Source of the DNA: a virus
DNA length: 64,000 bases
Strand: one strand, 5' to 3'
Virus record (IMG/VR): IMGVR_UViG_3300022744_000020
Coordinates: 206,384 to 270,383 of that record
Part shown: positions 1-64,000 of the stretch, in pieces
Numbering within the stretch: position 1 is the stretch's first letter
How the letters are laid out: every line of letters starts with the position of its first letter
Made by a program: the position numbers and the translations under genes
Notes under the pieces: model-generated
What the model saw: the letters and a program-made list of their open reading frames with translations, nothing else
Told to the model about the DNA's origin: nothing
Database searches by the model: none

Positions 1-1448
1 AACTTTACATCAAAGAATCGAACACCCGGACAACCACGTGCTTCAACATATCCTCCAGCAAACGTGAGGTTTCGAATGACCGTGTCTTTAGAAAGAGACT
101 GAAAGATAGCCAGCGCCATTGTTGCTCCGACATCCAAGGAGCGATCGAATGCGTAGCAAATAGTCGTCAGATCTTCAAGCGCTTTCACGTTTGGCAAATA
201 CTCAATCTGGAGTCTGGTACTTCCAGGGTTCTTACCGCAATTGAAAAGTCTCTTCAGTGAAACGTTCCCGTAGCAGCTCGACACGTACAAAAGCATTTGG
301 TCGTTGACACGGTTTGTGAAGACTACTCCGTCGATATCAACATCGCCAGTCGTGCCGACGATGTAGGCACACGTCAGCCCGACCTGCCAAAGCTTCAGAT
401 ACGTGAAAGCCACAGCACGAAGATAAATTCTCGAGGTAAAACAGACCCACTCGGCGTCCATCGTTCCGGCAGGCTCCAACCAGATACAACTCATTCGGTC
501 GCGATTTCGCTCCAGCGGATAGAGTCTCGGATTGGATTTTCCCTGGAGTTGAGTATTATCAATGGTCATTCTCATGGCTTTGGTATATTTTCCCCCGTTG
601 GTGATGATGCCAAAGTTCGTCACACCTCCGTTGTAGCTGACGGCAAATGAGCTCGGACCCATACTCGGCAGTGCCGACAAAGCATCGGCCACCGCCTGTG
701 GTGTCGTATTCCAAGCCAAAGCCGGAGTCGTTCCTAATGGTCCTGATTCATCTTCCAGAGAGATCGTGTAGGTTCCTCCGTTGATGATATTTTGGCCATT
801 GTAGATTAACCACTCGTACGTGTAATCAATCGGGAAGCGATTGGTGATGTAGATGTTGGGGATTCTAACTTTGCACCCGGTTGGAACCACGCAGCCGTTG
901 ATGCCATTTCCAGTGCTGAACACTCTGTCCGTGTGGTGCCAGAAGAAGAACTTCCCAGCCTCCCACGTACCCCCAACAAATCTATTTTTCTTTGTAGCGC
1001 CGTAGCAAATACCCGGACCGACATCGTCGTTGTATTTGGGATCGATCGGTGCAATACCCCAAGGCTTGTATTTTCCGCTACCTGGAGCCGTCTCCACCTC
1101 CACGTAAGTGATCTCCGGAATTACGCCTCCGAAGAGCTGCTTGAAATCCCAAGTCTTTTCGGTTCCGTCACCAATACCGATCTCCATCGGAGTTCCACGG
1201 ATGACCAATTTTCCTTGACCCGTGGCCTTGATGTGCTGACCCATGTCATCCAGCACAATCACGATTGGTGTCGTGGCGCTTTCATTTTTTATCAGAATGG
1301 TTCCTCGACTCACGCATTGAATCGATCCGGTATTCACCGTCGTACTCTGATCTATCGTGAGTACGGCGTTATTGATGATGTTGAATCCCTCGCCTTTGGC
1401 GTAGGTAACATCTTTCAAATTGGTGTTGGTTGCAACGACGATGGTCAT
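1..1448 (-). CDS. Virion/tail-fibre-like protein, 3' end outside window
   Basis: The minus-strand frame is open from an ATG at 1448-1446 to the window edge, so at least 482 codons are present and the C-terminus is missing. The start has an AAGAA element just upstream and lies 3 nt after the TAA of the upstream gene on the same strand (1452-2546), which implies one operon. The protein is rich in Gly, Thr, Asn and aromatic residues, with beta-strand-like alternation, and has no signal peptide or membrane segment. The N-terminal part reads like a beta-helical or appendage protein. I recognise no enzymatic motif. Fibre or baseplate function is inferred from composition and from the fibre-like neighbour. 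Confidence 0.75.
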   Translation of the reverse strand, partial: MTIVVATNTNLKDVTYAKGEGFNIINNAVLTIDQSTTVNTGSIQCVSRGTILIKNESATTPIVIVLDDMGQHIKATGQGKLVIRGTPMEIGIGDGTEKTWDFKQLFGGVIPEITYVEVETAPGSGKYKPWGIAPIDPKYNDDVGPGICYGATKKNRFVGGTWEAGKFFFWHHTDRVFSTGNGINGCVVPTGCKVRIPNIYITNRFPIDYTYEWLIYNGQNIINGGTYTISLEDESGPLGTTPALAWNTTPQAVADALSALPSMGPSSFAVSYNGGVTNFGIITNGGKYTKAMRMTIDNTQLQGKSNPRLYPLERNRDRMSCIWLEPAGTMDAEWVCFTSRIYLRAVAFTYLKLWQVGLTCAYIVGTTGDVDIDGVVFTNRVNDQMLLYVSSCYGNVSLKRLFNCGKNPGSTRLQIEYLPNVKALEDLTTICYAFDRSLDVGATMALAIFQSLSKDTVIRNLTFAGGYVEARGCPGVRFFDVK

Positions 1449-1451
1449 TTC

Positions 1452-2546
1452 TTAAGCCTGCTGGGCAGTTCCGTATTGGAGGGTGGCTCTGGTATTCCAC
1501 GCCATAGACGCGTTGGTCATGGTCGGGTTGTTGATGGGTCCGGCGTAGTCGAACAAAACCCCTTCTCCGACGCTAGAAGCTCTGGCAACGCACCACGGAA
1601 TGCGTGTGGTGGGACCCCCGATCTTCAGAGCGTACGTGATACCTGGGGTTTCGTCATTACTGATCGTAGTAACCAACCCATCTAACGGAGAATGGTAATG
1701 TGTCTTAAGTCCGGTATCTAAGGCCACCAACTTCTGATTAATTAGCTCTATATCTGCCAAATCAAAACCCAACTCTACTTTGGAGATGGGTCGAAACTTC
1801 TTTGTGATTGGTTTGGAGTGATCTGCTGTCGGAGGAAGTTCACCGTTCTTTACGGCCCAACCAGTAAAGAAATTCTTGTTTGAAGCAGCCGAGTTGCAAT
1901 GGGCATTGATCACATACCGATTGAAATAGATGGCCGAGCCCCAATCAATCGCAAGCACCAACTTTCCGTTTACAAACCCACCAGACAACCCTGCGGGCTC
2001 CAGAGTTCCCCGACTAATATAGCTGGGATTATAGAGTAGGTTTATCCCGAGTGGATCGGCGTAGGTGTAGAAAGAAATGGACAGGTCAGTGAACCCCCCG
2101 GGACCGTACGGGTAGCCAATCAAATCCAGACGAACCATAACGGCACTATTGACCGGAATGTTGGTTTCAATGTACTGGTATCTTTGAACTTCGGCACCAG
2201 CAAATTGAACAACTCCTGGAAATAATCCAGTGTCTCCAGGCTTTACTACGCTCGACAACAAATTGGCTAAACTGATGGTAACGACACTTCCATCTGATTT
2301 TGTCAGGGTTAGAGTTTGGTCAGTTGGAACATATGCTCCGGAAGCGATGGTCGGACCAGTCCCAGCCGGCGCTGTCGTCCCTGAGCCTGCTGCGGGTGCA
2401 GAAGTTGCTGTTCCAAACAAGTGGACAACATCACTGTATTTAATCTTGGCTAGATTGCCATTAACCAACACAACGGCATAATCGTCAGCCGTTATGTCGG
2501 TAAGGGTAGATGTTCTTTCGAACATCGATTTGAAAGCGTCGCTCAT
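1452..2546 (-). CDS. Putative tail fibre/virion protein
   Basis: This 364-residue protein starts at ATG 2546, with a GAGGAT ribosome-binding site upstream on the minus strand. The N-terminal 50 residues (MSDAFKSMFERTSTLTDI onward) look like an attachment domain. A low-complexity Ala/Gly/Thr/Pro linker follows at about residues 50-75, then a beta-rich body with scattered aromatics. An attachment domain followed by a flexible linker and beta-rich C-terminus is common in phage fibres and baseplate-associated proteins. The gene leads a minus-strand pair with 1-1448. The divergent interval 2547-2674 carries promoters for both strands. The exact structural role is inferred. Confidence 0.7.
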   Translation of the reverse strand: MSDAFKSMFERTSTLTDITADDYAVVLVNGNLAKIKYSDVVHLFGTATSAPAAGSGTTAPAGTGPTIASGAYVPTDQTLTLTKSDGSVVTISLANLLSSVVKPGDTGLFPGVVQFAGAEVQRYQYIETNIPVNSAVMVRLDLIGYPYGPGGFTDLSISFYTYADPLGINLLYNPSYISRGTLEPAGLSGGFVNGKLVLAIDWGSAIYFNRYVINAHCNSAASNKNFFTGWAVKNGELPPTADHSKPITKKFRPISKVELGFDLADIELINQKLVALDTGLKTHYHSPLDGLVTTISNDETPGITYALKIGGPTTRIPWCVARASSVGEGVLFDYAGPINNPTMTNASMAWNTRATLQYGTAQQA

Positions 2547-2587
2547 TCGAGTGATCCTCTTCTAAAGTAGAATAAAAAGTCTGAATC

Positions 2588-2600
2588 ATACCGTTGGTAT
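2588..2600 (-). promoter_or_regulatory. Possible TATG-type promoter for the minus-strand virion genes
   Basis: Read on the minus strand, the leader of the 2546 gene holds GGTATGATTC, followed by an AT-rich stretch to the start codon. Two other virion units (48390 plus, 54659 minus) also have a TATG in their leaders. TATG is the late-promoter core reported for phiKZ-like phages. The tetramer is short and common, so this is weak. Confidence 0.25.
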
Positions 2601-2630
2601 TTTTATTTAGCTTGAAATTTTTTAAAGCGA

Positions 2631-2640
2631 TACATCATAA
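2631..2640 (+). promoter_or_regulatory. Early-type box TACATCATAA
   Basis: TACATCATAA lies 35 nt upstream of the first plus-strand gene (ATG 2675). It matches the recurrent box TACATCATC/TATATCATC found before 25347, 30519, 43321 and 62991. Confidence 0.45.
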
Positions 2641-2674
2641 CAAAGACCTCCACCACCAAAAGGAATTCATTCTC

Positions 2675-3187
2675 ATGGAAACTCCCAACCTTGTCCAGCG
2701 CGCCACGATCAAAGTGCCTTTGGCTCCTGTCGGTTCTCGACTCAATGAGAGCGTCAATCTGGATTACATGGGTAATGCATACTTCGAGTTTGGTGCTTTG
2801 CCCAAATCGTTGCGCCGGATCGAACAGAAAGCCCATCTCTTTCGCATGAGGCGGCTTGAAGACATCAAGAGCGACACTGGGTTCACCCTGCGCGTGTACA
2901 GTTATCTCAACGACCGGGAGTTCGAACAATACCACAAATGCCTGCGCATGATGCGTGGGTTAGAAAAAGCGAACTTCAACTTAGAGGAGTCTACCCACTT
3001 TGAAGTCATGAAGAATGGAGGATTCTCTTTTGTCTCCGGTACCAACTTCTGGTGGGACATCAGAAACGATGTGATGTGGAGCTTCAACAAGACCTTCATG
3101 TCGCGCTTACCTAAGCAACTCCAAGCGTCGTTCGATTACATGAACGAGAACTCCCCAGAAAACAAACTGCCGAAACTGATCGATTGA
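2675..3187 (+). CDS. Hypothetical protein, 170 aa
   Basis: I chose ATG 2675 (METPNLVQ) over an upstream in-frame start because the promoter-like box and an AAAGGA element lie between them. The protein is soluble, mixed alpha/beta, and rich in basic and aromatic residues (a WWDIRND patch near residue 125). It has no signal peptide, membrane segment or recognisable motif. It heads a three-gene unit with 3205 and the Nudix gene 3452, which ends in a strong terminator at 3913. Its function is unknown. Confidence 0.7.
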   Translation: METPNLVQRATIKVPLAPVGSRLNESVNLDYMGNAYFEFGALPKSLRRIEQKAHLFRMRRLEDIKSDTGFTLRVYSYLNDREFEQYHKCLRMMRGLEKANFNLEESTHFEVMKNGGFSFVSGTNFWWDIRNDVMWSFNKTFMSRLPKQLQASFDYMNENSPENKLPKLID

Positions 3188-3204
3188 AATTAAGGAAGAT
3201 GGTT

Positions 3205-3459
3205 ATGTTTGTCTATCACGTCTTTGCTGAAACCCGCGATGGGGAGTTGGATTTCAGTGGATTGATTCATTCCCCAGTGAAGATACTGACTCTTCCAGAT
3301 TTTGAAAACCTGAAGGTAACCCTGGCAGATCGTTTTTGTGAGCACCCTACAGCCATTCGACAAGGAAGGGATCACATTGTCCGCAGCATGCAAATCAAGA
3401 GCCTGAGCTACTTAGGCGAAAAGTCCAACGAACTCACTGAGGAAAAACCAAATGAGTAA
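3205..3459 (+). CDS. Hypothetical protein, 84 aa
   Basis: The start at ATG 3205 (MFVYHVFAET) is preferred because AAGGA lies 8 nt upstream; ATG 3199 is also in frame but too close to that site. The fold looks alpha/beta, with an N-terminal strand VYHVFAET and an acidic tail. The 3' end overlaps the Nudix start by 8 nt, which suggests translational coupling. No family recognised. Confidence 0.65.
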   Translation: MFVYHVFAETRDGELDFSGLIHSPVKILTLPDFENLKVTLADRFCEHPTAIRQGRDHIVRSMQIKSLSYLGEKSNELTEEKPNE

Positions 3460-3895
3460 CGATAAACAAGCAGCACTTCTTCTTGTGCAGGTAGATGATG
3501 GACGCGAGTCCTGCTCGATGTACGAAGAAGCCTACTGGTCCGTCAGTCGGCGACACGGCGACATCAAGCAGGTCGGGTTGGTCTGTGGTAAAGTCGACCC
3601 CGGGGAAACGGCACTGGAGGCAGCCATTCGAGAAGGGAAAGAGGAAATCGGCCTGGAGGTTTCCGAAGAAGACAAGCAAAAGATCGTCGCCATCCACGCC
3701 GGGTGGGATAGCGGTCATTGGGTCACAACCTTCCTCTATCCCGGAAAGATGAAGCTTGCCAATCTCGTCATGGAACCGGGTCTCTTACCCCGAGCAGTCA
3801 CCCTGGACGAAATGTGTCGACCCGAAGTGAGTCCTTTCTGGAATTACAACTTGGGTATTCGTTTGGCCTTGTGGCGATATCGCGGCAGAAAATAA
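3452..3895 (+). CDS. Nudix hydrolase
   Basis: This is a 147-residue single-domain Nudix protein. The Nudix box is complete: G46-x5-E52-x7-R60-E61-x2-E64-E65-x-G67, within GKVDPGETALEAAIREGKEE. The family hydrolyses nucleoside diphosphates linked to another moiety, using Mg2+ bound by the box glutamates. The substrate cannot be read from the sequence; ADP-ribose, NAD derivatives, damaged dNTPs and capped RNA ends are all possible. The gene is coupled to 3205 and closes the unit with a terminator at 3913. An ART-like ORF (5273) and a macrodomain (10747) lie within 8 kb, so an ADP-ribose-related substrate is possible but unproven. Confidence 0.88.
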   Translation: MSNDKQAALLLVQVDDGRESCSMYEEAYWSVSRRHGDIKQVGLVCGKVDPGETALEAAIREGKEEIGLEVSEEDKQKIVAIHAGWDSGHWVTTFLYPGKMKLANLVMEPGLLPRAVTLDEMCRPEVSPFWNYNLGIRLALWRYRGRK

Positions 3896-3912
3896 AGCGT
3901 CTCTGGAAGTAC

Positions 3913-3955
3913 AGCACACACCTATTGGAAGTCAGGTGTGTGCTCGTATTTTTAT
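3913..3955 (+). terminator. Intrinsic terminator after the Nudix gene
   Basis: An 11-bp perfect stem, AGCACACACCT (3913-3923) with AGGTGTGTGCT (3934-3944), is followed by a T-rich tail. It ends the 2675-3895 unit. Confidence 0.85.
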
Positions 3956-4038
3956 GTCATTACTTAATTTTTTGGCCCTAACCAACCAGATTGGGAAAGA
4001 GGAATGTAAATCGAGACGCATTCCAGGTTTTTACAACC

Positions 4039-4060
4039 GTATATAACTCTCATGAATCAA
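4039..4060 (+). promoter_or_regulatory. Early-type promoter box with conserved downstream CATGAATC
   Basis: GTATATAACTCT followed by CATGAATCAA lies in the 210-nt intergenic region between the terminator at 3913 and ATG 4106. The same arrangement, CATATAT-n-CTC-(C)ATGAATCR, appears at 29624 and 63364, and a variant at 18384. The interval 3956-4105 holds no gene. Confidence 0.5.
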
Positions 4061-4082
4061 GTACGACTGTCGTGTTTGAACA

Positions 4083-4099
4083 ACTCCCGAGAAAGGGAA
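4083..4099 (+). repeat. 17-nt leader element shared with 63421-63437
   Basis: ACTCCCGAGAAAGGGAA is identical at 4083-4099 and 63421-63437. In both copies it provides the ribosome-binding site of the first gene after a related promoter box, although the two encoded proteins are not obviously related. Confidence 0.75.
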
Positions 4100-4105
4100 T
4101 TAAAC

Positions 4106-4420
4106 ATGGAAAAGAAAGAAATTACCTATTTGGTCTACGCCCAAATAGGTGGAGGTTGGTCGCGACAGCCGCGATACATCCCCACCTCCACACGAAGCGA
4201 TATGGTCGCTTCTTGGTGCCTGGTCTTTGGACCGGACACCGCCCGGTTGAATCCGGAGGGGGATGTAGAGGTGGAGACCAACAAGGTCTTCCAAGTTGCC
4301 GACTATGTCGGCTTGACCAATCTGCTCGGTGAAGCAGATTGGCACCCCAGGACCAAAGTAGGTCTGGGGAACTTCATCGAAAGCTTGATCAGCTTATCGG
4401 TGCGCGGCATCTCGCCATAA
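4106..4420 (+). CDS. Hypothetical protein, 104 aa
   Basis: Start ATG 4106 (MEKKEITYLVYAQ) follows the AAAGGGAA element of the shared leader. The protein is soluble, with alternating hydrophobic strands in the first 50 residues and an amphipathic C-terminal segment. It is the first gene of a unit continuing to 5698. No family recognised; an early host-takeover role is only inferred from the promoter class. Confidence 0.65.
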   Translation: MEKKEITYLVYAQIGGGWSRQPRYIPTSTRSDMVASWCLVFGPDTARLNPEGDVEVETNKVFQVADYVGLTNLLGEADWHPRTKVGLGNFIESLISLSVRGISP

Positions 4421-4438
4421 ACGAGAGCCAAAGGTTTT

Positions 4439-4461
4439 GTCGGGCTACCTTAAAGCCCGAC
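4439..4461 (+). promoter_or_regulatory. Intergenic hairpin without T-run
   Basis: GTCGGGCT (4439-4446) pairs with AGCCCGAC (4454-4461) across a 7-nt loop, between genes 4106 and 4484. There is no T-run, so an RNA-processing or stability element is more likely than a terminator. Confidence 0.5.
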
Positions 4462-4483
4462 AATGAATTCTGAGGAGTTGGCA

Positions 4484-4843
4484 ATGAAGAAGAATGGTGT
4501 TGTATTCAATCGAAAGATGTTGAAGTGGGGCCGACAGATCGCCCAATGGGCCGTTCGCGGTCTCAATTTCCAGGACAAAGAGACTTATCGGTCCCTGGGG
4601 CAGGAGATCCTCAATGACCCCAAGCTTGCCGAACGTCTGGGACGTGTGCTGAAAGGCATCACGACTGTGACCCAGACAGAAGCTGCAATGCTTCTTCAGG
4701 CTACCGTGGGTCGAATGGATCCCGAGTGGTTCAACGATTACGTTACGGAGACCGAGGAGAAGAACTTCTCTCGCTGGGAATTCAACCACCGCAACATGGT
4801 GGCCGACGCCGTGTGGGTTCTTCAACCCAGCGTCGTGCACTGA
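4484..4843 (+). CDS. Hypothetical protein, 119 aa
   Basis: ATG 4484 (MKKNGVVFNRK) is chosen over in-frame ATG 4463 because GAGGAG lies 7 nt upstream of it. The protein is basic and mostly helical, with a tryptophan-rich first third (KWGRQIAQWAVRGLNF). It shows no signal peptide, membrane segment or catalytic motif. A terminator-like hairpin follows at 4861. Its function is unknown. Confidence 0.65.
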   Translation: MKKNGVVFNRKMLKWGRQIAQWAVRGLNFQDKETYRSLGQEILNDPKLAERLGRVLKGITTVTQTEAAMLLQATVGRMDPEWFNDYVTETEEKNFSRWEFNHRNMVADAVWVLQPSVVH

Positions 4844-4860
4844 CACTCGCGCGCAGAAGC

Positions 4861-4906
4861 GGACCTCGAGGGAAACCCCCTCTTGGTCCACAACTCTTTT
4901 TTTTTT
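4861..4906 (+). terminator. Intrinsic terminator
   Basis: Nested stems GGACC/GGTCC (4861-4865 with 4885-4889) and GAGGG/CCCTC precede a run of ten T residues ending at 4906. The following gene starts only 12 nt after the run. Confidence 0.75.
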
Positions 4907-4917
4907 GAAGGTTTTCC

Positions 4918-5292
4918 ATGAAGTTACTGATTGATCAAGACCTTTGGTATCGATTTGTCGCTAGTAAGCACGAAGATGAGAAAATCGACGAAGAGGCGAT
5001 TACGGCCAATTTGGATCTCGTAGAGAAGCTAAAAAAGTACAGTTGTTACGTTCATCGTAAAATAACCCCGGAGGTCGTTGAGTTCAGAGTTCTCGCGCAA
5101 AAATGCACCCTGGAGGAATTTGAAATGAATGCACTCCTTACCTATTTAGGGGAGCTTTTTGATCTTCGAGTAGAATACTATCCCCTTGGTGGATTGGGTT
5201 GTGGTATATGCTTGAAGATTACCCATGCCGTTGCTTATTGTTTAGATGATCCAATTCCTGAGGAGAAAACAGATGGAACTATACCACGGTAG
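4918..5292 (+). CDS. Hypothetical protein, 124 aa
   Basis: ATG 4918 (MKLLIDQDLWYRF) follows the T-run of the preceding terminator, with GAAGG 9 nt upstream. The protein is soluble and mixed alpha/beta, with several cysteines in the C-terminal half, including a GGLGCGICLK segment that may be a turn or metal site. Its 3' end overlaps the start of 5273 by 20 nt. No family recognised. Confidence 0.6.
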   Translation: MKLLIDQDLWYRFVASKHEDEKIDEEAITANLDLVEKLKKYSCYVHRKITPEVVEFRVLAQKCTLEEFEMNALLTYLGELFDLRVEYYPLGGLGCGICLKITHAVAYCLDDPIPEEKTDGTIPR

Positions 5293-5698
5293 CCGCTTTA
5301 TCACCAATCTACTCAAGCCGGGTTTCGAACATACCGGCAAGTTGATCAAGTGGGATCAAACCGAAGACAACACGTGGCTCTATGCCTCTACGTCTCAAGC
5401 TGAAGCCTATCTGAATGCTCTGGCTTCAGCACTGGAAGCCAACCATGGTGCAAATAGAGTCTCGTTTGACTCAGAAGAGATTCGAATCTATTCGAGTGGA
5501 AAAATCACAGAAGAAGAGGTTCGAGGGATTCAGGTTTACGTCTATACTTTGTTGTTGACGCCAGATTGGAGAAAGGTCAACAACAAACACAATGGCTCAG
5601 ACACCGAGTACAAGACAAGGTCTCACGTCAAGCCCATTTCAAATGAAATGATAACAGACCCCGTTGGTAATCGCGTGTTGCGGTTCTTCAACACCTGA
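5273..5698 (+). CDS. Hypothetical protein with ADP-ribosyltransferase-like N-terminus
   Basis: ATG 5273 (MELYHGSRFITNLLKPG) has a GAGGAG site 7 nt upstream and is preferred over ATG 5246. The opening LYHGS, then L-x-PG, then WLYASTSQAEAYLNAL at about residues 36-51 follows the pattern seen in many ADP-ribosyltransferase-fold proteins, in which the YHG strand supplies the NAD-binding His and a strand ending in Thr/Ser precedes a helix. Glutamates at a C-terminal catalytic position cannot be assigned with confidence. A transferase role is therefore a hypothesis. The 141-residue length suits a minimal single domain. The gene ends at a terminator (5704). Confidence 0.6.
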   Translation: MELYHGSRFITNLLKPGFEHTGKLIKWDQTEDNTWLYASTSQAEAYLNALASALEANHGANRVSFDSEEIRIYSSGKITEEEVRGIQVYVYTLLLTPDWRKVNNKHNGSDTEYKTRSHVKPISNEMITDPVGNRVLRFFNT

Positions 5699-5703
5699 AA
5701 CCC

Positions 5704-5731
5704 ACCCCCTTAACCGGGGGTTTTTCTTTTT
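5704..5731 (+). terminator. Intrinsic terminator
   Basis: ACCCCC pairs with GGGGGT around 5704-5721 and is followed by TTTTTCTTTTT. It separates the small-gene unit from the helicase gene. Confidence 0.8.
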
Positions 5732-5742
5732 AGGCCAGACCC

Positions 5743-8511
5743 ATGTTTGAAATTTTGAGATCACTTGCTGGTATTCTCGATGTTCGAATCAACCGAAATG
5801 TCGTCACTGTCTCCGGAGTGAAGAAAGCCACAATCGAAGGCGGTATGAAGAAAGTGTTTGGCTCCGATAAGATCGCGGCCCACATTTTCAAAATCAAAAG
5901 CAACTCCTTCTCTTTTCAGGAGTGGTTCCTGCCAGATGTGGCTTTCGCTCTGCAGGAGATTGTCAACTCTCCCAAGTCTTACGCCGATCACAAAAGGACT
6001 TGTAAGCAAATTCTCAATCAGCTTTACGAGAAGACATGGCTCGGTCGGATCAATACTGAAGCACCAAAGCGGCTTGACCGCTCCAAGCTTCGAGACATGG
6101 TCTTCACCCCTTTGGATTTCCAGGAAGAGTTCTTCGACTATTTTGAGAAGAACGTCTACGCGTACAACCTGAAGGGTTTTCTTTTTGCTGGTGCGGCTGG
6201 TTCGGGCAAAGCCCAACCAGACTCGGCACTCGTGAAAATCCCCAACGGATGGAAACCCATAGGGGAGATCAGAACCGGAGATTTAGTGGTCACGCCCGAC
6301 GGAGCGCATGCTGTTGTTTCAGGTGTGTTTCCACAGGGAATGAAAAAAATCTACGAGATTTCCACGGTCGATGGTCGTCGCACTCAAGCGTGCCGTGAAC
6401 ACCTGTGGGAGATCATCATTCCGGATCAGTCGATTTTCCGTGAACCGAAGGTGGTTAACACTCAGGCAGTTCTATCGCTGATCAGTTCCGGGATTCCGGT
6501 CTTTATTCCCACCACCATTTGCTGCTCACCGACCGACATACCTCTCAGTGCAGATCCTGAGAAGTGCTCCCCAAGGGAGTTGATCGAAGCTTCATACGCC
6601 CAGAAAGAAGCCTTCTTTGTCGCTCAAGTGGGTCGAAAATATCGATACCTCAACAATTGGGCTCGAGTAACTGGCCAAGACCGAGAAGATTTCATCGCCC
6701 TCGTCAGGTCTTTTGGCGGGGTGATTGGACCAATCACGGAAGAAATGAGCCCGGACATTCTTCCGTACTACTTCGACTCTCTTGTTGAAATTGAGAACGT
6801 GCTTCTTGCCGAGGATCAATACGCTCGCTGCATCATGGTCGAAGATCCTCGTCATTTGTACGTGACCGATCAATACATCGCCACGCACAATACGTTTACC
6901 TCTTGCGCCCTGGCTCATTGCTCTGGATCCGACAAGATCATCGTTGTTTGCCCGAACAACGCTTTGGATCGGGTTTGGAAAGATTCGGCTCTGACGGTGT
7001 TCAAGCAACCACAATCGGTCTGGATTAGTGACGGGAAAACCCCCTTTACTGGTAAAGAAAGATTCCTGGTATGTCACTATGAATGGCTGAGTAAGCTTCG
7101 AGCCAATCTGGACAAGATTAGCTATCAGCGACTTACCGTCATTCTCGATGAATCGCACAACCTGAATGAGGCAGATAGCGGAAGAACCCAGAAATTCATT
7201 TCCCTGTGCGAGGAAGTGGACGCGGCTGAGGTCATCTGGCTTTCCGGCACTCCCATCAAAGCGCTTTCGACGGAAGCGATTCCCCTGATAAGATGTATCG
7301 ACCCCTTGTTCACCCCGGAGGTGGAAGACATTTTCAAGGCCATCTTCCGAGGAGAAAACAACAAAGCGATTTCGATTCTCAAAAATCGAATCGGTCTGGT
7401 GTCGTTCAAGGTCGCCAAAGATCGTCTGGGTCTGAAAGAGCCACTCTTCACCAATTACAAGGTTGCGTTCCCGGGCGCTGAAGAGTTTACCCTCACCAAG
7501 ATCCGGGAGAAGATGACGGCCTTCATCCAACAGCGAGATGTCTACTATAAGTCTCGAGAAAAGGCCGATCTGGCTTACTACCAGAAAATCTTGGATCAGC
7601 ACGCTGCAAAGCTGACGACTCGTGAAGAAAAGGCGGAATTCGATCAATACGTTCGCAACGCGAACATGATACGCAAAACCCAAGGCATGGGCTGTTCAGA
7701 CGAAATGAAGGCAGCCAACCTCTATGAGCTGCGCAACATCATGCCTGGACTTAGCGCCGAGGATCGCATCAAGTTCAAGGAATCGAAGACGATCTACAAG
7801 TACCTCACCCTGAAGATTCAAGGAGAATGCTTGGGTCAAATTGTTGGGCGTACCCGGATCGCTTGTCATGTTGAGTTGGCCAAACAGATCAAGTATGCTC
7901 CGATCCTTGAGTCGACTGAGAAGAAGACGGTTGTTTTCTCGTCATTCGTGGACGTGCTAAAAGCGGCTGAAGTGGAGCTGCAAGCTCAGCAGTATTCTCC
8001 AATGCTTGTTTACGGAGAAACCACCAGTAAACTGGCCCAGATAGTACAGCAGTTTGGAGAAGACGAATCAGTGAACCCGTTGGTGGCGACCTATGCTTCG
8101 TTGTCTACTGCGGTTCCTTTGATCATGGCCGACACCATGATTCTGATCGATGTGCCTTTCCGAGACTACATCCTTCAGCAAGCCGTGTCTCGAATCCATC
8201 GACTCGGACAGGTCAACGACACACACATCTTCACGATCGTGCTGGATACTGGCAACGAGCCGAACATCTCTACCCGAACGGTGGACATTCTGCGCTGGTC
8301 ACAACAGCAAATCGAATCTATCTTGGGCATCAAGTCTCCTTTTGAAATCAAGGACGGGGAAGAGATCGCACTCGAAGCCATGGAAAGTCTGGATGATATC
8401 GACCTGACGCAAGTGGTCGATCCGTTCTTTGCTGGACTCAAGCAGATGGATCAATTCATCGATCCGGACGTGGTTGAAGTCTCTGTTGAAAACACCTATC
8501 TCTCTTGGTAA
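5743..8511 (+). CDS. SF2 (SNF2-like) DNA helicase/ATPase precursor containing an intein
   Basis: The 922-residue precursor would give a 695-residue mature enzyme after removal of residues 157-383. The Walker A motif is split: AAGSGK (residues 151-156) before the intein and TFTSCAL after it, which rejoin as GSGKT. Further motifs are the DESH Walker B box in VILDESHNLNEA, the motif III-like WLSGTPIKA, and the C-terminal lobe with LPFR-type LIDVPFRDYILQQ followed by AVSRIHRLGQVNDTH, which matches the motif VI arginine region of SNF2-type ATPases. Such enzymes translocate on duplex DNA and act in replication, recombination or transcription remodelling. The ATG has a weak ribosome-binding site and follows a terminator directly, so a promoter is probably embedded there. 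Gene 8519 follows in the same unit. Confidence 0.9.
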   Translation: MFEILRSLAGILDVRINRNVVTVSGVKKATIEGGMKKVFGSDKIAAHIFKIKSNSFSFQEWFLPDVAFALQEIVNSPKSYADHKRTCKQILNQLYEKTWLGRINTEAPKRLDRSKLRDMVFTPLDFQEEFFDYFEKNVYAYNLKGFLFAGAAGSGKAQPDSALVKIPNGWKPIGEIRTGDLVVTPDGAHAVVSGVFPQGMKKIYEISTVDGRRTQACREHLWEIIIPDQSIFREPKVVNTQAVLSLISSGIPVFIPTTICCSPTDIPLSADPEKCSPRELIEASYAQKEAFFVAQVGRKYRYLNNWARVTGQDREDFIALVRSFGGVIGPITEEMSPDILPYYFDSLVEIENVLLAEDQYARCIMVEDPRHLYVTDQYIATHNTFTSCALAHCSGSDKIIVVCPNNALDRVWKDSALTVFKQPQSVWISDGKTPFTGKERFLVCHYEWLSKLRANLDKISYQRLTVILDESHNLNEADSGRTQKFISLCEEVDAAEVIWLSGTPIKALSTEAIPLIRCIDPLFTPEVEDIFKAIFRGENNKAISILKNRIGLVSFKVAKDRLGLKEPLFTNYKVAFPGAEEFTLTKIREKMTAFIQQRDVYYKSREKADLAYYQKILDQHAAKLTTREEKAEFDQYVRNANMIRKTQGMGCSDEMKAANLYELRNIMPGLSAEDRIKFKESKTIYKYLTLKIQGECLGQIVGRTRIACHVELAKQIKYAPILESTEKKTVVFSSFVDVLKAAEVELQAQQYSPMLVYGETTSKLAQIVQQFGEDESVNPLVATYASLSTAVPLIMADTMILIDVPFRDYILQQAVSRIHRLGQVNDTHIFTIVLDTGNEPNISTRTVDILRWSQQQIESILGIKSPFEIKDGEEIALEAMESLDDIDLTQVVDPFFAGLKQMDQFIDPDVVEVSVENTYLSW
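6211..6891 (+). other. Intein (227 aa) in the helicase P-loop
   Basis: The insertion runs from Ala157 (AQPDSALVKIPNGWKPIG) to a terminal His-Asn, followed by Thr as the +1 residue. Block A features are present (P-N-G-W, then GEIRTGDLVV). A block B-like ACREHLWEI contains the conserved His. Block F/G reads VEDPRHLYVTDQYIATHN. Removing it restores GSGKT. The N-terminal residue is Ala rather than Cys or Ser, as in a minority class of inteins that bypass the first acyl shift. At 227 residues it is too short for a full LAGLIDADG endonuclease; a degenerate linker lies at about residues 70-190 of the intein. Confidence 0.9.
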
Positions 8512-8518
8512 TAAGATC

Positions 8519-9598
8519 ATGATCTACGACATGCAAGCTTGGGCTCCGAAGCAAAACGTTCGGCACATTCCTGAGTTGGTTGAAAAAGCCAATCGCTATC
8601 GAAACAAAACCCAGAAAACGAACCAGGGCGGAAACGTTACCCACCTGGGAATGGAGGGGTTCTTCGATTGGTTCACCAAGAAAGAAGAGAAGAAAACCGA
8701 AGGCCAAAAGCCGGACCACATTGTCGTCTCCGCTGGGGAAGTCGAGAGAGTCCTGGCGGAGGCATCTAAGAAGGTCTCGGAGGGGAAAGAATACCTCATT
8801 CGTTCCAGCTATCTTCGGGGATGTGGAACTCCGGAAAATGCGCTTAAATCTCTGGCAAACCTGGAGAAGGTGGCTCATGGGCTGCCCAAGAGAAGCGCGG
8901 AGCTTTACGCGCAGTTAGAAGAGCTTCACTCTCTTTTGGATTCCGCACTTGGTGGTGGGGAAGGCATCCCGGAAAAAGCTGAAGCCTTGGCCAAGAAGAT
9001 CAAGGATCTCAAAGCCTACTTCCCTTTCTTGGAGTCAAAGAAGCTCGGGGATCACGAAAGAGAAGACAAGCATCGGCTGAGTTTCGAGTATCTTGATCCA
9101 GAGGGTGGTTTCAAGGTCGGTGTTGAGATGCCCGTTACTACCGATCTGGATGAGTTCAAGACGAACTGGGTGATCATCCTGATGTCTTCCTTTGATTCGG
9201 CATGCCTGAATCTGATTCTGGAAGTTCAAAAGCAAGACGCCGAACAAGGATTTAAGATTGGAGCGCAAGAACTTCAGTCTCTGATCTCGACTCTGAGCAA
9301 GATGCACAAAGGCGTGGTGGAAATCACCGCTCGTGAGACATCTGGGCTTCAAGTGAATCTTCAGAAGAAAGCCGATCAGCTCTATGAACGCTACAGCGAC
9401 ATGGATGCCAATGAAGATGAGCGGTACACACGGTTCGGTAAATCGGGATCGGAACACAGCGGAGTTGACCTGGACGAAATTGGCCAGATCCTTTACTGCT
9501 TCAACGAGTATTATTGCTGGTCGATGGACTCGTTTGCAGAGAACCTGCTGGACGTGTATTTGGACGTGGTTGCCCACGTTGCTAATGCGGTGAAGTAA
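8519..9598 (+). CDS. Putative virion-internal or accessory protein, 359 aa
   Basis: ATG 8519 (MIYDMQAWAPKQ) begins 7 nt after the helicase stop. The protein is largely helical and highly charged. An early segment, MEGFFDWFTKKEEKK at about residues 45-59, resembles a signature often found in internal head proteins of large phages, but I cannot confirm homology. The remainder has long amphipathic helices (about 75-170 and 250-300) likely to form coiled coils. No enzyme motif is seen. Cotranscription with the helicase would equally allow a DNA-processing partner. A very strong hairpin follows at 9610. Confidence 0.65.
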   Translation: MIYDMQAWAPKQNVRHIPELVEKANRYRNKTQKTNQGGNVTHLGMEGFFDWFTKKEEKKTEGQKPDHIVVSAGEVERVLAEASKKVSEGKEYLIRSSYLRGCGTPENALKSLANLEKVAHGLPKRSAELYAQLEELHSLLDSALGGGEGIPEKAEALAKKIKDLKAYFPFLESKKLGDHEREDKHRLSFEYLDPEGGFKVGVEMPVTTDLDEFKTNWVIILMSSFDSACLNLILEVQKQDAEQGFKIGAQELQSLISTLSKMHKGVVEITARETSGLQVNLQKKADQLYERYSDMDANEDERYTRFGKSGSEHSGVDLDEIGQILYCFNEYYCWSMDSFAENLLDVYLDVVAHVANAVK

Positions 9599-9609
9599 TC
9601 ACTTAAAGC

Positions 9610-9663
9610 TACAGCTACCTTCCTTGGGTTATCCAAGGAAGGTAGCTGTATGTAGTTTATTTG
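9610..9663 (+). terminator. Intrinsic terminator
   Basis: An 18-bp stem (9610-9627 with 9633-9650) with a 5-nt loop is followed by a moderately T-rich tail. It ends the helicase unit. Confidence 0.8.
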
Positions 9664-9666
9664 GAA

Positions 9667-9678
9667 CATAGATTATCT
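9667..9678 (+). promoter_or_regulatory. Possible early-type box
   Basis: CATAGATTATCT lies 27 nt upstream of ATG 9705, just after a terminator. It is a weak match to the recurrent AT-rich box of this window. Confidence 0.3.
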
Positions 9679-9704
9679 AGCACAAGCAACTTAAGAGGTG
9701 TAAG

Positions 9705-10115
9705 ATGTCTCTCCGCACTAACGGCTTTAAGATCGATGCCAAAGTATTTGAAACCGATTCTTTCTACCCCAGTCCGGTGGAGGTGGAGTTGTTGAAGTTT
9801 ATGGACGGAAACAACCCTGATCGTGAGTACGTCATTCCCGCGGAAGATCTCGGCCTTTTCATCAAGCTGATGTTCAACCGGTATCGAGGGTTGCGTGAGC
9901 TTACGGCTCAATTACGTCAAGAGTGTGACATCGACCACGACAATTCAAACGACTGGAAAAGTAGGGCAATGCAGGCAGAAGAAAAAATACAGGCATTGAA
10001 TCGACAAGTGGCTGAACTCACGCAGGAGCGAGATCGACTCAAGGGCAAATGCGATGACTTTCGGCTGGAGAAACTCAAGCTCGCTAGAGAGATCTCTAAA
10101 TTCATCAACGAATGA
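9705..10115 (+). CDS. Hypothetical coiled-coil protein, 136 aa
   Basis: ATG 9705 has an AAGAGGTG site upstream. The first 70 residues are globular. Residues 72-134 are strongly heptad-like, with Lys, Glu and Leu (AEEKIQALNRQVAELTQERD), which predicts a coiled coil and oligomerisation. It opens a unit of eight closely spaced genes running to 12730. No family recognised. Confidence 0.7.
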   Translation: MSLRTNGFKIDAKVFETDSFYPSPVEVELLKFMDGNNPDREYVIPAEDLGLFIKLMFNRYRGLRELTAQLRQECDIDHDNSNDWKSRAMQAEEKIQALNRQVAELTQERDRLKGKCDDFRLEKLKLAREISKFINE

Positions 10116-10146
10116 TGTTTCTTCTTTGATAGAAAGGGGTTTGTAA

Positions 10147-10743
10147 ATGGAAAAACTACGGCTCGACCAACTTTGGTCGCTCATTGCGGAGGTTCGTTGG
10201 ATCTTTGCCAATCATTACGAACTGTATGGATCGGCAGGATCCCCAGGGATCCATGGTCGTCCCCCATTGTTCTCCTCGATTGACGTGATTCAAGTATATA
10301 CGAAATGGACCAAAGAGCGTGCTGAAAACTACCTGGAGACTTTGAAAGAAAACGGGTTCGCCTTCACGTATCACTTTCTGGAAGATGTGTATTATTGCCC
10401 TATCCACGATCTGGTTCCTCAGTCTCCAAGCTTGGTTGATTTCACGGACAAATACCAGCAGTATAGAAAAGAAAAGCTGGAATTGGAAATGCCATTCGAA
10501 GAAGGAGTCTTGGAATGTCTTCGAGTAAGTTGCTACTTGAAGAGTCTTCTGCGCGAAATCAACCAAATGGGGGACTTCCGGAACATTGTCGAGAACCCAT
10601 ATCGGCGATCGGCTTTCCTGGTGCAGTATAATCCGATCTTGGGAATTCTGCAAGTTCGTGTTCGAGCCAACGACGAAGCAACTGCCCGGACGGCCCTGAA
10701 CGTCGTCCAGGAAAAATTCCCCAAACTTTTCGTAACGGAGTAA
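10147..10743 (+). CDS. Hypothetical protein, 198 aa
   Basis: ATG 10147 (MEKLRLDQLWSLIAEVR) follows AAAGGGG. The protein is soluble and helix-rich, with an aromatic central block (YHFLEDVYYCPIHDL) and a C-terminal alpha/beta segment (FLVQYNPILGILQVRVRAN). It lies 3 nt upstream of the macrodomain gene, so the two are probably co-translated. I do not recognise it. Confidence 0.65.
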   Translation: MEKLRLDQLWSLIAEVRWIFANHYELYGSAGSPGIHGRPPLFSSIDVIQVYTKWTKERAENYLETLKENGFAFTYHFLEDVYYCPIHDLVPQSPSLVDFTDKYQQYRKEKLELEMPFEEGVLECLRVSCYLKSLLREINQMGDFRNIVENPYRRSAFLVQYNPILGILQVRVRANDEATARTALNVVQEKFPKLFVTE

Positions 10744-10746
10744 AAA

Positions 10747-11334
10747 ATGCAAGCAATAAAATTGAATCTAGCATCCAACCTGCAAGAAGGTCACCACTTG
10801 ATCGTCCATGGGGTCAATACCCTCGGCTTCATGGGCGCTGGTGTGGCCAAGGCTCTGGCCAGGGAACATCCGAAACTCAGGGGTCATTACCGGAAGTACA
10901 TATCGGATCGTCTGTCGGGTCAAGATTGTTTCGCCTCGTTCGATAAACCCCCAGCAAAAAGACATTCGGATCTGTTGGGTGAGATTTTTTACTTCGATGT
11001 GAATAACGGGAGAAAGTCTGGACCTGTCATCGCCAATCTTTTCTGTCAGGCGCAACTGAGGAAATATAAGGGAGAGGTGGTCGCAAGCCGGAACGCCATA
11101 CTGAAAGGCATGGCGAACATCATCCGTTCGGAGGCCGTCAATAACAGCCACGCCTTCATGTTCGATGATCCGAACTACGACAAGAAGGTCTCATCCATTC
11201 CGGCGACCAACATCTATTTTCCTCGAATTGGATGCGATCTTGGGGGATTGGATTGGAATGAGTTGGGGCCAAAAATCTTTGAGTTGTTCAAGGACCAGAC
11301 GCACGTTCGTCCGGTTCTGGTGGAGTGGCCTTGA
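10747..11334 (+). CDS. Macrodomain protein (putative ADP-ribose-binding/hydrolase)
   Basis: The 195-residue protein is nearly all macrodomain. The first phosphate loop reads VNTLGFMGAGVAKALA at residues 23-38, with the conserved Asn24 and Gly-rich turn. VIANLFCQAQ at 94-103 and the second loop FPRIGCDLGGLDW at 158-170 fit the ALC1/Poa1/DarG-like branch, which binds ADP-ribose and in several members removes it from DNA, RNA or protein. The enzyme probably acts in the cytoplasm. In a phage the likely roles are reversing host ADP-ribosylation-based defence (DarT-like) or trimming NAD-derived metabolites; both are inference. The ART-like ORF 5273 and Nudix 3452 would be natural functional partners but are in other transcription units. 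Confidence 0.85.
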   Translation: MQAIKLNLASNLQEGHHLIVHGVNTLGFMGAGVAKALAREHPKLRGHYRKYISDRLSGQDCFASFDKPPAKRHSDLLGEIFYFDVNNGRKSGPVIANLFCQAQLRKYKGEVVASRNAILKGMANIIRSEAVNNSHAFMFDDPNYDKKVSSIPATNIYFPRIGCDLGGLDWNELGPKIFELFKDQTHVRPVLVEWP

Positions 11335-11368
11335 GTTCTGTTTTCGCTTTTAATAGCAGGAGTAAGTG

Positions 11369-11569
11369 ATGAGCACTGACTACAAACTCCTCTGCCGCGA
11401 ACACAACGTGGCTATCGATGCCTGCAGCCGACAAGCGTTCGGGGTCTGTATCGCTTCGGATGGTCACAACCTCGCGAACTTCATCATCGACCATCAAAGC
11501 TGCAAGTTGGAAGTAGCTCGTGAAGGCTCCGATGAATTTCAAGACACTCCTGACTACCAAGGAAGCTGA
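11369..11569 (+). CDS. Hypothetical protein, 66 aa
   Basis: ATG 11369 (MSTDYKLLCREHN) has an AGGAG site upstream and is preferred over the adjacent ATG. The product is small and soluble, with three cysteines and several histidines. It lies 1 nt before gene 11571. Nothing further can be inferred. Confidence 0.55.
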   Translation: MSTDYKLLCREHNVAIDACSRQAFGVCIASDGHNLANFIIDHQSCKLEVAREGSDEFQDTPDYQGS

Positions 11570-11570
11570 A

Positions 11571-11822
11571 ATGAAAGCTCGAACTAAAAAGAAACTTCTC
11601 GTGGCAAAGTCATTCCACGCTCTGAAAGAAAAGTCCGGCAACGCTCGTGCGTTGAGGTTCTCAGAAGGGTACTTCCCTCAGAACGACCTACATTTGGCCA
11701 ATCTCGATACGTCCATGTTTCCGCTGACTTGCGATTGCGAGAATACGGTAGTGGAAACGCCGCACGAGATTGGGACAACGTGTCATCTCTGTGGTTGTGT
11801 GATTAACTTCCCCAAGGATTAA
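11571..11822 (+). CDS. Small zinc-ribbon-like protein, 83 aa
   Basis: ATG 11571 follows an AAGGAAG site; an overlapping upstream ATG lacks one. The first 30 residues are very basic (KARTKKKLLVAKSF). The C-terminus has a CDC pair and a CHLCGC pair about 20 residues apart, a plausible zinc-binding knuckle. A nucleic-acid-binding role would fit, but no family is recognised. Confidence 0.6.
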   Translation: MKARTKKKLLVAKSFHALKEKSGNARALRFSEGYFPQNDLHLANLDTSMFPLTCDCENTVVETPHEIGTTCHLCGCVINFPKD

Positions 11823-11825
11823 AAA

Positions 11826-12206
11826 ATGCCCTGTGCTGATACTCAAAGTAAAAGCATTGATGAATTCGTCCTCGACCATTACCGGCAAGGAGTAAGGATT
11901 CTTTGTGACCAAATCGGCAAAGAATTCAAAAGTGGAAAAGTGAGGAACCTCACAGTTCTGAAATGGTACCGAGATCACCGGTATCTGGACGCGTTTGGTT
12001 CCTTCGGATACAAAACCGATGCCACAATCGAGAGAATCCGTAGGAATTGCCAGGTTCGAGGTACTTTTGGAGATCCTCAAAAGACCCTCATCGTCCTCGA
12101 GCTTTTGGATGTCATCGAGACCCTTGCAAAGCTCGAGGGTATCACCGAAGAGCAGGTTCAAGTAAACGAGTTGAGGCTCGAAATTAAGAATCGGACCACG
12201 CTATGA
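11826..12206 (+). CDS. Hypothetical protein, 126 aa
   Basis: ATG 11826 lies 3 nt after the previous stop. The protein is helical and charged, and residues 10-50 contain a possible helix-turn-helix-like stretch (GKVRNLTVLKWYRDHRYL). Its 3' end overlaps gene 12203 by ATGA, indicating coupling. No family recognised. Confidence 0.65.
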   Translation: MPCADTQSKSIDEFVLDHYRQGVRILCDQIGKEFKSGKVRNLTVLKWYRDHRYLDAFGSFGYKTDATIERIRRNCQVRGTFGDPQKTLIVLELLDVIETLAKLEGITEEQVQVNELRLEIKNRTTL

Positions 12207-12730
12207 AAATGAAACAACGGCGCCGAATGGCCTCCATTCAGATCGAGCGCTTACCACGACAAGCAAAGATCTTCAAAGCCTCCGCAGCAACTCAAAAGGC
12301 CGCAGTCAAATGGTTCCGACTGCTGCGCTCCGGCTTTAAGATTGACGATGGCGGATTCTGCAATCCCGATCTGAAGGAATTCAACATCGCGCGACAGTAT
12401 ACACCTGGAGGCCATCAGCGACTCGAGGAGTATCTGGGGGCATTGATGTACGTGCAGCGCCTCGGGGTTGATTATCGTGGAAAGCCCGTCGGGAAGATTC
12501 TGCGCAAATCTTTCTGGAATACGATAAATTGGGTGGTTCGTGAGGTCAGCACTCGACGCTACGAGCACAGCCAACATACAGCGGAATACGAAGCCCGCTG
12601 GCTGAAAGAAGACGGCTACGGCATCCCCGAGGGAAAGAAGGCCAAACACCAACCAGCCTGGAATGATCGAATTCGCTTCAAGGTGAAATCAGCCAACAGC
12701 AATTCCACAATGACCGTTTGGTTCGTCTAA
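12203..12730 (+). CDS. Hypothetical basic protein, 175 aa
   Basis: The start overlaps the previous stop as ATGA. The protein is strongly basic throughout and begins MKMKQRRRMASIQIERL. Many Arg and Lys residues suggest nucleic-acid contact, but no catalytic motif is visible. It is the last gene before the bidirectional terminator at 12748. Confidence 0.65.
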   Translation: MKMKQRRRMASIQIERLPRQAKIFKASAATQKAAVKWFRLLRSGFKIDDGGFCNPDLKEFNIARQYTPGGHQRLEEYLGALMYVQRLGVDYRGKPVGKILRKSFWNTINWVVREVSTRRYEHSQHTAEYEARWLKEDGYGIPEGKKAKHQPAWNDRIRFKVKSANSNSTMTVWFV

Positions 12731-12747
12731 CGACTGACCGGCGTATA

Positions 12748-12786
12748 CCCAGCACCCACACCCCTTGAATGGGTGTGGGTGCTGGG
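12748..12786. terminator. Bidirectional terminator between convergent genes
   Basis: CCCAGCACCCACACCC pairs perfectly with GGGTGTGGGTGCTGGG around a 7-nt loop. It sits between the plus unit ending at 12730 and the minus gene ending at 12793. Confidence 0.85.
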
Positions 12787-12792
12787 TTAGCC

Positions 12793-13806
12793 TTAAGCTA
12801 TTTTGTTTTCGTCCAGATACTGACGGTACCTGGGCTTGAGCTTCTTCAGAATCGTTTCCGCGTAGCTTCGATTGATCTCGAAGAACGTTTGTCGATACTC
12901 TTTCATTTTCGGCACGTTCTTCAGTCGGCTGGTGAGTTCTACGTTACCGAACCAGACATCTGGATCACAACCAGGGGTCACCTTGCAGATTTTCCGGTCA
13001 CTAGAAACTCGACCCAAACCAGCGTTGTAGCCAATCAGCATCATGGCCTCGTGATCTTCTCGGGTTTTAGTCCCAGTGATCTTTGACCAATTGTACCGAT
13101 TCTTCAAAACGAAAGCTTGAATTTGATACCGACTGTTTTGAAGGTTTCGATCCCAACCCCAGTCTGCCAGATATTCTGGAAATTGAGCTCTAAGCTCGGA
13201 TACCACGTCCATCTTGGCGGTGCGGGTGAACTGCCCCAGTCCAATTCCTTCTTCCCAGGCAGTTTTGGCACGAGCGGTCGGACTGAAGCAAAATCGGTGG
13301 GTTTCCGATGGACACGTCTCCCGGTGAATTTGTGCAGCCAGCGTTGCGAAGTCCGCATCAGGCCAAATTTTAGATCCTTCCCAAACGAGTTCCGGAATGA
13401 CTTTCTTTGCAGCCTCAGGAACGCTTGCCTTAGAAGGCGAGGAGAACATCAGTAGCGATGCGAAGACGATGAAAATCCCCAACACGTACACCGACCTGGC
13501 CAACGGGTCCTTTTTGGAATCAAACCACGCTTCCTTGAGATTCACGTACGGCCAAAGCACTCGGCGCACGACGTGGAACGCAGCCATCATCCAGAACGCT
13601 TCTGCCGCCTTACCTCCAACGTAAGCCATTGCCGGCTCATTGAAAACAGAGGTCAGGAAATAAGAGAAGAAGTTCAGGAACAGCCCCATCGTGAACAGTC
13701 CAATCACGCGAGTCGTGTCGGACCATTTCTTTCGATTGAAAGAGAAGTTCGTGAAATCGGTGACGGCATCAAACAAGCCGTCTTTATCAGGTTTTTCGGT
13801 ACTCAT
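12793..13806 (-). CDS. Membrane-anchored lytic transglycosylase/lysozyme-like protein
   Basis: This 337-residue protein starts at ATG 13806 with AAAGG upstream on the minus strand. The N-terminus has two to three hydrophobic segments (VIGLFTMGLFLNFFSYFL, then AYVGGKAAEAFWMMAAF, then a VYVLGIFIVFASLLMF anchor at about residues 106-122). A lysozyme-superfamily domain follows. IHRETC carries the probable catalytic Glu near residue 163. Downstream come GIGLGQFT and MMLIGYNAGLGRV, both typical of soluble lytic transglycosylases and related phage endolysins. Such enzymes cleave peptidoglycan between MurNAc and GlcNAc. The topology suggests the domain lies in the periplasm, tethered to the inner membrane, for lysis or for cell-wall opening. 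It is alone on this strand here. Confidence 0.82.
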   Translation of the reverse strand: MSTEKPDKDGLFDAVTDFTNFSFNRKKWSDTTRVIGLFTMGLFLNFFSYFLTSVFNEPAMAYVGGKAAEAFWMMAAFHVVRRVLWPYVNLKEAWFDSKKDPLARSVYVLGIFIVFASLLMFSSPSKASVPEAAKKVIPELVWEGSKIWPDADFATLAAQIHRETCPSETHRFCFSPTARAKTAWEEGIGLGQFTRTAKMDVVSELRAQFPEYLADWGWDRNLQNSRYQIQAFVLKNRYNWSKITGTKTREDHEAMMLIGYNAGLGRVSSDRKICKVTPGCDPDVWFGNVELTSRLKNVPKMKEYRQTFFEINRSYAETILKKLKPRYRQYLDENKIA

Positions 13807-13887
13807 ATACACCTTTCGGTTAATAAGAGGTAAACTCCTTACCCCTCTACACGATAAGAATAAACCACATTGCAGACTTATTTGAAC

Positions 13888-13899
13888 ACATATTACCAG
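13888..13899 (+). promoter_or_regulatory. Early-type box ACATATTACCAG
   Basis: It lies 38 nt upstream of ATG 13937. ATATTACC also occurs at 34764, and ACATTACC at 48993. The phiKZ early-promoter core is reported as TATATTAC, which this resembles. Confidence 0.5.
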
Positions 13900-13936
13900 T
13901 CTGATTTATCACCCCCAACTCAGGAGAAAAATCCTA

Positions 13937-14320
13937 ATGGACGACATGCAATTGGAAGCCTACAAGGCCGCTTTGAGGCTTGAAGCGGAATCGGTCGCCG
14001 AGAACGCCGTCGGCGCCTACCTTCATCAGAAGTACGATCTGATCAAGGAGATCCAGGATGAGGTTCTGGGTCAGAACCCGGATTGGTTTGAGATCCTGGA
14101 TGGATTTGAGTTTCCTCGCAAGAAGGAGATCGAAGCAGTACACGAGGCCATCGACCAGGTCCTCAGTGGCTACGGCATCACTTCTGAAGGCCGTCCGAAG
14201 TATTCGTTCTTCCGGACTCTTCCGGAGTTCGAGTTCTTCCCGGCCGAGAAAGATTCCTTCGGCTGGCTCATTGGTGGATGTCGGCGATTGAGTGATGACA
14301 TCGTGGCTTACTACGGCTGA
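13937..14320 (+). CDS. Hypothetical acidic protein, 127 aa
   Basis: ATG 13937 (MDDMQLEAYKAALRLEAE) follows a CAGGAG site. The protein is acidic and helical in its first 100 residues, with many Glu and aromatics (FRTLPEFEFFPAEKD). It is the first gene of a unit reaching 16969. I do not recognise it. A long ORF on the opposite strand here is a codon-bias shadow. Confidence 0.65.
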   Translation: MDDMQLEAYKAALRLEAESVAENAVGAYLHQKYDLIKEIQDEVLGQNPDWFEILDGFEFPRKKEIEAVHEAIDQVLSGYGITSEGRPKYSFFRTLPEFEFFPAEKDSFGWLIGGCRRLSDDIVAYYG

Positions 14321-14356
14321 TCTAAACTGGGGCAGAGATGCCCCTAGGAGAAACAA

Positions 14357-14806
14357 ATGTCTCTGATGATGTATCTGCTGGAGCGAAATATTCGCCTCAG
14401 CGAATGGGAAAATTACGCCGACGAAGGCATCCAAGCCACGCGTGGGGTTAGCGGAACGACCTTTGCCACGATGCCAGCATCCAAGTCGGACAAGATGGCA
14501 AACCATATTGTCAGCCAGCTCAGCCACGATAAGGTCGTCCAGCTCGTTGCGTCGGAGTGGGAGAGGCTCCCCAGCGTGATGCGTCTGCTGATCTCGGACA
14601 AGTGCCACAACGCCAACTGCTCCGGCAATGCGCGAAAAGGCATTCAGCGCCTCGATAAGCTCCTGAAAGGAAAACTCCTCACTCAGGAGAAGTTCGAACT
14701 CAAGTCCAGAGTTCGTGTCGAGACAGTGGATGGCGTTCGATACGTCGATCGGCGCATCTCCGGGAGCGAGGCCGGCGCTCGTCGCAAACACCAACTCCTG
14801 AAGTAA
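14357..14806 (+). CDS. Hypothetical protein, 149 aa
   Basis: ATG 14357 (MSLMMYLLERNIRLSEW) has a TAGGAG site. The protein is helical, ending in a very basic C-terminus (RRISGSEAGARRKHQLLK) that could contact nucleic acid. Two close cysteines (CHNANC) sit in the middle. No known family. Confidence 0.6.
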   Translation: MSLMMYLLERNIRLSEWENYADEGIQATRGVSGTTFATMPASKSDKMANHIVSQLSHDKVVQLVASEWERLPSVMRLLISDKCHNANCSGNARKGIQRLDKLLKGKLLTQEKFELKSRVRVETVDGVRYVDRRISGSEAGARRKHQLLK

Positions 14807-14817
14807 ACGGGAAAACC

Positions 14818-15429
14818 ATGAAAAAGCCAAGGAATATTGTCTGGTGTTCTAGCCGGCCGGATGTCCGAAATAGCTTGACCCCGACGATCTGTTTGGGGTG
14901 TTGGACCGTTCAAAGGTATCCGCTTTTGGAGAAAATCCTTAGCGAGATCACCACTACCTTCAAGGGGACGGAAGTCATCATCGTCGAAGAAGAAGATCCG
15001 ACAAAGTTCCAAGAGATGGTGATCGTAGGGATTGACGATGGTCAGGCGGAGAAAATTCAGGCGTCCCTGAAAGAGATCGTGGCGCTGGAAAAGCTGGAAG
15101 ATCCAATCTTCGACGAATACAAAGGAGTAATGTCTTGGTCCGAAAATCTGACCAAGTCGTGGATCTATTACCGTCGCAATCAGATTGCCGGGCACGTCCC
15201 GATCGTCTGGATTGGTAATGGTTTTGTTAAGATCGACACAGTCCAGGGCTGGGTCGTCGTGCGTGTGAGTGACCTGTCCTCTTACTGCCTGGCGGATTTC
15301 CGTGGAGATTCGCCGTTCCCCGATGCTGTGATTTTGAACCTCGGCCGCTCTGAAATCTTCCTCAGGTACCCCGATGAGAACGAAGCATTGAAAATGTTTC
15401 GGCTTCTTCAAGGCTGTGCTTTCCTGTAA
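14818..15429 (+). CDS. Hypothetical protein, 203 aa
   Basis: ATG 14818 lies 11 nt after the previous stop. The first 40 residues are Cys- and Trp-containing (IVWCSSRPD, CLGCW). An acidic alpha/beta middle (TEVIIVEEEDPTKF) and a beta-rich C-terminus follow. Nothing identifies a function. It lies directly upstream of the 502-residue protein 15461. Confidence 0.6.
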   Translation: MKKPRNIVWCSSRPDVRNSLTPTICLGCWTVQRYPLLEKILSEITTTFKGTEVIIVEEEDPTKFQEMVIVGIDDGQAEKIQASLKEIVALEKLEDPIFDEYKGVMSWSENLTKSWIYYRRNQIAGHVPIVWIGNGFVKIDTVQGWVVVRVSDLSSYCLADFRGDSPFPDAVILNLGRSEIFLRYPDENEALKMFRLLQGCAFL

Positions 15430-15460
15430 TTCAATCACCCAGACGAAAAAAGGATTCCCC

Positions 15461-16969
15461 ATGATTTTCTTCCCCAGCACCAAGAACAAGCACTGGTGGC
15501 TCGACGCCGCCACCCTGTCGACGATCGTGGATGATGCTCTCAAGTCTCTCAATGCGTCCGAGTCGTGGACGAAGTATCTGTCCGCCACCCTGATGGACTT
15601 CGACGGCGTCAAGATCTGGATATTCGATTACAAGTGTCCGTGGGATCCGACAAAGAACGTTTCCGAATGGAAGCGTGTCGAAAACTATCTCGATTTGGCT
15701 CAGCTCCGGGCCGTCCTCGAGGAGTCGGAACGCAAGGAGGTTTTCCGCTACGTCGGAGATCGTGATTTGCTCAAGGTGGGCGATGTCGTCACCTACTACG
15801 ACGAAGAAGGCTGGGGGCAGAAGGCTCCGAACGGCATTCTTTTGCGGGTTAAGGAATTCGCTCCCAGGATCGGGCACAATGCCCCTTACTATTGGCCGAT
15901 CAAGAGGAAAGGGATGGATTCGGAAGAACTCGTCTGGTCGGTGTCGCGAGGCGAGGTCACGTACGTCCGCGAGGATACTGGTACTGAAGTCACGGACGCC
16001 AGCGAATACAACATCTCCCTGGCCACTCCGGTCTGTGGTGGGGATCCGGTGGCTGTTCTGGCGGAGCGCAAAGAGCACGCCAAGAAGAACCCCGGAGAGC
16101 ACTCAAGGGTTCTTGGTCCCGTCGTGGATCCGAAATTCTATCCGGGCGATCAGGTCTGGTGGATGGATCCGAATCAAGGTCAGGAAACCTTGAAGATGAT
16201 CGGAGATGCTTTCCCTCTGAACGGGGCAGAAGCTTGCTACAACTTCGATGAGCAAGGCCAGAAGGGCTATGCAAAGATCGAGGAAAAAGACCTCCGCCTC
16301 GACTCGCGCGGCAACCACTACCGCTGGGCAACCGGAGGCGTGACGCACTTTACCACCATCGAAGAAGAGTTCAAGTTCTGGTGCGCCGTTGGCGTGATCA
16401 GTTCGGTTCGCAATCCGGATAACGGCTACTATTCGTGGACACTGGACGAGGTCTATGAACAACAGAACACAGGTCGTTGGCTTATCGCCCAAGGAGCCAT
16501 GATCCAGACCGGTGAGAAACGGGCCAACTTGGACGTCTTGGAGATCCCCAGCAATCTCCCTCACGTCTGGGAATGGTTGAAAGAAAAGCAGCGTGTGGCT
16601 GTGGCGGAGGAAATGTCACGCCCGGTGGAGGGGAAGGCTGTGGTTCGAGGCACCGGCCTGTTCCCGGAAGGCGGCCGCATCCTGATCACGCGCCCGATCC
16701 GAGACGAGCGCACGGGTGAGTGTTTCAGGACCGAGGTGACGGAGGAGATCTACATCTGCACTTCGGTACAGCCCGAGGGTTCTCGTGTGGGTCCTGGTGG
16801 GCGCGTGATCCGCATCCATTGCACTGACAAGGTGATCGAGTACCGCAGCCATCGGGCCAGTATCGAAGTAAGCCGCATCCGAGCGCACTTTGCTGCACTG
16901 GAGAACGCACGGGTGATCGCAAGCATGAAGCGCTTCGGAATCAACAACCCTGAAAAGAAAACCGACTGA
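15461..16969 (+). CDS. Hypothetical multidomain beta-rich protein, 502 aa
   Basis: ATG 15461 (MIFFPSTKNKHWWLD) has AAAGGATT upstream and is preferred to an earlier in-frame start overlapping the previous gene. The body contains two KOW/SH3-like openings, LKVGDVVTYYDEEGW and FYPGDQVWWMDPNQ, suggesting repeated small beta-barrels. The C-terminal third is Arg-rich. There is no transmembrane segment or catalytic signature. Length and repeat-like design would suit a scaffold or virion protein, but this is speculation. Confidence 0.6.
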   Translation: MIFFPSTKNKHWWLDAATLSTIVDDALKSLNASESWTKYLSATLMDFDGVKIWIFDYKCPWDPTKNVSEWKRVENYLDLAQLRAVLEESERKEVFRYVGDRDLLKVGDVVTYYDEEGWGQKAPNGILLRVKEFAPRIGHNAPYYWPIKRKGMDSEELVWSVSRGEVTYVREDTGTEVTDASEYNISLATPVCGGDPVAVLAERKEHAKKNPGEHSRVLGPVVDPKFYPGDQVWWMDPNQGQETLKMIGDAFPLNGAEACYNFDEQGQKGYAKIEEKDLRLDSRGNHYRWATGGVTHFTTIEEEFKFWCAVGVISSVRNPDNGYYSWTLDEVYEQQNTGRWLIAQGAMIQTGEKRANLDVLEIPSNLPHVWEWLKEKQRVAVAEEMSRPVEGKAVVRGTGLFPEGGRILITRPIRDERTGECFRTEVTEEIYICTSVQPEGSRVGPGGRVIRIHCTDKVIEYRSHRASIEVSRIRAHFAALENARVIASMKRFGINNPEKKTD

Positions 16970-17071
16970 GCGAACATCGGGCGAGAAGCTAGAACTCCGA
17001 CAAGGGTAAAGTCTTCTCGCCTATGTCGTTTCGTTAAAATCCATCGTTAATATCGAGCTAGTGAGAATCAG

Positions 17072-17854
17072 ATGCAAAAGCCTACCATCCCTGTCTTCGT
17101 TAAGCAAGAACCCATGGACCCCAACCATCCGTTGGATGTGGACCAGAAGCTCATGGATGACCTCCGGGTGATCCAGGTCCTGGCGACTGAGCAGCCCAGT
17201 GGGGGTCCGAAGTCAAGCTTCCTGCAGGGGCTGCACAAGCAACTGACCTGGTACGGGATCTGGACCCGGCATCATGACTACAGCAGCCACGTAGCCGCCA
17301 TGCGCGCGGTCTACTGGGCTGCGGGTTATTTGGTCGGCGCCAAGTCGCATGCGAACAACCCCGAAATGACGGCGCTGATCGACCTCCTCTCGGCCTGGGT
17401 GCAGAAGGCTGGCGACCATCTCAGTCGCTGGATGTTCGATGATCGTTCCCGGGTTCCGCATCTGAACTATTGCCCGGAGCAGAAGATCAATACCTTCTCG
17501 GTCTTGCAAAAGACCGACCGGCAGACCGCAGATCCTTCCTGGGATGGATTCACCTGCCCTCGCTGCCGTGGTCATCTGTTCAGCACGATGACTCTTCCGG
17601 CAACCACGGATCTGCCGGAAGGTCAGTCGGTTGGTTACTGCAATAGCTACCTCCCCAATGCCGTCCCTGACCTGACGACTCGCTGTGGCTTCACTTGGGA
17701 TCGCAACGATCAAGCAATGGAGGCGATCTGCATGTACTCCAAGCCGAGGGAGGAGTGGATGGATTCTTTCCCATCCGGATTCCCGACCCAGAAGACAGCG
17801 CCGATCGTCTCCCAGATCCAGACCCTGGGAGACGATCCTCCGAATTACCCGTAA
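17072..17854 (+). CDS. Hypothetical protein with C-terminal Cys4 cluster, 260 aa
   Basis: ATG 17072 (MQKPTIPVFVKQEPMDPN) follows a 100-nt gap holding a GGCGAGAAG/CTTCTCGCC hairpin and TTAATATCGAG, a weak promoter candidate. Residues 1-150 are helical and aromatic. CPRCRGHLF near residue 167 and later C-N and C-G-F positions form a likely zinc ribbon. No catalytic motif is apparent. The gene precedes the envelope-directed cluster. Confidence 0.6.
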   Translation: MQKPTIPVFVKQEPMDPNHPLDVDQKLMDDLRVIQVLATEQPSGGPKSSFLQGLHKQLTWYGIWTRHHDYSSHVAAMRAVYWAAGYLVGAKSHANNPEMTALIDLLSAWVQKAGDHLSRWMFDDRSRVPHLNYCPEQKINTFSVLQKTDRQTADPSWDGFTCPRCRGHLFSTMTLPATTDLPEGQSVGYCNSYLPNAVPDLTTRCGFTWDRNDQAMEAICMYSKPREEWMDSFPSGFPTQKTAPIVSQIQTLGDDPPNYP

Positions 17855-17880
17855 CGCAATCCATTCTAGGAGCTTAAGTC

Positions 17881-18288
17881 ATGAATCGTTTCATCTGCCT
17901 CATCGTTCTGTTTCTCTCCCTCGGTGCCCAGGCGCAAGTCGTACCGCCAGCAAATCTGAGCATCGATCCGTATGCGGATCGAATCACGGCGTGGCTGAAG
18001 AAAAATTCGCGCGTCTACCAGTGCGCTGATTCAGCCGTGAACCGACTGGTGGAAGATCGCAACGCGATTGTGACCCCTCAGGAATATGGGCGGATCGTCA
18101 CGATTTGCTCGTCCTTCCCAGCGGCCAATCCAGGGTCGGCGATGCTTGGGGAGGAGCTCGACTACATGTGGTACGTGAAACCGCATGACCAAAAGCAACT
18201 CGCCGAGAAGAAGGCCGGTCGTCGTTGGCAAGACGTCGACGGGTACCTTCACTTTCCAGACGGCACCATCAGCAGTTCTCCCATGTAA
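17881..18288 (+). CDS. Secreted small protein, 135 aa
   Basis: ATG 17881 begins a clear Sec signal peptide (MNRFICLIVLFLSLGAQA) with likely cleavage after Ala-Gln-Ala. The mature part is about 116 residues with two cysteines (YQCADSAVNRL, VTICSSF) that could form a disulfide in the periplasm. It opens a cluster of envelope-directed genes to 21900. A UUCG-free but strong terminator follows at 18316. Its target is unknown. Confidence 0.7.
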   Translation: MNRFICLIVLFLSLGAQAQVVPPANLSIDPYADRITAWLKKNSRVYQCADSAVNRLVEDRNAIVTPQEYGRIVTICSSFPAANPGSAMLGEELDYMWYVKPHDQKQLAEKKAGRRWQDVDGYLHFPDGTISSSPM

Positions 18289-18315
18289 CCGAGATCGGCT
18301 GAAGTCGGGAACGGC

Positions 18316-18348
18316 AAAGAAAAGGGGGCTCGTCCCCCTTTTCTTTTT
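18316..18348 (+). terminator. Intrinsic terminator
   Basis: AAAGAAAAGGGGG pairs with CCCCCTTTTCTTT (18316-18328 with 18334-18346), and the T-run is part of the 3' arm. Confidence 0.85.
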
Positions 18349-18383
18349 ACTAATTTAAAAACCATTTTCCAGATTTTTACAGT

Positions 18384-18407
18384 CACATATAACCAATGTG
18401 AATCGAG
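18384..18407 (+). promoter_or_regulatory. Early-type promoter box variant
   Basis: TTTTTACAG followed by TCACATATAACCAATGTGAATC matches the arrangement at 4031 (TTTTTACAA, then TATATAACTCTCATGAATC). It lies about 50 nt upstream of ATG 18458. Confidence 0.45.
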
Positions 18408-18457
18408 TACAAATCGTGTATTTGGTCACCATCAACCTTGACTCAATGGAGTTCCGA

Positions 18458-18760
18458 ATGCCCTTCCTCGCCCAAATCGCTGGCATCACCCTTCAAATCG
18501 TGCAGGTCTGCACACCGACTCCGGAGTATCTGGCAGCAAAAGCCGCTCAGATGCCGCAAGCCCAGATCATGATGATCCAGCCCGCCAAGTGCGTCAACAC
18601 GGGTCATTCCCTGATTGGCAAAAAGTTCTACTCCCCGGGCATTAGCGACCAATCGATGCGCACCTGCAAGCTTCAGCAAGATTACTGGAAGTGGGTTGCT
18701 TCAAAGCAAGGAGTGACCATCACCAGTTGGTGCCTGATTGGCTCAGTCACGGCGAAATGA
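18458..18760 (+). CDS. Hypothetical small protein, possibly exported, 100 aa
   Basis: ATG 18458 (MPFLAQIAGITLQIVQVC) is preferred to two upstream in-frame starts because a TGGAG site precedes it and the promoter box lies upstream. The hydrophobic N-terminus could be a weak signal peptide or anchor. Four cysteines occur in the remainder. It is a single-gene unit between promoter 18384 and terminator 18793. Unknown function. Confidence 0.55.
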   Translation: MPFLAQIAGITLQIVQVCTPTPEYLAAKAAQMPQAQIMMIQPAKCVNTGHSLIGKKFYSPGISDQSMRTCKLQQDYWKWVASKQGVTITSWCLIGSVTAK

Positions 18761-18792
18761 TCCGTGACCTGTGTTCGGTTTCATCTCGTCGA

Positions 18793-18825
18793 GAATAGGG
18801 GTTCGCCCCTATTCTTTTTTTTTTT
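18793..18825 (+). terminator. Intrinsic terminator with UUCG loop
   Basis: GAATAGGGG, TTCG, CCCCTATTC, then eleven T residues. Confidence 0.92.
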
Positions 18826-18850
18826 GCCGTCTTCTATTAAAATTAAACCC

Positions 18851-18860
18851 TATATCATCC
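18851..18860 (+). promoter_or_regulatory. Early-type box TATATCATCC
   Basis: It lies 18 nt upstream of ATG 18878. It is the same box as TATATCATCG at 30466 and TACATCATCC at 25310. Confidence 0.45.
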
Positions 18861-18877
18861 ATTTGCCAGTAACCCCC

Positions 18878-19375
18878 ATGGGCTTTAGCGTAATGGAAAA
18901 AAATCAAGCCATTCAATTATTCTGGGTAGATGTCTCTCGCGCTGTTTCAAATGCTAAAGCAAATAAACTCCAGGTACATGTGGAGCGCTTTTCTTCGGAT
19001 CAATGTGACGAGTTTAGACTAATTGCAGGCGAATCCATTAAGGAGATAATGTTGAAAGATCAACCACGGAAGAAGTCCCTGATGTTTTACTGGGTCTTCT
19101 TGGCCCTCGTTTATTTGTTGGTGGGCGTGACGATTTACTTCAATGGATCTCAATGGTCCAGACAAAAGGACATCGAAGAAGCCGTGGCTGCTATGTACCT
19201 CGACTGCACCGAGCAAGCCCCACTGCAACGAATCCAAGAAGGTGTTTCACCCTCTCAGCATTTGCTTCTTTGCGGGGAGAGCAGCATGGCTTACCGAGCC
19301 ATGCTGAAGAAATCAATGCCAGATCCGCTGATCCAGGTGTTTGCATGGCCCGCCTTCATTTGGGGTAAAGTGTGA
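18878..19375 (+). CDS. Single-pass membrane protein, 165 aa
   Basis: The start is placed at ATG 18878 (MGFSV), just after the promoter box; ATG 18893 (MEKNQ) is equally possible. No good ribosome-binding site precedes either. The first 65 residues are soluble and charged, then comes a strong membrane segment MFYWVFLALVYLLVGVTIYF, then about 75 residues with two cysteines. By the positive-inside rule (PRKKS before the segment) the C-terminus would be periplasmic. The phosphatase gene follows 4 nt later. Confidence 0.65.
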   Translation: MGFSVMEKNQAIQLFWVDVSRAVSNAKANKLQVHVERFSSDQCDEFRLIAGESIKEIMLKDQPRKKSLMFYWVFLALVYLLVGVTIYFNGSQWSRQKDIEEAVAAMYLDCTEQAPLQRIQEGVSPSQHLLLCGESSMAYRAMLKKSMPDPLIQVFAWPAFIWGKV

Positions 19376-19378
19376 GCT

Positions 19379-19903
19379 TTGCGATCTTTGTTTCCACGAA
19401 AGACGATAGGTGATAAATTGATACTGCAAAACGTCTCGTTGAGACTGGCTACTCGCCCGTCCGACAAACGTCGAGATAAAATCGATGGTCCGGTGAACGT
19501 GATCATTCGAATTCTCGACCATCTGACCGAAACTCACCCTACTGACCATGGGGTGGATTATTGGTTCGAAGAAGAAAGGCTTTGGGCCTATCAAGATCCC
19601 AGCATTCAAGTCCATGAATTCCGTTTCAACAATGTGGACTGGATGAAGCCTGGAAGCATCAATCGAGAGCAAGCGCAGTCGATTGCCAAGATCCTGATCG
19701 AAGCAAACAAGAACAATCACAACGTGCTCGTTCACTGCGTGCAAGGAGAGTCGCGCAGTGCCGCCGTTGTCAAAGCAGCGCTCCAGTCGTTCAAAGACGC
19801 CACGTGCCCCACTGAAATTCCGTGGTGCAACAACAGCGTTTGCGATGTGATCAAGTACGAGATTCTCCGGGCTAATCGCCGGGAAGATCGTGCACCTCAG
19901 TAG
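19379..19903 (+). CDS. Tyrosine/dual-specificity-type protein phosphatase
   Basis: The P-loop signature HCVQGESRS (His119, Cys120, Arg126, counting from TTG 19379) matches the CX5R motif of cysteine-based phosphatases. The hydrophobic strand NVLVH precedes it and a helix (SAAVVKAALQ) follows, as in the dual-specificity fold. An upstream Asp in NNVDW may be the general acid. These enzymes remove phosphate from Tyr/Ser/Thr or from nonprotein substrates. No ATG start is available; TTG 19379 or TTG 19418 (AGGTG upstream) must be used. It sits between two membrane proteins, so a membrane or signalling substrate in the host is possible. Confidence 0.8.
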   Translation: MRSLFPRKTIGDKLILQNVSLRLATRPSDKRRDKIDGPVNVIIRILDHLTETHPTDHGVDYWFEEERLWAYQDPSIQVHEFRFNNVDWMKPGSINREQAQSIAKILIEANKNNHNVLVHCVQGESRSAAVVKAALQSFKDATCPTEIPWCNNSVCDVIKYEILRANRREDRAPQ

Positions 19904-19958
19904 ACCCACGCTCGCCAAGAAGGCGATTTCCAACCCCTCAGCAAGAAAGGCTGAACTC

Positions 19959-20795
19959 GTGACCACCAAACAAAAATCCGTCAAAATCGGGAAGATACTA
20001 GGATGCGCCGTTATCGGCGGCGTCGCCTTGTATTTCGCCGTCAAAATTCTGATTGCCACCATGGCGATCGTGGCCGCTGGAGCGATCGGCTTCACGGCTG
20101 TGATGCTCTACCCGACGTTCCTGGAGCTGTTGGCTTACAACCAGCTCCAAGGAATGATTGCCATCTGGAAAGGCAATCCTGGTTTTGCCTTGCGGCGAAA
20201 TCTCTTCGACATGAACGAGGATCACCAAAACCGATCCAAATCGACACTGCAACTCATCGGGGTTGGGCGCACCCTAGAAGATCGCCACGCCGAATCTTCC
20301 CGTCGATATCCGGACTCAGCAACCACCAGGTCTCTCCTGAGCCGAATCGACATGGTTCGTAAATCGGTTGATCATCAAAAGAAATTACTCGCCAATTCGG
20401 CTCAGGCTCTCGAGGCGTACGAGGCGCGGATTGAAGAGCTGGAATTTGATTGGGAGTCCGATCAGCAGATCAACAAGGCCGCGGGCATCTTGTCGGCGCT
20501 TACCGGACAAAGTCGCCGAGCCGCCATGCGTCAGGTGCGCGAAGACACGGCGCTCAAAGCGATCCGCAGCCAAGCAGCCGAAGCCATGGCGGCACTTGAG
20601 ATGTCTCAACTCGAAGGAAACGCATTCACCCGCGAGGTCGAAGTCTCGGCTCGCGAGAGTCGGATGGCCGAAGATCAGCGACAGAAGGATCGCGACCGCA
20701 CCATCGAAGCAGCGCCCCAACTGGAAAACGAATCCCGCCGTGGGCTGTTCGACAGCTTTCAGCAACAAGATTCTCGTCAAACCCAAAAGAAGTAA
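19959..20795 (+). CDS. Membrane protein with long cytoplasmic coiled coil, 278 aa
   Basis: GTG 19959 (VTTKQKSVKIG) with AAAGG upstream is chosen; GTG 19890, overlapping the phosphatase gene, is the alternative. Residues of about 12-55 form one or two hydrophobic segments (ILGCAVIGGVALYFAVKILI, ATMAIVAAGAIGFTAVML). From about residue 130 the protein is a long charged coiled coil with many Arg, Glu and Ala. It is reminiscent in design of membrane-stress or toxic-anion-resistance proteins, without a demonstrable match. It is in the envelope cluster. Confidence 0.65.
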   Translation: MTTKQKSVKIGKILGCAVIGGVALYFAVKILIATMAIVAAGAIGFTAVMLYPTFLELLAYNQLQGMIAIWKGNPGFALRRNLFDMNEDHQNRSKSTLQLIGVGRTLEDRHAESSRRYPDSATTRSLLSRIDMVRKSVDHQKKLLANSAQALEAYEARIEELEFDWESDQQINKAAGILSALTGQSRRAAMRQVREDTALKAIRSQAAEAMAALEMSQLEGNAFTREVEVSARESRMAEDQRQKDRDRTIEAAPQLENESRRGLFDSFQQQDSRQTQKK

Positions 20796-20804
20796 AGGTC
20801 CATC

Positions 20805-20966
20805 ATGCGCCTGCTTTTTGCTACTCTCGTTCTGGCAGCCTGCTTGGCCGTCGCCTACTTCCGTTCGGAAGGTACCCTGGGACTGCCCGAAATGAATATG
20901 CCCTCCAGTGGAGCACCAGCCCCCGCGCCCGCCACTCCGGCCGGCACTTCTTCCTTCAAGCTCTGA
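20805..20966 (+). CDS. Small membrane or lipoprotein-like peptide, 53 aa
   Basis: This ORF starts at ATG 20805 with AAAGG 6 nt upstream and ends with TGA at 20966. MRLLFATLVLAACLAVAYF is a signal or anchor segment and contains a lipobox-like LAAC. The rest is Pro/Ala/Ser-rich (PSSGAPAPAPATPAG) and may span the periplasm as a flexible stalk. It is tightly packed between 19959 and the binding-protein gene. Confidence 0.65.
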   Translation: MRLLFATLVLAACLAVAYFRSEGTLGLPEMNMPSSGAPAPAPATPAGTSSFKL

Positions 20967-20982
20967 ACCAAGGACTTCTCAA

Positions 20983-21900
20983 ATGAAAAAGCTTTTCCTC
21001 GGCCTGATCGTGGCCCTGTTCTCCTTCCAGGTGTTCGCTCAGTCGAAGCCTCTGATCCTCATTGGAGGCTCGAACACCGAGTCTTCGATGTACTCGGCCA
21101 TGGCCAGAGAGATCATCGGAACCTGTCGGGCTGAGGTGGCCGCCGCCTCTGGGTACACCCTCACTCAGGGGTTCAGCACCGGTACGGTGGACACCTTCGG
21201 CAAGATGCGAGCCAAAGCAGGCTGGGTGGCATTTGCCCAAGACGACATCCGCCAACTCTACATGAACAATGAGAAGGCTTCGATGGCCGGTTTCCTTCCG
21301 CTGATGGGGCTGAATCATGAAGCTTATCATTTCATCGGTCCGGCTTCGGTTAAAGACGGATGGTTCGGTAAAAAGGCTCCCCAACTGGTGGAAGATCTGA
21401 GCGGCATGACCATCGCAGTTACCGAAACGGGAATGCTGAGCCTTCGTTGGTACATGCACTTGACGGGTATTGCGTTGAATCCGGTTCAGTTCGCTGATTC
21501 GGATGCGGCGATCGACGCCGTTAAAACCGGCAAAGCGGCTGCTGCATTGATCGTGACTTCTCGCGACAACCCGGCTATTGAACAGATGGGGAAGAAGACT
21601 GGCGGCTCGCTGAAGCTGCTGGGTCTGAGCAAGGCCCATGCTGACAAACTCAAGGCGGCGGGCTATCTGATCGAATCGTTGTCCTACCCGGGCTTGGGAA
21701 TGGCGGTCACGGCGTGGACCCGGGTGGTTCTGATGGCTCAGAACTTCAATGCACCTGATCGTCGGAGTGGTATTTCCGCTCTGCGCAAGTGCATTTCCGA
21801 CAACCTGCCTGAGCTGATCGACGAAGCAACCTTCACGTCGGCAGCATGGCGCGGGGTGGATCTGAAGGCCCCGATCAAGGCCGAAGAACTCTGGAAGTAA
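20983..21900 (+). CDS. TAXI-like periplasmic solute-binding protein
   Basis: ATG 20983 has an AAGGA site 7 nt upstream. A Sec signal peptide (MKKLFLGLIVALFSFQVFAQ) is followed by about 285 residues with the layout of a type-2 periplasmic binding protein of the TAXI/TRAP class. It begins PLILIGGSNTESSMYSAMA, then a KMRAKAGWVAFAQDDIRQ segment like the gene-family pattern of QSD-type ligand loops, then DLSGMTIAV before the second lobe. No transporter permease is encoded nearby. Roles could include sequestering a signalling molecule or binding an envelope component in the host periplasm, or acting in the virion. These are inferences. Confidence 0.7.
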   Translation: MKKLFLGLIVALFSFQVFAQSKPLILIGGSNTESSMYSAMAREIIGTCRAEVAAASGYTLTQGFSTGTVDTFGKMRAKAGWVAFAQDDIRQLYMNNEKASMAGFLPLMGLNHEAYHFIGPASVKDGWFGKKAPQLVEDLSGMTIAVTETGMLSLRWYMHLTGIALNPVQFADSDAAIDAVKTGKAAAALIVTSRDNPAIEQMGKKTGGSLKLLGLSKAHADKLKAAGYLIESLSYPGLGMAVTAWTRVVLMAQNFNAPDRRSGISALRKCISDNLPELIDEATFTSAAWRGVDLKAPIKAEELWK

Positions 21901-21921
21901 AACTCTTCTGGTTTGAAGCGG

Positions 21922-21956
21922 GCGGATGGTTTCGGCCATCCGCTCTTTCTTTTTAG
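21922..21956 (+). terminator. Intrinsic terminator of the envelope cluster
   Basis: GCGGATGG (21922-21929) pairs with CCATCCGC (21936-21943), then TCTTTCTTTTT. Confidence 0.85.
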
Positions 21957-21970
21957 TTTGGAGCATGGAA

Positions 21971-22462
21971 ATGAAACTCGATCAAATTGAACAAAACTTA
22001 AGCTGGTTCACTCAGAACCTGACCGCTGGATTTGTTGTAAATCTCATTGCCTCAAATCCACAAAAGACTTTCCTTTTAGCAAACCAAATAAAAAGGGCTC
22101 TTGATCCAGAAGAAACTAAGTTGGATTTTCTGGATCAAGACGCTTTCAGCCAAGAGGTGTCCGGCTGGGACCAATATCACGAATGGGTTGGAAAGCGTCG
22201 GCAACAACTCGGTCAAGAAGGCAAAGTTTTGGTACTTTGTGGAGTTCCTTCTTGGGTTCGCACCGTAACCCAAGAAGACGTGCTCACTGATTCAGGTGAC
22301 ACTACTGAGAACCTCTGGGTGTTCCAAAAATTCACCCGATGGATACAGGAATTGGATTGCGTTATTTCTGAAAACCGAAATGGAGACTTATTGCTTCACA
22401 AACTCCGAGGGGTTGCAAATGCAACATTTAGTTTGCGTGACCCATTGATCATTTCAAGTTGA
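21971..22462 (+). CDS. Hypothetical protein, 163 aa
   Basis: ATG 21971 has GGAG 9 nt upstream; ATG 21965 is adjacent in frame. The protein is soluble. A central hydrophobic strand, KVLVLCGVPSWVR, at about residue 85 is Rossmann-like, but no nucleotide-binding motif is visible. It starts a run of seven small genes (to 25300) without an obvious promoter of its own after the terminator. Unknown function. Confidence 0.65.
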   Translation: MKLDQIEQNLSWFTQNLTAGFVVNLIASNPQKTFLLANQIKRALDPEETKLDFLDQDAFSQEVSGWDQYHEWVGKRRQQLGQEGKVLVLCGVPSWVRTVTQEDVLTDSGDTTENLWVFQKFTRWIQELDCVISENRNGDLLLHKLRGVANATFSLRDPLIISS

Positions 22463-22480
22463 CGTCACTCGGAGGCTGAA

Positions 22481-22936
22481 ATGAGATGGACACAAGCTCA
22501 AAGAGACCGCGCTTTTAAAGCGCTCAAGAATATTCACGAGCCCAAATACCAATCCAAAGAAGCGATGGTGCTCCTGGAGAGCTTAAGGAGGCATTTGGAA
22601 GAAAAGCAGGCACAAATGCGCTACCTCAGCATCAATCTTGGTGTCGAGGTGTTGCAGCAAGAGACAAATGAGTTTCTCAGAAATTGGTCTGATCATCCAG
22701 ATCGTTGCCTAGACCCGTTTTTCAAAACGGTGGCAGTTACCTGCGATCTCCAAACTGCACCACGTACCCAAGATGGCCCTCTGCTACCAACGGGGGTCGT
22801 ATTGCTCAATTACAACTTAGCTTTGAATGATCTTCTTTTGGGAAGAGCACCGGTCTGTCTTTTCCGTCCATCGACATTCTCAGATCACCCACTTCAGCAA
22901 ATGTGGTTTGATCAATTTGGAACCCAAAACCCCTGA
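22481..22936 (+). CDS. Hypothetical protein, 151 aa
   Basis: ATG 22481 with GGAGG upstream. The first 75 residues are helical and charged; the second half is beta-rich (LLPTGVVLLNYNLALNDLL). It has no motif that I recognise. It lies 9 nt upstream of the next gene in the same unit. Confidence 0.62.
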   Translation: MRWTQAQRDRAFKALKNIHEPKYQSKEAMVLLESLRRHLEEKQAQMRYLSINLGVEVLQQETNEFLRNWSDHPDRCLDPFFKTVAVTCDLQTAPRTQDGPLLPTGVVLLNYNLALNDLLLGRAPVCLFRPSTFSDHPLQQMWFDQFGTQNP

Positions 22937-22945
22937 GGAAAGAAA

Positions 22946-23632
22946 ATGGAACACACTGAAACTCAACCGAATAACACAGCTACCTTTGATCAATTCTTGA
23001 CCGGTTGGCTTAGGCAGATACCAAACATGCCAGGGGATGAATCGAGCGCACTAAGAGTTCTTGAAATCATCAGCAACCAGCAAGATAAGATGGCCTTGAT
23101 GGCTTCCAATCGAGTCAACGAAGCTCTGAATCTGCTTATCAGTACGACACATCACCAAGCTGTTCGACTCAGGAGCGAGGTTAAGTTTGTTCAAGGTCCT
23201 GAGCATTTGTCGAAAGACGTGTCACTGATCCACGAGTTTGTTTCTGACTATCCTCGTGGCGGAATCCCCATCAAAAATAATAAAATCCGTGACACCGTCA
23301 CGGATACGATTTTTTGGGCAATCATTGACAGTGTGGCGAGGCTCGACTACATTGGATCGAAAGAAGGGTTTCGTATTTTGTTCACCCCGGCAATCCTGAC
23401 AAGCGTCTGGGATGAGGAGGATAACTTAGGACCTTGCCAAAAACAGAAGATCACCTTTGAATTGAGGTACACGTTTGATTACCCTGGATTAGTGAACCTT
23501 CACGACACCACACAGCTCAAGGAAAGATGCGATATTCTTTCGGCCAATGGTTTCTTTGAAAGTATCTTGAAGAAGGGGTTTCACGGCATTGTCCTGCAGC
23601 GCTTCGCTTCCAAGTACCGAAACATCATTTAA
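22946..23632 (+). CDS. Hypothetical protein, 228 aa
   Basis: ATG 22946 follows GAGGAAAG. The protein is predicted to be mixed alpha/beta and soluble. A segment rich in basic and polar residues (IPIKNNKIRDTVTDT) occupies the middle, with a C-terminal helical tail. No family recognised. Confidence 0.62.
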   Translation: MEHTETQPNNTATFDQFLTGWLRQIPNMPGDESSALRVLEIISNQQDKMALMASNRVNEALNLLISTTHHQAVRLRSEVKFVQGPEHLSKDVSLIHEFVSDYPRGGIPIKNNKIRDTVTDTIFWAIIDSVARLDYIGSKEGFRILFTPAILTSVWDEEDNLGPCQKQKITFELRYTFDYPGLVNLHDTTQLKERCDILSANGFFESILKKGFHGIVLQRFASKYRNII

Positions 23633-23652
23633 TCTACCAATACCCAGCCACC

Positions 23653-24246
23653 ATGAACGACGATTACTGCAACACCTGCCCCACCAATTCCAAGGGCAGC
23701 ATCACGAACTGTTTGGCCACCACCTGCTCTCAACGCGATCTGATGGTTGAGGAGAATTGGCTTCTTGGCCGACTGATCACCGAACATCATCGGATTGTTG
23801 CCACTATTAAAAGGGGCAACCAGATTGTCGAAGAGAATCGTCTTCGCCGTGAGGCTTACACCAAAACCCCCGTGGTCTGGTCTGGCCTGACACTCACTCA
23901 GGAGGTCATTGATGATGCTGAGCGGCTGATCAAATCTCGACTGATGGAGAGTGTTCTGAAGCTTCTGCAAAGCCATGGCGCCACGCCTGCTCAAGCGCAA
24001 CAGATCTACGATGAACGCAAGCTTGCGACGGATCTTCCGATTCCCGACAGCTACACGTTCAGCAACGGGTTCATTCTCGGCAAGATGAAAACCCGTGAGC
24101 TTTTCGCTCGGATCAACGAGCGCCGGATCATGATGGCTGTGAAGTTGGCAATGGACAGCTTCAATGAAAACCATCCCAACATGGACACTGCCGGGTTGCT
24201 CAGGATTTTCCACGACGACATCAAGAAAACCACGGATCAACTCTGA
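23653..24246 (+). CDS. Hypothetical protein with N-terminal Cys motif, 197 aa
   Basis: ATG 23653 (MNDDYCNTCPTNSKG) opens with CNTC and later CLATTC, four cysteines that could bind a metal. The remainder is helical (VEENWLLGRLITEHHRIVATI). Its stop overlaps the next ATG (TGATG), indicating coupling to the membrane protein 24246. Function unknown. Confidence 0.62.
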   Translation: MNDDYCNTCPTNSKGSITNCLATTCSQRDLMVEENWLLGRLITEHHRIVATIKRGNQIVEENRLRREAYTKTPVVWSGLTLTQEVIDDAERLIKSRLMESVLKLLQSHGATPAQAQQIYDERKLATDLPIPDSYTFSNGFILGKMKTRELFARINERRIMMAVKLAMDSFNENHPNMDTAGLLRIFHDDIKKTTDQL

Positions 24247-24758
24247 TGAAACATCTGATCATCACCTACCTGCCGTACGTGCTCAGCACCATCACCATCT
24301 ACCAGGTGTTTTTGGCAGGAAACAAAAACGTTCACGCGTGGATCATTGGGATGGGTAACCAGGTGCTCTGGTTGACTTGGATTCTTGTCAGCCAGAATTA
24401 TGGTCTTCTCCCGATGAACGTCGCGATGTGGGTCCTGTACACCCGCAACCATTTCAAATGGAGGAAAGAGGCTTCAAACCTCAAGAAGAAATCCCAACCG
24501 ATAATCCACCCCACTCGCGAATTGGCTGTTTATCCTTGCGGTCTGCATTCGATTTCTTTCCTCACTTATCACGCGAGAACCGACCACTCTCCGGTGGTGG
24601 AGTGTCGCTTAGTGAGTGAGGATGATTTTCGCGGATGCGGGAAAGTCAAGTTCTCTACCGAAGAAGTTTCTTTCGACGATATGAGGCAAGCCTACGATTT
24701 GGCTCAGGTTGACCTTCAACAAACCATCTCTAAATATTGCGGACCTCAAAAATGCTGA
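24246..24758 (+). CDS. Membrane protein with soluble C-terminal domain, 170 aa
   Basis: The start overlaps the previous stop. Residues 1-68 contain three hydrophobic segments (IITYLPYVLSTITIYQVFLA, AWIIGMGNQVLWLTWILVS, LLPMNVAMWVLYTRNHFKW), an arrangement seen in small phage inner-membrane proteins of unknown function. The last 85 residues are soluble, with three Cys, and probably cytoplasmic. It overlaps the 24752 gene by 7 nt. Confidence 0.65.
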   Translation: MKHLIITYLPYVLSTITIYQVFLAGNKNVHAWIIGMGNQVLWLTWILVSQNYGLLPMNVAMWVLYTRNHFKWRKEASNLKKKSQPIIHPTRELAVYPCGLHSISFLTYHARTDHSPVVECRLVSEDDFRGCGKVKFSTEEVSFDDMRQAYDLAQVDLQQTISKYCGPQKC

Positions 24759-24973
24759 CTGCAGAAACAACCGTGATCGTTCTTCGTGACCCGAAACTTA
24801 AGAACGAACTGGTCCCCTTCACGTTTCATAGTGAGCAGGGGTTTGAGCCGAATGCGTCGCTTAATCGGTTAGTCAGTCTGGGACTGCTCTCCCTGACGAC
24901 GAAGAATGGAAGGTACCAGTTTTATAGAATCACTCCGGAAGGTCGTGAACTTTGTTTAGCCATTGGGTATTGA
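24752..24973 (+). CDS. Small winged-helix-like protein, 73 aa
   Basis: ATG 24752 overlaps the end of the previous gene. The pattern SLNRLVSLGLLSLTTKNGRYQFYRITPEGREL, given here in parts as recognition-type helix RLVSLGLLS and wing YRITPEGREL, resembles a winged helix-turn-helix. It may bind DNA as a small regulator. The same helix-wing pattern recurs at the C-termini of 25347 and 38506. Confidence 0.5.
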   Translation: MLTAETTVIVLRDPKLKNELVPFTFHSEQGFEPNASLNRLVSLGLLSLTTKNGRYQFYRITPEGRELCLAIGY

Positions 24974-24976
24974 ATT

Positions 24977-25300
24977 ATGAAAATTGCAGATAAACTCCGA
25001 TTGCTTAATGTAAACCCAGAGACCTTAGAGGGGTGGAGTCCGAGCATTTTGTTACGGATTCTGCTCAACTCCGAAGAACTCAATGACCTTGAGGTGGAGG
25101 TTTTGCGGCTTCACGCTCCTAAAAAAGATAATCCGGATATTCTTCCAAAAAGGGTGATGATGAGTACCCAACAATTTCAAACCGCAAAAGGTCTTTACGA
25201 AAAAGGATTGTTATCGAAAACGACTCGAATGACCTATATTCTCAGCATCATGGGAACCTGGGTCTTGTCTATCATTCCTGAAGATTGTGATCGCAGCTAA
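24977..25300 (+). CDS. Hypothetical protein, 107 aa
   Basis: ATG 24977 (MKIADKLRLLNVN) lies 3 nt after the previous stop. The product is helical, with a segment AKGLYEKGLLSKTTRMTYI that again looks like a helix plus wing. A DNA-binding role is possible but unproven. It is the last gene before the promoter-like box at 25310. Confidence 0.55.
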   Translation: MKIADKLRLLNVNPETLEGWSPSILLRILLNSEELNDLEVEVLRLHAPKKDNPDILPKRVMMSTQQFQTAKGLYEKGLLSKTTRMTYILSIMGTWVLSIIPEDCDRS

Positions 25301-25309
25301 ACAAAGCGA

Positions 25310-25319
25310 TACATCATCC
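25310..25319 (+). promoter_or_regulatory. Early-type box TACATCATCC
   Basis: AAGCGATACATCATCC precedes ATG 25347 by 28 nt and shares AAAGCGATACATCAT with the box at 2631. Confidence 0.5.
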
Positions 25320-25346
25320 AACCGCCACAACCAACAAGGCACTGAC

Positions 25347-28300
25347 ATGAAGCTCTCCACCTACCTCAAGAACTACGCTCCATCCCTGAAGATTGTGTTT
25401 TTCAAAGACTCCCCCTCTTGGGAAGACGAGTCCGCTGAAACAAAACTCACTTTTCAGAATTTGGGCCTTTTAAACCCTCAAGACGGGATCAAAATGGATG
25501 ACTTCCTGAAAAAGAATCAGTGTTGGGGTCTGTTTTTCAGCATGCAAGGGCGTCCGCGAGATACAGACGCCAGCACGATTCTGGGGGCTTTCCAATTCGG
25601 TCAGAATCCGGAGATCCTGCGCCGCTTGCCGAACGAGTGTTTGCTTTTCTGCGATGTTGAAATCACTCAGGAAGATCTCGACATCTTTGATGAGACACTG
25701 AAGCAGTCGGGAACCAACATCGAGAACAACTGGTTTTCCACGAGGATCAAAGATCCGATGTTCGTGGATTGCCCGGAGCCACCAACCACCTGCGTGCTTC
25801 CCTCGGCTCCGGACGAGATGATGTTGGCGGCATACATGCTGCGCTCTGCCGCTCGTCTCGGCGTGAAGCTTCTGAGAAGTGAGTCGGACCCGGACAGTAT
25901 TCTGGTATTCCGTCCCAATAGCTGTCCGGTCGATCCGATACATGTGCTGTTGAAAGCATGCGAGCTGAATTTCGACAAGAAAGAAGACCTCATTTTGTCA
26001 CAGTTCGAGCTCACAACGGGGAAGAGATTGACCCGTAACGAACTGGATCAATCTCCGATCTATTGTTTCACCGACGTCTCAATCACCGACGAGGACCTGA
26101 TCGATGCTCGAAGGAAAATGCCACAACTCTTGGCAGAAGATCGTCCGATCCTGGATTGGTTCATGGAAACTGTGAGCGGTGAGGTTGCCAAACCAGAAAC
26201 CGTGAACAGTACCCCCGCCCCGGCTCCTCTTCTGAAAGATCTCATAATCGAAACCCATAAGAAAATCATAAAAGAGATCCTTCCCGCACCAACCGAAACT
26301 CGGGAAAAGGCTCTTGATGAGGCACTGAAGAAAATGCATGAACGCGTCTTTGAAAAGGCCAGTCTTGCAAATGCATCGGAATGCATCCAAGGCCAAATCC
26401 CGTCGAAACAATCCGCGGAAGAAAACCCCATGAAAACTACGAAGCTCAGCGAATACATGGCCTTTGAAATCGGCCGCCTTGGTGGGATTGTCCTCCCGTC
26501 CGGGATCCACATGTACCCGTTTGTGGTCATGCTGCCGATGAGTATTCCGGTCATCGATGATCCGATCTGGTCCTGGCTCAATATGCCGATGGCTGGGTTT
26601 TGCAATCGGACTGCGTTCGGCAAGATATTTCAGGCGTTCCGAAGCCTCCCAGTAGGTCGATCCATCCTCCCTCCGTTTGGGAATTCTCCGCGATACGTCT
26701 TCGAGGAGGTGCTGATCACCAAGCAAGATCTGGACATCGCTCAGGACGACACTCAGAAAATCGCACAGCGATATGGTCGTTACATGCGGCAATACTTCGT
26801 CCAGAAACCCAACACATATGCAGCAGCCCCAATGACGAATCCGTTCTTGTGCCAGCCCTCTGGCTTCATCCCGAGAAGTCCCTTTTCTCCTGAAAGCATT
26901 GCCCTCCCTCATTCTGAATGGGAAGATTGTCGTCGTAGGATCAACCCCCAACCAGAACCCAGCATGTATCTCTCCGAGTATCTTGGAAAGACCCTCCACA
27001 CCGTGAACGCGCCGTTTAATGTGTTGGGGTTCCCGAGCAATGGGCGCGATGCTGGACTGATTGTGAAATCGACAACAGCCATGCTAACGGCCAGCAGCGG
27101 TGTCGATCAGCAATGGAGGAACATAGTAACCAATGGCGCCTCTTGGGGCGAGAGGAACGTCAAGATCTTCGAAGCATTTCAAGTTCAGGCGTATGAGGGG
27201 CAGTTTGATTCCCTCCATACGCGATACGCTGGGCCTTCCTCCAACATCTTTCTGGCTTTCCGTGATATCAAGATCACTCAGGCGGACATCGAACTCGCTC
27301 GTCAAGCGATGCGGCAGTTCACGGGGGTTCAAGCTACTCACCCGTGGCTTGGACTGGATCTTCCACTCAGTCCGACTTCTCAATTTACTGGAGTCTCCGA
27401 ACCCATGAAAACCAACCCTTTCCCGCGCATGGGGATGTATGAAACAAAAATCCACACCCTGGGCTCGTACCTTCGTCGGTCGCTGGAGCGCTCGACGTCC
27501 CAATTGTCCGTCATCCAGCTTCGTCAACTGGGTACCGCGGCAATTGTCCAGCATGGTGCCCTGAGTGGAGAAAACGCGTATCTGTGGCCAGCCTGGATGG
27601 GGGTAATTACTCTTTCAGACGCATCGTCACTGTACTGTAATCCTATTTTCCGGGCTTTCTTACACGTTATCCCTGATACCAGCCGCAACTGGATGCGCAT
27701 GAGTGGTAATCATGATCTGGTCTTGGGGTATTTTCACGATTACGTGATCACTCAGAAAGACCTCGAGCATGCGCGACAATACATGACCCTGGATGGGAAG
27801 CCTCATCCGTGGTTAAAAATGGACCTCGAAGAACTCGAACCCGCGAAGCTCGGACTCTACCAGTATCTCCGTCGCGAGGTGGAAAACTGCAACAATCGGT
27901 TCCGTGTTGTCCTGCGCACCAATCAGGATCAGTCAGTTGGAGTGATCTGCTACGACTATGACAAGGAAGACGATGGGGATGGATCGGCTTACAACTGGGC
28001 CATCGCTGTTTACAACTACCGGCAGCAAAATCGCCATGATTCCGTCATCTTCAACATGTTCCTGAACGGACTGAGAACGAAAGACTTCTACAACGAACGC
28101 CCGAAGAGTCGCGCTGATTTCATCTTCCTCAACGCCGACATCAGCCAGTTGGACATTGACAAAGCACGTCAGGTTTATCAAGAGGTGACCAAAATGACTC
28201 AGGTACATCCCTGGCTTATTTCGGACCTCGTCAAGGGCGTGGTTTTCACCGGACAGCCGATTGCGCCGTCACAAGCTGGTTATGTTCCCATCCCGCCAAC

Positions 28301-28685
28301 GCAGCCGGGACCGCAGTTCGTGACGGAAAGTGGCTGGAAGCCGATCCCAATCCCGGAATGGGCGCGGACCATCCGAGAAGAAGCCATGGATCAAGCATTT
28401 CCTCATCGTCGGGATCAGTCCAATTTGGCAGAGGCGGCAAAGGTCCAAGCTATCTTTGGTCTGGTTGAAAACCTGAGTCATGGCGCACGATGCGTGCTGA
28501 GGACCCTGAAAGAAGTCGGGGCCACTGCTGCTAGTTCGATCATTGAGACCCATGGACTGAAGGCTTTGGAGGAAGCCAGGTTTGTTCTGCGATTCCGCAG
28601 CCAAGGAGAAAGTCACGTGTCGATCAATAAAGACGGTGTGATAGCACTGAAGATGCTGAAGGTCCTCTTTCCGAATGAGGGATAA
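25347..28685 (+). CDS. Large modular protein with six related repeats, 1112 aa
   Basis: ATG 25347 (MKLSTYLKNYAPSLK) lies after the promoter box, so an earlier in-frame start is rejected. Six modules end in a shared element of the form D-V-x-I-T-x2-D-L-x3-A-R: CDVEITQEDLDIF, TDVSITDEDLIDARR, EEVLITKQDLDIAQ, RDIKITQADIELAR, HDYVITQKDLEHAR and NADISQLDIDKAR. Most begin with an LSxYL-like helix (KLSEYMAFEI, MYLSEYLGKTL, LGSYLRRSLE, LYQYLRREVE). The last three close with HPWL-x2-DL. The final 80 residues look like a winged helix shared with 38506. There is no signal peptide. The repeats may bind successive partners. Function unknown. Confidence 0.72.
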   Translation: MKLSTYLKNYAPSLKIVFFKDSPSWEDESAETKLTFQNLGLLNPQDGIKMDDFLKKNQCWGLFFSMQGRPRDTDASTILGAFQFGQNPEILRRLPNECLLFCDVEITQEDLDIFDETLKQSGTNIENNWFSTRIKDPMFVDCPEPPTTCVLPSAPDEMMLAAYMLRSAARLGVKLLRSESDPDSILVFRPNSCPVDPIHVLLKACELNFDKKEDLILSQFELTTGKRLTRNELDQSPIYCFTDVSITDEDLIDARRKMPQLLAEDRPILDWFMETVSGEVAKPETVNSTPAPAPLLKDLIIETHKKIIKEILPAPTETREKALDEALKKMHERVFEKASLANASECIQGQIPSKQSAEENPMKTTKLSEYMAFEIGRLGGIVLPSGIHMYPFVVMLPMSIPVIDDPIWSWLNMPMAGFCNRTAFGKIFQAFRSLPVGRSILPPFGNSPRYVFEEVLITKQDLDIAQDDTQKIAQRYGRYMRQYFVQKPNTYAAAPMTNPFLCQPSGFIPRSPFSPESIALPHSEWEDCRRRINPQPEPSMYLSEYLGKTLHTVNAPFNVLGFPSNGRDAGLIVKSTTAMLTASSGVDQQWRNIVTNGASWGERNVKIFEAFQVQAYEGQFDSLHTRYAGPSSNIFLAFRDIKITQADIELARQAMRQFTGVQATHPWLGLDLPLSPTSQFTGVSEPMKTNPFPRMGMYETKIHTLGSYLRRSLERSTSQLSVIQLRQLGTAAIVQHGALSGENAYLWPAWMGVITLSDASSLYCNPIFRAFLHVIPDTSRNWMRMSGNHDLVLGYFHDYVITQKDLEHARQYMTLDGKPHPWLKMDLEELEPAKLGLYQYLRREVENCNNRFRVVLRTNQDQSVGVICYDYDKEDDGDGSAYNWAIAVYNYRQQNRHDSVIFNMFLNGLRTKDFYNERPKSRADFIFLNADISQLDIDKARQVYQEVTKMTQVHPWLISDLVKGVVFTGQPIAPSQAGYVPIPPTQPGPQFVTESGWKPIPIPEWARTIREEAMDQAFPHRRDQSNLAEAAKVQAIFGLVENLSHGARCVLRTLKEVGATAASSIIETHGLKALEEARFVLRFRSQGESHVSINKDGVIALKMLKVLFPNEG

Positions 28686-28701
28686 AATCCCCTGATGGAA
28701 T

Positions 28702-28753
28702 GCTACTACCCTGGACGCCAAAAGCGTCCAGGGTAGTAGCTCCTTCTTTTTTA
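28702..28753 (+). terminator. Intrinsic terminator
   Basis: A 17-bp perfect stem from GCTACTACCCTGGACGC and its complement (28702-28740) is followed by a T-rich tail. Confidence 0.9.
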
Positions 28754-28806
28754 TATCGTTCCGGCATTTTGTACAAATCCACCACACCGATCGCTGGAGC
28801 TTACCC

Positions 28807-29592
28807 ATGATTTCCTTGCAACTCGCTTCAAAGAAAGAAGCTTTTGATTTCTTCCCTGGCTTTGAAGACATCTGGCCCTCCAAATGGAGCGAGCAAGCCA
28901 TGGTCGCTACAACCGACTGGACTCTTGATGAAGCCGATGGAGAGATTTTCTACATTCTTAACGACGGCAAGAAGATTGGAATTACTGGCTGGTGGCCGTT
29001 ATCCGAATCAATGGCCGGGCTTCGCTGGCATGGCGTCATCCCTGAATGCCGAGGTCATGGATTTGGAAAGCAAGCGCTTATTTACCTTACCAATCGTCTT
29101 GCTTCAAACTACAAAAAATTGATCGAAGTCACCATGAGTGATGCACCGATCAAGTTCTTTCGTTCTTTCGGATTCGAAGAAATTACGGACCCGATCTTGA
29201 TTGAATTTACCAAGAAATTGGTAGGGGATTACGGACATCGTTTTTTGGAATTTCGATTGGAGGAGAAGCGGATCTCGTACAAAGACTACGACTATCCGTG
29301 GGATTGTGTCAGCGTGTTTAAGCTGACCACAGAACATTGGGGCCCCTCTTATCGGCTGGATCAATACTGGCGTGGGTTGGGTCCTGGCCAGAATCTTTTT
29401 GTGGAAGTTTCATATTTCAAACTAGGAACTGAGAATAACGACCACAAGGTTTTGGTTCGTGGTGGGGACGCCGGTGGAATGGAGCGTACGTTCCCAGGAC
29501 GGGCGGCAGCAAAAGAGTTCTTTGATAAAATTGTGGAGTTGCCAAGGGTTAACGGAGCAGAACTCAAAGCCCTAGGCTTCACCTACATTTAA
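28807..29592 (+). CDS. GNAT-family N-acetyltransferase with extra C-terminal domain
   Basis: This 261-residue protein starts at ATG 28807. The acetyl-CoA loop RGHGFG (residues 82-87, after GVIPEC) matches motif A of GNAT enzymes, and FFRSFGFEEI near residue 119 matches the usual motif B end. GNATs transfer acetyl groups to amines of small molecules, proteins or aminoacyl-tRNA. About 100 residues follow the core, with a beta-rich, glycine-containing segment (HKVLVRGGDAGGMERTF) that I do not recognise. The gene stands alone between a terminator and the 29624 promoter. The interval 28741-28806 holds TTATATCGTT, a weak promoter candidate. Confidence 0.8.
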   Translation: MISLQLASKKEAFDFFPGFEDIWPSKWSEQAMVATTDWTLDEADGEIFYILNDGKKIGITGWWPLSESMAGLRWHGVIPECRGHGFGKQALIYLTNRLASNYKKLIEVTMSDAPIKFFRSFGFEEITDPILIEFTKKLVGDYGHRFLEFRLEEKRISYKDYDYPWDCVSVFKLTTEHWGPSYRLDQYWRGLGPGQNLFVEVSYFKLGTENNDHKVLVRGGDAGGMERTFPGRAAAKEFFDKIVELPRVNGAELKALGFTYI

Positions 29593-29623
29593 GATGGTGT
29601 AGTCACATTCCAAAAATTCATGG

Positions 29624-29646
29624 TCATATATACTCTCATTGAATCG
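29624..29646 (+). promoter_or_regulatory. Early-type promoter box with CATTGAATCG
   Basis: TCATATATACTCTCATTGAATC matches the boxes at 4039 and 63364. It lies 50 nt upstream of ATG 29696. Confidence 0.5.
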
Positions 29647-29695
29647 CAAAGCAATTTCGCATAACGATTCACCCTCCTGAGAAAAAGGAACTTTT

Positions 29696-29977
29696 ATGAC
29701 CATCGTCGTTACCACCTCCGCACACGCTCTTCAGTTCATGACCGACCTCCGGGTCGGTGTGATTGGGTATGCCAAGGCGACCATCTCGGAGGCAATGGAG
29801 GAGCTGGCAGAAGCTGCTCAAATGGGTAATCGAGTTGTTCTCTTCAACGTCGGGGAGGACTCCCTGGTGGAAGGAATCCCCTTCGTCATTGAAACGGATG
29901 CTGAGAAGATCAGCGGCGTCCGACAGGTGTTCATTCGTCCCCAGTCTCTGGCAGATGTTTGGATGATCCTGGAGTAA
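29696..29977 (+). CDS. Hypothetical protein, 93 aa
   Basis: ATG 29696 has AAAAAGGAA upstream. The protein is alpha/beta and neutral, with valine-rich strands (TIVVTTSAH, NRVVLFNVGED) and an acidic helix. It is a single-gene unit between promoter 29624 and the hairpin at 29991. No family recognised. Confidence 0.62.
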   Translation: MTIVVTTSAHALQFMTDLRVGVIGYAKATISEAMEELAEAAQMGNRVVLFNVGEDSLVEGIPFVIETDAEKISGVRQVFIRPQSLADVWMILE

Positions 29978-29990
29978 TCTCTGGGTGGAT

Positions 29991-30018
29991 GGGGCTTCGG
30001 CCCCTCCTTAATTTTTTC
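29991..30018 (+). terminator. Intrinsic terminator with UUCG loop
   Basis: GGGGC, TTCG, GCCCC, then TCCTTAATTTTTT. Confidence 0.8.
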
Positions 30019-30034
30019 TTGGAAGGAAGATCAA

Positions 30035-30460
30035 ATGCACGACGGAAGTATTCCTAGCTGGAAAAATTTCGGCACAGATAGCGTTCAGCGCCGTCCCTCA
30101 AAACCAACCCAGCCCGATCCACTTTACCCCTTTTGCGAGCCGGTGGAAATGGTCATGACTGAGAACGGACCAAGACAGGCTGAAACGGATTTAATGAAAT
30201 TCAAGCGCACCGGTAACGCCCTCTGCGCGGCAAAGCTTTTGTCCGATCAAATACTTCAGGACCTGAAAAAGCCGGAGATCAAAATTCGTCGAGATTATCT
30301 CGAATGGCTTCTGGCCTATTTAGAGGTTGATTGGGACTCGATCATGGAAAGTAACAACCGAGCTACTCGGAATGTGAATGATTTAATGGAGCGAGCCCAA
30401 GAAAACAAAGAAAACCAAAAGCTCGTGGTGGCCAGACTCGCAACCATTAGAAAAGATTAA
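30035..30460 (+). CDS. Hypothetical protein, 141 aa
   Basis: ATG 30035 follows GGAAGGAAGA. The first 45 residues are polar and proline-rich; the rest is helical and charged, with a basic Lys/Arg/Asn tail. A partner of gene 30519 cannot be deduced. No family recognised. Confidence 0.6.
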   Translation: MHDGSIPSWKNFGTDSVQRRPSKPTQPDPLYPFCEPVEMVMTENGPRQAETDLMKFKRTGNALCAAKLLSDQILQDLKKPEIKIRRDYLEWLLAYLEVDWDSIMESNNRATRNVNDLMERAQENKENQKLVVARLATIRKD

Positions 30461-30465
30461 GATCC

Positions 30466-30499
30466 TATATCATCGATCTGGATAATCCAAATCCAGATC
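30466..30499 (+). promoter_or_regulatory. Early-type box abutting a 9-bp inverted repeat
   Basis: TATATCATCG (30466-30475) runs directly into GATCTGGAT (30475-30483), which pairs perfectly with ATCCAGATC (30491-30499). This could be an operator or a hairpin at the mRNA 5' end, upstream of ATG 30519. Confidence 0.5.
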
Positions 30500-30518
30500 A
30501 ACCAAACCAACCGCCATC

Positions 30519-31391
30519 ATGACCATTCCTACCGTCTACTCCCAAGCCCGCCCGCAGATCTTTACCGAGGAGGAAATCGCACAGATGACTCCCGTCAATC
30601 AACTCGCTTACGCGCGACTGAAAAGACTCAATCCGGAGGAGGAAGCAGGCTTCTTCCGCTGGAGCGCCGGCTCGTTGGCCTTTGATTCCGATGTGGAGAA
30701 CCATCCCTGCTGGGGCCACATCTACGCCAATCGGATCCGTGAATTATTGGTGGGGCTCAAAGATGAGAATCTCTACGTTGAGGTGTTTGACATGGGGGAG
30801 TTCTGGGTCTACAACCTTCAGCTCAACAACCCTCAGCAATGGAAGATTCTCAATCAGGGGGTCTACCACTTTCAGACGGAATACCAGCAAAGTTTTGGCC
30901 ATGTGTCGTCGGACGCAGATACCATGACGGTGATGTACAAATCCCGACCCATGGGCCCGGTTCCGGATCACAGCATCGATGCCTGGTGGATCTCGGACAG
31001 CTTGTTGACCCGCATGGTCGACTACTGGTCGGCCAAGAAGTATTTCCAGCGGCTGGAAACTCAGCAGCACCGATACGAAGTAGCCCCCATTACCCGGCTC
31101 ATTTTGGAGTCGAGCAACGGAGAAAAGAAACTGGTGGACATTTCCGGGCTTGTCGGCATGTTCCATTACGGGGACGAGGGTTCTGTGAGGCTGGCCTTTC
31201 GGTATTTGGACAACCAGAGAGACACTGGCTTGGAGGTGGGTACCAAGGAAGCCGCTGATCGTTACCAGAAGTTCATTTTGGACGAGTTGGCTGCTCAGGG
31301 GGTTCCCGTTCTGAACAACAAGGCACCGGATCTGAAGGCGTTCTATCCCGCTCAAAACTACCGTCGATCTGCCCCGCTAATCCTCAGATAA
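30519..31391 (+). CDS. Hypothetical protein, 290 aa
   Basis: ATG 30519 (MTIPTVYSQARPQIF) follows the CCGCCATC leader shared by several units in this phage, without a clear ribosome-binding site. The protein is soluble, acidic and tryptophan-rich (WWISDSLLTRMVDYW). It may have two alpha/beta domains. I recognise nothing. A strong terminator follows. Confidence 0.65.
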   Translation: MTIPTVYSQARPQIFTEEEIAQMTPVNQLAYARLKRLNPEEEAGFFRWSAGSLAFDSDVENHPCWGHIYANRIRELLVGLKDENLYVEVFDMGEFWVYNLQLNNPQQWKILNQGVYHFQTEYQQSFGHVSSDADTMTVMYKSRPMGPVPDHSIDAWWISDSLLTRMVDYWSAKKYFQRLETQQHRYEVAPITRLILESSNGEKKLVDISGLVGMFHYGDEGSVRLAFRYLDNQRDTGLEVGTKEAADRYQKFILDELAAQGVPVLNNKAPDLKAFYPAQNYRRSAPLILR

Positions 31392-31422
31392 GCCTCAAAA
31401 ACTGAAGCTTTAAGACAGCTCA

Positions 31423-31471
31423 ATACTGCCCCTTCCTCAAAAAGGAAGGGGCAGTATGCTTTTCTTTTTCT
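31423..31471 (+). terminator. Intrinsic terminator
   Basis: ATACTGCCCCTTCC (31423-31436) pairs with GGAAGGGGCAGTAT (31444-31457), then TTTTCTTTTTCTTTT. Confidence 0.88.
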
Positions 31472-31521
31472 TTTATTCTCTGCCGGCAAGTAAATTCTCA
31501 AACTTAACCAGGAGTGCATCC

Positions 31522-32112
31522 ATGCAACCCCTTAAGCAATTGATTTTATTGCTGTGTTTTCTGTTCAGCACCAATGCGTTCAGTCACACACCGCAGTGGA
31601 TAACTCACCAAACTAAAGGCCGAGTAAGTCAATCTCTGGCTGTAAAAATTGTCTCTTTTGTGCATGCCTACTCACTCAAGCGGGATCTAGATCCTGACTT
31701 GGTGTTTCGGTTCATCACGGTGGAGTCAGGGTTTCGATACAATGCATTATCCAAAGCCAACGCTCGTGGATATATGCAAGTAGTACCACAGTACCACCCT
31801 GAAAAAATAAGAGGTCGCAACCTCTTTGATCTCGAAACCAACATTGAAGTTGGGACGGCAGTGTTTCAAGAATATCTACTCAAGTATGGTGACGTTGATA
31901 AAGCCATTCGCGCTTATCAAGGAAATCATCGCAGTGATGTCTACTTGAACAAAATTCGAGCAGTCAAGTTTATTGACTATCCGAATTACTACCCCAACAC
32001 ATCCCTCATTCCTGTCGAGTCGAATGCTGTAGATTTTAATGAACCTACATCATCAATTTGCGACGAGTTAGATCACTACGCTTGCATGCCTGACGAATTG
32101 CGTCGGCCATAA
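31522..32112 (+). CDS. Secreted SLT-family lytic transglycosylase, 196 aa
   Basis: ATG 31522 has AGGAG 8 nt upstream. MQPLKQLILLLCFLFSTNAF is a signal peptide. The catalytic glutamate is in FITVESGFRYNAL (Glu68), followed by GYMQVVPQYHP and a YQGNHRS segment in place of the usual Y-N-x-G, which is typical of lysozyme-superfamily transglycosylases. The enzyme would cut peptidoglycan in the periplasm. The C-terminal 40 residues are acidic, with two Cys. Gene 32181 is a shorter paralog directly downstream, so duplication is likely. Confidence 0.85.
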   Translation: MQPLKQLILLLCFLFSTNAFSHTPQWITHQTKGRVSQSLAVKIVSFVHAYSLKRDLDPDLVFRFITVESGFRYNALSKANARGYMQVVPQYHPEKIRGRNLFDLETNIEVGTAVFQEYLLKYGDVDKAIRAYQGNHRSDVYLNKIRAVKFIDYPNYYPNTSLIPVESNAVDFNEPTSSICDELDHYACMPDELRRP

Positions 32113-32180
32113 GCTTTTGATCTCTGCTCTGACGCAAATGTAAAACTCTTCATGCGCTAAGCGCAGAAAGAAATAGCCCC

Positions 32181-32720
32181 GTGATCAAATCACTCAAATG
32201 GGTCTTGATGACCCTGATTTTAAGTCTTTCGATTCCCTGCTTCCCGATGTCGGTGCAGTGGATTCAGTATGCGTCGTCAAACCGCATCGATCCCATCCGG
32301 GCAGTTTACCTCAAAGACATGATTGCCAGGATCGCCAAAGAGAAAGGCGTGCCGGTAAAGCTGGCGCATCAACTGATCTCTACCGAATCTGCATACATTG
32401 CCCGAGCCAAGCACGGCCCAGCAGTAGGAATGACCCAGGTCATTCCTAGGTTCCATCAAGATCGATTCTTGACTGGAAACTATTACAACGAGGAAAACAA
32501 CGTCCGAGCCGGGTTGGATTATTTGGCAGAGTGTTTGGAAGATGCTCACGGTAATCAGGCGGTCGCTCTGGCTCTGTACAACCGAGGACCGCATCGATAC
32601 GCATACGCCAGCAAAGTCCTTCGGGTGAACTTCAAGATACCAGCTTCATTCCATCGCTCTCAAGCAAAGAAACAATTGTATGCGAGCCGCGACGTGAGTC
32701 GACCACGGAGCAAGGGATAA
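32181..32720 (+). CDS. Secreted SLT-family lytic transglycosylase, 179 aa
   Basis: GTG 32181 starts a signal peptide (MIKSLKWVLMTLILSLSIPC). The domain contains LISTESAYIARAKHGPAVG with Glu69 as probable acid/base, GMTQVIPRFH, and ALALYNRGPHRY, matching the active-site and Y-N-x-G motifs. It is a tandem paralog of 31522 and the last protein gene before the RNA-rich segment. The C-terminus is basic. Confidence 0.85.
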   Translation: MIKSLKWVLMTLILSLSIPCFPMSVQWIQYASSNRIDPIRAVYLKDMIARIAKEKGVPVKLAHQLISTESAYIARAKHGPAVGMTQVIPRFHQDRFLTGNYYNEENNVRAGLDYLAECLEDAHGNQAVALALYNRGPHRYAYASKVLRVNFKIPASFHRSQAKKQLYASRDVSRPRSKG

Positions 32721-33090
32721 CTCCGATCATCTTGCTCTGACCGCTTGGTATCTCAACCTTGCTAAATCAGTGTACTCTTCTGTTATCGAGAGTAATCGTG
32801 ACGGGTGAAGACTGGGCTCGCCGGCCCCTCAAGTCGTGTCCTGTAACCCATGATCTGCTTTGAAATGAGTAGCACGGCAATTGTTCGGGATAGCCCCACC
32901 CAAGCCCAAACGCCATCGAGGTGAATGGACTAAGATAAGTAAACTCAGTGGGGCTCTTACGGTTGTATGCACGCACGCGACAACTCGTGAATTTACAGAG
33001 TGCGCAAATAAGAAATTATTTGTTTTGCACATCTGTTGCGTGAAGACGTCGAGTGATGTTCTTCTAGGGTGCACGTTTTGGAGGCGGATC
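32721..33090 (+). ncRNA. Candidate structured noncoding RNA or leader, about 370 nt
   Basis: No credible gene occupies this stretch. Nested complementarity is dense: GACT/AGTC plus GGGC/GCCC at 32810-32835; AGCCCCAC (32892-32899) with GTGGGGCT (32948-32955), enclosing CCAT/ATGG; GTTGT/ACAAC at 32962-32984; and CAAATAA (33005-33011), GAAA loop, TTATTTG (33016-33022) flanked by GTGC/GCAC. It precedes a 74-codon ORF, a tRNA-like element and a terminator. It could be a 5' leader, an independent RNA or both. No known class recognised. Confidence 0.45.
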
Positions 33091-33315
33091 ATGGAAAGAT
33101 TCGAGGTATGGATTTCAACATTCTGGGGAATGGGGCAGATCCAGCGTTCTCGACGGGTGTACGTCTGTCAGGCTAAGACTTTTGACGAGGCGTGCTCAAA
33201 ATTTGTCGAAAGATACCCCGAGTACCGAGAAGGTTGGAAGCCAGAGTCGCGACAAATTGGCTGGGATCAAAAGCTTTTCCCTTCCAAGAAAGAAGCAGAC
33301 GCGTACTTGAGATAA
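33091..33315 (+). CDS. Hypothetical small protein, 74 aa
   Basis: ATG 33091 (MERFEVWISTFWGMGQ) follows GGAGGCGG and is preferred to an earlier in-frame start inside the structured region. The product is basic and aromatic, and seems to be one small alpha/beta domain (VYVCQAKTFDEACSKFVERY). The tRNA-like element begins 11 nt after the stop. The setting suggests a role linked to RNA, which is only contextual. Confidence 0.6.
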   Translation: MERFEVWISTFWGMGQIQRSRRVYVCQAKTFDEACSKFVERYPEYREGWKPESRQIGWDQKLFPSKKEADAYLR

Positions 33316-33325
33316 GGGATTTTCA

Positions 33326-33413
33326 GGGTCCTGTCCCAACACCGGCCTTCTAAGCCGGCGACATAAAACGGTTGGACGGAAGTCAAGAAGTTCGATTCTT
33401 CCAGGACCCCCCA
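33326..33413 (+). tRNA. Aberrant tRNA-Arg(UCU)-like element with encoded CCA
   Basis: The acceptor arms GGGTCCT (33326-33332) and AGGACCC (33403-33409) pair perfectly and are followed by a C and an encoded CCA. The T-arm GAAG-TTCGATT-CTTC is normal. The hairpin CCGGC-CTTCTAA-GCCGG (33342-33358) is a perfect anticodon arm for UCU. There is no D-arm: only 9 nt separate the acceptor and anticodon stems. Instead a 27-nt variable region contains GTTGGAC, which pairs with GTCCCAAC just after the acceptor, enclosing the anticodon hairpin. A working tRNA would be unusual; a tRNA mimic or decoy is possible. Confidence 0.6.
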
Positions 33414-33423
33414 AGTCACCTGT

Positions 33424-33480
33424 CATACATTCACTCCAGAGTCCAAAAGACTCTGGAGTGAATGTATGATGCTTTTTTTA
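33424..33480 (+). terminator. Intrinsic terminator after the tRNA-like element
   Basis: A 20-bp perfect stem (33424-33443 with 33449-33468) has a CAAAA loop and a T7 tail at 33473-33479. Confidence 0.93.
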
Positions 33481-33524
33481 TGCCGATCTAAAATAGGGTA
33501 CAACCTCCTTGGAGAAATAGAAGC

Positions 33525-33992
33525 ATGCCTGATAACCACACTCAGCTCTGGACCAGTATTCGCCCCGGTCAAAAATGGCATTTCACTTTGCTGGCGATCG
33601 TTCCGAACCATTGGCTATCGAAATCGGGCCCGAGCATAAAGGAGAGAATTCAGCAGAATCCAGAATGCCTGAAAGAGATCCAGCGATTCACTGAAGACGG
33701 AAAAACTCTCTTTCATGGCGGTACCATGTTTGAGCTTAAAGCCACACATGGAGTTCCGCTCGATTTTCTGTTGGATAAAATTGTCAACGAGTTTGGCTTT
33801 GCTGTCAGTTGGATCGATTTCATTGAACAGTCGCGCAAGAATGGGAGATGGGATTTCCAGACCATCAAAGAGATTGATTACGGCCTCAAGGACGCAATGA
33901 TCGATCGACAGTACGCCGAAGGAATTCTGATCCGATGTAAGATCTACATGACACAAGTCGCTCACCCGCTTTTGAAGGAACAAACCAAATGA
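33525..33992 (+). CDS. Hypothetical protein, 155 aa
   Basis: ATG 33525 follows TTGGAGAAAT. The protein is soluble, begins with a Trp-containing segment and continues alpha/beta. It overlaps the 33989 ATG by 4 nt (ATGA). The preceding interval has only TAAAATAGG as promoter candidate. No family recognised. Confidence 0.65.
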   Translation: MPDNHTQLWTSIRPGQKWHFTLLAIVPNHWLSKSGPSIKERIQQNPECLKEIQRFTEDGKTLFHGGTMFELKATHGVPLDFLLDKIVNEFGFAVSWIDFIEQSRKNGRWDFQTIKEIDYGLKDAMIDRQYAEGILIRCKIYMTQVAHPLLKEQTK

Positions 33993-34210
33993 AATACAAC
34001 CAACTCAACATTGGTCCAGCTTTTTACTATCCAGACGAATTGGAGCGGTTAGAGGTATCTGTGGAAGTATCCCAACCGAACAAGGGAAAAGTTTGGGTCA
34101 AGGCTCGCCCTTTAAGTTGTTCCAATAACGCTTCCTTCCTGCATCGCCTCAAGATGGCTTGGGAAGTTTTTCGTGGTAAATCCGACGTTCTTCGCTGGAG
34201 AGGTCAATGA
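33989..34210 (+). CDS. Hypothetical protein, 73 aa
   Basis: Coupled by ATGA to both neighbours (33525 and 34207). It is a small, basic protein, probably a beta-rich fold followed by a helix (SFLHRLKMAWEVFRGK). Nothing recognised. Confidence 0.6.
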   Translation: MKYNQLNIGPAFYYPDELERLEVSVEVSQPNKGKVWVKARPLSCSNNASFLHRLKMAWEVFRGKSDVLRWRGQ

Positions 34211-34761
34211 CTCAACCGATTCTTTTCGAGCAAATCCCTACGACTTCAATTAAGGACCTAATAAAGTTCTTTGATGAAAATGAACGGGAGTCTCTTAAGT
34301 CGATAAGTGCTTTTGATTTTGAATCCCAGTTACTTCAGATCTACTGCTTCAAACCTGATGATCCGGTTAATACCTATAGACTTTTCTTTGTTTTAGCTTA
34401 CTACCGCGAGTTTTGTGTGAATCCGGCAGAGTGCCGACCATTCGCAAAACTTCCGAACGGGGAAGTTTGTGAGATCGATGTCTCACTACTGGGGATAAGG
34501 ATTAGGCCAATCACCACCACCCTGAAGTACATGGTCGTGGATCGGGACCAACTTAACGTCCCGAGTAGGTATGGATTGCCCGCTATCGCCTTTGATGAAG
34601 TCGCCTGGTATCTCGGAAGTGGTCCTTTTGATGCAGAAGCAAACCCCACGATAGTTGAGCAGGTTCACACAGCTACAAAAGCTCGACTTCAAAAGTTCCC
34701 AGAAGAAGATTTCTTCGGTAAGGCACCTCACCCAAAAGTAAAGAATCGCAAAAAGTCCTGA
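34207..34761 (+). CDS. Hypothetical protein, 184 aa
   Basis: The start overlaps the previous stop by ATGA. The protein is soluble, alpha/beta, with a very basic C-terminal tail (KAPHPKVKNRKKS). It is the last gene of a tightly coupled triplet (33525-34761). No family recognised. Confidence 0.62.
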   Translation: MTQPILFEQIPTTSIKDLIKFFDENERESLKSISAFDFESQLLQIYCFKPDDPVNTYRLFFVLAYYREFCVNPAECRPFAKLPNGEVCEIDVSLLGIRIRPITTTLKYMVVDRDQLNVPSRYGLPAIAFDEVAWYLGSGPFDAEANPTIVEQVHTATKARLQKFPEEDFFGKAPHPKVKNRKKS

Positions 34762-34763
34762 GC

Positions 34764-34774
34764 ATATATTACCA
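34764..34774 (+). promoter_or_regulatory. Early-type box ATATATTACCA
   Basis: ATATATTACCA lies 56 nt upstream of ATG 34830 and contains the TATATTAC reported as the phiKZ early-promoter core. Short complementary arms (ACTAA/TTAGT) follow it. Confidence 0.55.
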
Positions 34775-34829
34775 AGGACTAAAGTAATCTTTGCTTAGTA
34801 ACGAAACCACAACGATTGGAAAATCGATA

Positions 34830-35291
34830 ATGTCCGATACTGAAAAGCTCGCACTCATTTCCCCGGCACCTTGGCCGTATTTCGGTCTCGTTGACGGTGT
34901 GACTAAATATCAAGAAGACCGAGAGCATAATCCGGAAGCCTTGCTCACAATGAAGATGAACGAGGAAACTCTTTCTGGTATGTTGGGCTATCTGCTCTCC
35001 GTCAAACAGTCTAATCGGGAACTCACGGCCCAGCGACAAGCGGTTGCCAACGAACTCGATTTCGCAAAAGGAGGGGATTTAACCCAACTAGCTTTAGCTG
35101 TTAGAAAACTAAACGGCGACCTCTTTGATAAGCACGGAGAATGGGCGCTCGAAAGAAGGCGAGCTGAAGAACTTCAAGGACAACTGAGTAAAGAGACTGC
35201 CAGAACTAAAGAGCTAGAAGAAAAATGTGCACGACTCGAGAAAATCAACGAGCGGCAACAAATCGCATTGCTTAATTTCTTAGGGGCTTAA
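34830..35291 (+). CDS. Hypothetical protein with C-terminal coiled coil, 153 aa
   Basis: ATG 34830 (MSDTEKLALISPAPW) is preferred to an earlier in-frame start that lies inside the leader. Residues 1-60 are globular. From about residue 85 a long charged helix (ERRRAEELQGQLSKETART) predicts a coiled coil. It resembles 9705 and 40201 in architecture: a small globular head plus a coiled tail. No family recognised. Confidence 0.65.
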   Translation: MSDTEKLALISPAPWPYFGLVDGVTKYQEDREHNPEALLTMKMNEETLSGMLGYLLSVKQSNRELTAQRQAVANELDFAKGGDLTQLALAVRKLNGDLFDKHGEWALERRRAEELQGQLSKETARTKELEEKCARLEKINERQQIALLNFLGA

Positions 35292-35338
35292 GACGACCTA
35301 AACCGTCCAGCTCAACAACCAACGTAGGAGTAACTCCC

Positions 35339-36052
35339 ATGGCATTAGATCTTCAAAATCCCGTCAGCGAAACCCAATTCATCGAGAGTCAGCAAGAAAA
35401 ATACGTCTTGGTCGACGAGGCGGCTCGCACTCAACTCAGCGAGACCATCAAGGCTATCGTCCTGCAAAATAGCAGCGAGTTCAACGCCGTTGTGGCGTGG
35501 TACTGCAAGTGCGTGGAGCAGTTCATGGGGCCGTTTGCCGAATGGCAAAAGCCAACAGTTCACGCCAGTGCCATTGCCTACGGAAACGAAAGCGATACCC
35601 ACTTTCGTTTCGACATCTACCTGGGTTGTCTTTGGAAGAACGTCCGTCAGTTCGAGAACAACCCTGCAGCAACACGCAATCCGATTGCTCCTTTTGGGCT
35701 GGATACGGATCGCAGTTTGCCCATTGTGGATGAGGTGACTCGTCAGTTACTCGCCGCTCTGGCTTCAGAGTTCCTCCTGGTACCGACTTCTCGTGCCAGG
35801 CTCGGTAAATTCGGCTCTTTCAGCGAAGGGTCTCCGGAATGCGTCTATAAGCCAAATGGAAACATGATGGTTGGATTTTCCGTGATCTACAGTGTCACCG
35901 ATTTGGTATGCGTCAATACCCGGATGCGCGGAATGGAAGGTAAGACTCCGTCGGCACTGTACGTGTTTTCTCGCATCTCCCCAAGGGTCATCGATGGGAC
36001 ACTCAAGCTGGCAGTGCAGCGAGTGATGAATATCGACGGCTCGATGATCTGA
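35339..36052 (+). CDS. Hypothetical protein, 237 aa
   Basis: ATG 35339 has a TAGGAG site. The protein is soluble and alpha/beta with scattered Cys, including CKCVEQFM. It has no signal or membrane segment and no motif that I recognise. It is followed by five small genes in the same direction. Confidence 0.62.
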   Translation: MALDLQNPVSETQFIESQQEKYVLVDEAARTQLSETIKAIVLQNSSEFNAVVAWYCKCVEQFMGPFAEWQKPTVHASAIAYGNESDTHFRFDIYLGCLWKNVRQFENNPAATRNPIAPFGLDTDRSLPIVDEVTRQLLAALASEFLLVPTSRARLGKFGSFSEGSPECVYKPNGNMMVGFSVIYSVTDLVCVNTRMRGMEGKTPSALYVFSRISPRVIDGTLKLAVQRVMNIDGSMI

Positions 36053-36073
36053 ATCAGGTCAAAAGGAAAAGAA

Positions 36074-36661
36074 ATGGCAATCGACACCATTCCGGAGATG
36101 AAGGACCAATCTCTCGACGTGACAATCGAGGCGAATCGGTTTGCGCGGTACATGGTCTATCTCCAGGACTTATTTGCTTCTCCAAAGGCAGGTAATAAAG
36201 AGCCCGCTGAAGTTACGGTTGTGCTCAATGAAGATCGACCCCGCTACCTGGTAAAGTTTTACTGTCGGTATGCCATATCGAGCTACTTCGGTCTGGATTA
36301 CACAGAGTTCATCGATCGCATCCTGAAGAAGAGAACCTACGTCGAGGCAATGGTGATTCCGGCAGGAGTTACGTCGCGCTGGACGCATTGCGCGGAGATC
36401 ATCGTCGGGATACCCTGTAAGGAATATTACCGTGGCTATTTGACCGGGGTTCTTTTCGGGGAGGACAACCCTCTGGCATTCGTTACCGACGAATTCGAAA
36501 TCAAGAATTATTTCTGGCGATATACTCGGGAAACTTTACTGGAGTGGTCGCTTGAAAACGACCAGAAGTCAAGAGGAGTTCAAGAACAATACCAGCTACA
36601 GTGTGCTTTGGATAATAAATTCCGAGCATTTAAAGATCAACTGATTTCCATCGCCAACTGA
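36074..36661 (+). CDS. Hypothetical protein, 195 aa
   Basis: ATG 36074 follows AAAAGGAAAAG. It is a soluble alpha/beta protein with aromatic-rich segments. The opening RYMVYLQDLFASP resembles EFFIYLQQVLAPS in 37149, and both are about 200 residues with a helical C-terminus, so they may be distant paralogs. Function unknown. Confidence 0.6.
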   Translation: MAIDTIPEMKDQSLDVTIEANRFARYMVYLQDLFASPKAGNKEPAEVTVVLNEDRPRYLVKFYCRYAISSYFGLDYTEFIDRILKKRTYVEAMVIPAGVTSRWTHCAEIIVGIPCKEYYRGYLTGVLFGEDNPLAFVTDEFEIKNYFWRYTRETLLEWSLENDQKSRGVQEQYQLQCALDNKFRAFKDQLISIAN

Positions 36662-36668
36662 GAACACC

Positions 36669-36878
36669 ATGGCCAAACTGAGTAAAGAAGCAAAAGAAGC
36701 GTTTCTGGAAGAACTGAACCAACTGACCCGCAAACACGGAATTCACATCTGGGGTTGCGGCTGCTGTGGCGGGCCGGCACTGGTAGGTCTGACCGAAAAG
36801 GAAACCAGCCCCGACCACCGGTATCGTTTTGATGACGCTGAAGAAAGCGACGGACATATCGAGTGGGCGGACAAATGA
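36669..36878 (+). CDS. Small Cys-rich protein, 69 aa
   Basis: ATG 36669 lies 7 nt after the previous stop. A central WGCGCCGG carries three cysteines in a tight turn, which could be a metal site or redox-active. The rest is charged. It is coupled by overlap to 36875. No family recognised. Confidence 0.58.
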   Translation: MAKLSKEAKEAFLEELNQLTRKHGIHIWGCGCCGGPALVGLTEKETSPDHRYRFDDAEESDGHIEWADK

Positions 36879-37156
36879 GTCAGGAGCCTGAAAACCAATT
36901 CAGGCTCTCATTTCACTACTTTGGGGTCAAGCTAGTTTTCACGATAGTTAGATCCCTTACTGGTGAGGTGAGCTGCACTATACGTGCTACTTACAGTGGA
37001 GTAAAAGAGCCTGAAGAGTTCGGGCTCAAATTTACCGATAAAGCGCAAAAAGCAGCGCGTGAAAACTGGCCGCTTTACTTGGAGAAGGCAAAGGCCAATG
37101 AGCTAACCTTCTTCTCCTCTCTTTTCGAAAACTCTCAAGAGGTGACACATGGCTGA
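36875..37156 (+). CDS. Hypothetical protein, 93 aa
   Basis: ATG 36875 overlaps the previous stop (ATGA) and is preferred to a GTG at 36863. The protein is predicted to be beta-rich in its first 50 residues (KLVFTIVRSLTGEVSCTI) and helical at the end. Its 3' end overlaps 37149 by 8 nt. Unknown function. Confidence 0.58.
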   Translation: MSQEPENQFRLSFHYFGVKLVFTIVRSLTGEVSCTIRATYSGVKEPEEFGLKFTDKAQKAARENWPLYLEKAKANELTFFSSLFENSQEVTHG

Positions 37157-37760
37157 TGCTGAAAACAACCAAGAATCAAGCGATCACCCCGCTACGCAAA
37201 CCGGACAATTGGGGGAGTTCTTTATCTACCTCCAACAAGTTCTTGCTCCATCGACTTACCCGGTGATTTTCAGATCTGAGGAAATAGAGGCTGAGCCGGA
37301 ACATACTCAACTCATCTTTACCACGGACTTTCCAGCAAAGTTCGAGGATGTGAGCGAGGACTGGAATTACAACGCAGTTATTCAAAAAATCCTAGGCCGA
37401 AATGCCACCCACCAAAACATCCGGCATGCGCACTATTTCGCCCGAGATTATCCAACTCGGATTTTCTACTGGTGGACCTACGAACGAGAACTCAATATCC
37501 TGGCTCCGAAGATCGTACTCCGGGAACAAACACTCGCCTCTACCCTGTTCCCGGAAATGGAAAATGATGAGCGTGCAAACATCAATCAGGGATACCGAAA
37601 GCAAGTGTTCTTGAAAGCAATCTATTCGATTGCTCAAGCAGTGCGAGAAGAACAGCAAGCGAAAATTTCGGATCTGATTCAAGAACTCTCCGAGCGCCAA
37701 AAGACCAGTCGTGCTTTAGATAAGGATCTGGTGCGTTGGTCAAAAATGGTTGCGATCTAA
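37149..37760 (+). CDS. Hypothetical protein, 203 aa
   Basis: ATG 37149 overlaps the previous gene by 8 nt. An acidic N-terminus (ADAENNQESSDH) precedes an alpha/beta core, then a long helical C-terminus (REEQQAKISDLIQELSERQK). It may be a distant relative of 36074. No family recognised. Confidence 0.6.
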   Translation: MADAENNQESSDHPATQTGQLGEFFIYLQQVLAPSTYPVIFRSEEIEAEPEHTQLIFTTDFPAKFEDVSEDWNYNAVIQKILGRNATHQNIRHAHYFARDYPTRIFYWWTYERELNILAPKIVLREQTLASTLFPEMENDERANINQGYRKQVFLKAIYSIAQAVREEQQAKISDLIQELSERQKTSRALDKDLVRWSKMVAI

Positions 37761-37793
37761 ATCCCTTCATTCCAAAATAGAAAGGCCAGCATC

Positions 37794-38036
37794 GTGGGAA
37801 TTGACCATTTTATCCTTTGCAGTAAATGCCAAGAATCGGCACCAACCGTAGGGACTTCAGCGGGATGCTCTGAGCCTCGTTGGATGCCTGACTCTTTGGA
37901 GGTGCTACCCGCGTTCATAATGGCTCATCTTGGCCATCCGATTGAGTTGGTTCATGAATCTGATCCGCGCGCTTACCTGTTTGAGCAATGGGATGATGAA
38001 ACCTTTGAAGCGATGAAAAATAAAATCCGCCCCTAA
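37794..38036 (+). CDS. Hypothetical protein, 80 aa
   Basis: It begins with GTG 37794 after an AAAGGCC site. CSKCQES and a later Cys could form a metal site. The product is otherwise acidic and aromatic. No family recognised; the short size lowers confidence. Confidence 0.5.
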   Translation: MGIDHFILCSKCQESAPTVGTSAGCSEPRWMPDSLEVLPAFIMAHLGHPIELVHESDPRAYLFEQWDDETFEAMKNKIRP

Positions 38037-38054
38037 ATTACCAGCGACAACGAC

Positions 38055-38480
38055 ATGAAAACACTTGCCACTCCGCTCCCCCTAGATCCTTTCCTGGCTC
38101 AACATGCTTGGTTCCAATCCGTCCAAAGCAAGAAACACTATTTGTTCTGGTGGTGTCCTGCCAACGAATGCTGGTCTTCTGGTCCCGATCTTCCGGCTGC
38201 GAGCGAGATCGGAGATTTCAGCTTTTTCTCCTGCTGTCCCAATCCGGGGTATCTTCCCGCCAAAGACACCCTCGTGATCGAGTACCTGCAATCCATTCGA
38301 TCGATAGTGCCTCCGACTGAACTCCGATATGCACATCGTGCCGAACTCATCAAACTCTTTCGATCTAAACTTGGATTTAGCTTGAGGCAAGCCAAGGATG
38401 AAAGCGAAGCGATCCTGGACCGGCTCTGGATGAGCGATTCGGACACTTACGCCGGTGCCCTACTGAACGCCGTTGGTTAA
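38055..38480 (+). CDS. Hypothetical protein with L7/L12-like C-terminal segment, 141 aa
   Basis: ATG 38055 (MKTLATPLPLDPFLAQ). Residues 1-85 are Cys- and Trp-rich (FWWCPANECW, FFSCCPNPGY). The C-terminal stretch LIKLFRSKLGFSLRQAKDE recalls the ribosomal protein L7/L12 C-terminal domain, where a V-I-K-x-V-R helix is followed by G-L-x-L-x-E-A-K. In L7/L12 this surface recruits translation GTPases. If real, the phage protein could mimic it; the match is by eye and short. Confidence 0.55.
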   Translation: MKTLATPLPLDPFLAQHAWFQSVQSKKHYLFWWCPANECWSSGPDLPAASEIGDFSFFSCCPNPGYLPAKDTLVIEYLQSIRSIVPPTELRYAHRAELIKLFRSKLGFSLRQAKDESEAILDRLWMSDSDTYAGALLNAVG

Positions 38481-38505
38481 ATCACTCACTCCGCAAGGAA
38501 ATTCA

Positions 38506-39555
38506 ATGACTACACGCACTAATTCTGGAATCGTTACCTTTGGTTGGAACGGCAGCATTCACGACCAATATTTCACCTCGAACCCTATGGAGCTTTTGGA
38601 ACCAGGGCAATACGAATTCATGCAAGACAGTGGCATGTTGTCGGCAATTGAGTCTCGTACTCAGCCGGTTGAGTTGTCTCTCTGGGCTATTGAAAGTTCC
38701 AATCACTGTCTTCGTCACGGCTTTGATACGCTGAATATTTCAATGTACGCTGCTCCAAAAAAGGCCCTACAGACCAACAAGTTCTTGCTTTCGGAAATTG
38801 TCATCGACCCAAAAACAGACAAGGCTCGGTTCAGTCATCAAAAATTAGAACTAAAGAAGCCCCTCTACGTTTGGTTGGAGCCTAAAGACGGTTGGAAACT
38901 TCGCGATGGTCGGGCAACTCATCCAAATGCGGAGCGTATTGGAAAGACATCTTCAATCAGTATCAACCTGCAACGCATGAGCGTGACTGAGGTCGGGGAC
39001 GCCCTTCCCAATTATTCGCTGCCAGAAGCGATGAAGGCGGTGCAGTCTAATTCAAAAGAACATTGGTTTAAATTCATTGCTGGAAATTATGAAGGAAAAC
39101 CCCCACGACCCACTGATTCATTGTTGGAAGCCTTGATGGTGCAGGCCGCAACTATGGAAGGAATTCACGATAAAGAATACCTCAAGCTTTGTACAGCGCT
39201 GAGTGAAACCCATTCTGGTCTTAATTGGCCTCAAGAAGTTCTGACCAAGGCTTTTGAGGCGATGGCTGGGGATCGTTCACTCAATACCGCGGCTGAAAAT
39301 CTGCACTATGAAGGATTGTTTGGTCGCGCCCTGATTCTGTCCGGTGCCGCTCGGGCCACCTTGTTGGCTTTGCATCGTGTCGGACCTCTGAGAGATGGCG
39401 ACGTCCCGAGTAAAGCCGGCAGGGACGAGTTATTGGCGATCGGATTGATCGAAAAGATCATCGTTCGTGGAGAGGACGGGTATCAAGCCTGCAATTATCG
39501 AGGTCGCGATGTGATGAAAGCACTGAACGTTCTTTATCCGGATAAAAAATTATAG
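38506..39555 (+). CDS. Hypothetical protein with C-terminal winged-helix-like domain, 349 aa
   Basis: ATG 38506 (MTTRTNSGIVTFGWNG) has AAGGAAA upstream and replaces an earlier start inside the preceding gene. The N-terminal 150 residues are beta-rich. The last 80 residues (ARATLLALHRVGPL, then LLAIGLIEKI, then VMKALNVLYPD) parallel the end of the 1112-residue protein (ARCVLRTLKEVGAT, then IALKMLKVLFPNE). The stop codon lies inside the first hairpin of the large candidate RNA, so transcription probably continues into it. Confidence 0.65.
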   Translation: MTTRTNSGIVTFGWNGSIHDQYFTSNPMELLEPGQYEFMQDSGMLSAIESRTQPVELSLWAIESSNHCLRHGFDTLNISMYAAPKKALQTNKFLLSEIVIDPKTDKARFSHQKLELKKPLYVWLEPKDGWKLRDGRATHPNAERIGKTSSISINLQRMSVTEVGDALPNYSLPEAMKAVQSNSKEHWFKFIAGNYEGKPPRPTDSLLEALMVQAATMEGIHDKEYLKLCTALSETHSGLNWPQEVLTKAFEAMAGDRSLNTAAENLHYEGLFGRALILSGAARATLLALHRVGPLRDGDVPSKAGRDELLAIGLIEKIIVRGEDGYQACNYRGRDVMKALNVLYPDKKL

Positions 39556-40137
39556 GAAGATCCCTATAATCTGCGAAAGCAGAAATGCCATTTGAGATAG
39601 GGTTGGGACTGGTAACGGGGCCCAATGACTTCAACCTTAACGGGTTGCGCTCCAGTGGAGCAGCGAAGTCGCAGATGCTGTCTCTGGAAGACCGGGAACC
39701 TGAAAAGTAATCCCGCGTCGGCATCACTGTGCCTATGGGTGTAGTCAGTGATGTTTATAAACGAACCATCCGTGACAACTCAGACTTGTCACGGAGTTCA
39801 AGGTAGGGAGGGAAATCGAAATTAACTCCCCTAGAAGTCCTTGGTCATGCCCACCACTCGGAAAGCCCCCTTCCGCTGGGAATGTTTCGACGAAATTCCA
39901 GACTCTGAGGGGTTTGGATGGATGAAAATCCACTCGTGACTTTAAGCCGGGCCTCAGCCCAAAACCTGCCCGTGTAGCCGGGCATAGGCAAGGGTATGCC
40001 GAAGTTAAAATCGGAAGTCGCACCACAGATCTTCCACCCAAAAGAAACGAATCTTCGCCTGCTACCTTGCGTGGAAGACCAGTCTCTCTGCCCCACCCTC
40101 ATGCTCAAAAGGCGTGAGGGTGGGGCAGTTCTTTTTT
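39556..40137 (+). ncRNA. Candidate large ornate structured RNA, about 580 nt
   Basis: This stretch has no plausible gene and is packed with consistent helices. They include TCTGC-GAAA-GCAGA (39570-39583); a three-way junction closed by GACTTC/GAAGTC (39627-39670) holding AACC/GGTT and GCTCC/GGAGC; a second junction closed by GATGC/GCATC (39674-39725) holding GTCT/AGAC and CGGGA/TCCCG; CATCACTG/CAGTGATG; CCGTGACA/TGTCACGG (39770-39794); CGGAA/TTCCG; GGAA-x2-TTTC/GAAA-TTCC; TGCCCG/CGGGCA; TCTTCCAC/GTGGAAGA (40030-40078). It ends in a perfect terminator. Length and phage setting recall the GOLLD and ROOL classes; I cannot assign it. RNase P, tmRNA and group I intron signatures were not found. 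Confidence 0.72.
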
Positions 40138-40138
40138 G
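40087..40138 (+). terminator. Intrinsic terminator of the large RNA
   Basis: CTGCCCCACCCTCA and TGAGGGTGGGGCAG form a 14-bp stem, then TTCTTTTTT. The RNA candidate would end here. Confidence 0.92.
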
Positions 40139-40160
40139 GTTATTCTAAAGATTAATAGAC

Positions 40161-40172
40161 ACATATCATCAA
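40161..40172 (+). promoter_or_regulatory. Early-type box ACATATCATCAA
   Basis: It lies 29 nt upstream of ATG 40201 and directly after the RNA terminator, so a new unit starts here. Confidence 0.5.
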
Positions 40173-40200
40173 GGTGTAACCACCGCCAACGAAAGCAGAT

Positions 40201-40581
40201 ATGTCGCAACAAAAGACCCATGCCGAAATCCTGCAAGCCCAGTGCTTGAGCCTTGGTGAGCTTTACCAGGCTGCCAAAGCCACTCTGGACGAAAACACCA
40301 GACTGACAGCCACTTTGGCTTCCTGTACTCGTGAGCGAGATGAAGCTCGGAAGAAGCTTGCCGAACTGCAAACAGCCGGGACAACCGAAGGTGATCAGAT
40401 CACTTTGTCGAAAGAAACTTTCCAGAAGCTGATCGATCTCGGGGAAAGATTTCTCGATAGGGATTTTGATGCGTTCACTGACCGGTCGGTGTTCCGAGGC
40501 ACTTCGGAAGAATACCATCAGAAATACAACCCTCAGGAGTATGAGTTGATCCAAGCTCTTCAGAAACGCATGTACGAATAA
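40201..40581 (+). CDS. Hypothetical coiled-coil protein, 126 aa
   Basis: ATG 40201 (MSQQKTHAEILQAQ). Residues 1-62 form a charged helix with heptads (TRERDEARKKLAELQ) likely to dimerise, followed by a short globular part. It is the first gene of a long plus unit that includes DHFR. No family recognised. Confidence 0.62.
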   Translation: MSQQKTHAEILQAQCLSLGELYQAAKATLDENTRLTATLASCTRERDEARKKLAELQTAGTTEGDQITLSKETFQKLIDLGERFLDRDFDAFTDRSVFRGTSEEYHQKYNPQEYELIQALQKRMYE

Positions 40582-40590
40582 GGAGTTGTA

Positions 40591-40872
40591 ATGAAATACC
40601 CATTTATTGGTACCAAGAGATCCCTCGAGCTCAGGTATGCACCCACAGATACAGAAAAACGAAAGCCGTTCCTGTTAATGCCGGCAGGAGAAGCAAACGT
40701 TTACCGGATTCTTTGTGGTGCTCGACTTGAGGGTGGTAAATTGTATCTCAAAGTAAAGACCTGGAATGACGTTCCAGAATACTCGAGTCTTCAACCTGTT
40801 GAGATCGTCACCTCGGAGCAGATCGAGTTTTCTCGGGCCTGTCTTGAAGCGGTAGACAAAAGCACTGCGTGA
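40591..40872 (+). CDS. Hypothetical protein, 93 aa
   Basis: ATG 40591 has AAGGAG upstream. It is a small, probably beta-rich protein (ANVYRILCGARLEGGKLYLKV) with an acidic C-terminal helix. No family recognised. Confidence 0.6.
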   Translation: MKYPFIGTKRSLELRYAPTDTEKRKPFLLMPAGEANVYRILCGARLEGGKLYLKVKTWNDVPEYSSLQPVEIVTSEQIEFSRACLEAVDKSTA

Positions 40873-40884
40873 AAGGAAATGCGC

Positions 40885-41214
40885 ATGATGAAGAAAGTTT
40901 TGGAGCGATGCGTTGCCATGGAGCGGCCTTTTCTTATGGAGCTTGAATGGTGTTTCAAAGAACTCATTCGAGAAATCTTCAAGGAAGGGTTTGTTCGTTT
41001 TGGAGCGATTGAGAAAATCGCAATACTGAAAAAGAAGATGGCGAGGATCCACGAAGAGGACGAGTTGGACCATAATCGACAAATGGTTTATCTGATCTAT
41101 TGTACTCACCAGGAAGAGAACAACCCGGGCTCTTTGGAAATCCGCGCTCGAAGAGTCTCCCTACTGCATGCGTGCGGTCTCGGGGACTTCATCCCCCATC
41201 AGCTTCAGGATTAA
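40885..41214 (+). CDS. Hypothetical helical protein, 109 aa
   Basis: ATG 40885 (MMKKVLERCVAME) is placed by AAAGGA 7 nt upstream; ATG 40879 and 40888 are alternatives. The product is almost entirely helical and charged, with Met and Phe-rich faces. No membrane segment. Unknown function. Confidence 0.6.
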   Translation: MMKKVLERCVAMERPFLMELEWCFKELIREIFKEGFVRFGAIEKIAILKKKMARIHEEDELDHNRQMVYLIYCTHQEENNPGSLEIRARRVSLLHACGLGDFIPHQLQD

Positions 41215-41218
41215 AAGC

Positions 41219-41596
41219 ATGGCACACAAAACCAAAGAAGATCGACAGAAGGAAGCAGCGGTTCGTCGTCGAAAAGATCTCCCAACCTTGGAGTCTTTCT
41301 TCAAGGAGGCTTTGCTGCAGGCACTGAAGAAGGATGGGACCAAGGAATATCAATACGAAGCCATCCGCCGCAGTCGCCAAAATCTATCCAGCAAGATGGA
41401 AGATTGCGACTACGCCGAACCCGCCATTGAGCGACGGATCGCCGTACTGATTCGAGAAGTCCTCATCGAAACCAACAAGACACCGAGGGACTTCGCACAC
41501 ATCGACTACCAGCACGTCATCGGCTACTATCTCGAAGTCCCTTTGTTGGACTCCCAAAAGAAAGAACTCAATCTGCATGCTCTCTTACCTACTTAA
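41219..41596 (+). CDS. Hypothetical basic protein, 125 aa
   Basis: ATG 41219 (MAHKTKEDRQKEAAV) lies 4 nt after the previous stop. The first 20 residues are highly basic (RRRKDLP), the rest helical. Its 3' end overlaps gene 41577 by 20 nt. No family recognised. Confidence 0.6.
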   Translation: MAHKTKEDRQKEAAVRRRKDLPTLESFFKEALLQALKKDGTKEYQYEAIRRSRQNLSSKMEDCDYAEPAIERRIAVLIREVLIETNKTPRDFAHIDYQHVIGYYLEVPLLDSQKKELNLHALLPT

Positions 41597-42020
41597 ACCC
41601 TTCTTCAAACCTCCAGTGAGGTCGGAGTTCCACTTCCATGGCACGATAGCCAATCGCGAGTACCCTTCCCCGGCAGAGGAATTCAAAAGAGGACCAGGTA
41701 TCTTTGTGGTGAAGGCAGTCACCTACGAGCATGCGACTCCGGCGACACCCGTTCGATGGAAGCTCTCCATTCGGACATTGGTACTGGATGAAGTTCGACC
41801 TTCACGCTGGTTCAACAAGCCGGCTGGTGGTTTCGGGTTACTGCGCGGCGTGATCCCTGTCTCGGATGAGAATTTTGCATTCCGAGTGATGCCGAATTCA
41901 GGGTTTCAACTTACCGCTAAACGCAAGTTGCAGTTCCGGAAATCGGACCGGAAAAAGCTGGGCTTTGCCCGTGATCTCACGGTTGTCGTGGATTTTTACG
42001 AGTACCGCTGGCCTTTTTAA
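41577..42020 (+). CDS. Hypothetical protein, 147 aa
   Basis: ATG 41577 lies within the end of 41219, implying translational coupling. The protein is basic and beta-rich, ending in a strand LTVVVDFYEYRWPF. No catalytic or membrane features are seen. Unknown function. Confidence 0.6.
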   Translation: MLSYLLKPFFKPPVRSEFHFHGTIANREYPSPAEEFKRGPGIFVVKAVTYEHATPATPVRWKLSIRTLVLDEVRPSRWFNKPAGGFGLLRGVIPVSDENFAFRVMPNSGFQLTAKRKLQFRKSDRKKLGFARDLTVVVDFYEYRWPF

Positions 42021-42072
42021 GAAAACAGCCCCCATTTATTGACACCAACCTAGCACTATCTGGAAGGGAGTA

Positions 42073-42672
42073 ATGCCCCAAACCCAGGTAAGGCTAGGCT
42101 GTTTATTTTTTGTCAAATCCCCAAATGTCGAGGAAATCATCGTGCAAATCACCCACGTATCTGGCGAAGTCGTCTCCCAATCTGAATCTTATCAGGACTG
42201 GGAAGAGGGTCTTCATTTTGATGTGACCACTTTAGAGACCCGAATTCTCAGAGATAATTACGCGCTGGAGGGTGTTGTATTTGTGCGTAACCGATCCTCT
42301 AAAAAACTACTCTTGAGAAAGACTGATCAGCTCCGAGCTTACAGTTGTTTCTTCCCGAAGATTCCTGATCCGTTTCACTCCAGCATTGCTGAGCATCTGT
42401 GCCGTCAAGTCTCCTGGGTCACAGGGGTACGCGTCACCGAAGCCGAGAAGAACGTCTATTTCCAAAAGCTTAGCCTGGGTCGAGCTTTTGGTTTTGTTGA
42501 CCCGAAACAAAGAACAGCTCGAATCATCACCTGTTTGGATGTCACGTGCGATGACCTGATCTCATCTGGTTGGTCCTGGTACGAAGACACTTCATCGGTG
42601 AGGAGAAGCGGTGAGTTCATGCGCGAATGCCTGTCGGATGAATCCGTCCGGGCATTGAACTTCAGCCAGTGA
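42073..42672 (+). CDS. Hypothetical protein, 199 aa
   Basis: ATG 42073 follows a good GAAGGGAG site. A hydrophobic strand (VRLGCLFFVKSP) opens it. The core is alpha/beta with conserved-looking RNRSSKKLLLRKTDQLRAY, a charged strand-turn as in many Nudix-like proteins, but the Nudix box itself is absent. It lies 18 nt upstream of DHFR. Function unknown. Confidence 0.58.
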   Translation: MPQTQVRLGCLFFVKSPNVEEIIVQITHVSGEVVSQSESYQDWEEGLHFDVTTLETRILRDNYALEGVVFVRNRSSKKLLLRKTDQLRAYSCFFPKIPDPFHSSIAEHLCRQVSWVTGVRVTEAEKNVYFQKLSLGRAFGFVDPKQRTARIITCLDVTCDDLISSGWSWYEDTSSVRRSGEFMRECLSDESVRALNFSQ

Positions 42673-42690
42673 CCATTGAAGAGAAACAAA

Positions 42691-43260
42691 ATGAAAGCCC
42701 CTGTCCCCTACATGAAGGCCATCTGGGCCGAGTCTGCCAACGGCATCATCGGAAATCAAGGAGCTCTTCCATGGAAGTCCAGTGAGGACATGAAGATTTT
42801 CAAAGAGAAGACGGCCGGCAGTACCGTCATCATGGGTCGAAAGACCTGGGATTCTCTGCCGATCCAGCCGCTCCCTGGTCGTGAAAACATCATCGTCACG
42901 AGGGACTTCTTCAACGTGAACCCCCCAGACGTTCATGGTTTTTCCACTAACCAACTCGATCGGGCTTTCTTTGATGATTACCCCAAGGGAATTCATCAAA
43001 GCCTCATGGCGCGGACGATTGAGAATCGTCGACCGATCTGGGTCATTGGTGGATCTCAGATCTTCAAAGAGTTCTGGCCTTACATCGCCGAGCTTCACAT
43101 CACCATCTTCCCGGATCTGATCGTGAATGGAGACACGTCCTCCCCTCTGCTGGATCGGTCGGACGAACTTCCGATGCATTGGGAAATGAAGGAGAGCGAG
43201 TGCCGGTTCATCAAGACTGATCGAGAGAGCCTGGATCACCTCGTCTTCGTGCGTAAGTGA
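42691..43260 (+). CDS. folA: Dihydrofolate reductase
   Basis: ATG 42691 (MKAPVPYMKAIWAES) replaces an upstream TTG. Family features run in order: GIIGNQGALPW (residues 18-28), the acidic substrate residue in SSEDMKIFK (30-38), the NADPH-binding VIMGRKTWDSL (46-56), and VIGGSQIF near residue 125. The 189-residue length is somewhat above the usual 160. The enzyme reduces dihydrofolate to tetrahydrofolate using NADPH, supporting thymidylate synthesis in phage-infected cells. Thymidylate synthase itself is not in the window. It precedes the ligase gene and its own promoter box. Confidence 0.93.
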   Translation: MKAPVPYMKAIWAESANGIIGNQGALPWKSSEDMKIFKEKTAGSTVIMGRKTWDSLPIQPLPGRENIIVTRDFFNVNPPDVHGFSTNQLDRAFFDDYPKGIHQSLMARTIENRRPIWVIGGSQIFKEFWPYIAELHITIFPDLIVNGDTSSPLLDRSDELPMHWEMKESECRFIKTDRESLDHLVFVRK

Positions 43261-43278
43261 TTTGGTATTTTTTACAAA

Positions 43279-45498
<2,220 letters not shown>

Positions 45499-45511
45499 TC
45501 AAGAACAGCAA

Positions 45512-46162
45512 ATGGAAGAGTATGTTCGACGGTCTTGCGAAGATGCCGATCGAAACCTGGCGTACTGTGCATTACTGCTGAACATACTTCGTCGAAAAAA
45601 TAAATTCCTGGTTCTCCAATCCAACGGAGGCGAAGACGGAATCTCGTACATCGGCTACTACTATCCACTGAATCAAAAGCAAACTCAAACGAGATACACG
45701 CTACTGATCGGAGGAGTGGAGGAGCAATCGAAGACGGTGGTCTTCATGGAAATCCACGACTGTATCGAAGAGAAGATGCTCAAGCGGATCGATTGGACAT
45801 ACGACAACCGCCACGATTTCGACGACATCTCCAAGACTGCCTCCTATGGAAAGTTCTTCGGAGATTTCCTCAACATTCAAGAAGAACTGATCGCTCTATC
45901 GGGAGGGCCTTTGGCCCAAAAGGTCGAGAAAAAGAAATCCAAAGGAAAAGAAGAAGACCCTCTTCCCTACCTGCGAGATCCTCCCGACGTGATCAAGGCT
46001 TTTGGACTAACCATCCCAGCCACAGCCACGCTTCTGGGAAGCGGAAAGGTCGAAATCATCCCGGAAGAGTTCCTGAAAGAAAATGGCGCCAAAGTCGGCG
46101 ACTACATCACGCGCAATCCCCACGGGCAGATCATCCTGCTGCCCAAAACCAACGTCCACTGA
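45512..46162 (+). CDS. Hypothetical protein, 216 aa
   Basis: ATG 45512 (MEEYVRRSCEDADRN) is chosen; ATG 45467 overlaps the ligase end and is possible. The protein is charged, with a KKKSKGKEEDP linker near residue 145, and ends in a small domain (IPATATLLGSGKVEIIPEEF). It lies between ligase and dCTP deaminase in one unit, which suggests DNA metabolism only by context. No family recognised. Confidence 0.62.
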   Translation: MEEYVRRSCEDADRNLAYCALLLNILRRKNKFLVLQSNGGEDGISYIGYYYPLNQKQTQTRYTLLIGGVEEQSKTVVFMEIHDCIEEKMLKRIDWTYDNRHDFDDISKTASYGKFFGDFLNIQEELIALSGGPLAQKVEKKKSKGKEEDPLPYLRDPPDVIKAFGLTIPATATLLGSGKVEIIPEEFLKENGAKVGDYITRNPHGQIILLPKTNVH

Positions 46163-46171
46163 AGGAACAAG

Positions 46172-47239
46172 ATGAGCATTCTCAGCGATCGACAAATTCG
46201 ACATCTGGCTGAAAACCACGGCATGATCGAACCGTTCGAACCCGGTCAGATCCGACACGCAGCCGATGGAAAAAGGCTGATCAGTTACGGAACCTCCAGC
46301 TATGGCTACGATGTTCGAGTGGCCAACGAATTCAAGGTCTTCACCAACGTCCACTCGACTGTGGTGGATCCCAAGAATTTCGATGAGAAGTGTTTTGTGG
46401 ATATGGTCGGCGATGTCTGTATCATTCCACCGAACAGCTTTGCTCTGGCGCGAACGGTGGAAAAGTTCAAGATCCCCAGAGACGTGCTGACCATCTGTCT
46501 TGGTAAGAGCACGTATGCCAGGTGCTTCACCGGAGACACGAAGGTTTTGTGTGCCGACAACGTCGGCAGAACCTTCCTCGAGCTGGTAGATGCGTGGAAG
46601 AGCGGCGTCACTTACCCGATCTATTGCATGAACGAAACCGGGGAAATCGTGGTGTCCTACTACGAGAACCCACGGCTCGTTGGGCGGGAGAAGGTGGTCG
46701 AGGTCTTCACGAACATCGGGCTTCAGACCGACACTCATCGGTCGTCGTTCAGAAGCACGCCGGATCACGAGCATTTCGTCTCGGTGTCGAAAACTGTTCG
46801 ATCCGACCAGCTTAAGCCGGGCGACTCGCTCATGATCCCCTGGGTCTATGAAAAGCGTGCCTCCATCGGGGCCGAATCCGCGTCCAGAGAGTTTCGAGCA
46901 GAATCGATCGAAATGGTCGAATCCGTCGTCGAATGCGAGGGTCTTCACGACGTCTTCTGTCTCACGTCTCCCGTGCACGGCAACTTCATCTTGGCTGATT
47001 CCGGTGTGATCACCAAGAACTGCGGCATCATTGTCAACGTCACCCCCTTCGAGCCGGAGTGGGAGGGTTACGTTACGCTGGAGTTCTCGAACACCACCCC
47101 GCTTCCGGCGAAGATCTACGCGGGGGAGGGATGCGCTCAAGTGCTTTTCCTTCAAGGCTCCGAGCCGTGCGAAACCTCCTACCGCGACCGCGGTGGGAAA
47201 TACCAGGGTCAGACAGGTGTGGTCATCCCGCGACTGTAA
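46172..47239 (+). CDS. dcd: dCTP deaminase precursor containing an intein
   Basis: ATG 46172 has a GAAGGAA site. The extein reads as Dcd: [13 protein letters not shown] (residues 39-51), GKSTYAR before the intein and [16 protein letters not shown] after it, then [19 protein letters not shown]. Without the 166-residue intein the enzyme is 189 residues, the usual size. Bacterial-type Dcd converts dCTP to dUTP, feeding dTMP synthesis, and is trimeric. Host nucleotide-depletion defence systems use related enzymes, but here the metabolic context (DHFR, ligase) suggests pool supply. Confidence 0.95.
46523..47020 (+). other. Mini-intein (166 aa) in dCTP deaminase
   Basis: It starts at Cys118 ([18 protein letters not shown]) and ends ...GVITKN before Cys+1. 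Block A is CFTGDTKVL. Block B is STPDHEHF, with the TxxH motif. SGVITKN is block F/G. The penultimate residue is Lys, where nearly all inteins have His; this His normally assists asparagine cyclisation. No homing-endonuclease domain fits in 166 residues. The site is in a conserved Dcd active-site segment. Confidence 0.9.
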
Positions 47240-47299
47240 ACCCACCAAAGTTTTCCATCGGGGCTAAAGCCCCATCTTCCACCACGACAGGAGCCCACC

Positions 47300-47701
47300 A
47301 TGGCCACCAAAACAGCCCCCGCAAAGAAGATCGTTTCCACCAAGAAGGCCGACCTTCCCAAAGTCGTCACCCCGGCCAAGAAGTCCGTTGATCCGGAAAA
47401 GAAGAAGTTCGTCATCCGGATCCATCCGTGTGAAGAATGGCCCCTGGCCACGATGACGATCGTGGGTGAATCCAACTGCGCCGAAATGCTGCGCAAGCTG
47501 GCAATCGAAGGAATGACTCCCGATCCCAAGAAGCGTCAAAACCTCCTGTGGGATCAGGCCCTCAAGAAGGACGGGACCATCCACACGAACCACGTCCAGA
47601 TCCTCAGCCGTTGCCGACTGCTGGAACGTCTGGGCTTCACGGTGGACTGGAAGACCTCCAGCCATCTGACGGGCCACTATCCCACTCTGCTGAAGGTGTA
47701 A
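47300..47701 (+). CDS. Lys/Ala-tailed hypothetical protein, 133 aa
   Basis: ATG 47300 has AGGAG upstream. The first 40 residues are a basic Lys/Ala/Pro-rich tail (MATKTAPAKKIVSTKKAD), like the disordered tails of nucleoid-associated or histone-like proteins. The rest is a compact alpha/beta domain (HPCEEWPLATMTIVGES). Codon use is GC-rich, suggesting high expression. DNA binding is plausible, not shown. Confidence 0.62.
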   Translation: MATKTAPAKKIVSTKKADLPKVVTPAKKSVDPEKKKFVIRIHPCEEWPLATMTIVGESNCAEMLRKLAIEGMTPDPKKRQNLLWDQALKKDGTIHTNHVQILSRCRLLERLGFTVDWKTSSHLTGHYPTLLKV

Positions 47702-47711
47702 GAATCACAAC

Positions 47712-47746
47712 AGCCCTCCAGACCCATTTGTGTGGGCTGGAGGGCT
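47712..47746 (+). promoter_or_regulatory. Intergenic hairpin without T-run
   Basis: AGCCCTCCAG (47712-47721) pairs with CTGGAGGGCT (47737-47746) between 47300 and 47764. With no T-run it is probably an RNA stability element. Confidence 0.5.
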
Positions 47747-47763
47747 TCACCAGGACAATCGAA

Positions 47764-47994
47764 ATGAACGCTATACCCGCTCTTATTTCCTTGATCTACA
47801 TGCTCTTTGCAGTGACTGTAGTTTTGGGCGTTTTGGGAGTTCTCGTAGGTGCTTGTGCCGTGGTTATCGGCACGGTGATCGGTGTGCCGTTGTATTTGAC
47901 CTGGCAACTTCTCCGTGGTTTTTGGTGGCTGTGCTGCTGGCCTTCGAATTACCTCAATCGCCGACAAACCGCAGCTCTGAAAGAATTCAAGTGA
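47764..47994 (+). CDS. Small two-segment membrane protein, 76 aa
   Basis: ATG 47764 (MNAIPALISLIYMLF). Hydrophobic segments at about residues 5-27 and 28-52 (AVTVVLGVLGVLVGA, VVIGTVIGVPLYLTW) and a Trp/Cys-rich stretch (GFWWLCCW) lead to a basic tail. Such small hydrophobic proteins may act on the host inner membrane or as holin-type proteins; no evidence distinguishes these. The stop is coupled to 47991. Confidence 0.62.
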   Translation: MNAIPALISLIYMLFAVTVVLGVLGVLVGACAVVIGTVIGVPLYLTWQLLRGFWWLCCWPSNYLNRRQTAALKEFK

Positions 47995-48242
47995 TCAACA
48001 ATCCAGAAGTCAAAGCCCTCTACGATTCGTGGGGGAAGCGGCTGATTCGCATCAACGATCTGATTCGAGAGCATCGGAAAAATCGATCAGCCACCAAAGA
48101 GCAACTGCTGGTTTTGAAGAATCACCGTAAGAAAATCAATGGCTATAGGAGTCAATTGGGGAGTGATCGAAATCTCACCCTGATGGATCCGGGGGTGGTT
48201 AGCGCCCAAAAGCTCGTCTTCCAGTTGTACGAAATGCCATGA
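47991..48242 (+). CDS. Hypothetical basic protein, 83 aa
   Basis: It starts at GTG 47991, which overlaps the preceding stop as GTGA; an earlier in-frame start within the membrane-protein gene is unlikely. The protein is helical and basic (REHRKNRSATKEQLL). A hairpin terminator follows at 48246. No family recognised. Confidence 0.6.
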   Translation: MINNPEVKALYDSWGKRLIRINDLIREHRKNRSATKEQLLVLKNHRKKINGYRSQLGSDRNLTLMDPGVVSAQKLVFQLYEMP

Positions 48243-48245
48243 TTC

Positions 48246-48292
48246 AAGCAGGGCCGTAATGGCTCTGCTTGAGATCCTTTTCTTTTTTGTTA
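48246..48292 (+). terminator. Intrinsic terminator
   Basis: AAGCAGGGCC pairs with GGCTCTGCTT (one G-U) at 48246-48270, then a CCTTTTCTTTTTTGTT tail. Confidence 0.8.
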
Positions 48293-48317
48293 CCCTGTAA
48301 ATAAATATCTATTGTAT

Positions 48318-48332
48318 GCACGAAGGGTACCC
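48318..48332 (+). promoter_or_regulatory. Possible TATG-type promoter for the 48390 virion gene
   Basis: ATTGTATGCACG follows an AT-rich stretch (TAAATAAATATC) in the 147-nt leader region of a highly codon-biased gene. It is comparable with GGTATGATTC at 2588 (minus) and TTTGTATGCTC near 54735 (minus). Confidence 0.3.
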
Positions 48333-48389
48333 ATAAATCGTGGGACTTAACGTGAAAGAGTTTTTCATCATCCTCAACAGGAGCTTTTC

Positions 48390-48842
48390 ATGGCACTGAC
48401 CCCCATCGTCTACATCGACGAAACCGGCCAAACGGTCGACACGCAAGGTCTGATCTCCGGCTGGACCGGCCCGCACAGCGGCCACCGCGTCGCCACCGTG
48501 TGGGACAACTTCGGCGTCTCCGGCACCGTGAAGATCGGCCCGGGCTCGACCGACCTCCAGTCGGCCTTCCCGATCCCCTTCAAGGTCCAGAAGCGTTCGA
48601 CCGACGGCACCATCACCACGATGGCCACCGGTCTGTTCCCCGCGAACACCGCGCAGATCTCGGCCGCTGGCATGGCGCTCGACGTCACGACCTTCCCGAA
48701 CGTCAACCCGGAAGACGCCTACGCCGTCGTGCCGGCTGGCAACGTGGTCGAGTCGACGAACCACGCCGGCTACTTCGTGTGGGCCGAAGCCCCCGCGTCG
48801 GGCCAAGGCTTCAACGTGAAGCTGCTGATCGACATCAACTGA
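48390..48842 (+). CDS. Putative abundant virion protein (head decoration/tail-like), 150 aa
   Basis: ATG 48390 (MALTPIVYIDETGQTV) has AGGAG upstream. Codon choice is strikingly GC-ending, unlike neighbouring genes and like the capsid-protein gene 57582, which indicates very high expression. The protein is Ala/Gly/Thr/Val-rich and beta-strand-like, as in cement or tail-tube proteins. It has its own promoter region and is followed by three hairpins, so it is a single-gene unit. Exact virion role is inferred. Confidence 0.65.
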   Translation: MALTPIVYIDETGQTVDTQGLISGWTGPHSGHRVATVWDNFGVSGTVKIGPGSTDLQSAFPIPFKVQKRSTDGTITTMATGLFPANTAQISAAGMALDVTTFPNVNPEDAYAVVPAGNVVESTNHAGYFVWAEAPASGQGFNVKLLIDIN

Positions 48843-48848
48843 TCACTA

Positions 48849-48913
48849 CCCCCTCACGGGGGATAGAGATCTAGGGTAGGCGAAGTTCCTTGGTTGGGCC
48901 TTGCGGCCTACCC
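48849..48913 (+). other. Tandem hairpins after the virion gene
   Basis: CCCCCTCACGGGGG (48849-48862), then GGGTAGGC/GCCTACCC (48874-48881 with 48906-48913). Neither has a T-run. They may protect the 3' end of an abundant mRNA. Confidence 0.6.
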
Positions 48914-48927
48914 TTGATGTCAATCAC

Positions 48928-48970
48928 ATAAAGCCCGGGGGTTCGCTCCCGGGCTTTATGCTGTATTTTA
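48928..48970 (+). terminator. Intrinsic terminator
   Basis: ATAAAGCCCGGG pairs with CCCGGGCTTTAT (48928-48939 with 48948-48959), then a T-containing tail. Confidence 0.8.
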
Positions 48971-48992
48971 TTCATTCGTAGTTCTTTATGAT

Positions 48993-49005
48993 CACACATT
49001 ACCAG
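48993..49005 (+). promoter_or_regulatory. Early-type box CACACATTACCAG
   Basis: ACATTACCAG is close to ACATATTACCAG at 13888. It lies 35 nt upstream of ATG 49041, whose leader ends in ACCACCATC. Confidence 0.45.
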
Positions 49006-49040
49006 TTAGAATGCTTACCCGCTAATCGCGAACCACCATC

Positions 49041-49835
49041 ATGACTATTGAACTCCACGAAGTACAAGCCGCTATTGCTCGCTGCATGCATCGCCCTGAC
49101 CAGCCTCAATATCTGAGAGATCAGTTTGAATTACGCTACAGTAGCGTCGATGAGAAGATCTATCTGTACTTGTTAACACCTTGGAAAATTGTCAACAACA
49201 CATCGCCGAGATATTTCCTTAAGGAATACCCCCTGCAAGGCCCTCAGGAGGTCCATGAAGAGATTTTCTCAGGGATCATTGAAATGGCCTGGGATAAAAA
49301 GATTCCCAGGCTTATACGCCCTTTAAATTGGCACGAGCTAGATCTTGGGATGCGCGTGGCTTACTATAAGTGGCACGGTCGCCTGCCTGCGGGAATGGTT
49401 GGTGTCGTCTCTCGTTTTGTAATTAAAACAAAAAGAATCATTACAGAAAAAGAAATGGAGCGCTGGAGAGTTCCGGCTGGTGACTATCGGATACGCGTAG
49501 GGGTTGAGATCCGTTGGGCTGATGGCTATAACGACACGGAGACCGACTTAGGGGAGTTGGCGATGCTGGAAGAGCCTAGCATCATCAAGCCTCGAGCGAT
49601 CAAGGTTTTCACTGGACACCAGTACGCGGAATCTGATGTCGTCAAGGTCGGTAAATCCAAACACTACGTGGTTAAATCACTGAAGTGGAGTGATCTTCAA
49701 AAGCAATCAAAAAATCCCACGCCATGCTACGTTTGCTATCCGGTGGAGGATCCAAAGCGCGTCGTGGAAATCGCGGAGAGTCAGATCACGGCACGAGTGG
49801 GAGTGAACTACCCCCTCGGATTTCTTCAGTCCTGA
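49041..49835 (+). CDS. Hypothetical protein, 264 aa
   Basis: ATG 49041 (MTIELHEVQAAIARCMH) lacks a clear ribosome-binding site, like other promoter-proximal genes here. It is soluble, basic and alpha/beta. A strand-rich centre (DYRIRVGVEIRWADGYND) and a Cys pair (CYVC) near residue 230 are visible. It is a single-gene early-type unit ending at a bidirectional terminator. No family recognised. Confidence 0.65.
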   Translation: MTIELHEVQAAIARCMHRPDQPQYLRDQFELRYSSVDEKIYLYLLTPWKIVNNTSPRYFLKEYPLQGPQEVHEEIFSGIIEMAWDKKIPRLIRPLNWHELDLGMRVAYYKWHGRLPAGMVGVVSRFVIKTKRIITEKEMERWRVPAGDYRIRVGVEIRWADGYNDTETDLGELAMLEEPSIIKPRAIKVFTGHQYAESDVVKVGKSKHYVVKSLKWSDLQKQSKNPTPCYVCYPVEDPKRVVEIAESQITARVGVNYPLGFLQS

Positions 49836-49847
49836 AAATAAGCATAT

Positions 49848-49890
49848 GCACTACCTACTCGCTTTACCGGCGAGTAGGTAGTGCGTGCTT
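49848..49890. terminator. Bidirectional terminator
   Basis: GCACTACCTACTCGC pairs with GCGAGTAGGTAGTGC (49848-49862 with 49870-49884) between convergent genes 49041 and 49893. Confidence 0.85.
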
Positions 49891-49892
49891 TA

Positions 49893-50573
49893 TTACGTCG
49901 AGGGTGATCCAGCAATTCGGAAGGTGAGCTTATTTTTTTCGCTCAGCCCCAACTTTTCCACGGGTTTCATTCCTTCGATGTAGTAGTAAATGTCAGGACA
50001 TGCACCGGCTTGATTCGTGAGTTCAACAATTCGGGGGAAGATCAACTCTTTGTATCTCGGGTGTTGCCTCATAGCTCTCAAATGGTCGTGAGGGATGAGT
50101 CCTTGAGAAGCAATGAACTCCTCAGCTCTCGTCTTAAGCTCCAGCGCCCATTCTTCTTCCTGAATCTTCTCGCAAACTTCCAGAAAAGGCATCGACTGTG
50201 CGTATTGACAGGACGGGAGAATCTCCTGGATCAAGCGACAAACATATTCGTACTCACTCTTGAGGGCTTCAGAAGCCAAGAGCCACTGCCTCTGATCTCC
50301 CTCATGCTCGACCTTATCCGCTTCAAGAAGCTGTTTCTTGAGCTGGTCACGCTTGCTCTGGTCGAGATCACTGAGATGGTTTTCGATTTCCTGCAGCCGA
50401 GCAATGTGACGCATCCCGGCAGCTTTGTTGTGCGTGAGGCGGTGCTCCAATGCTTCCTTCATCTGCATCAACTCGACGTATTTCCCATCGGGGGTGTGTC
50501 GGGATCCTGCAATGAAGTGTTTGATCTGAAAATTACTGTTGAGTCGGTACGGGTGTGGGATATCGCCAGACAT
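49893..50573 (-). CDS. Hypothetical coiled-coil protein at end of the fibre operon, 226 aa
   Basis: ATG 50573 has GAGGAATAAAG upstream on the minus strand. The protein is mostly helical and charged, with heptads around residues 35-110 (LQEIENHLSDLDQSKRDQL). It lies 12 nt after the fibre gene 50586. A location at the end of a fibre operon is typical of tail-fibre chaperones, but there is no sequence motif to support it. Confidence 0.6.
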   Translation of the reverse strand: MSGDIPHPYRLNSNFQIKHFIAGSRHTPDGKYVELMQMKEALEHRLTHNKAAGMRHIARLQEIENHLSDLDQSKRDQLKKQLLEADKVEHEGDQRQWLLASEALKSEYEYVCRLIQEILPSCQYAQSMPFLEVCEKIQEEEWALELKTRAEEFIASQGLIPHDHLRAMRQHPRYKELIFPRIVELTNQAGACPDIYYYIEGMKPVEKLGLSEKNKLTFRIAGSPST

Positions 50574-50585
50574 TTTCTTTATTCC

Positions 50586-51524
50586 TCAAGCATTGACGCC
50601 AGTGATTGAGCATCCACTGGCAGAACCTAACGAACTGGTGCTGGTAGGGGCATATGCCGCCGTCACCGCTCCAGAAGCGTAAACGTGTCTATTTCTTCGA
50701 CTAACGGTGGTGGATCCGAGATTGAAGATCCCTTGTGTGGCCCCACCGCCAGCACTGCCTTGACTCAGTGCCGAAGTGAGAACCGAAGAAGAAACGCAGG
50801 TATCTGTTGCGTAGGTGTATTTGTTCGTATTGGTCTTAGTTCCACCTGTGGCGATTACGGCCAGTTGCCCATTTCCAGTAGCCGCTCCCAAGTTGAAAGC
50901 CAGCGTCAGCGGCTTAGCAACAGTTTTGGTGTAGGTGGCGTAATTCACTTTCTCAATGGTTGTAACATTGCCGGCAGCCGTAGCACCATACACGAAGTAG
51001 GCATCCGTCATGTTTCCGAAGGCGGCACCACTACACGAATTCACACCCGAGGTTACGCTGGGGACACAAGCCTCATCCGCATAGGTGTACTTGTCTCGAA
51101 GATTCAGATACGTGATCAGGTAACCAATATGAATAAGTGCCTGAACGTCGTTTCCCACGGAGGCCCCGTAGAAGCCTCTGGAAGAAGCTTTGGTCGTGAT
51201 CTGAACGGCGTTCGTGGCGTGTAGGAAACACTCACGAACATCGGTCTCACTTCCTGCGTAGCCACAAGACACCATTTGACGATCGCGCTTACCGACTGCC
51301 GTCTGATACGAACAGCCATTGAGCAATCCTTTCGCTTCAATGGCTGTATTCGACGCTACAAAGTGAACATCTCTCAGGGTGCTCTTGAGCTTGACGTTGG
51401 AGTTGCCGTAGTTAAAGACAGCAAACTCCGCATTCAAATCCGGGATGATGTTCTTTTTCTTTTTTGTTGCGACGTGGCCCATTGCCCTTGCGGTCAATGA
51501 GCCCATCGAGTTAATGATGGGCAT
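50586..51524 (-). CDS. Tail-fibre-like protein with beta-repeat body, 312 aa
   Basis: ATG 51524 has CGGAGTAAGAG upstream. The C-terminal two thirds contain short repeats with a K-Y-T-Y-A start (KYTYADEAC, KYTYATDTC, RHVYASGAV), separated by Gly/Ser/Thr-rich segments ending in TGG- or GAA-like turns. This is a beta-repeat design common in receptor-binding fibre tips. The cysteines in the repeats (EACVPSV, DTCVSSS) are unusual for a cytoplasmically assembled fibre. Downstream of the longer fibre 51538 in the same operon. Confidence 0.72.
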   Translation of the reverse strand: MPIINSMGSLTARAMGHVATKKKKNIIPDLNAEFAVFNYGNSNVKLKSTLRDVHFVASNTAIEAKGLLNGCSYQTAVGKRDRQMVSCGYAGSETDVRECFLHATNAVQITTKASSRGFYGASVGNDVQALIHIGYLITYLNLRDKYTYADEACVPSVTSGVNSCSGAAFGNMTDAYFVYGATAAGNVTTIEKVNYATYTKTVAKPLTLAFNLGAATGNGQLAVIATGGTKTNTNKYTYATDTCVSSSVLTSALSQGSAGGGATQGIFNLGSTTVSRRNRHVYASGAVTAAYAPTSTSSLGSASGCSITGVNA

Positions 51525-51537
51525 CTCTTACTCCGGT

Positions 51538-53466
51538 TTACTTGTAATAGCTGGTCGAAGCCAGAATTCGGAACGAAGTAACGGTATCCCGAATGATCGT
51601 GAAGGTGTACGTCTCCGTCGAGTTGGTGTTTGCCGTCGTCGGAGTTTCCCCACTGAGCCACTTCGGAGTTACCGCAGTGCCGTCAATTTGGAAGATCGTC
51701 GGGATATAAGCGTATGCCCCGTGTTGAGCCACCAACGTCACCGTCACGGATTTACCCACCTCCAGTGCCTGGACCAAGGGAACCGTGGAGCTGAACCGGA
51801 AATTGATCGTGAAGTTGCTGATGGTGTTGACAGTGAAATACAAGACCGACTGCTCAGAGATTTCATAGTTCACCATCGTCGTCGGTGCCGCTGCGACGAA
51901 CGTGGCAACCTCCGTTGCGTTCTTAACTTCGATGGGGAATTCAGTCGTGCTGGAGTAGACCTGCTTCTTGCTGTAAGTCCGGCCCACTTCCCCGAGGCTA
52001 TTGAGTTGGCCTTGGAGCTTACCCAAAGCCACCACGTAGGTGTCAGCAACCGCGATCTGTGCCTTTGCTGCAATGTCCAAACCTACCAGAGTCGAGACGT
52101 TAGACAGCAAACTTCTCCAAGGACTTCCGACCAGGCTTGCCGGCCATTGAGTTCCAATCGGAACTGCATTGATCGCAAAACACAGACTCCCATCCGGCGC
52201 AAACACCAAATCGTTGATGGCGTATGCCGCACCGACGGTGTGGTTGGCGACGTTGAACGAAATGTTTTTCCAAGATCCGTCACCAAACAGAGCCATGGAG
52301 CGCTGTGCCATGGTGGCGGCAGGAACCGATCCAGCAACCCCGTCAGCAGACGCCGTAGCACCGACATAGACCGGCGTTGAGCCACCACCAGTACCAGTGG
52401 GGGCGGTAATCCAGCCGCTCGTCGAGAGAATCTTCCCAGCGTCTGCGGTTTCAAAGGCAGGCACCAAGCCTTCTTTAGACTTACCGAAGACGGTGTATGT
52501 CGCTCCCGTCGTGGTGTTGATGGTCGTCCAAACCCCCGCACCACTCAGGAATTTTCCTTCATCTCCAGCCTGAGGAGCTGGGACCAAACCAGAAGACCCA
52601 GCCGTCGTCGAACTCGAACCTGCGAAGGCCGAATAGGTTGGAATCGTCGGAAAGGCAGGGAGTTCTTTCCAGCCTGTCAGACTGAGATACCGAGTCAGGG
52701 TACCCGCACTCGCCGACGGAACCAATCCTGCTGTTCCTGCTGCAGTGCTGGTGGGTGGGGTGAAATCAGAATAGCTGGCTTGTGCCGGGAAGTCCGACCA
52801 GCCACCAGTGGTCAGAACCTTTACCGCAATTCCTGCCGCTGGTGCCGGCACCAGACCAACCTCACCTGCTGCCAGCGCCGTTCCAGCTTTGAATACGCTG
52901 TAGGTCGGAATGGAGATTTTCTTCCACAGTCCGGAAGCGGATAAAAACGCATCCAGATCGGCATAGACGGCAGGTGGAACCAATCCAGCAGCCGACGCCG
53001 ACGTACTGGTAGGGGCAACGTAGTTGCCTGCAGACACTCCGGAAATGGACGGGAAGTCCGTCCATCCCTTTGGCGACAGATACCGATTGTCTGCACCAAT
53101 TGCTGGTCCTGGAACGAGTCCGTCAGTACCAGCAGCAGTTGCCGTGTTCGCTCCAAAAACAGAGTAAGTCGTCGGTGCAGGGATGAAGATTTTCTTCCAG
53201 GTCCCGTCGGCACAGAAGAAGCCATCTATGTTGGCAAAACTCGGAGGTACTACGAGACCTGCGGTACCAGTCGAAGTGCTGGTAGGTGCGACGTAATTGG
53301 AGGCGGACGCACCTCCCGTGGCTGGCATCTCTTTCCAGCCAGTGGCGGAAAGATACCGGGTATCACTACCAGCCGATGGTGCTGGCACGAGACCAGCTTT
53401 ACCGGCAAGCAAAGTAGTCGAGCCCACGAAGTTTCTCAACTTCTGAGCAATTTTCAATTTGATCAT
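51538..53466 (-). CDS. Tail fibre with tandem GLVPAP-type repeats, 642 aa
   Basis: ATG 53466 has CAGGAG upstream. About eight repeats of roughly 35-60 residues contain AAGxxGLVPAPxAG followed by a YLSxxGW element: AAGTDGLVPGPAIG, ASAAGLVPPAVYA, AAGEVGLVPAPAAG, GTAGLVPSASAG and TAGSSGLVPAPQAG. This is the common tail-fibre shaft repeat of many phages. The C-terminal 200 residues are non-repetitive and probably form the tip. It is the central gene of the minus-strand fibre operon. Confidence 0.88.
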   Translation of the reverse strand: MIKLKIAQKLRNFVGSTTLLAGKAGLVPAPSAGSDTRYLSATGWKEMPATGGASASNYVAPTSTSTGTAGLVVPPSFANIDGFFCADGTWKKIFIPAPTTYSVFGANTATAAGTDGLVPGPAIGADNRYLSPKGWTDFPSISGVSAGNYVAPTSTSASAAGLVPPAVYADLDAFLSASGLWKKISIPTYSVFKAGTALAAGEVGLVPAPAAGIAVKVLTTGGWSDFPAQASYSDFTPPTSTAAGTAGLVPSASAGTLTRYLSLTGWKELPAFPTIPTYSAFAGSSSTTAGSSGLVPAPQAGDEGKFLSGAGVWTTINTTTGATYTVFGKSKEGLVPAFETADAGKILSTSGWITAPTGTGGGSTPVYVGATASADGVAGSVPAATMAQRSMALFGDGSWKNISFNVANHTVGAAYAINDLVFAPDGSLCFAINAVPIGTQWPASLVGSPWRSLLSNVSTLVGLDIAAKAQIAVADTYVVALGKLQGQLNSLGEVGRTYSKKQVYSSTTEFPIEVKNATEVATFVAAAPTTMVNYEISEQSVLYFTVNTISNFTINFRFSSTVPLVQALEVGKSVTVTLVAQHGAYAYIPTIFQIDGTAVTPKWLSGETPTTANTNSTETYTFTIIRDTVTSFRILASTSYYK

Positions 53467-53489
53467 TTCCTAACTCCTGAATTTATTCA

Positions 53490-54659
53490 TTAAACCAGAT
53501 AGCTTCCAGAAGCGTCGGTAGCCACCAGACCCGACGTGGAAACTGCCGCGCTCTTACGCACGCTGGCTGCAAACTCAGTGATGTAATACGTGTACGTTAC
53601 CACGATCTTCCCATTGAGGCAGGTGATCACAAAGTCGGAGCACATCGGGGTAGCGTCTCCGACAATCTCAGCGGAGTCTCCTTCTTCGAGGGCAATCGTG
53701 CTGGAGTCGGTCAGACTAACGGTTCCGCTGCCTTCTTTTTGAAGGAAGCAAACCCCGGTGATCAAAATACCTTCCCGGATCTCTTCTTTACGACCAGAGA
53801 AGAATTGACCGGTGGCAAGAGTCTTGCTTCCAGTTCGAGGAAGACCAATTTTCATTCCACGCCGCTGAATAGAAATCAGCGTTGGGGGATTGGCGAGAAC
53901 CTTGTTTTTGGTTGTGTTTCTCCACAGCTCTGACACCACAGTACCCGTGGTCGTTGTGGTTTTGGACAGGATGTCAAACACGTCTTGTTCAGAAGACGAT
54001 CGGATAGCATCATACTCCTCCACCAAAGTCACCGGTGCCGGAACGACGGGATCCGTTGCGACCTTCACAAGCAGAGGATCCGTGGACCCCGAAGGTGCGA
54101 GCTTTTGCTGTAGGCTGGTCAGGCTGTTGCGCGTGCTGTTCAAATGAACAACCATCGCCTTCAAAGCAGCAATGACCGTAGCATTGCCCGTGCCATCTTC
54201 GGCCATTCGAATATCTGCTGGCGTCCCCAGGGAATAGGCGTGGTCCGCAGCCCAAGCCCCATTGACCGGACTACCTGTGAGTTTTTGTGCCGGCTCCCTG
54301 GATTGGTTGTACCAAACCACCACCGTGACGACCGGGGTTTTGCCCAGATCGGTAACTTCGTAGCGGCGCAGAAGGTCTCCGGCGTTGAAGCCGATCCCGT
54401 CCTGTTTGGCTACGAAGTTCTGCTCGAGCATCAAGACGGAAGAAGCTGTGGTGGTTCCAGAACCGGAGGTCGTTCCAGTCGTGGTGCCGGTGCTGGGAAT
54501 CACTCCGTCGGCTATGGCCTTTTGGATCACATTCGTTGCCGTGTCTACGACAAAGTCAGCCAAGAATTCCTGAATTTCTACGCCGTTGATATAAAGGCGC
54601 TCGATGTTGTAATAACCAACCTTGGGTCGAAGGGTGGTCAGAATGATTTCGCTGGACAT
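53490..54659 (-). CDS. Virion structural protein (fibre operon leader), 389 aa
   Basis: ATG 54659 has GAGAGGAAT upstream. The protein is beta-rich, with a Ser/Gly/Thr linker (TGTTTGTTSGSGTTTA) at about residues 55-72 and a globular C-terminus. The N-terminal segment PKVGYYNIERLYINGVE may attach to the tail or baseplate. It precedes the shaft-repeat fibre 51538 in the operon and is inferred to be its partner. No enzymatic motif. Confidence 0.68.
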   Translation of the reverse strand: MSSEIILTTLRPKVGYYNIERLYINGVEIQEFLADFVVDTATNVIQKAIADGVIPSTGTTTGTTSGSGTTTASSVLMLEQNFVAKQDGIGFNAGDLLRRYEVTDLGKTPVVTVVVWYNQSREPAQKLTGSPVNGAWAADHAYSLGTPADIRMAEDGTGNATVIAALKAMVVHLNSTRNSLTSLQQKLAPSGSTDPLLVKVATDPVVPAPVTLVEEYDAIRSSSEQDVFDILSKTTTTTGTVVSELWRNTTKNKVLANPPTLISIQRRGMKIGLPRTGSKTLATGQFFSGRKEEIREGILITGVCFLQKEGSGTVSLTDSSTIALEEGDSAEIVGDATPMCSDFVITCLNGKIVVTYTYYITEFAASVRKSAAVSTSGLVATDASGSYLV

Positions 54660-54727
54660 GGGAAGGATTCCTCTCAGTGGGTCATTAAAAAGCTTAAAGA
54701 TAAGCGCGCTCAGGTCAAAAGATGCCC

Positions 54728-54745
54728 ACTATAGAGAGCATACAA
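54728..54745 (-). promoter_or_regulatory. Possible TATG-type promoter of the fibre operon
   Basis: On the minus strand, TTTGTATGCTCTCTATAG lies 70-90 nt upstream of ATG 54659 and just after the terminator of the helicase unit. The interval 54660-54746 holds no gene. Weak evidence, as TATG is short. Confidence 0.3.
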
Positions 54746-54747
54746 AG

Positions 54748-54779
54748 GAGGCATGGATCCCGCAAGGGATCCATGCCTC
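54748..54779 (-). terminator. Terminator of the helicase/repeat-protein unit
   Basis: GAGGCATGGATCCC and GGGATCCATGCCTC form a 14-bp perfect stem with a GCAA loop, 18 nt past the stop of 54797 on the minus strand, followed by CTTTGTAT. Confidence 0.78.
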
Positions 54780-54796
54780 TCAATGTTTGGGGATGT

Positions 54797-55312
54797 TCAG
54801 TCCAGATAGCTGCCAGGAATAACCGGATCAGTGTGTCTCGCGTTCTTCAGGTACGAGTACACACGAGCCAACCAACTCATGAAAGTGGACTTCTTCCGTA
54901 GTCCTCCTTTTTCGCTGTACTCGATATCGTCATCCCTCAGATCCGGATCAAAATCACTGATCAACTGCGGACAAACTGCTTCGATCTTTCTCGGGGCGTA
55001 GGCGATGGCCCATTCCGGATTGTGGAGAACCAACCCATTGAAGTTCATGAGCGCCATGATCTTAGGGTGTTTGAAGCTCGCCCAATCCGGACGCAACTCA
55101 CACACAATCCCCGGGTATTGAGCCAGAACCCACTCCGGGGCAAACCGACAGGCCCATTCGGGGTTGTGAATGATCATCGCGTGCGGATTGAGATTGAACG
55201 CCCAGCGTGGGTGTTTCTGACAGATCTTTTTCAACTCATCGAGAGAAAGATCTGAGAACCGCTTGTTGATGGCTTTATCGCGGGCTTCGGTAAATTCAGA
55301 TTCAGTATGCAT
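54797..55312 (-). CDS. Protein with short NPEWA-type repeats (DUF4116-like), 171 aa
   Basis: ATG 55312 overlaps the end of the helicase gene by 11 nt. Repeats of about 22 residues occur with P-x-W-A cores: HPRWAFNLNP, NPEWACRFAPEW, RPDWASFKHP and NPEWAIAYAP. They resemble DUF4116 repeats, whose function is unknown and which are common in giant-virus and some bacterial proteins. The C-terminus is basic, then aromatic. Overlap with the helicase suggests a replication-related partner. Confidence 0.68.
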   Translation of the reverse strand: MHTESEFTEARDKAINKRFSDLSLDELKKICQKHPRWAFNLNPHAMIIHNPEWACRFAPEWVLAQYPGIVCELRPDWASFKHPKIMALMNFNGLVLHNPEWAIAYAPRKIEAVCPQLISDFDPDLRDDDIEYSEKGGLRKKSTFMSWLARVYSYLKNARHTDPVIPGSYLD

Positions 55313-56816
55313 ATTCGTCCTCTTCAGCTTCTTGGAACACCCCAACCTTCTTTTGACTGATTCGGGGTTTGTTTAAGTCATCTGGAATGGGTCCAGTTTC
55401 AGGGAATGGCAACACAAAGTATTTCTTGGACTCAGGAATAGCCGGCACGCCGCGATGCTTACCGCGCATCACGGTTAGGTATGATCTCCCATCCGACACC
55501 TCAATGTGGATGTAGAGTTCCAGATCCATTTCTTGGCCGAGCTGCTTAGATCCTTCGTAGTAATTCTTACCGGGCAGGTGTTTGACAAAGTCACGATAGC
55601 CTTCACGCACAAGCATCGTGGCGTCCACCGACAACTGGTGTGGGGTAATCAGGGTGATTCTCTTGGCACTAAAGAAGTTGCGAGCCTTGCGGAATAGATC
55701 ACGCAAATTAGTTCCGGTGGCTCCGTCGGTATCGCAGCCACTCAGATTCATCTGGCGCAAGTAGTCAATCATGCAGACATGGATCTCGTAGCCTTGAGAT
55801 TCCAGGTCAAGAATAAGGTTCTTCAGATCCGCAAGCGCGAAATCGGAAGGGTTGTACCGATACATCTTGACGTGGTAGCCGTTGACCTTCATGCGATCAA
55901 CGACATACTTCGCCATGTCTCTTTCATGCAGCTTTCCAAACACAGGCATGACGCCATGCTCGTTGATGCTGATGTTTTCGTAAAGGAAACGAACGTTGTT
56001 CGGAAGCTCGTCCTCAAACGAGATTCGAACCATCAAAGGCTTTTTCGTTTTATCAATCAAGTACGGCGTGTTGTACTCGCACATCTGCTTGAACAACGTC
56101 AGACTGAAACCCGTCTTGTAGTTGTGCTGAAGCGCGTTGATGACGATTTCCTCTCCCCGCCGCGCGCCACCCTGGGTTGCTACGTTGAGGTCCTGCCATC
56201 CAAACTGAATCATGCCTTCGTTTGAACTCATCGTGGCGGCTTCTCTGAACACAGTTTCCACCGAGTCCAAATTGTCCACGTCCAAACTCGACACCATGCG
56301 CGTGTCAATCTTGGCATCCATCTGCTGGAAGGGATCCAGCGAGGCAATCAATTCTGCCGTAAATTTTCTCAGGTCCGGGATTTGTGCTCGGTGAAAGCAG
56401 ACTTTTGTCGAGGCGTCTCGAATGACTTTTGTAAGTTTGTCTTCTCGATCACTGGCCCTCAAGAACGACTGAAGGAGCCTCGTATTCTTCAAAATACTGA
56501 CGTGATCGACCTCTTCGTTCACGTAATCCGAAATCGACTCAAATATGAGGGGATTATCCCTGAGGATAATCCGAAGTTTGGATTTGAAATCATTCGCATC
56601 GATCTTCTCGCCCAAAGGCGCATCCAGTAGCCCGATGCAGATTTGCTTGAGTTGATTAAGTTCTTCCCGGTCTCGCATTCCGTTCAGGCTAGACTCCGGA
56701 ACCTTCACTTTTTCGAGCCATCCTCGGACAAGCTCCTCACTTCTTTGGGGTTCTGCAAAATGCGACTCCCAGTAAAGAAGAGCCAAACATTGAGCGAGAA
56801 TGACGTAGTTATCCAT
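55302..56816 (-). CDS. DnaB-like replicative helicase
   Basis: ATG 56816 (MDNYVILAQCLALLYW) is preferred, as the region upstream reads as leader; an ATG at 56912 is in frame. The first 100 residues are helical, as in DnaB N-domains. The RecA-like core shows GGARRGEEIVINALQ, then an atypical Walker A HNYKTGFS (Lys234, Thr235), VRISFEDE in the place of the usual SLEM, and Walker B HVCMIDYLRQM (Asp351). TPHQLSVDA and RGKHRGVP follow. DnaB-type enzymes unwind DNA as hexamers at the replication fork using ATP. The unit continues into 54797. Confidence 0.82.
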   Translation of the reverse strand: MDNYVILAQCLALLYWESHFAEPQRSEELVRGWLEKVKVPESSLNGMRDREELNQLKQICIGLLDAPLGEKIDANDFKSKLRIILRDNPLIFESISDYVNEEVDHVSILKNTRLLQSFLRASDREDKLTKVIRDASTKVCFHRAQIPDLRKFTAELIASLDPFQQMDAKIDTRMVSSLDVDNLDSVETVFREAATMSSNEGMIQFGWQDLNVATQGGARRGEEIVINALQHNYKTGFSLTLFKQMCEYNTPYLIDKTKKPLMVRISFEDELPNNVRFLYENISINEHGVMPVFGKLHERDMAKYVVDRMKVNGYHVKMYRYNPSDFALADLKNLILDLESQGYEIHVCMIDYLRQMNLSGCDTDGATGTNLRDLFRKARNFFSAKRITLITPHQLSVDATMLVREGYRDFVKHLPGKNYYEGSKQLGQEMDLELYIHIEVSDGRSYLTVMRGKHRGVPAIPESKKYFVLPFPETGPIPDDLNKPRISQKKVGVFQEAEEDEYAY

Positions 56817-56995
56817 GGGGGATATTCGATATGGTTGGTGTAGGGTGACTGCTTTGGTTGGTGGTCCCCGCAGTCTGACACACGATGGTTGTCCTGGTTT
56901 GTTTTTTACCATTCTTATTAGTGTGATTGATATGCTGATCCTATAAATTAACTAATCTTGTAGGTGATCTTCAACCACTTAGAATAGGAGGACCC

Positions 56996-57550
56996 ATGGG
57001 TCCTAGTGCGCACCGAAAATTTATTTTCCTTCCAAGGTGGGTGGAGATCCTCCTCCAAAGGCAAGGTCAAAGCCCCACCGTCCTTCAAGATCTGTCCAAA
57101 GCCAACGAGTACCTGTCCTGGATGGACCTTGCTTGTGTGGACTATCTGAATGAAAATGCCAAACGTTTGCTCGGATTTGACAACTCCGACTGCGGAACCA
57201 ACGACACTGGACTGGGTGTTGCAGGGGAAGGCATAAAAATTTATATCCATCATGTGGCGCCGCTACGCCCCATGGTGGAGCAGGTCCTGATGGACCGACT
57301 CTTTGAAGCAGAGGGCCATTTCGAGGAAGGGAAACGCAAAACGCATCACGCGTACGTGTCCGACCAAGAGATTGTTTTCGTGGTTATTTACCCGTCTTGC
57401 TTCATTGGCGACACCAGGATGCAAGATGCACAGAGTCTGACGAAAGATATTTTCAAGATCATTCACGATTTTGAAGGTTTCGATCGGTTAGTTCAACACG
57501 CTTGCTGGCGCGAGCACTTCTCCAATCAATCGATTCAATCGGCGGCGTGA
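56996..57550 (+). CDS. Hypothetical protein upstream of the capsid gene, 184 aa
   Basis: ATG 56996 has a strong AGGAGGACC site. The protein is soluble, alpha/beta, with His-rich patches (HHVAPLRP, KTHHAYVSD). It may be a capsid-assembly factor given its place 31 nt upstream of the capsid-like gene, but no motif supports that. The interval 56817-56995 contains divergent leader regions and no gene. Confidence 0.62.
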   Translation: MGPSAHRKFIFLPRWVEILLQRQGQSPTVLQDLSKANEYLSWMDLACVDYLNENAKRLLGFDNSDCGTNDTGLGVAGEGIKIYIHHVAPLRPMVEQVLMDRLFEAEGHFEEGKRKTHHAYVSDQEIVFVVIYPSCFIGDTRMQDAQSLTKDIFKIIHDFEGFDRLVQHACWREHFSNQSIQSAA

Positions 57551-57581
57551 GCCGTTTCTTTTCTCTACGGAGTCATTTCCC

Positions 57582-59804
57582 ATGATCAAGTTTTCCAACC
57601 GTGACACGCTCGGCATCCGTCCGCAGCAGGCTCAGACGCCGACCGAAGCCCTGATGGGCGCCGTGTCGAACCTGAAGGAACAGAACTCTGGCCATCACGT
57701 GGACGCGGGCACGACCAAGGGCATCCTGGGCATCGAGTCGATGTCGGTGGAAGTCGCTGGCCGTGCGGACGAGTCGGCTGGTCGAATTCAAGAGAATCTG
57801 ACCAAGGCCATCGCCGCCACCAATCTGCAGCTCAAGAATGAGGGCCGCGGCACGATGGAGTTCGGCGCTGCTTCCCTGGAAGCCGCCACCTACGCCATGA
57901 TGGCCGCTTCGAACCCGCGCGCGCTGGCTGCTCGCGGCAACTTCGATCCGACCGGCGTTCGCTCGGCTGCCGAGCAAGAAAAGGCGACCTACGTCGCCAT
58001 GAACTCGACCGGCGTGCGCGGCAAGCGTCCCGTGGTCGGCGCCGAAGCCTTCGACAACCGTGTGAACAACACCATCATCGAACGCGCTGTCACGTACAAC
58101 CTGAAGGGTCCGCGTCAGAACGAATTCGCCGCCACGTTCTTCCCGCCGGTGGCAATCGCTCCGGGTCAAGCCGCCTGGTCGACGTCGATCCAAGTCCAGT
58201 ATGTCTTCGAGCCGGTCAAGCATGCCGTCAACGGCGCCGTCGCTGACTTCCATCGCGTCTCGCTGCTGAAGGCCCTGCGCAAGTCCGACATCCTGCGCAG
58301 CGAAGTCACGAAGGTCATCCCGGTCCTGCGCACCGGTGGTGGCGAATCGGACACCACGCACCTGTTCTCGTCCAAGGTCGCGCCGGTCAACGTGATGTAC
58401 GAAAACCATCCCGTCCCGACCGCACCGCTGGCCTTCGGCGTCGGCGAGTTCAACCTGCTGGGCCTGAGCCAGAACGACGCGCTGATCCAGCAAGGCGTGT
58501 TCACGCACAGTGACTCGCTGGACTCGGCCGCCTACTTCGAAGAAATCTTCATCGAACTGGGCGCCAACGCCGGCGGCAAGGTTCTGCGCTTCCCGGTGAA
58601 GGACCTGCGTGGCACGCACTTCACCTACAGCCTGCAAGGCAACACCCGCACGCTGTCCATCCAAAGCAAGATCTACGATCTGTGGCTGAAGAAGGACATG
58701 CTGGATCACCTGGGCGCCGCCATCCCTGGCCTGAATGGTCTGGGCACGAACCAAGTGCGCGTCAGCATGAGCGTGTACGGCACGATCCTGCAGGACAAGG
58801 GCACCACGGACATCAACGCCGGCAAGCTGGTCGTCGAAGAAATCCGTACGGCCGATGGCGAGAAGCTGGACCTGAAGTCCTCGCAAGGCGCCACGATCGT
58901 GACGCTGCTGGAAGGCACCAAGGGCGACAGCTACCGTGTGAACATCCGTCGCACGAACTCGAACCTGCGTGAAAACGGTCAGCGTATCGACACGCAGACC
59001 GAAGTGAACGTGTACTACGTTCCGACGCTGGCTCCGATCACGGCTCAACGCCCGGTGCTGCAAGACGGCTCGGACGACGGTGCCCTGATGGACACGCTGT
59101 GCCAGACGACCTACGTCAACGCCTCGAACCACGCGGTCGACCGCCTGTTCGAAATCGCCGACACGCTGAAGACCTACACCGCCAATCGCGGCGTGGAATC
59201 GCAAGCGCAGATGCTGGGCGTGGTCAGCTACCTGATCGAGCCGACGTATCTGGAAGACGAATGGAAGATCGACGAGATGGTCGACTCCCTGAACTCTTCG
59301 GATCGTGCGAACAACACGATGGACGCGTTCCTGAACGGCGTGCGTGACTTCGCCTACCGCATGTGGACGGAGTCGGGTCTGCAACTGGCCCTGGAAGCCG
59401 CCTACGGCACCTGCCCGAAGCCCGTGGTCATCATCGGCTGCGACCCGCTGTACAAGCGCTGGCTGACCGAGTTCGGTGACAACCGCATGATGGGCGAGTT
59501 CTTCGGCCACCGCGTGGTCGATTCCTGGAACGAAAAGATGAGCGGTCACCTGTTCATCACCTTCGGTCTGGAAGAAGCGTTCTCGTCCGGCGTGCAGTGC
59601 CCGTGGCACTTCGGCAACTTCGTCTGGCGCGCGGAAGTGCCGGTCGCGATGCCGATCACCCGTGGCAACGCCACCACGCACGAACTGATGGTCACGCCGT
59701 CGTACCTGCACGTGCCGAACCTGCCGGTTCTGGCCAAGATCAAGGTCTCCGGCATCGAGAAGATCATCGCTGCCAAGAACCCGGTCTGGACGAAGGCTGT
59801 GTAA
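57582..59804 (+). CDS. Putative major capsid protein, 740 aa
   Basis: ATG 57582 (MIKFSNRDTLGIRPQQ) follows ACGGAGTC. The codon bias is extreme, nearly all G/C-ending, as for the 48390 gene, which indicates the most highly translated class. The first 100-150 residues are helical and polar, consistent with a delta or prodomain removed by a maturation protease in many large phages. The rest is alpha/beta without enzyme motifs. The length is near the 747 residues reported for the phiKZ capsid protein. The long ORF on the opposite strand is a shadow of this codon bias. Identity rests on size, bias and position. Confidence 0.7.
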   Translation: MIKFSNRDTLGIRPQQAQTPTEALMGAVSNLKEQNSGHHVDAGTTKGILGIESMSVEVAGRADESAGRIQENLTKAIAATNLQLKNEGRGTMEFGAASLEAATYAMMAASNPRALAARGNFDPTGVRSAAEQEKATYVAMNSTGVRGKRPVVGAEAFDNRVNNTIIERAVTYNLKGPRQNEFAATFFPPVAIAPGQAAWSTSIQVQYVFEPVKHAVNGAVADFHRVSLLKALRKSDILRSEVTKVIPVLRTGGGESDTTHLFSSKVAPVNVMYENHPVPTAPLAFGVGEFNLLGLSQNDALIQQGVFTHSDSLDSAAYFEEIFIELGANAGGKVLRFPVKDLRGTHFTYSLQGNTRTLSIQSKIYDLWLKKDMLDHLGAAIPGLNGLGTNQVRVSMSVYGTILQDKGTTDINAGKLVVEEIRTADGEKLDLKSSQGATIVTLLEGTKGDSYRVNIRRTNSNLRENGQRIDTQTEVNVYYVPTLAPITAQRPVLQDGSDDGALMDTLCQTTYVNASNHAVDRLFEIADTLKTYTANRGVESQAQMLGVVSYLIEPTYLEDEWKIDEMVDSLNSSDRANNTMDAFLNGVRDFAYRMWTESGLQLALEAAYGTCPKPVVIIGCDPLYKRWLTEFGDNRMMGEFFGHRVVDSWNEKMSGHLFITFGLEEAFSSGVQCPWHFGNFVWRAEVPVAMPITRGNATTHELMVTPSYLHVPNLPVLAKIKVSGIEKIIAAKNPVWTKAV

Positions 59805-59841
59805 TTGCCAGGTACCCTATTCGTGGGGTAAACAAAGAAAT

Positions 59842-59870
59842 AAGGGGGCCTTCGGGCTCCCTTATTTTTT
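59842..59870 (+). terminator. Intrinsic terminator after the capsid gene
   Basis: AAGGGGGCC with loop TTCG and GGCTCCCTT, then ATTTTTT. Confidence 0.82.
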
Positions 59871-59923
59871 ATGACGTGGTTGAATACAGTGTCTCTCACC
59901 CCCTACCCCAGGAGCCTGTCCTT

Positions 59924-62857
59924 ATGTCTGATACCAATTCTACCGCTCGCGGTCTGACTCGTTACTTCACTGCAATTGATGATGCTGCATTCCAATCAAC
60001 CACTCCATCTGCAGAACAACCATCTCTGCAAGATCGACTGAATGCGGTCAGTGAGCCGATACACAGTGTTCGGTTTATCACTCAGGCACCAGACTTCGAG
60101 AAGATAGAACTTCCCACCCTCAATGCTGAGGAAATCTCAACACTCCCTCAGTACACGAATTCTCAGTTGATTCTGACTGGCGTGAAGAGAACAGACCGGG
60201 GTATCGAAGTCGCCTATTCTTCACCTACCGATTTACAAAAGACGGAGATGACTTCTACAGATGGGGAAGGCGGAGTGAAGTGGGACTATGTCACAACACC
60301 CAATGCCGTTAGGGTTAGTCCACTCACGAATTGTCTCCACGATGATGGTCAACCTAGAGCACCATTCCAAGCTGATGAGATCAAAAATTCGGGCCATCTA
60401 CAAGAGAACCTCGAGAGCCCCTACGCAGATGTCGTCGAGACTACTTCCTTGCCGATTCTCAGCGTTCCTGAAGACAAGGTAGAGTTTTTTCGTGGCGTCT
60501 TGAAGAAGATGGCTGAGTCTTCTCCGGTCCCCTTTCCTGAGTTTTACCCAGTTAGCGATCCAAGTCTGATGCCGTCGTCGGGATCTCCTGTGAACATGGA
60601 AGTTAGTTTCGACTATACACCCATCATTGGCCAGGCCGATTACGAAGCGGCAAAGTTGGTGGGACAAACGTTGGAAGCCACGGAAGCAGCCGACTTTCGA
60701 AACATATGGGCGTCGGACTACCGCCCATCTCTTATTGTCCGTAACCCGTTGGACAAAGACGGTAATCCCGTCGGAGGTCTTGTTCTTCACCCTCAGGCTC
60801 AAGGGGTCTCCACAAGCATTCTCACTCCTGAAGAAGCACGACTAGGGTGGTCACACTCAGTTCCAGTACAAGTATCGATAGAGTCCGAAGAGAATACCCC
60901 TCGCGTAGAAACACCTCAAGAGTCAGGGGATCAGTCCATCCAAAGAGCTTATTCGAGCACTACGATAACACGAGGCATTTCCGATCTGGAAAAGACAGGT
61001 CCCGAAGAACCCGCTCTTCCCATATCGGATTCGACAGAAGCCAGTCCTTTTGCACAAAGAGCGATAAAGATCATAGAGGGTTTGGAATCCGAACTGACAA
61101 CGTTCGTTGGACGACTCAAAGAGATCGTACCGAATTCTAGAGATGCGCTGTATGCTGTACAGCGCGATCCTTATCTCCGACCTGCAACTCTGACTCAAGA
61201 AGAGATGGATTCGATCAAAATCCCAGACCTGACGACGCGCTGGACCCTACTACCGGACGGTGAAACAGTAGTAGGGGTAAAGAACACCCAACCCACTCAA
61301 TCTACCGAGGAATCAGCCATGACACAGCAAGACATCCAAAACGAAACCCCGGAAGAAAACCAACCGCTTCATTCGGGAAATTTCGGGTACGTCATCGATC
61401 TGGATCCGTCTGGAAGCCTTACGGCGACCTCTCCCTCGGATCAACTGGTGGTCAAATGCCGCAATGAGCCCACCTCCATCATCAAGTTGGATGTTCCGGA
61501 GAACCAAACCCAACCAGTGGAGGTGGAAAAAGCCTGGAGCGTTGATTGGGGCAATAAGACGGAAGTTACTCAAGGATCGGCTCTCGAGGAAGTCTTTGCC
61601 AAAACAGCCATCTCGGCAAACTATCCGAAATTCGATCCGGTCGCGTCGGCCAAATTTCTCGAGGAAATTTCTCAAGAAGGTCCGTTCATCACGAGGGTCG
61701 AAGACCTTCACTACAATCCCCACGAAAAACCCACCGTCTACGAAATCGATGCCCGAGACCAGGAAGAGCCTGTCGTCATCGAAGTGGGCGCAGTACCCGA
61801 AATACAAGAGCTGACGACCTGGGCGGAAACTGCCCCTCCGAAAGGTCCGGATTGGGAAGCCTATCTGAATGCAACAGAGAAGACGTGGCGTGTCGACGGA
61901 ATCATTCTGGGTCAGATTTACACGAAACATAGCGATCCGGCGGTTTGGGACTATCTGCGTAAATCGATCCACAACACGCATGCCCCAAGTGACATGAAGG
62001 TGGGACATTCCCCGATCACTGAAGAGGCGGCGGAAAAGTTCCTGAAGTCGTACAAGATCACCGCAGGAATGGATCAGCGCAAGCTCAGACAGCTCTACCG
62101 TCCTGTAACTGGTGGTTATTACCCGAACGTGGTTTACACGACCCCGATCGAGTCGGTCACTCACGTTATCCACAACTTCCGCCGTGAGGGAGATTTCCTA
62201 ATCGGAGATCTGGTCTGTTTCAGTCAAGAGTGGTACGACCACTATCTCGAAGATCCTATTCGGGCACTGTGCTCTCGCAGCTTTCTCACGATCGATGCCG
62301 ATCGATCACGTCCCCGAAGCCAGGAACTTCTGACGTGGGATCTCCAATCGGTCAAAGAAGAAAACATCAAGCGCCGGAAAGTCTGGGTGCAATTGGGCAA
62401 GGTCATTCCGGACTCGGTGGTGGCGGACAACGACTCCTGGGAAGCGCTTAGTGAGAACGATCGCGATTGGTCCATGCAAGTGCTGGAAAAGAAACAACCC
62501 ACGCTTCTCCTGCAAAGTTCCGCAATGCATCTCCTGCAGAGAAAAGAGCCTCTCGTCGGAGGAGTTTCTTCAAAGGTTCGGGCCCGCGTGGATGCGGCGC
62601 AAACTCAAGAACAGAAGAACGCTGAATTTCTGTTGACCCCTTTCAATGAAGCCGTTCTTTACATTGAAAAGTTCCAACTGGACGGCGATCAGCTCTGGGG
62701 GAGGGTCCTCTGTGATACACTGGAGATGGCTGAAGATGTCTACAAAAACGGACTCGATACCATGCGATTCCGTGGTTTGATGAAGTACCACTCGGAGACC
62801 AGCCGACCGGAATGGCAGACGGTCATTGCGTGGGATTATCGTCCGCGCATCGGGTAA
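59924..62857 (+). CDS. Large hypothetical, probably virion-associated protein, 977 aa
   Basis: ATG 59924 (MSDTNSTARGLTRYF) has CAGGAG upstream; the upstream part of the frame overlaps the capsid gene and is ruled out. The first 450 residues are acidic, rich in Pro, Ser, Thr and Glu, and probably disordered. The C-terminal 300 residues contain two related modules: VTHVIHNFRREGDFLIGD...LLTWDL and VLYIEKFQLDGDQLWGR...VIAWDY, each a strand-rich domain. An internal ATG at 61319 could give a shorter form. It has no enzymatic motif. Its place after the capsid gene favours a head-associated role. Confidence 0.62.
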   Translation: MSDTNSTARGLTRYFTAIDDAAFQSTTPSAEQPSLQDRLNAVSEPIHSVRFITQAPDFEKIELPTLNAEEISTLPQYTNSQLILTGVKRTDRGIEVAYSSPTDLQKTEMTSTDGEGGVKWDYVTTPNAVRVSPLTNCLHDDGQPRAPFQADEIKNSGHLQENLESPYADVVETTSLPILSVPEDKVEFFRGVLKKMAESSPVPFPEFYPVSDPSLMPSSGSPVNMEVSFDYTPIIGQADYEAAKLVGQTLEATEAADFRNIWASDYRPSLIVRNPLDKDGNPVGGLVLHPQAQGVSTSILTPEEARLGWSHSVPVQVSIESEENTPRVETPQESGDQSIQRAYSSTTITRGISDLEKTGPEEPALPISDSTEASPFAQRAIKIIEGLESELTTFVGRLKEIVPNSRDALYAVQRDPYLRPATLTQEEMDSIKIPDLTTRWTLLPDGETVVGVKNTQPTQSTEESAMTQQDIQNETPEENQPLHSGNFGYVIDLDPSGSLTATSPSDQLVVKCRNEPTSIIKLDVPENQTQPVEVEKAWSVDWGNKTEVTQGSALEEVFAKTAISANYPKFDPVASAKFLEEISQEGPFITRVEDLHYNPHEKPTVYEIDARDQEEPVVIEVGAVPEIQELTTWAETAPPKGPDWEAYLNATEKTWRVDGIILGQIYTKHSDPAVWDYLRKSIHNTHAPSDMKVGHSPITEEAAEKFLKSYKITAGMDQRKLRQLYRPVTGGYYPNVVYTTPIESVTHVIHNFRREGDFLIGDLVCFSQEWYDHYLEDPIRALCSRSFLTIDADRSRPRSQELLTWDLQSVKEENIKRRKVWVQLGKVIPDSVVADNDSWEALSENDRDWSMQVLEKKQPTLLLQSSAMHLLQRKEPLVGGVSSKVRARVDAAQTQEQKNAEFLLTPFNEAVLYIEKFQLDGDQLWGRVLCDTLEMAEDVYKNGLDTMRFRGLMKYHSETSRPEWQTVIAWDYRPRIG

Positions 62858-62882
62858 GACCTAGACTCGTCGCCTGAATGCA

Positions 62883-62917
62883 GTTCAGCAGGAGCATACA
62901 TCATCTTCCTGCTGAAC
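62883..62917 (+). promoter_or_regulatory. Early-type box inside an 11-bp inverted repeat
   Basis: GTTCAGCAGGA (62883-62893) and TCCTGCTGAAC (62907-62917) flank GCATACATCATCT. The box sits exactly between the arms, suggesting an operator. ATG 62991 follows after a 73-nt leader. Confidence 0.55.
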
Positions 62918-62990
62918 CTCCATCTTTCCTTCTCCCATTCAGTATCCGAAAATCGATTGATTTTCAAAGATACGCTACCTGGCTACCATC

Positions 62991-63284
62991 ATGACTACCC
63001 GTACAAACACTGAACTCACTGCTTCCATTGCATCCCGCATCGCAAATGTTTTGAATTTGCTCCATCGTCACGATGATTTTGAAAAAGAAGACGACCTCGT
63101 CGGTGCTGAAAGCTACCTGTGCTTGGTGGTTCTGGTAAAACAAGTATCCGAGGAAAATCGTGAGCCTTTGATTGAGGCTCTGAAAGTACACGGATACTGC
63201 TTGAATTACAAAGCCAAGATCGGTACCCGTGAAGGTATTGACATTGTTCATCTGACTTCTGGACTTTCTGTTTTTCCGGATTAA
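62991..63284 (+). CDS. Hypothetical early-type protein, 97 aa
   Basis: ATG 62991 (MTTRTNTELTASIASR) follows CTACCATC. It opens MTTRTN, like the 38506 protein (MTTRTNSGI), though the rest is not clearly related. The product is alpha/beta and soluble. It is a single-gene unit between the box at 62883 and the terminator at 63301. Function unknown. Confidence 0.65.
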   Translation: MTTRTNTELTASIASRIANVLNLLHRHDDFEKEDDLVGAESYLCLVVLVKQVSEENREPLIEALKVHGYCLNYKAKIGTREGIDIVHLTSGLSVFPD

Positions 63285-63300
63285 ACGCGTCAATCCTCAA

Positions 63301-63345
63301 TACTGCACTACAGCCATTCAAATGGCTGTAGTGCAGTAAGTTTTC
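63301..63345 (+). terminator. Intrinsic terminator
   Basis: An 18-bp perfect stem starting TACTGCACTACAGCC with a 2-3-nt loop (63301-63338) is followed by GTTTTCTTATT. Confidence 0.85.
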
Positions 63346-63363
63346 TTATTCCATTTTTTTATA

Positions 63364-63387
63364 GTCATATATCCTCTCCATGAATCG
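63364..63387 (+). promoter_or_regulatory. Early-type promoter box with CATGAATCG
   Basis: GTCATATATCCTCTCCATGA followed by ATCG matches the boxes at 4039 and 29624. The shared 17-nt ACTCCCGAGAAAGGGAA follows at 63421. Confidence 0.55.
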
Positions 63388-63420
63388 AAGACATACCGTC
63401 TTTGATCACTGCCCGCAACC

Positions 63421-63437
63421 ACTCCCGAGAAAGGGAA
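63421..63437 (+). repeat. Second copy of the 17-nt leader element
   Basis: ACTCCCGAGAAAGGGAA, identical to 4083-4099. It lies 7 nt upstream of ATG 63444. Confidence 0.75.
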
Positions 63438-63443
63438 ATCACC

Positions 63444-63755
63444 ATGGCAAAGAACCTGAAAGATTTGACCGAAGCCAAAGAACAAATCGAAGAAGAGCTG
63501 GCAAAGATTGCCAAAGAGATTGCTTTGCAAGAAGATCTCATCACGCGTGAGAGTCGATTCGAGGAACTCCAAGAAGAATTCTTGGAGTATATGGAGTTGG
63601 TGGAAACGCACCGCAAGGCGCATCGAGCCGGGTTATGGGATCATCCCTATGACGTGGCTAATGCCATGATCGGCAAGCTCGGAAACACCCCACTTACGCG
63701 CCAGCTCGATGCGCTCGAACATCTCCTTGCCGAACTTTCGGTTCTGCTGACGTAA
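63444..63755 (+). CDS. Hypothetical early-type helical protein, 103 aa
   Basis: ATG 63444 (MAKNLKDLTEAKEQIEEEL) follows the AAAGGGAA of the leader. The first 60 residues are a highly charged coiled coil; a short helical hairpin follows. It is a single-gene unit ending in the terminator at 63762. No family recognised. Confidence 0.65.
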   Translation: MAKNLKDLTEAKEQIEEELAKIAKEIALQEDLITRESRFEELQEEFLEYMELVETHRKAHRAGLWDHPYDVANAMIGKLGNTPLTRQLDALEHLLAELSVLLT

Positions 63756-63761
63756 GTCAGC

Positions 63762-63808
63762 GCTTCGCGCAACCGGGTAACCCCTGGTTGCGCGAAGCTT
63801 ATTTTTTT
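63762..63808 (+). terminator. Intrinsic terminator
   Basis: GCTTCGCGCAACC (63762-63774) pairs with GGTTGCGCGAAGC (63786-63798), then TTATTTTTTT. Confidence 0.88.
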
Positions 63809-63824
63809 GTTTCCGAGAATAATG

Positions 63825-63840
63825 CAATCATACATTATTC
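63825..63840 (+). promoter_or_regulatory. Early-type box AATCATACATTATTC
   Basis: CATACATTATTC lies about 50 nt upstream of ATG 63887 and directly follows a terminator, like the other boxes. Confidence 0.4.
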
Positions 63841-63886
63841 TCAAGACACCCCACACTTTCTGCGCAATACCGAGGATGCAATAAAA

Positions 63887-64000
63887 ATGAACTCTTCACA
63901 AACCGCAGCGTCTCAGATTCACGTCTTCTATCAGCCTGCTCCGTCGTTATATCACATTCAAAGATCAAGCCCTAATGCGAAGGCCCACCGCCCTGCTGCC
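63887..64000 (+). CDS. N-terminal part of a hypothetical protein, cut by window end
   Basis: The frame is open from ATG 63887 (MNSSQTAASQIHVFYQP) to the last base, 38 codons. GAGGATGC lies upstream. The visible part is polar, with His, Pro and Ala. Nothing more can be said. Confidence 0.5.
   Translation, partial: MNSSQTAASQIHVFYQPAPSLYHIQRSSPNAKAHRPAA

Follow-up and report, generated by a model that had tools for sequence, protein, structure and literature searches.

ROOL, GOLLD and OLE are large noncoding RNAs in which extensive structure runs through the full length of the molecule, and tRNA genes are frequent, though not obligatory, in their vicinity. Phage phiKZ provides a reported noncoding RNA, PHIKZ298, which derives from a 3' untranslated region (3' UTR), is without a transcription start site of its own and carries a probable terminator at its end (PMC8545117). 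Early promoters of the phiKZ-like phages OBP, N1M2, 201phi2-1 and EL have been described, with the consensus sequences given in Table 2 of PMC7058600.

The stretch considered here was initially described, in a reading of the sequence only, as a large ornate RNA resembling GOLLD and ROOL and possibly representing a new class. It is most likely of an ordinary kind, a phage 3' UTR or intergenic RNA, of which it would be a new instance, and a gene-poor folded stretch of such length is uncommon in a phage. The reading that we prefer, and to which we give roughly even chances, is that the stretch forms the long 3' UTR, folded in part, of the transcription unit to which the gene at 38506 belongs.

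The DNA analysed as a whole, hereafter the window, comprises 64,000 nucleotides, from position 206384 to position 270383 of a virus record of 270,383 bases. A match of its capsid gene (57582-59804) to the phiKZ major capsid family (E 9e-154) identifies the phage as a phiKZ-like jumbo phage of ~270 kb. Among named phages, Burkholderia phage FLC9 is the closest at the protein level, with only 33% identity in the capsid and 41% in a DnaB-like helicase. The lineage is isolated among the collections searched, from which near-identical records were perhaps left out. The window also encodes a dCTP deaminase (46172-47239) and a SNF2-like helicase (5743-8511), each with an insert that resembles an intein. 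That of the deaminase matches Pfam Intein_splicing at E 2.4e-5, short of the curated cut-off, and that of the helicase was seen by eye in the Walker A motif.

Borders of the stretch and its transcription unit

The stretch lies between two genes on the + strand and ends at a terminator that is closely followed by a promoter-type site:

38506-39555, + strand: upstream gene for a predicted protein of 349 aa (coding score 33), whose stop codon borders the stretch
40088-40137, + strand: intrinsic terminator, recognised from fold and sequence, with an 18-bp stem at 40088-40128 and then TTCTTTTTT
40152-40179, + strand: early-promoter-type site, where the following transcription unit would start (20.1 bits, with this site excluded from the matrix)
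40201-40581, + strand: downstream gene, 126 aa, function unknown (coding score 13.3)

The 645 bases between the stop codon of the upstream gene (39555) and the ATG at 40201 are without a gene-like open reading frame (ORF). The initial description of the region as gene-free was borne out, the longest + strand ORF in 39556-40200 being only 50 aa, and the terminator that it had called perfect is indeed strong, with 18 pairs at 40088-40128 and then TTCTTTTTTG. Several PHROGs of unknown function weakly match the C-terminal part of the 38506-39555 protein (E 2e-7 to 1.5e-3), and this part appears to be a domain common to jumbo-phage proteins of unknown role. A 54-aa similarity to the same part, at 44%, occurs in FLC9 (200674-200832). 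The genes flanking the stretch show no synteny in FLC9 or in a second phage genome, G008.

A motif search of the genome pieces, covering 527,406 positions, recovered an early-promoter-type motif, TTTA.ag.CATAtATtAtC...TGAat, at 32 sites of at least 15 bits. The strong sites in the window (40152, 43271, 48985, 63358, 30456, 29617, 32036, 18376, 13879 and 4030) are all on the + strand, and the map that they form is useful for annotation of the phage. The motif resembles that of OBP, TTTYARRYAKATATTATYWWADTG, the phiKZ consensus being TATATTAC (PMC7058600); this likeness served here only for placing the borders of transcription units. The site at 40152 begins 24 nt past the terminator stem, while the 5' border of the stretch lacks the motif, with a best score of -12.6 in 39000-39600. 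Because an early-type promoter directly follows the terminator and none is found at the 5' edge, the stretch appears to form the 3' end of the operon before it.

A mechanism can be proposed on this basis. Transcription would continue past the stop codon of the 38506 gene for ~530 nt that hold no recognisable gene and would end at the 18-bp terminator, and the next unit would begin at the early-type promoter beyond it. With the first 260 nt folded into hairpins and the terminator capping the 3' end, the simplest role for such a tail would be to protect the upstream mRNA from degradation by 3' exonucleases and to insulate the unit that follows. The tail might also be processed into a stable RNA that accumulates, as reported for PHIKZ298 (PMC8545117).

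Two observations count against the 3'-UTR reading. At 645 nt, the stretch is long for a phage 3' UTR. Moreover, no early promoter of known type was found that would drive 33525-39555, the nearest early site upstream (32036) being followed by a strong terminator at 33473. The stretch RNA could therefore have a promoter of its own, for which a TATAAT at 39565 and a bipartite element at 39542 are candidates.

Folding of the stretch against shuffled and genomic controls

The sequence-only reading held the stretch to be folded, and as a whole it is more stable than its dinucleotide shuffles (z -6.2, with 0 of 100 shuffles as good). After removal of the terminator the z-scores were -4.0 (+ strand) and -3.0 (- strand), and 529-nt windows across the 64 kb had a mean z of -1.65 (sd 1.66). 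Much of the signal is supplied by the terminator and by a hairpin-prone genome. The strand asymmetry at 39556 (-6.0 plus, -4.1 minus) resembles that of a group I intron in the same genome (-5.7 plus, -4.1 minus); this asymmetry, the over-stable 5' half on the + strand and the poor coding scores are counted in favour of the 3'-UTR reading. The domains and helices predicted by folding, all on the + strand, are as follows:

39571-39830, + strand: 5' structured domain, the sole over-stable part (z -4.57, 0 of 200 shuffles as good)
39831-40085, + strand: 3' part, fold indistinguishable from shuffled sequence (z -0.85, 38 of 200 shuffles as good)
39550-39570, + strand: 7-bp hairpin TTATAGG/CCTATAA across the stop codon
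39571-39574/39579-39582, + strand: helix of the GAAA loop, high probability in the full-length fold
39605-39613/40078-40086, + strand: predicted long-range closing helix of 9 bp (p 0.94)
39618-39632/39834-39852, + strand: long-range helix, high probability in the full-length fold
39690-39697/39711-39719, + strand: hairpin helix, high probability in the full-length fold
39720-39729/39746-39755, + strand: hairpin helix, high probability in the full-length fold
39763-39778/39786-39799, + strand: hairpin helix, high probability in the full-length fold

The 5' domain ranks 9th among 456 terminator-free windows of 260 nt, and some of the windows ranked above it fall in genes, notably at 4107-4420 (z -7.68). 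The segment 39800-39940 has a z-score of +0.4.

Several individual elements of the initial description are present as claimed, including the hairpin CTGC-GAAA-GCAG capped by GAAA and both elements of the pairing TGCCCG/CGGGCA. A three-way junction closed by GACTTC/GAAGTC (39627-39632/39665-39670) had a mixed outcome: this helix closes the junction when 39626-39671 is folded alone, and the compact junction (39627-39670) also forms when 39571-39830 is folded alone, but it is lost in the full-length fold, which prefers a long-range pairing of GACTTC to 39834-39839 (p 0.95). The remark that nearly every segment has a nearby complement does not mark the stretch as unusual, given that its helix and junction counts and its entropy are at the level of shuffled sequence or ordinary phage DNA. 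Shuffles matched or exceeded it in 37% of cases for helices of at least 6 bp, 50% for confident helices, 96% for multiloops and 27% for positional entropy, and a long-range closing helix of at least 8 bp was present in 11% of shuffles and 17% of ordinary windows. The ornate look is at chance level, and the description as folded holds for the 5' half. Visual counting of stems combined with a single z-score overstates RNA structure.

These results bear on the proposal that the stretch is a free-standing, structured noncoding RNA of ~560 nt. It would span 39575-40137, be confined to this phage lineage, be transcribed from a promoter of its own at the bipartite element and function as RNA, possibly with partners or as a multimer. 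The over-stable 5' domain, the strong terminator, the lack of a gene and the predicted 9-bp closure that would join the two ends all speak for such an RNA; the chance-level helix and junction counts and the 3' half that is not over-stable speak against it. We regard it as unlikely, while recognising that a true large RNA would be a rare addition to the few giant phage RNAs that are known.

Further stretches of the phage without a well-scoring ORF occur at L129:17164-18725, window 1-1451, L133:17759-19727 and L138:18898-20000, where only isolated windows are over-stable (down to z -4.6). Some of these ORF-poor stretches may hold small genes missed by the simple model.

Coding potential, relatives and the 5' element

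The coding model was trained on the phage itself and is imperfect, since some real small genes there score low too. By this model, ORFs in 39556-40200 score at or below background with one weak exception:

39585-39710, + strand: possible small ORF of 41 aa with a weak coding score and CGAAAGCAGA ahead of its ATG

This ORF has the best score in the stretch (1.5 to 2.0, about the 97th percentile of small ORFs), and the 10-mer CGAAAGCAGA has one other copy in the genome pieces examined, before the ATG of the 40201 gene. Both features would suit a reading in which the stretch consists of decayed or very small genes, either the remnant of lost early genes or the ORFs 39585-39710 and 39847-39939 (30 aa), so that the hairpins would belong to sequence that codes, or once coded, for protein. 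Genuine genes of this phage can be rich in hairpins, as at 4107-4420. The other ORFs of the stretch have negative coding scores, however, and no protein relatives were found for any reading frame: the ORFs of 39556-40200 are without a Pfam or PHROGs match, fragments translated in all six frames are without relatives in Pfam, PHROGs or the fetched jumbo-phage DNA, and the 41-aa ORF has none in the phage collection either. No protein-coding pattern was found in the stretch, nor was there an Rfam match to it, so two of the three outcomes that would have counted as refuting the initial description did not arise. We consider this reading possible though doubtful. As a separate observation, the 104-aa gene at 4106-4420, behind the early promoter at 4030, has consecutive hairpins packing its coding sequence (z -7.7), a signal that exceeds that of the stretch studied here.

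The search for related RNAs was equally negative. Rfam detected no family in the window at the gathering cut-off, and permissive filters up to E 10 gave chance matches only in the stretch. As a positive control, this library detects a genuine group I intron at another locus of the phage (RF00028, E 9e-12; L131:18798-19128, G000 58798-59128, + strand), located in a gene-free stretch of ~700 nt. A group I intron at the locus itself was rejected, there being no RF00028 match in the stretch, which lies after a stop codon. The possibility that the stretch belongs, as a divergent member, to a known family of large RNAs (GOLLD, ROOL, OLE, group I/II intron, RNase P or omega RNA) draws on a length similar to that of ROOL and on the presence of an intron of such a family in this phage; against it, the chance matches to E 10 include none of these families. 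A tRNA search that covered the window and ten 20-kb pieces of the phage, L129-L138, was negative; G000 200001-206383 was covered by the searches of the whole record. No nuclease or reverse transcriptase was recognised beside the stretch. At the sensitivity that Rfam 15 affords, membership in a known family is largely refuted, and it is highly improbable.

BLASTn of the stretch against phages, plasmids and its own genome returned the stretch itself, the palindrome of its terminator and a chance match of 17 bases, and nothing more. Jumbo-phage relatives were gathered with aligned DnaB-like helicase sequences; scans with one protein at a time (upstream gene product, capsid protein or ligase) gave no hits, and the capsid sequences were too diverged for an alignment to serve as a search query. 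BLASTn in 70 entries (~66 distinct records, some only pattern matches) yielded only chance hits, and four exact-pattern scans of IMG/VR gave either nothing or chance matches in ORFs. A single-sequence covariance model of 39626-39800, run on 50 records, recovered only itself at E <0.2, and nhmmer found no match in 1.67 Mb of the fetched relatives' DNA. A pile-up of weak hits at query positions 119-149 was considered as a conserved motif and rejected, the inspected hits lying in ORFs with the exception of a 19-base match at a contig end. Among the collections searched, the stretch is therefore an orphan sequence, and this lack of any relative weighs further against a free-standing RNA.

The 5' edge carries the bipartite element named above as a possible promoter:

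39542-39574, + strand: bipartite element ATAAAAAATTAT-N10-CTATAATCTG, with a second copy at G000:101418-101451

In the genome pieces searched, the pattern ATAAAAAATTAT-N10/11-CTATARTCTG occurs in two copies, the other being L134:1418-1451, and both lie at gene-free stretches. Both copies score 22 of 22, as compared with 18 for the next-best site and 17 for a reversed-genome null. The element is possibly a second promoter class, a lead suggested by sequence. Recurrence of a TATAAT-type 5'-edge element and an AT-rich upstream half at another gene-free place favours a free-standing RNA, but the element exists in two copies only and a whole-region alignment of the two regions is not above shuffles. 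A more specific form of that proposal, a lineage-specific RNA of ~560 nt belonging to phiKZ-like jumbo phages, outside the described families, with its own promoter of a so far undescribed class (ATAAAAAATTAT-N10-CTATARTCTG) and acting as RNA in the course of infection, is quite unlikely. The idea that the element marks a decayed group I intron arose because the true intron also has TATARTCTG ahead of a hairpin with a GAAA loop; it was dropped, with no Rfam trace in the stretch or at the second site (L134 1150-1720).

Comparison with described phage RNAs

The analogy with GOLLD and ROOL is essentially one of length. The stretch is similar in length to ROOL, and ROOL and GOLLD are likewise phage-encoded, folded and situated in a gene-free locus (PMC12286853). 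The covariance models of ROOL, GOLLD and OLE in Rfam find no match in the stretch, however, and the analogy is further weakened by the absence of tRNAs in the parts searched and of relatives in the collections searched. The full-length structure typical of these RNAs is likewise lacking, with a z-score of -4.6 for the 5' half and -0.85 for a 3' half that is not over-stable.

PHIKZ298 offers a parallel to the preferred reading of the stretch as a 3' untranslated end. Like PHIKZ298, the stretch belongs to a phiKZ-like phage, directly follows a stop codon, contains stem-loops and ends at a Rho-independent terminator (PMC8545117). It is also without a promoter of known type of its own, as PHIKZ298 is without a mapped start site of its own. 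The two differ in size, PHIKZ298 being ~100 nt and the stretch ~560 nt, and in the evidence behind them, since expression of PHIKZ298 was demonstrated by Northern blot (PMC8545117), whereas the stretch described here is known from its sequence.
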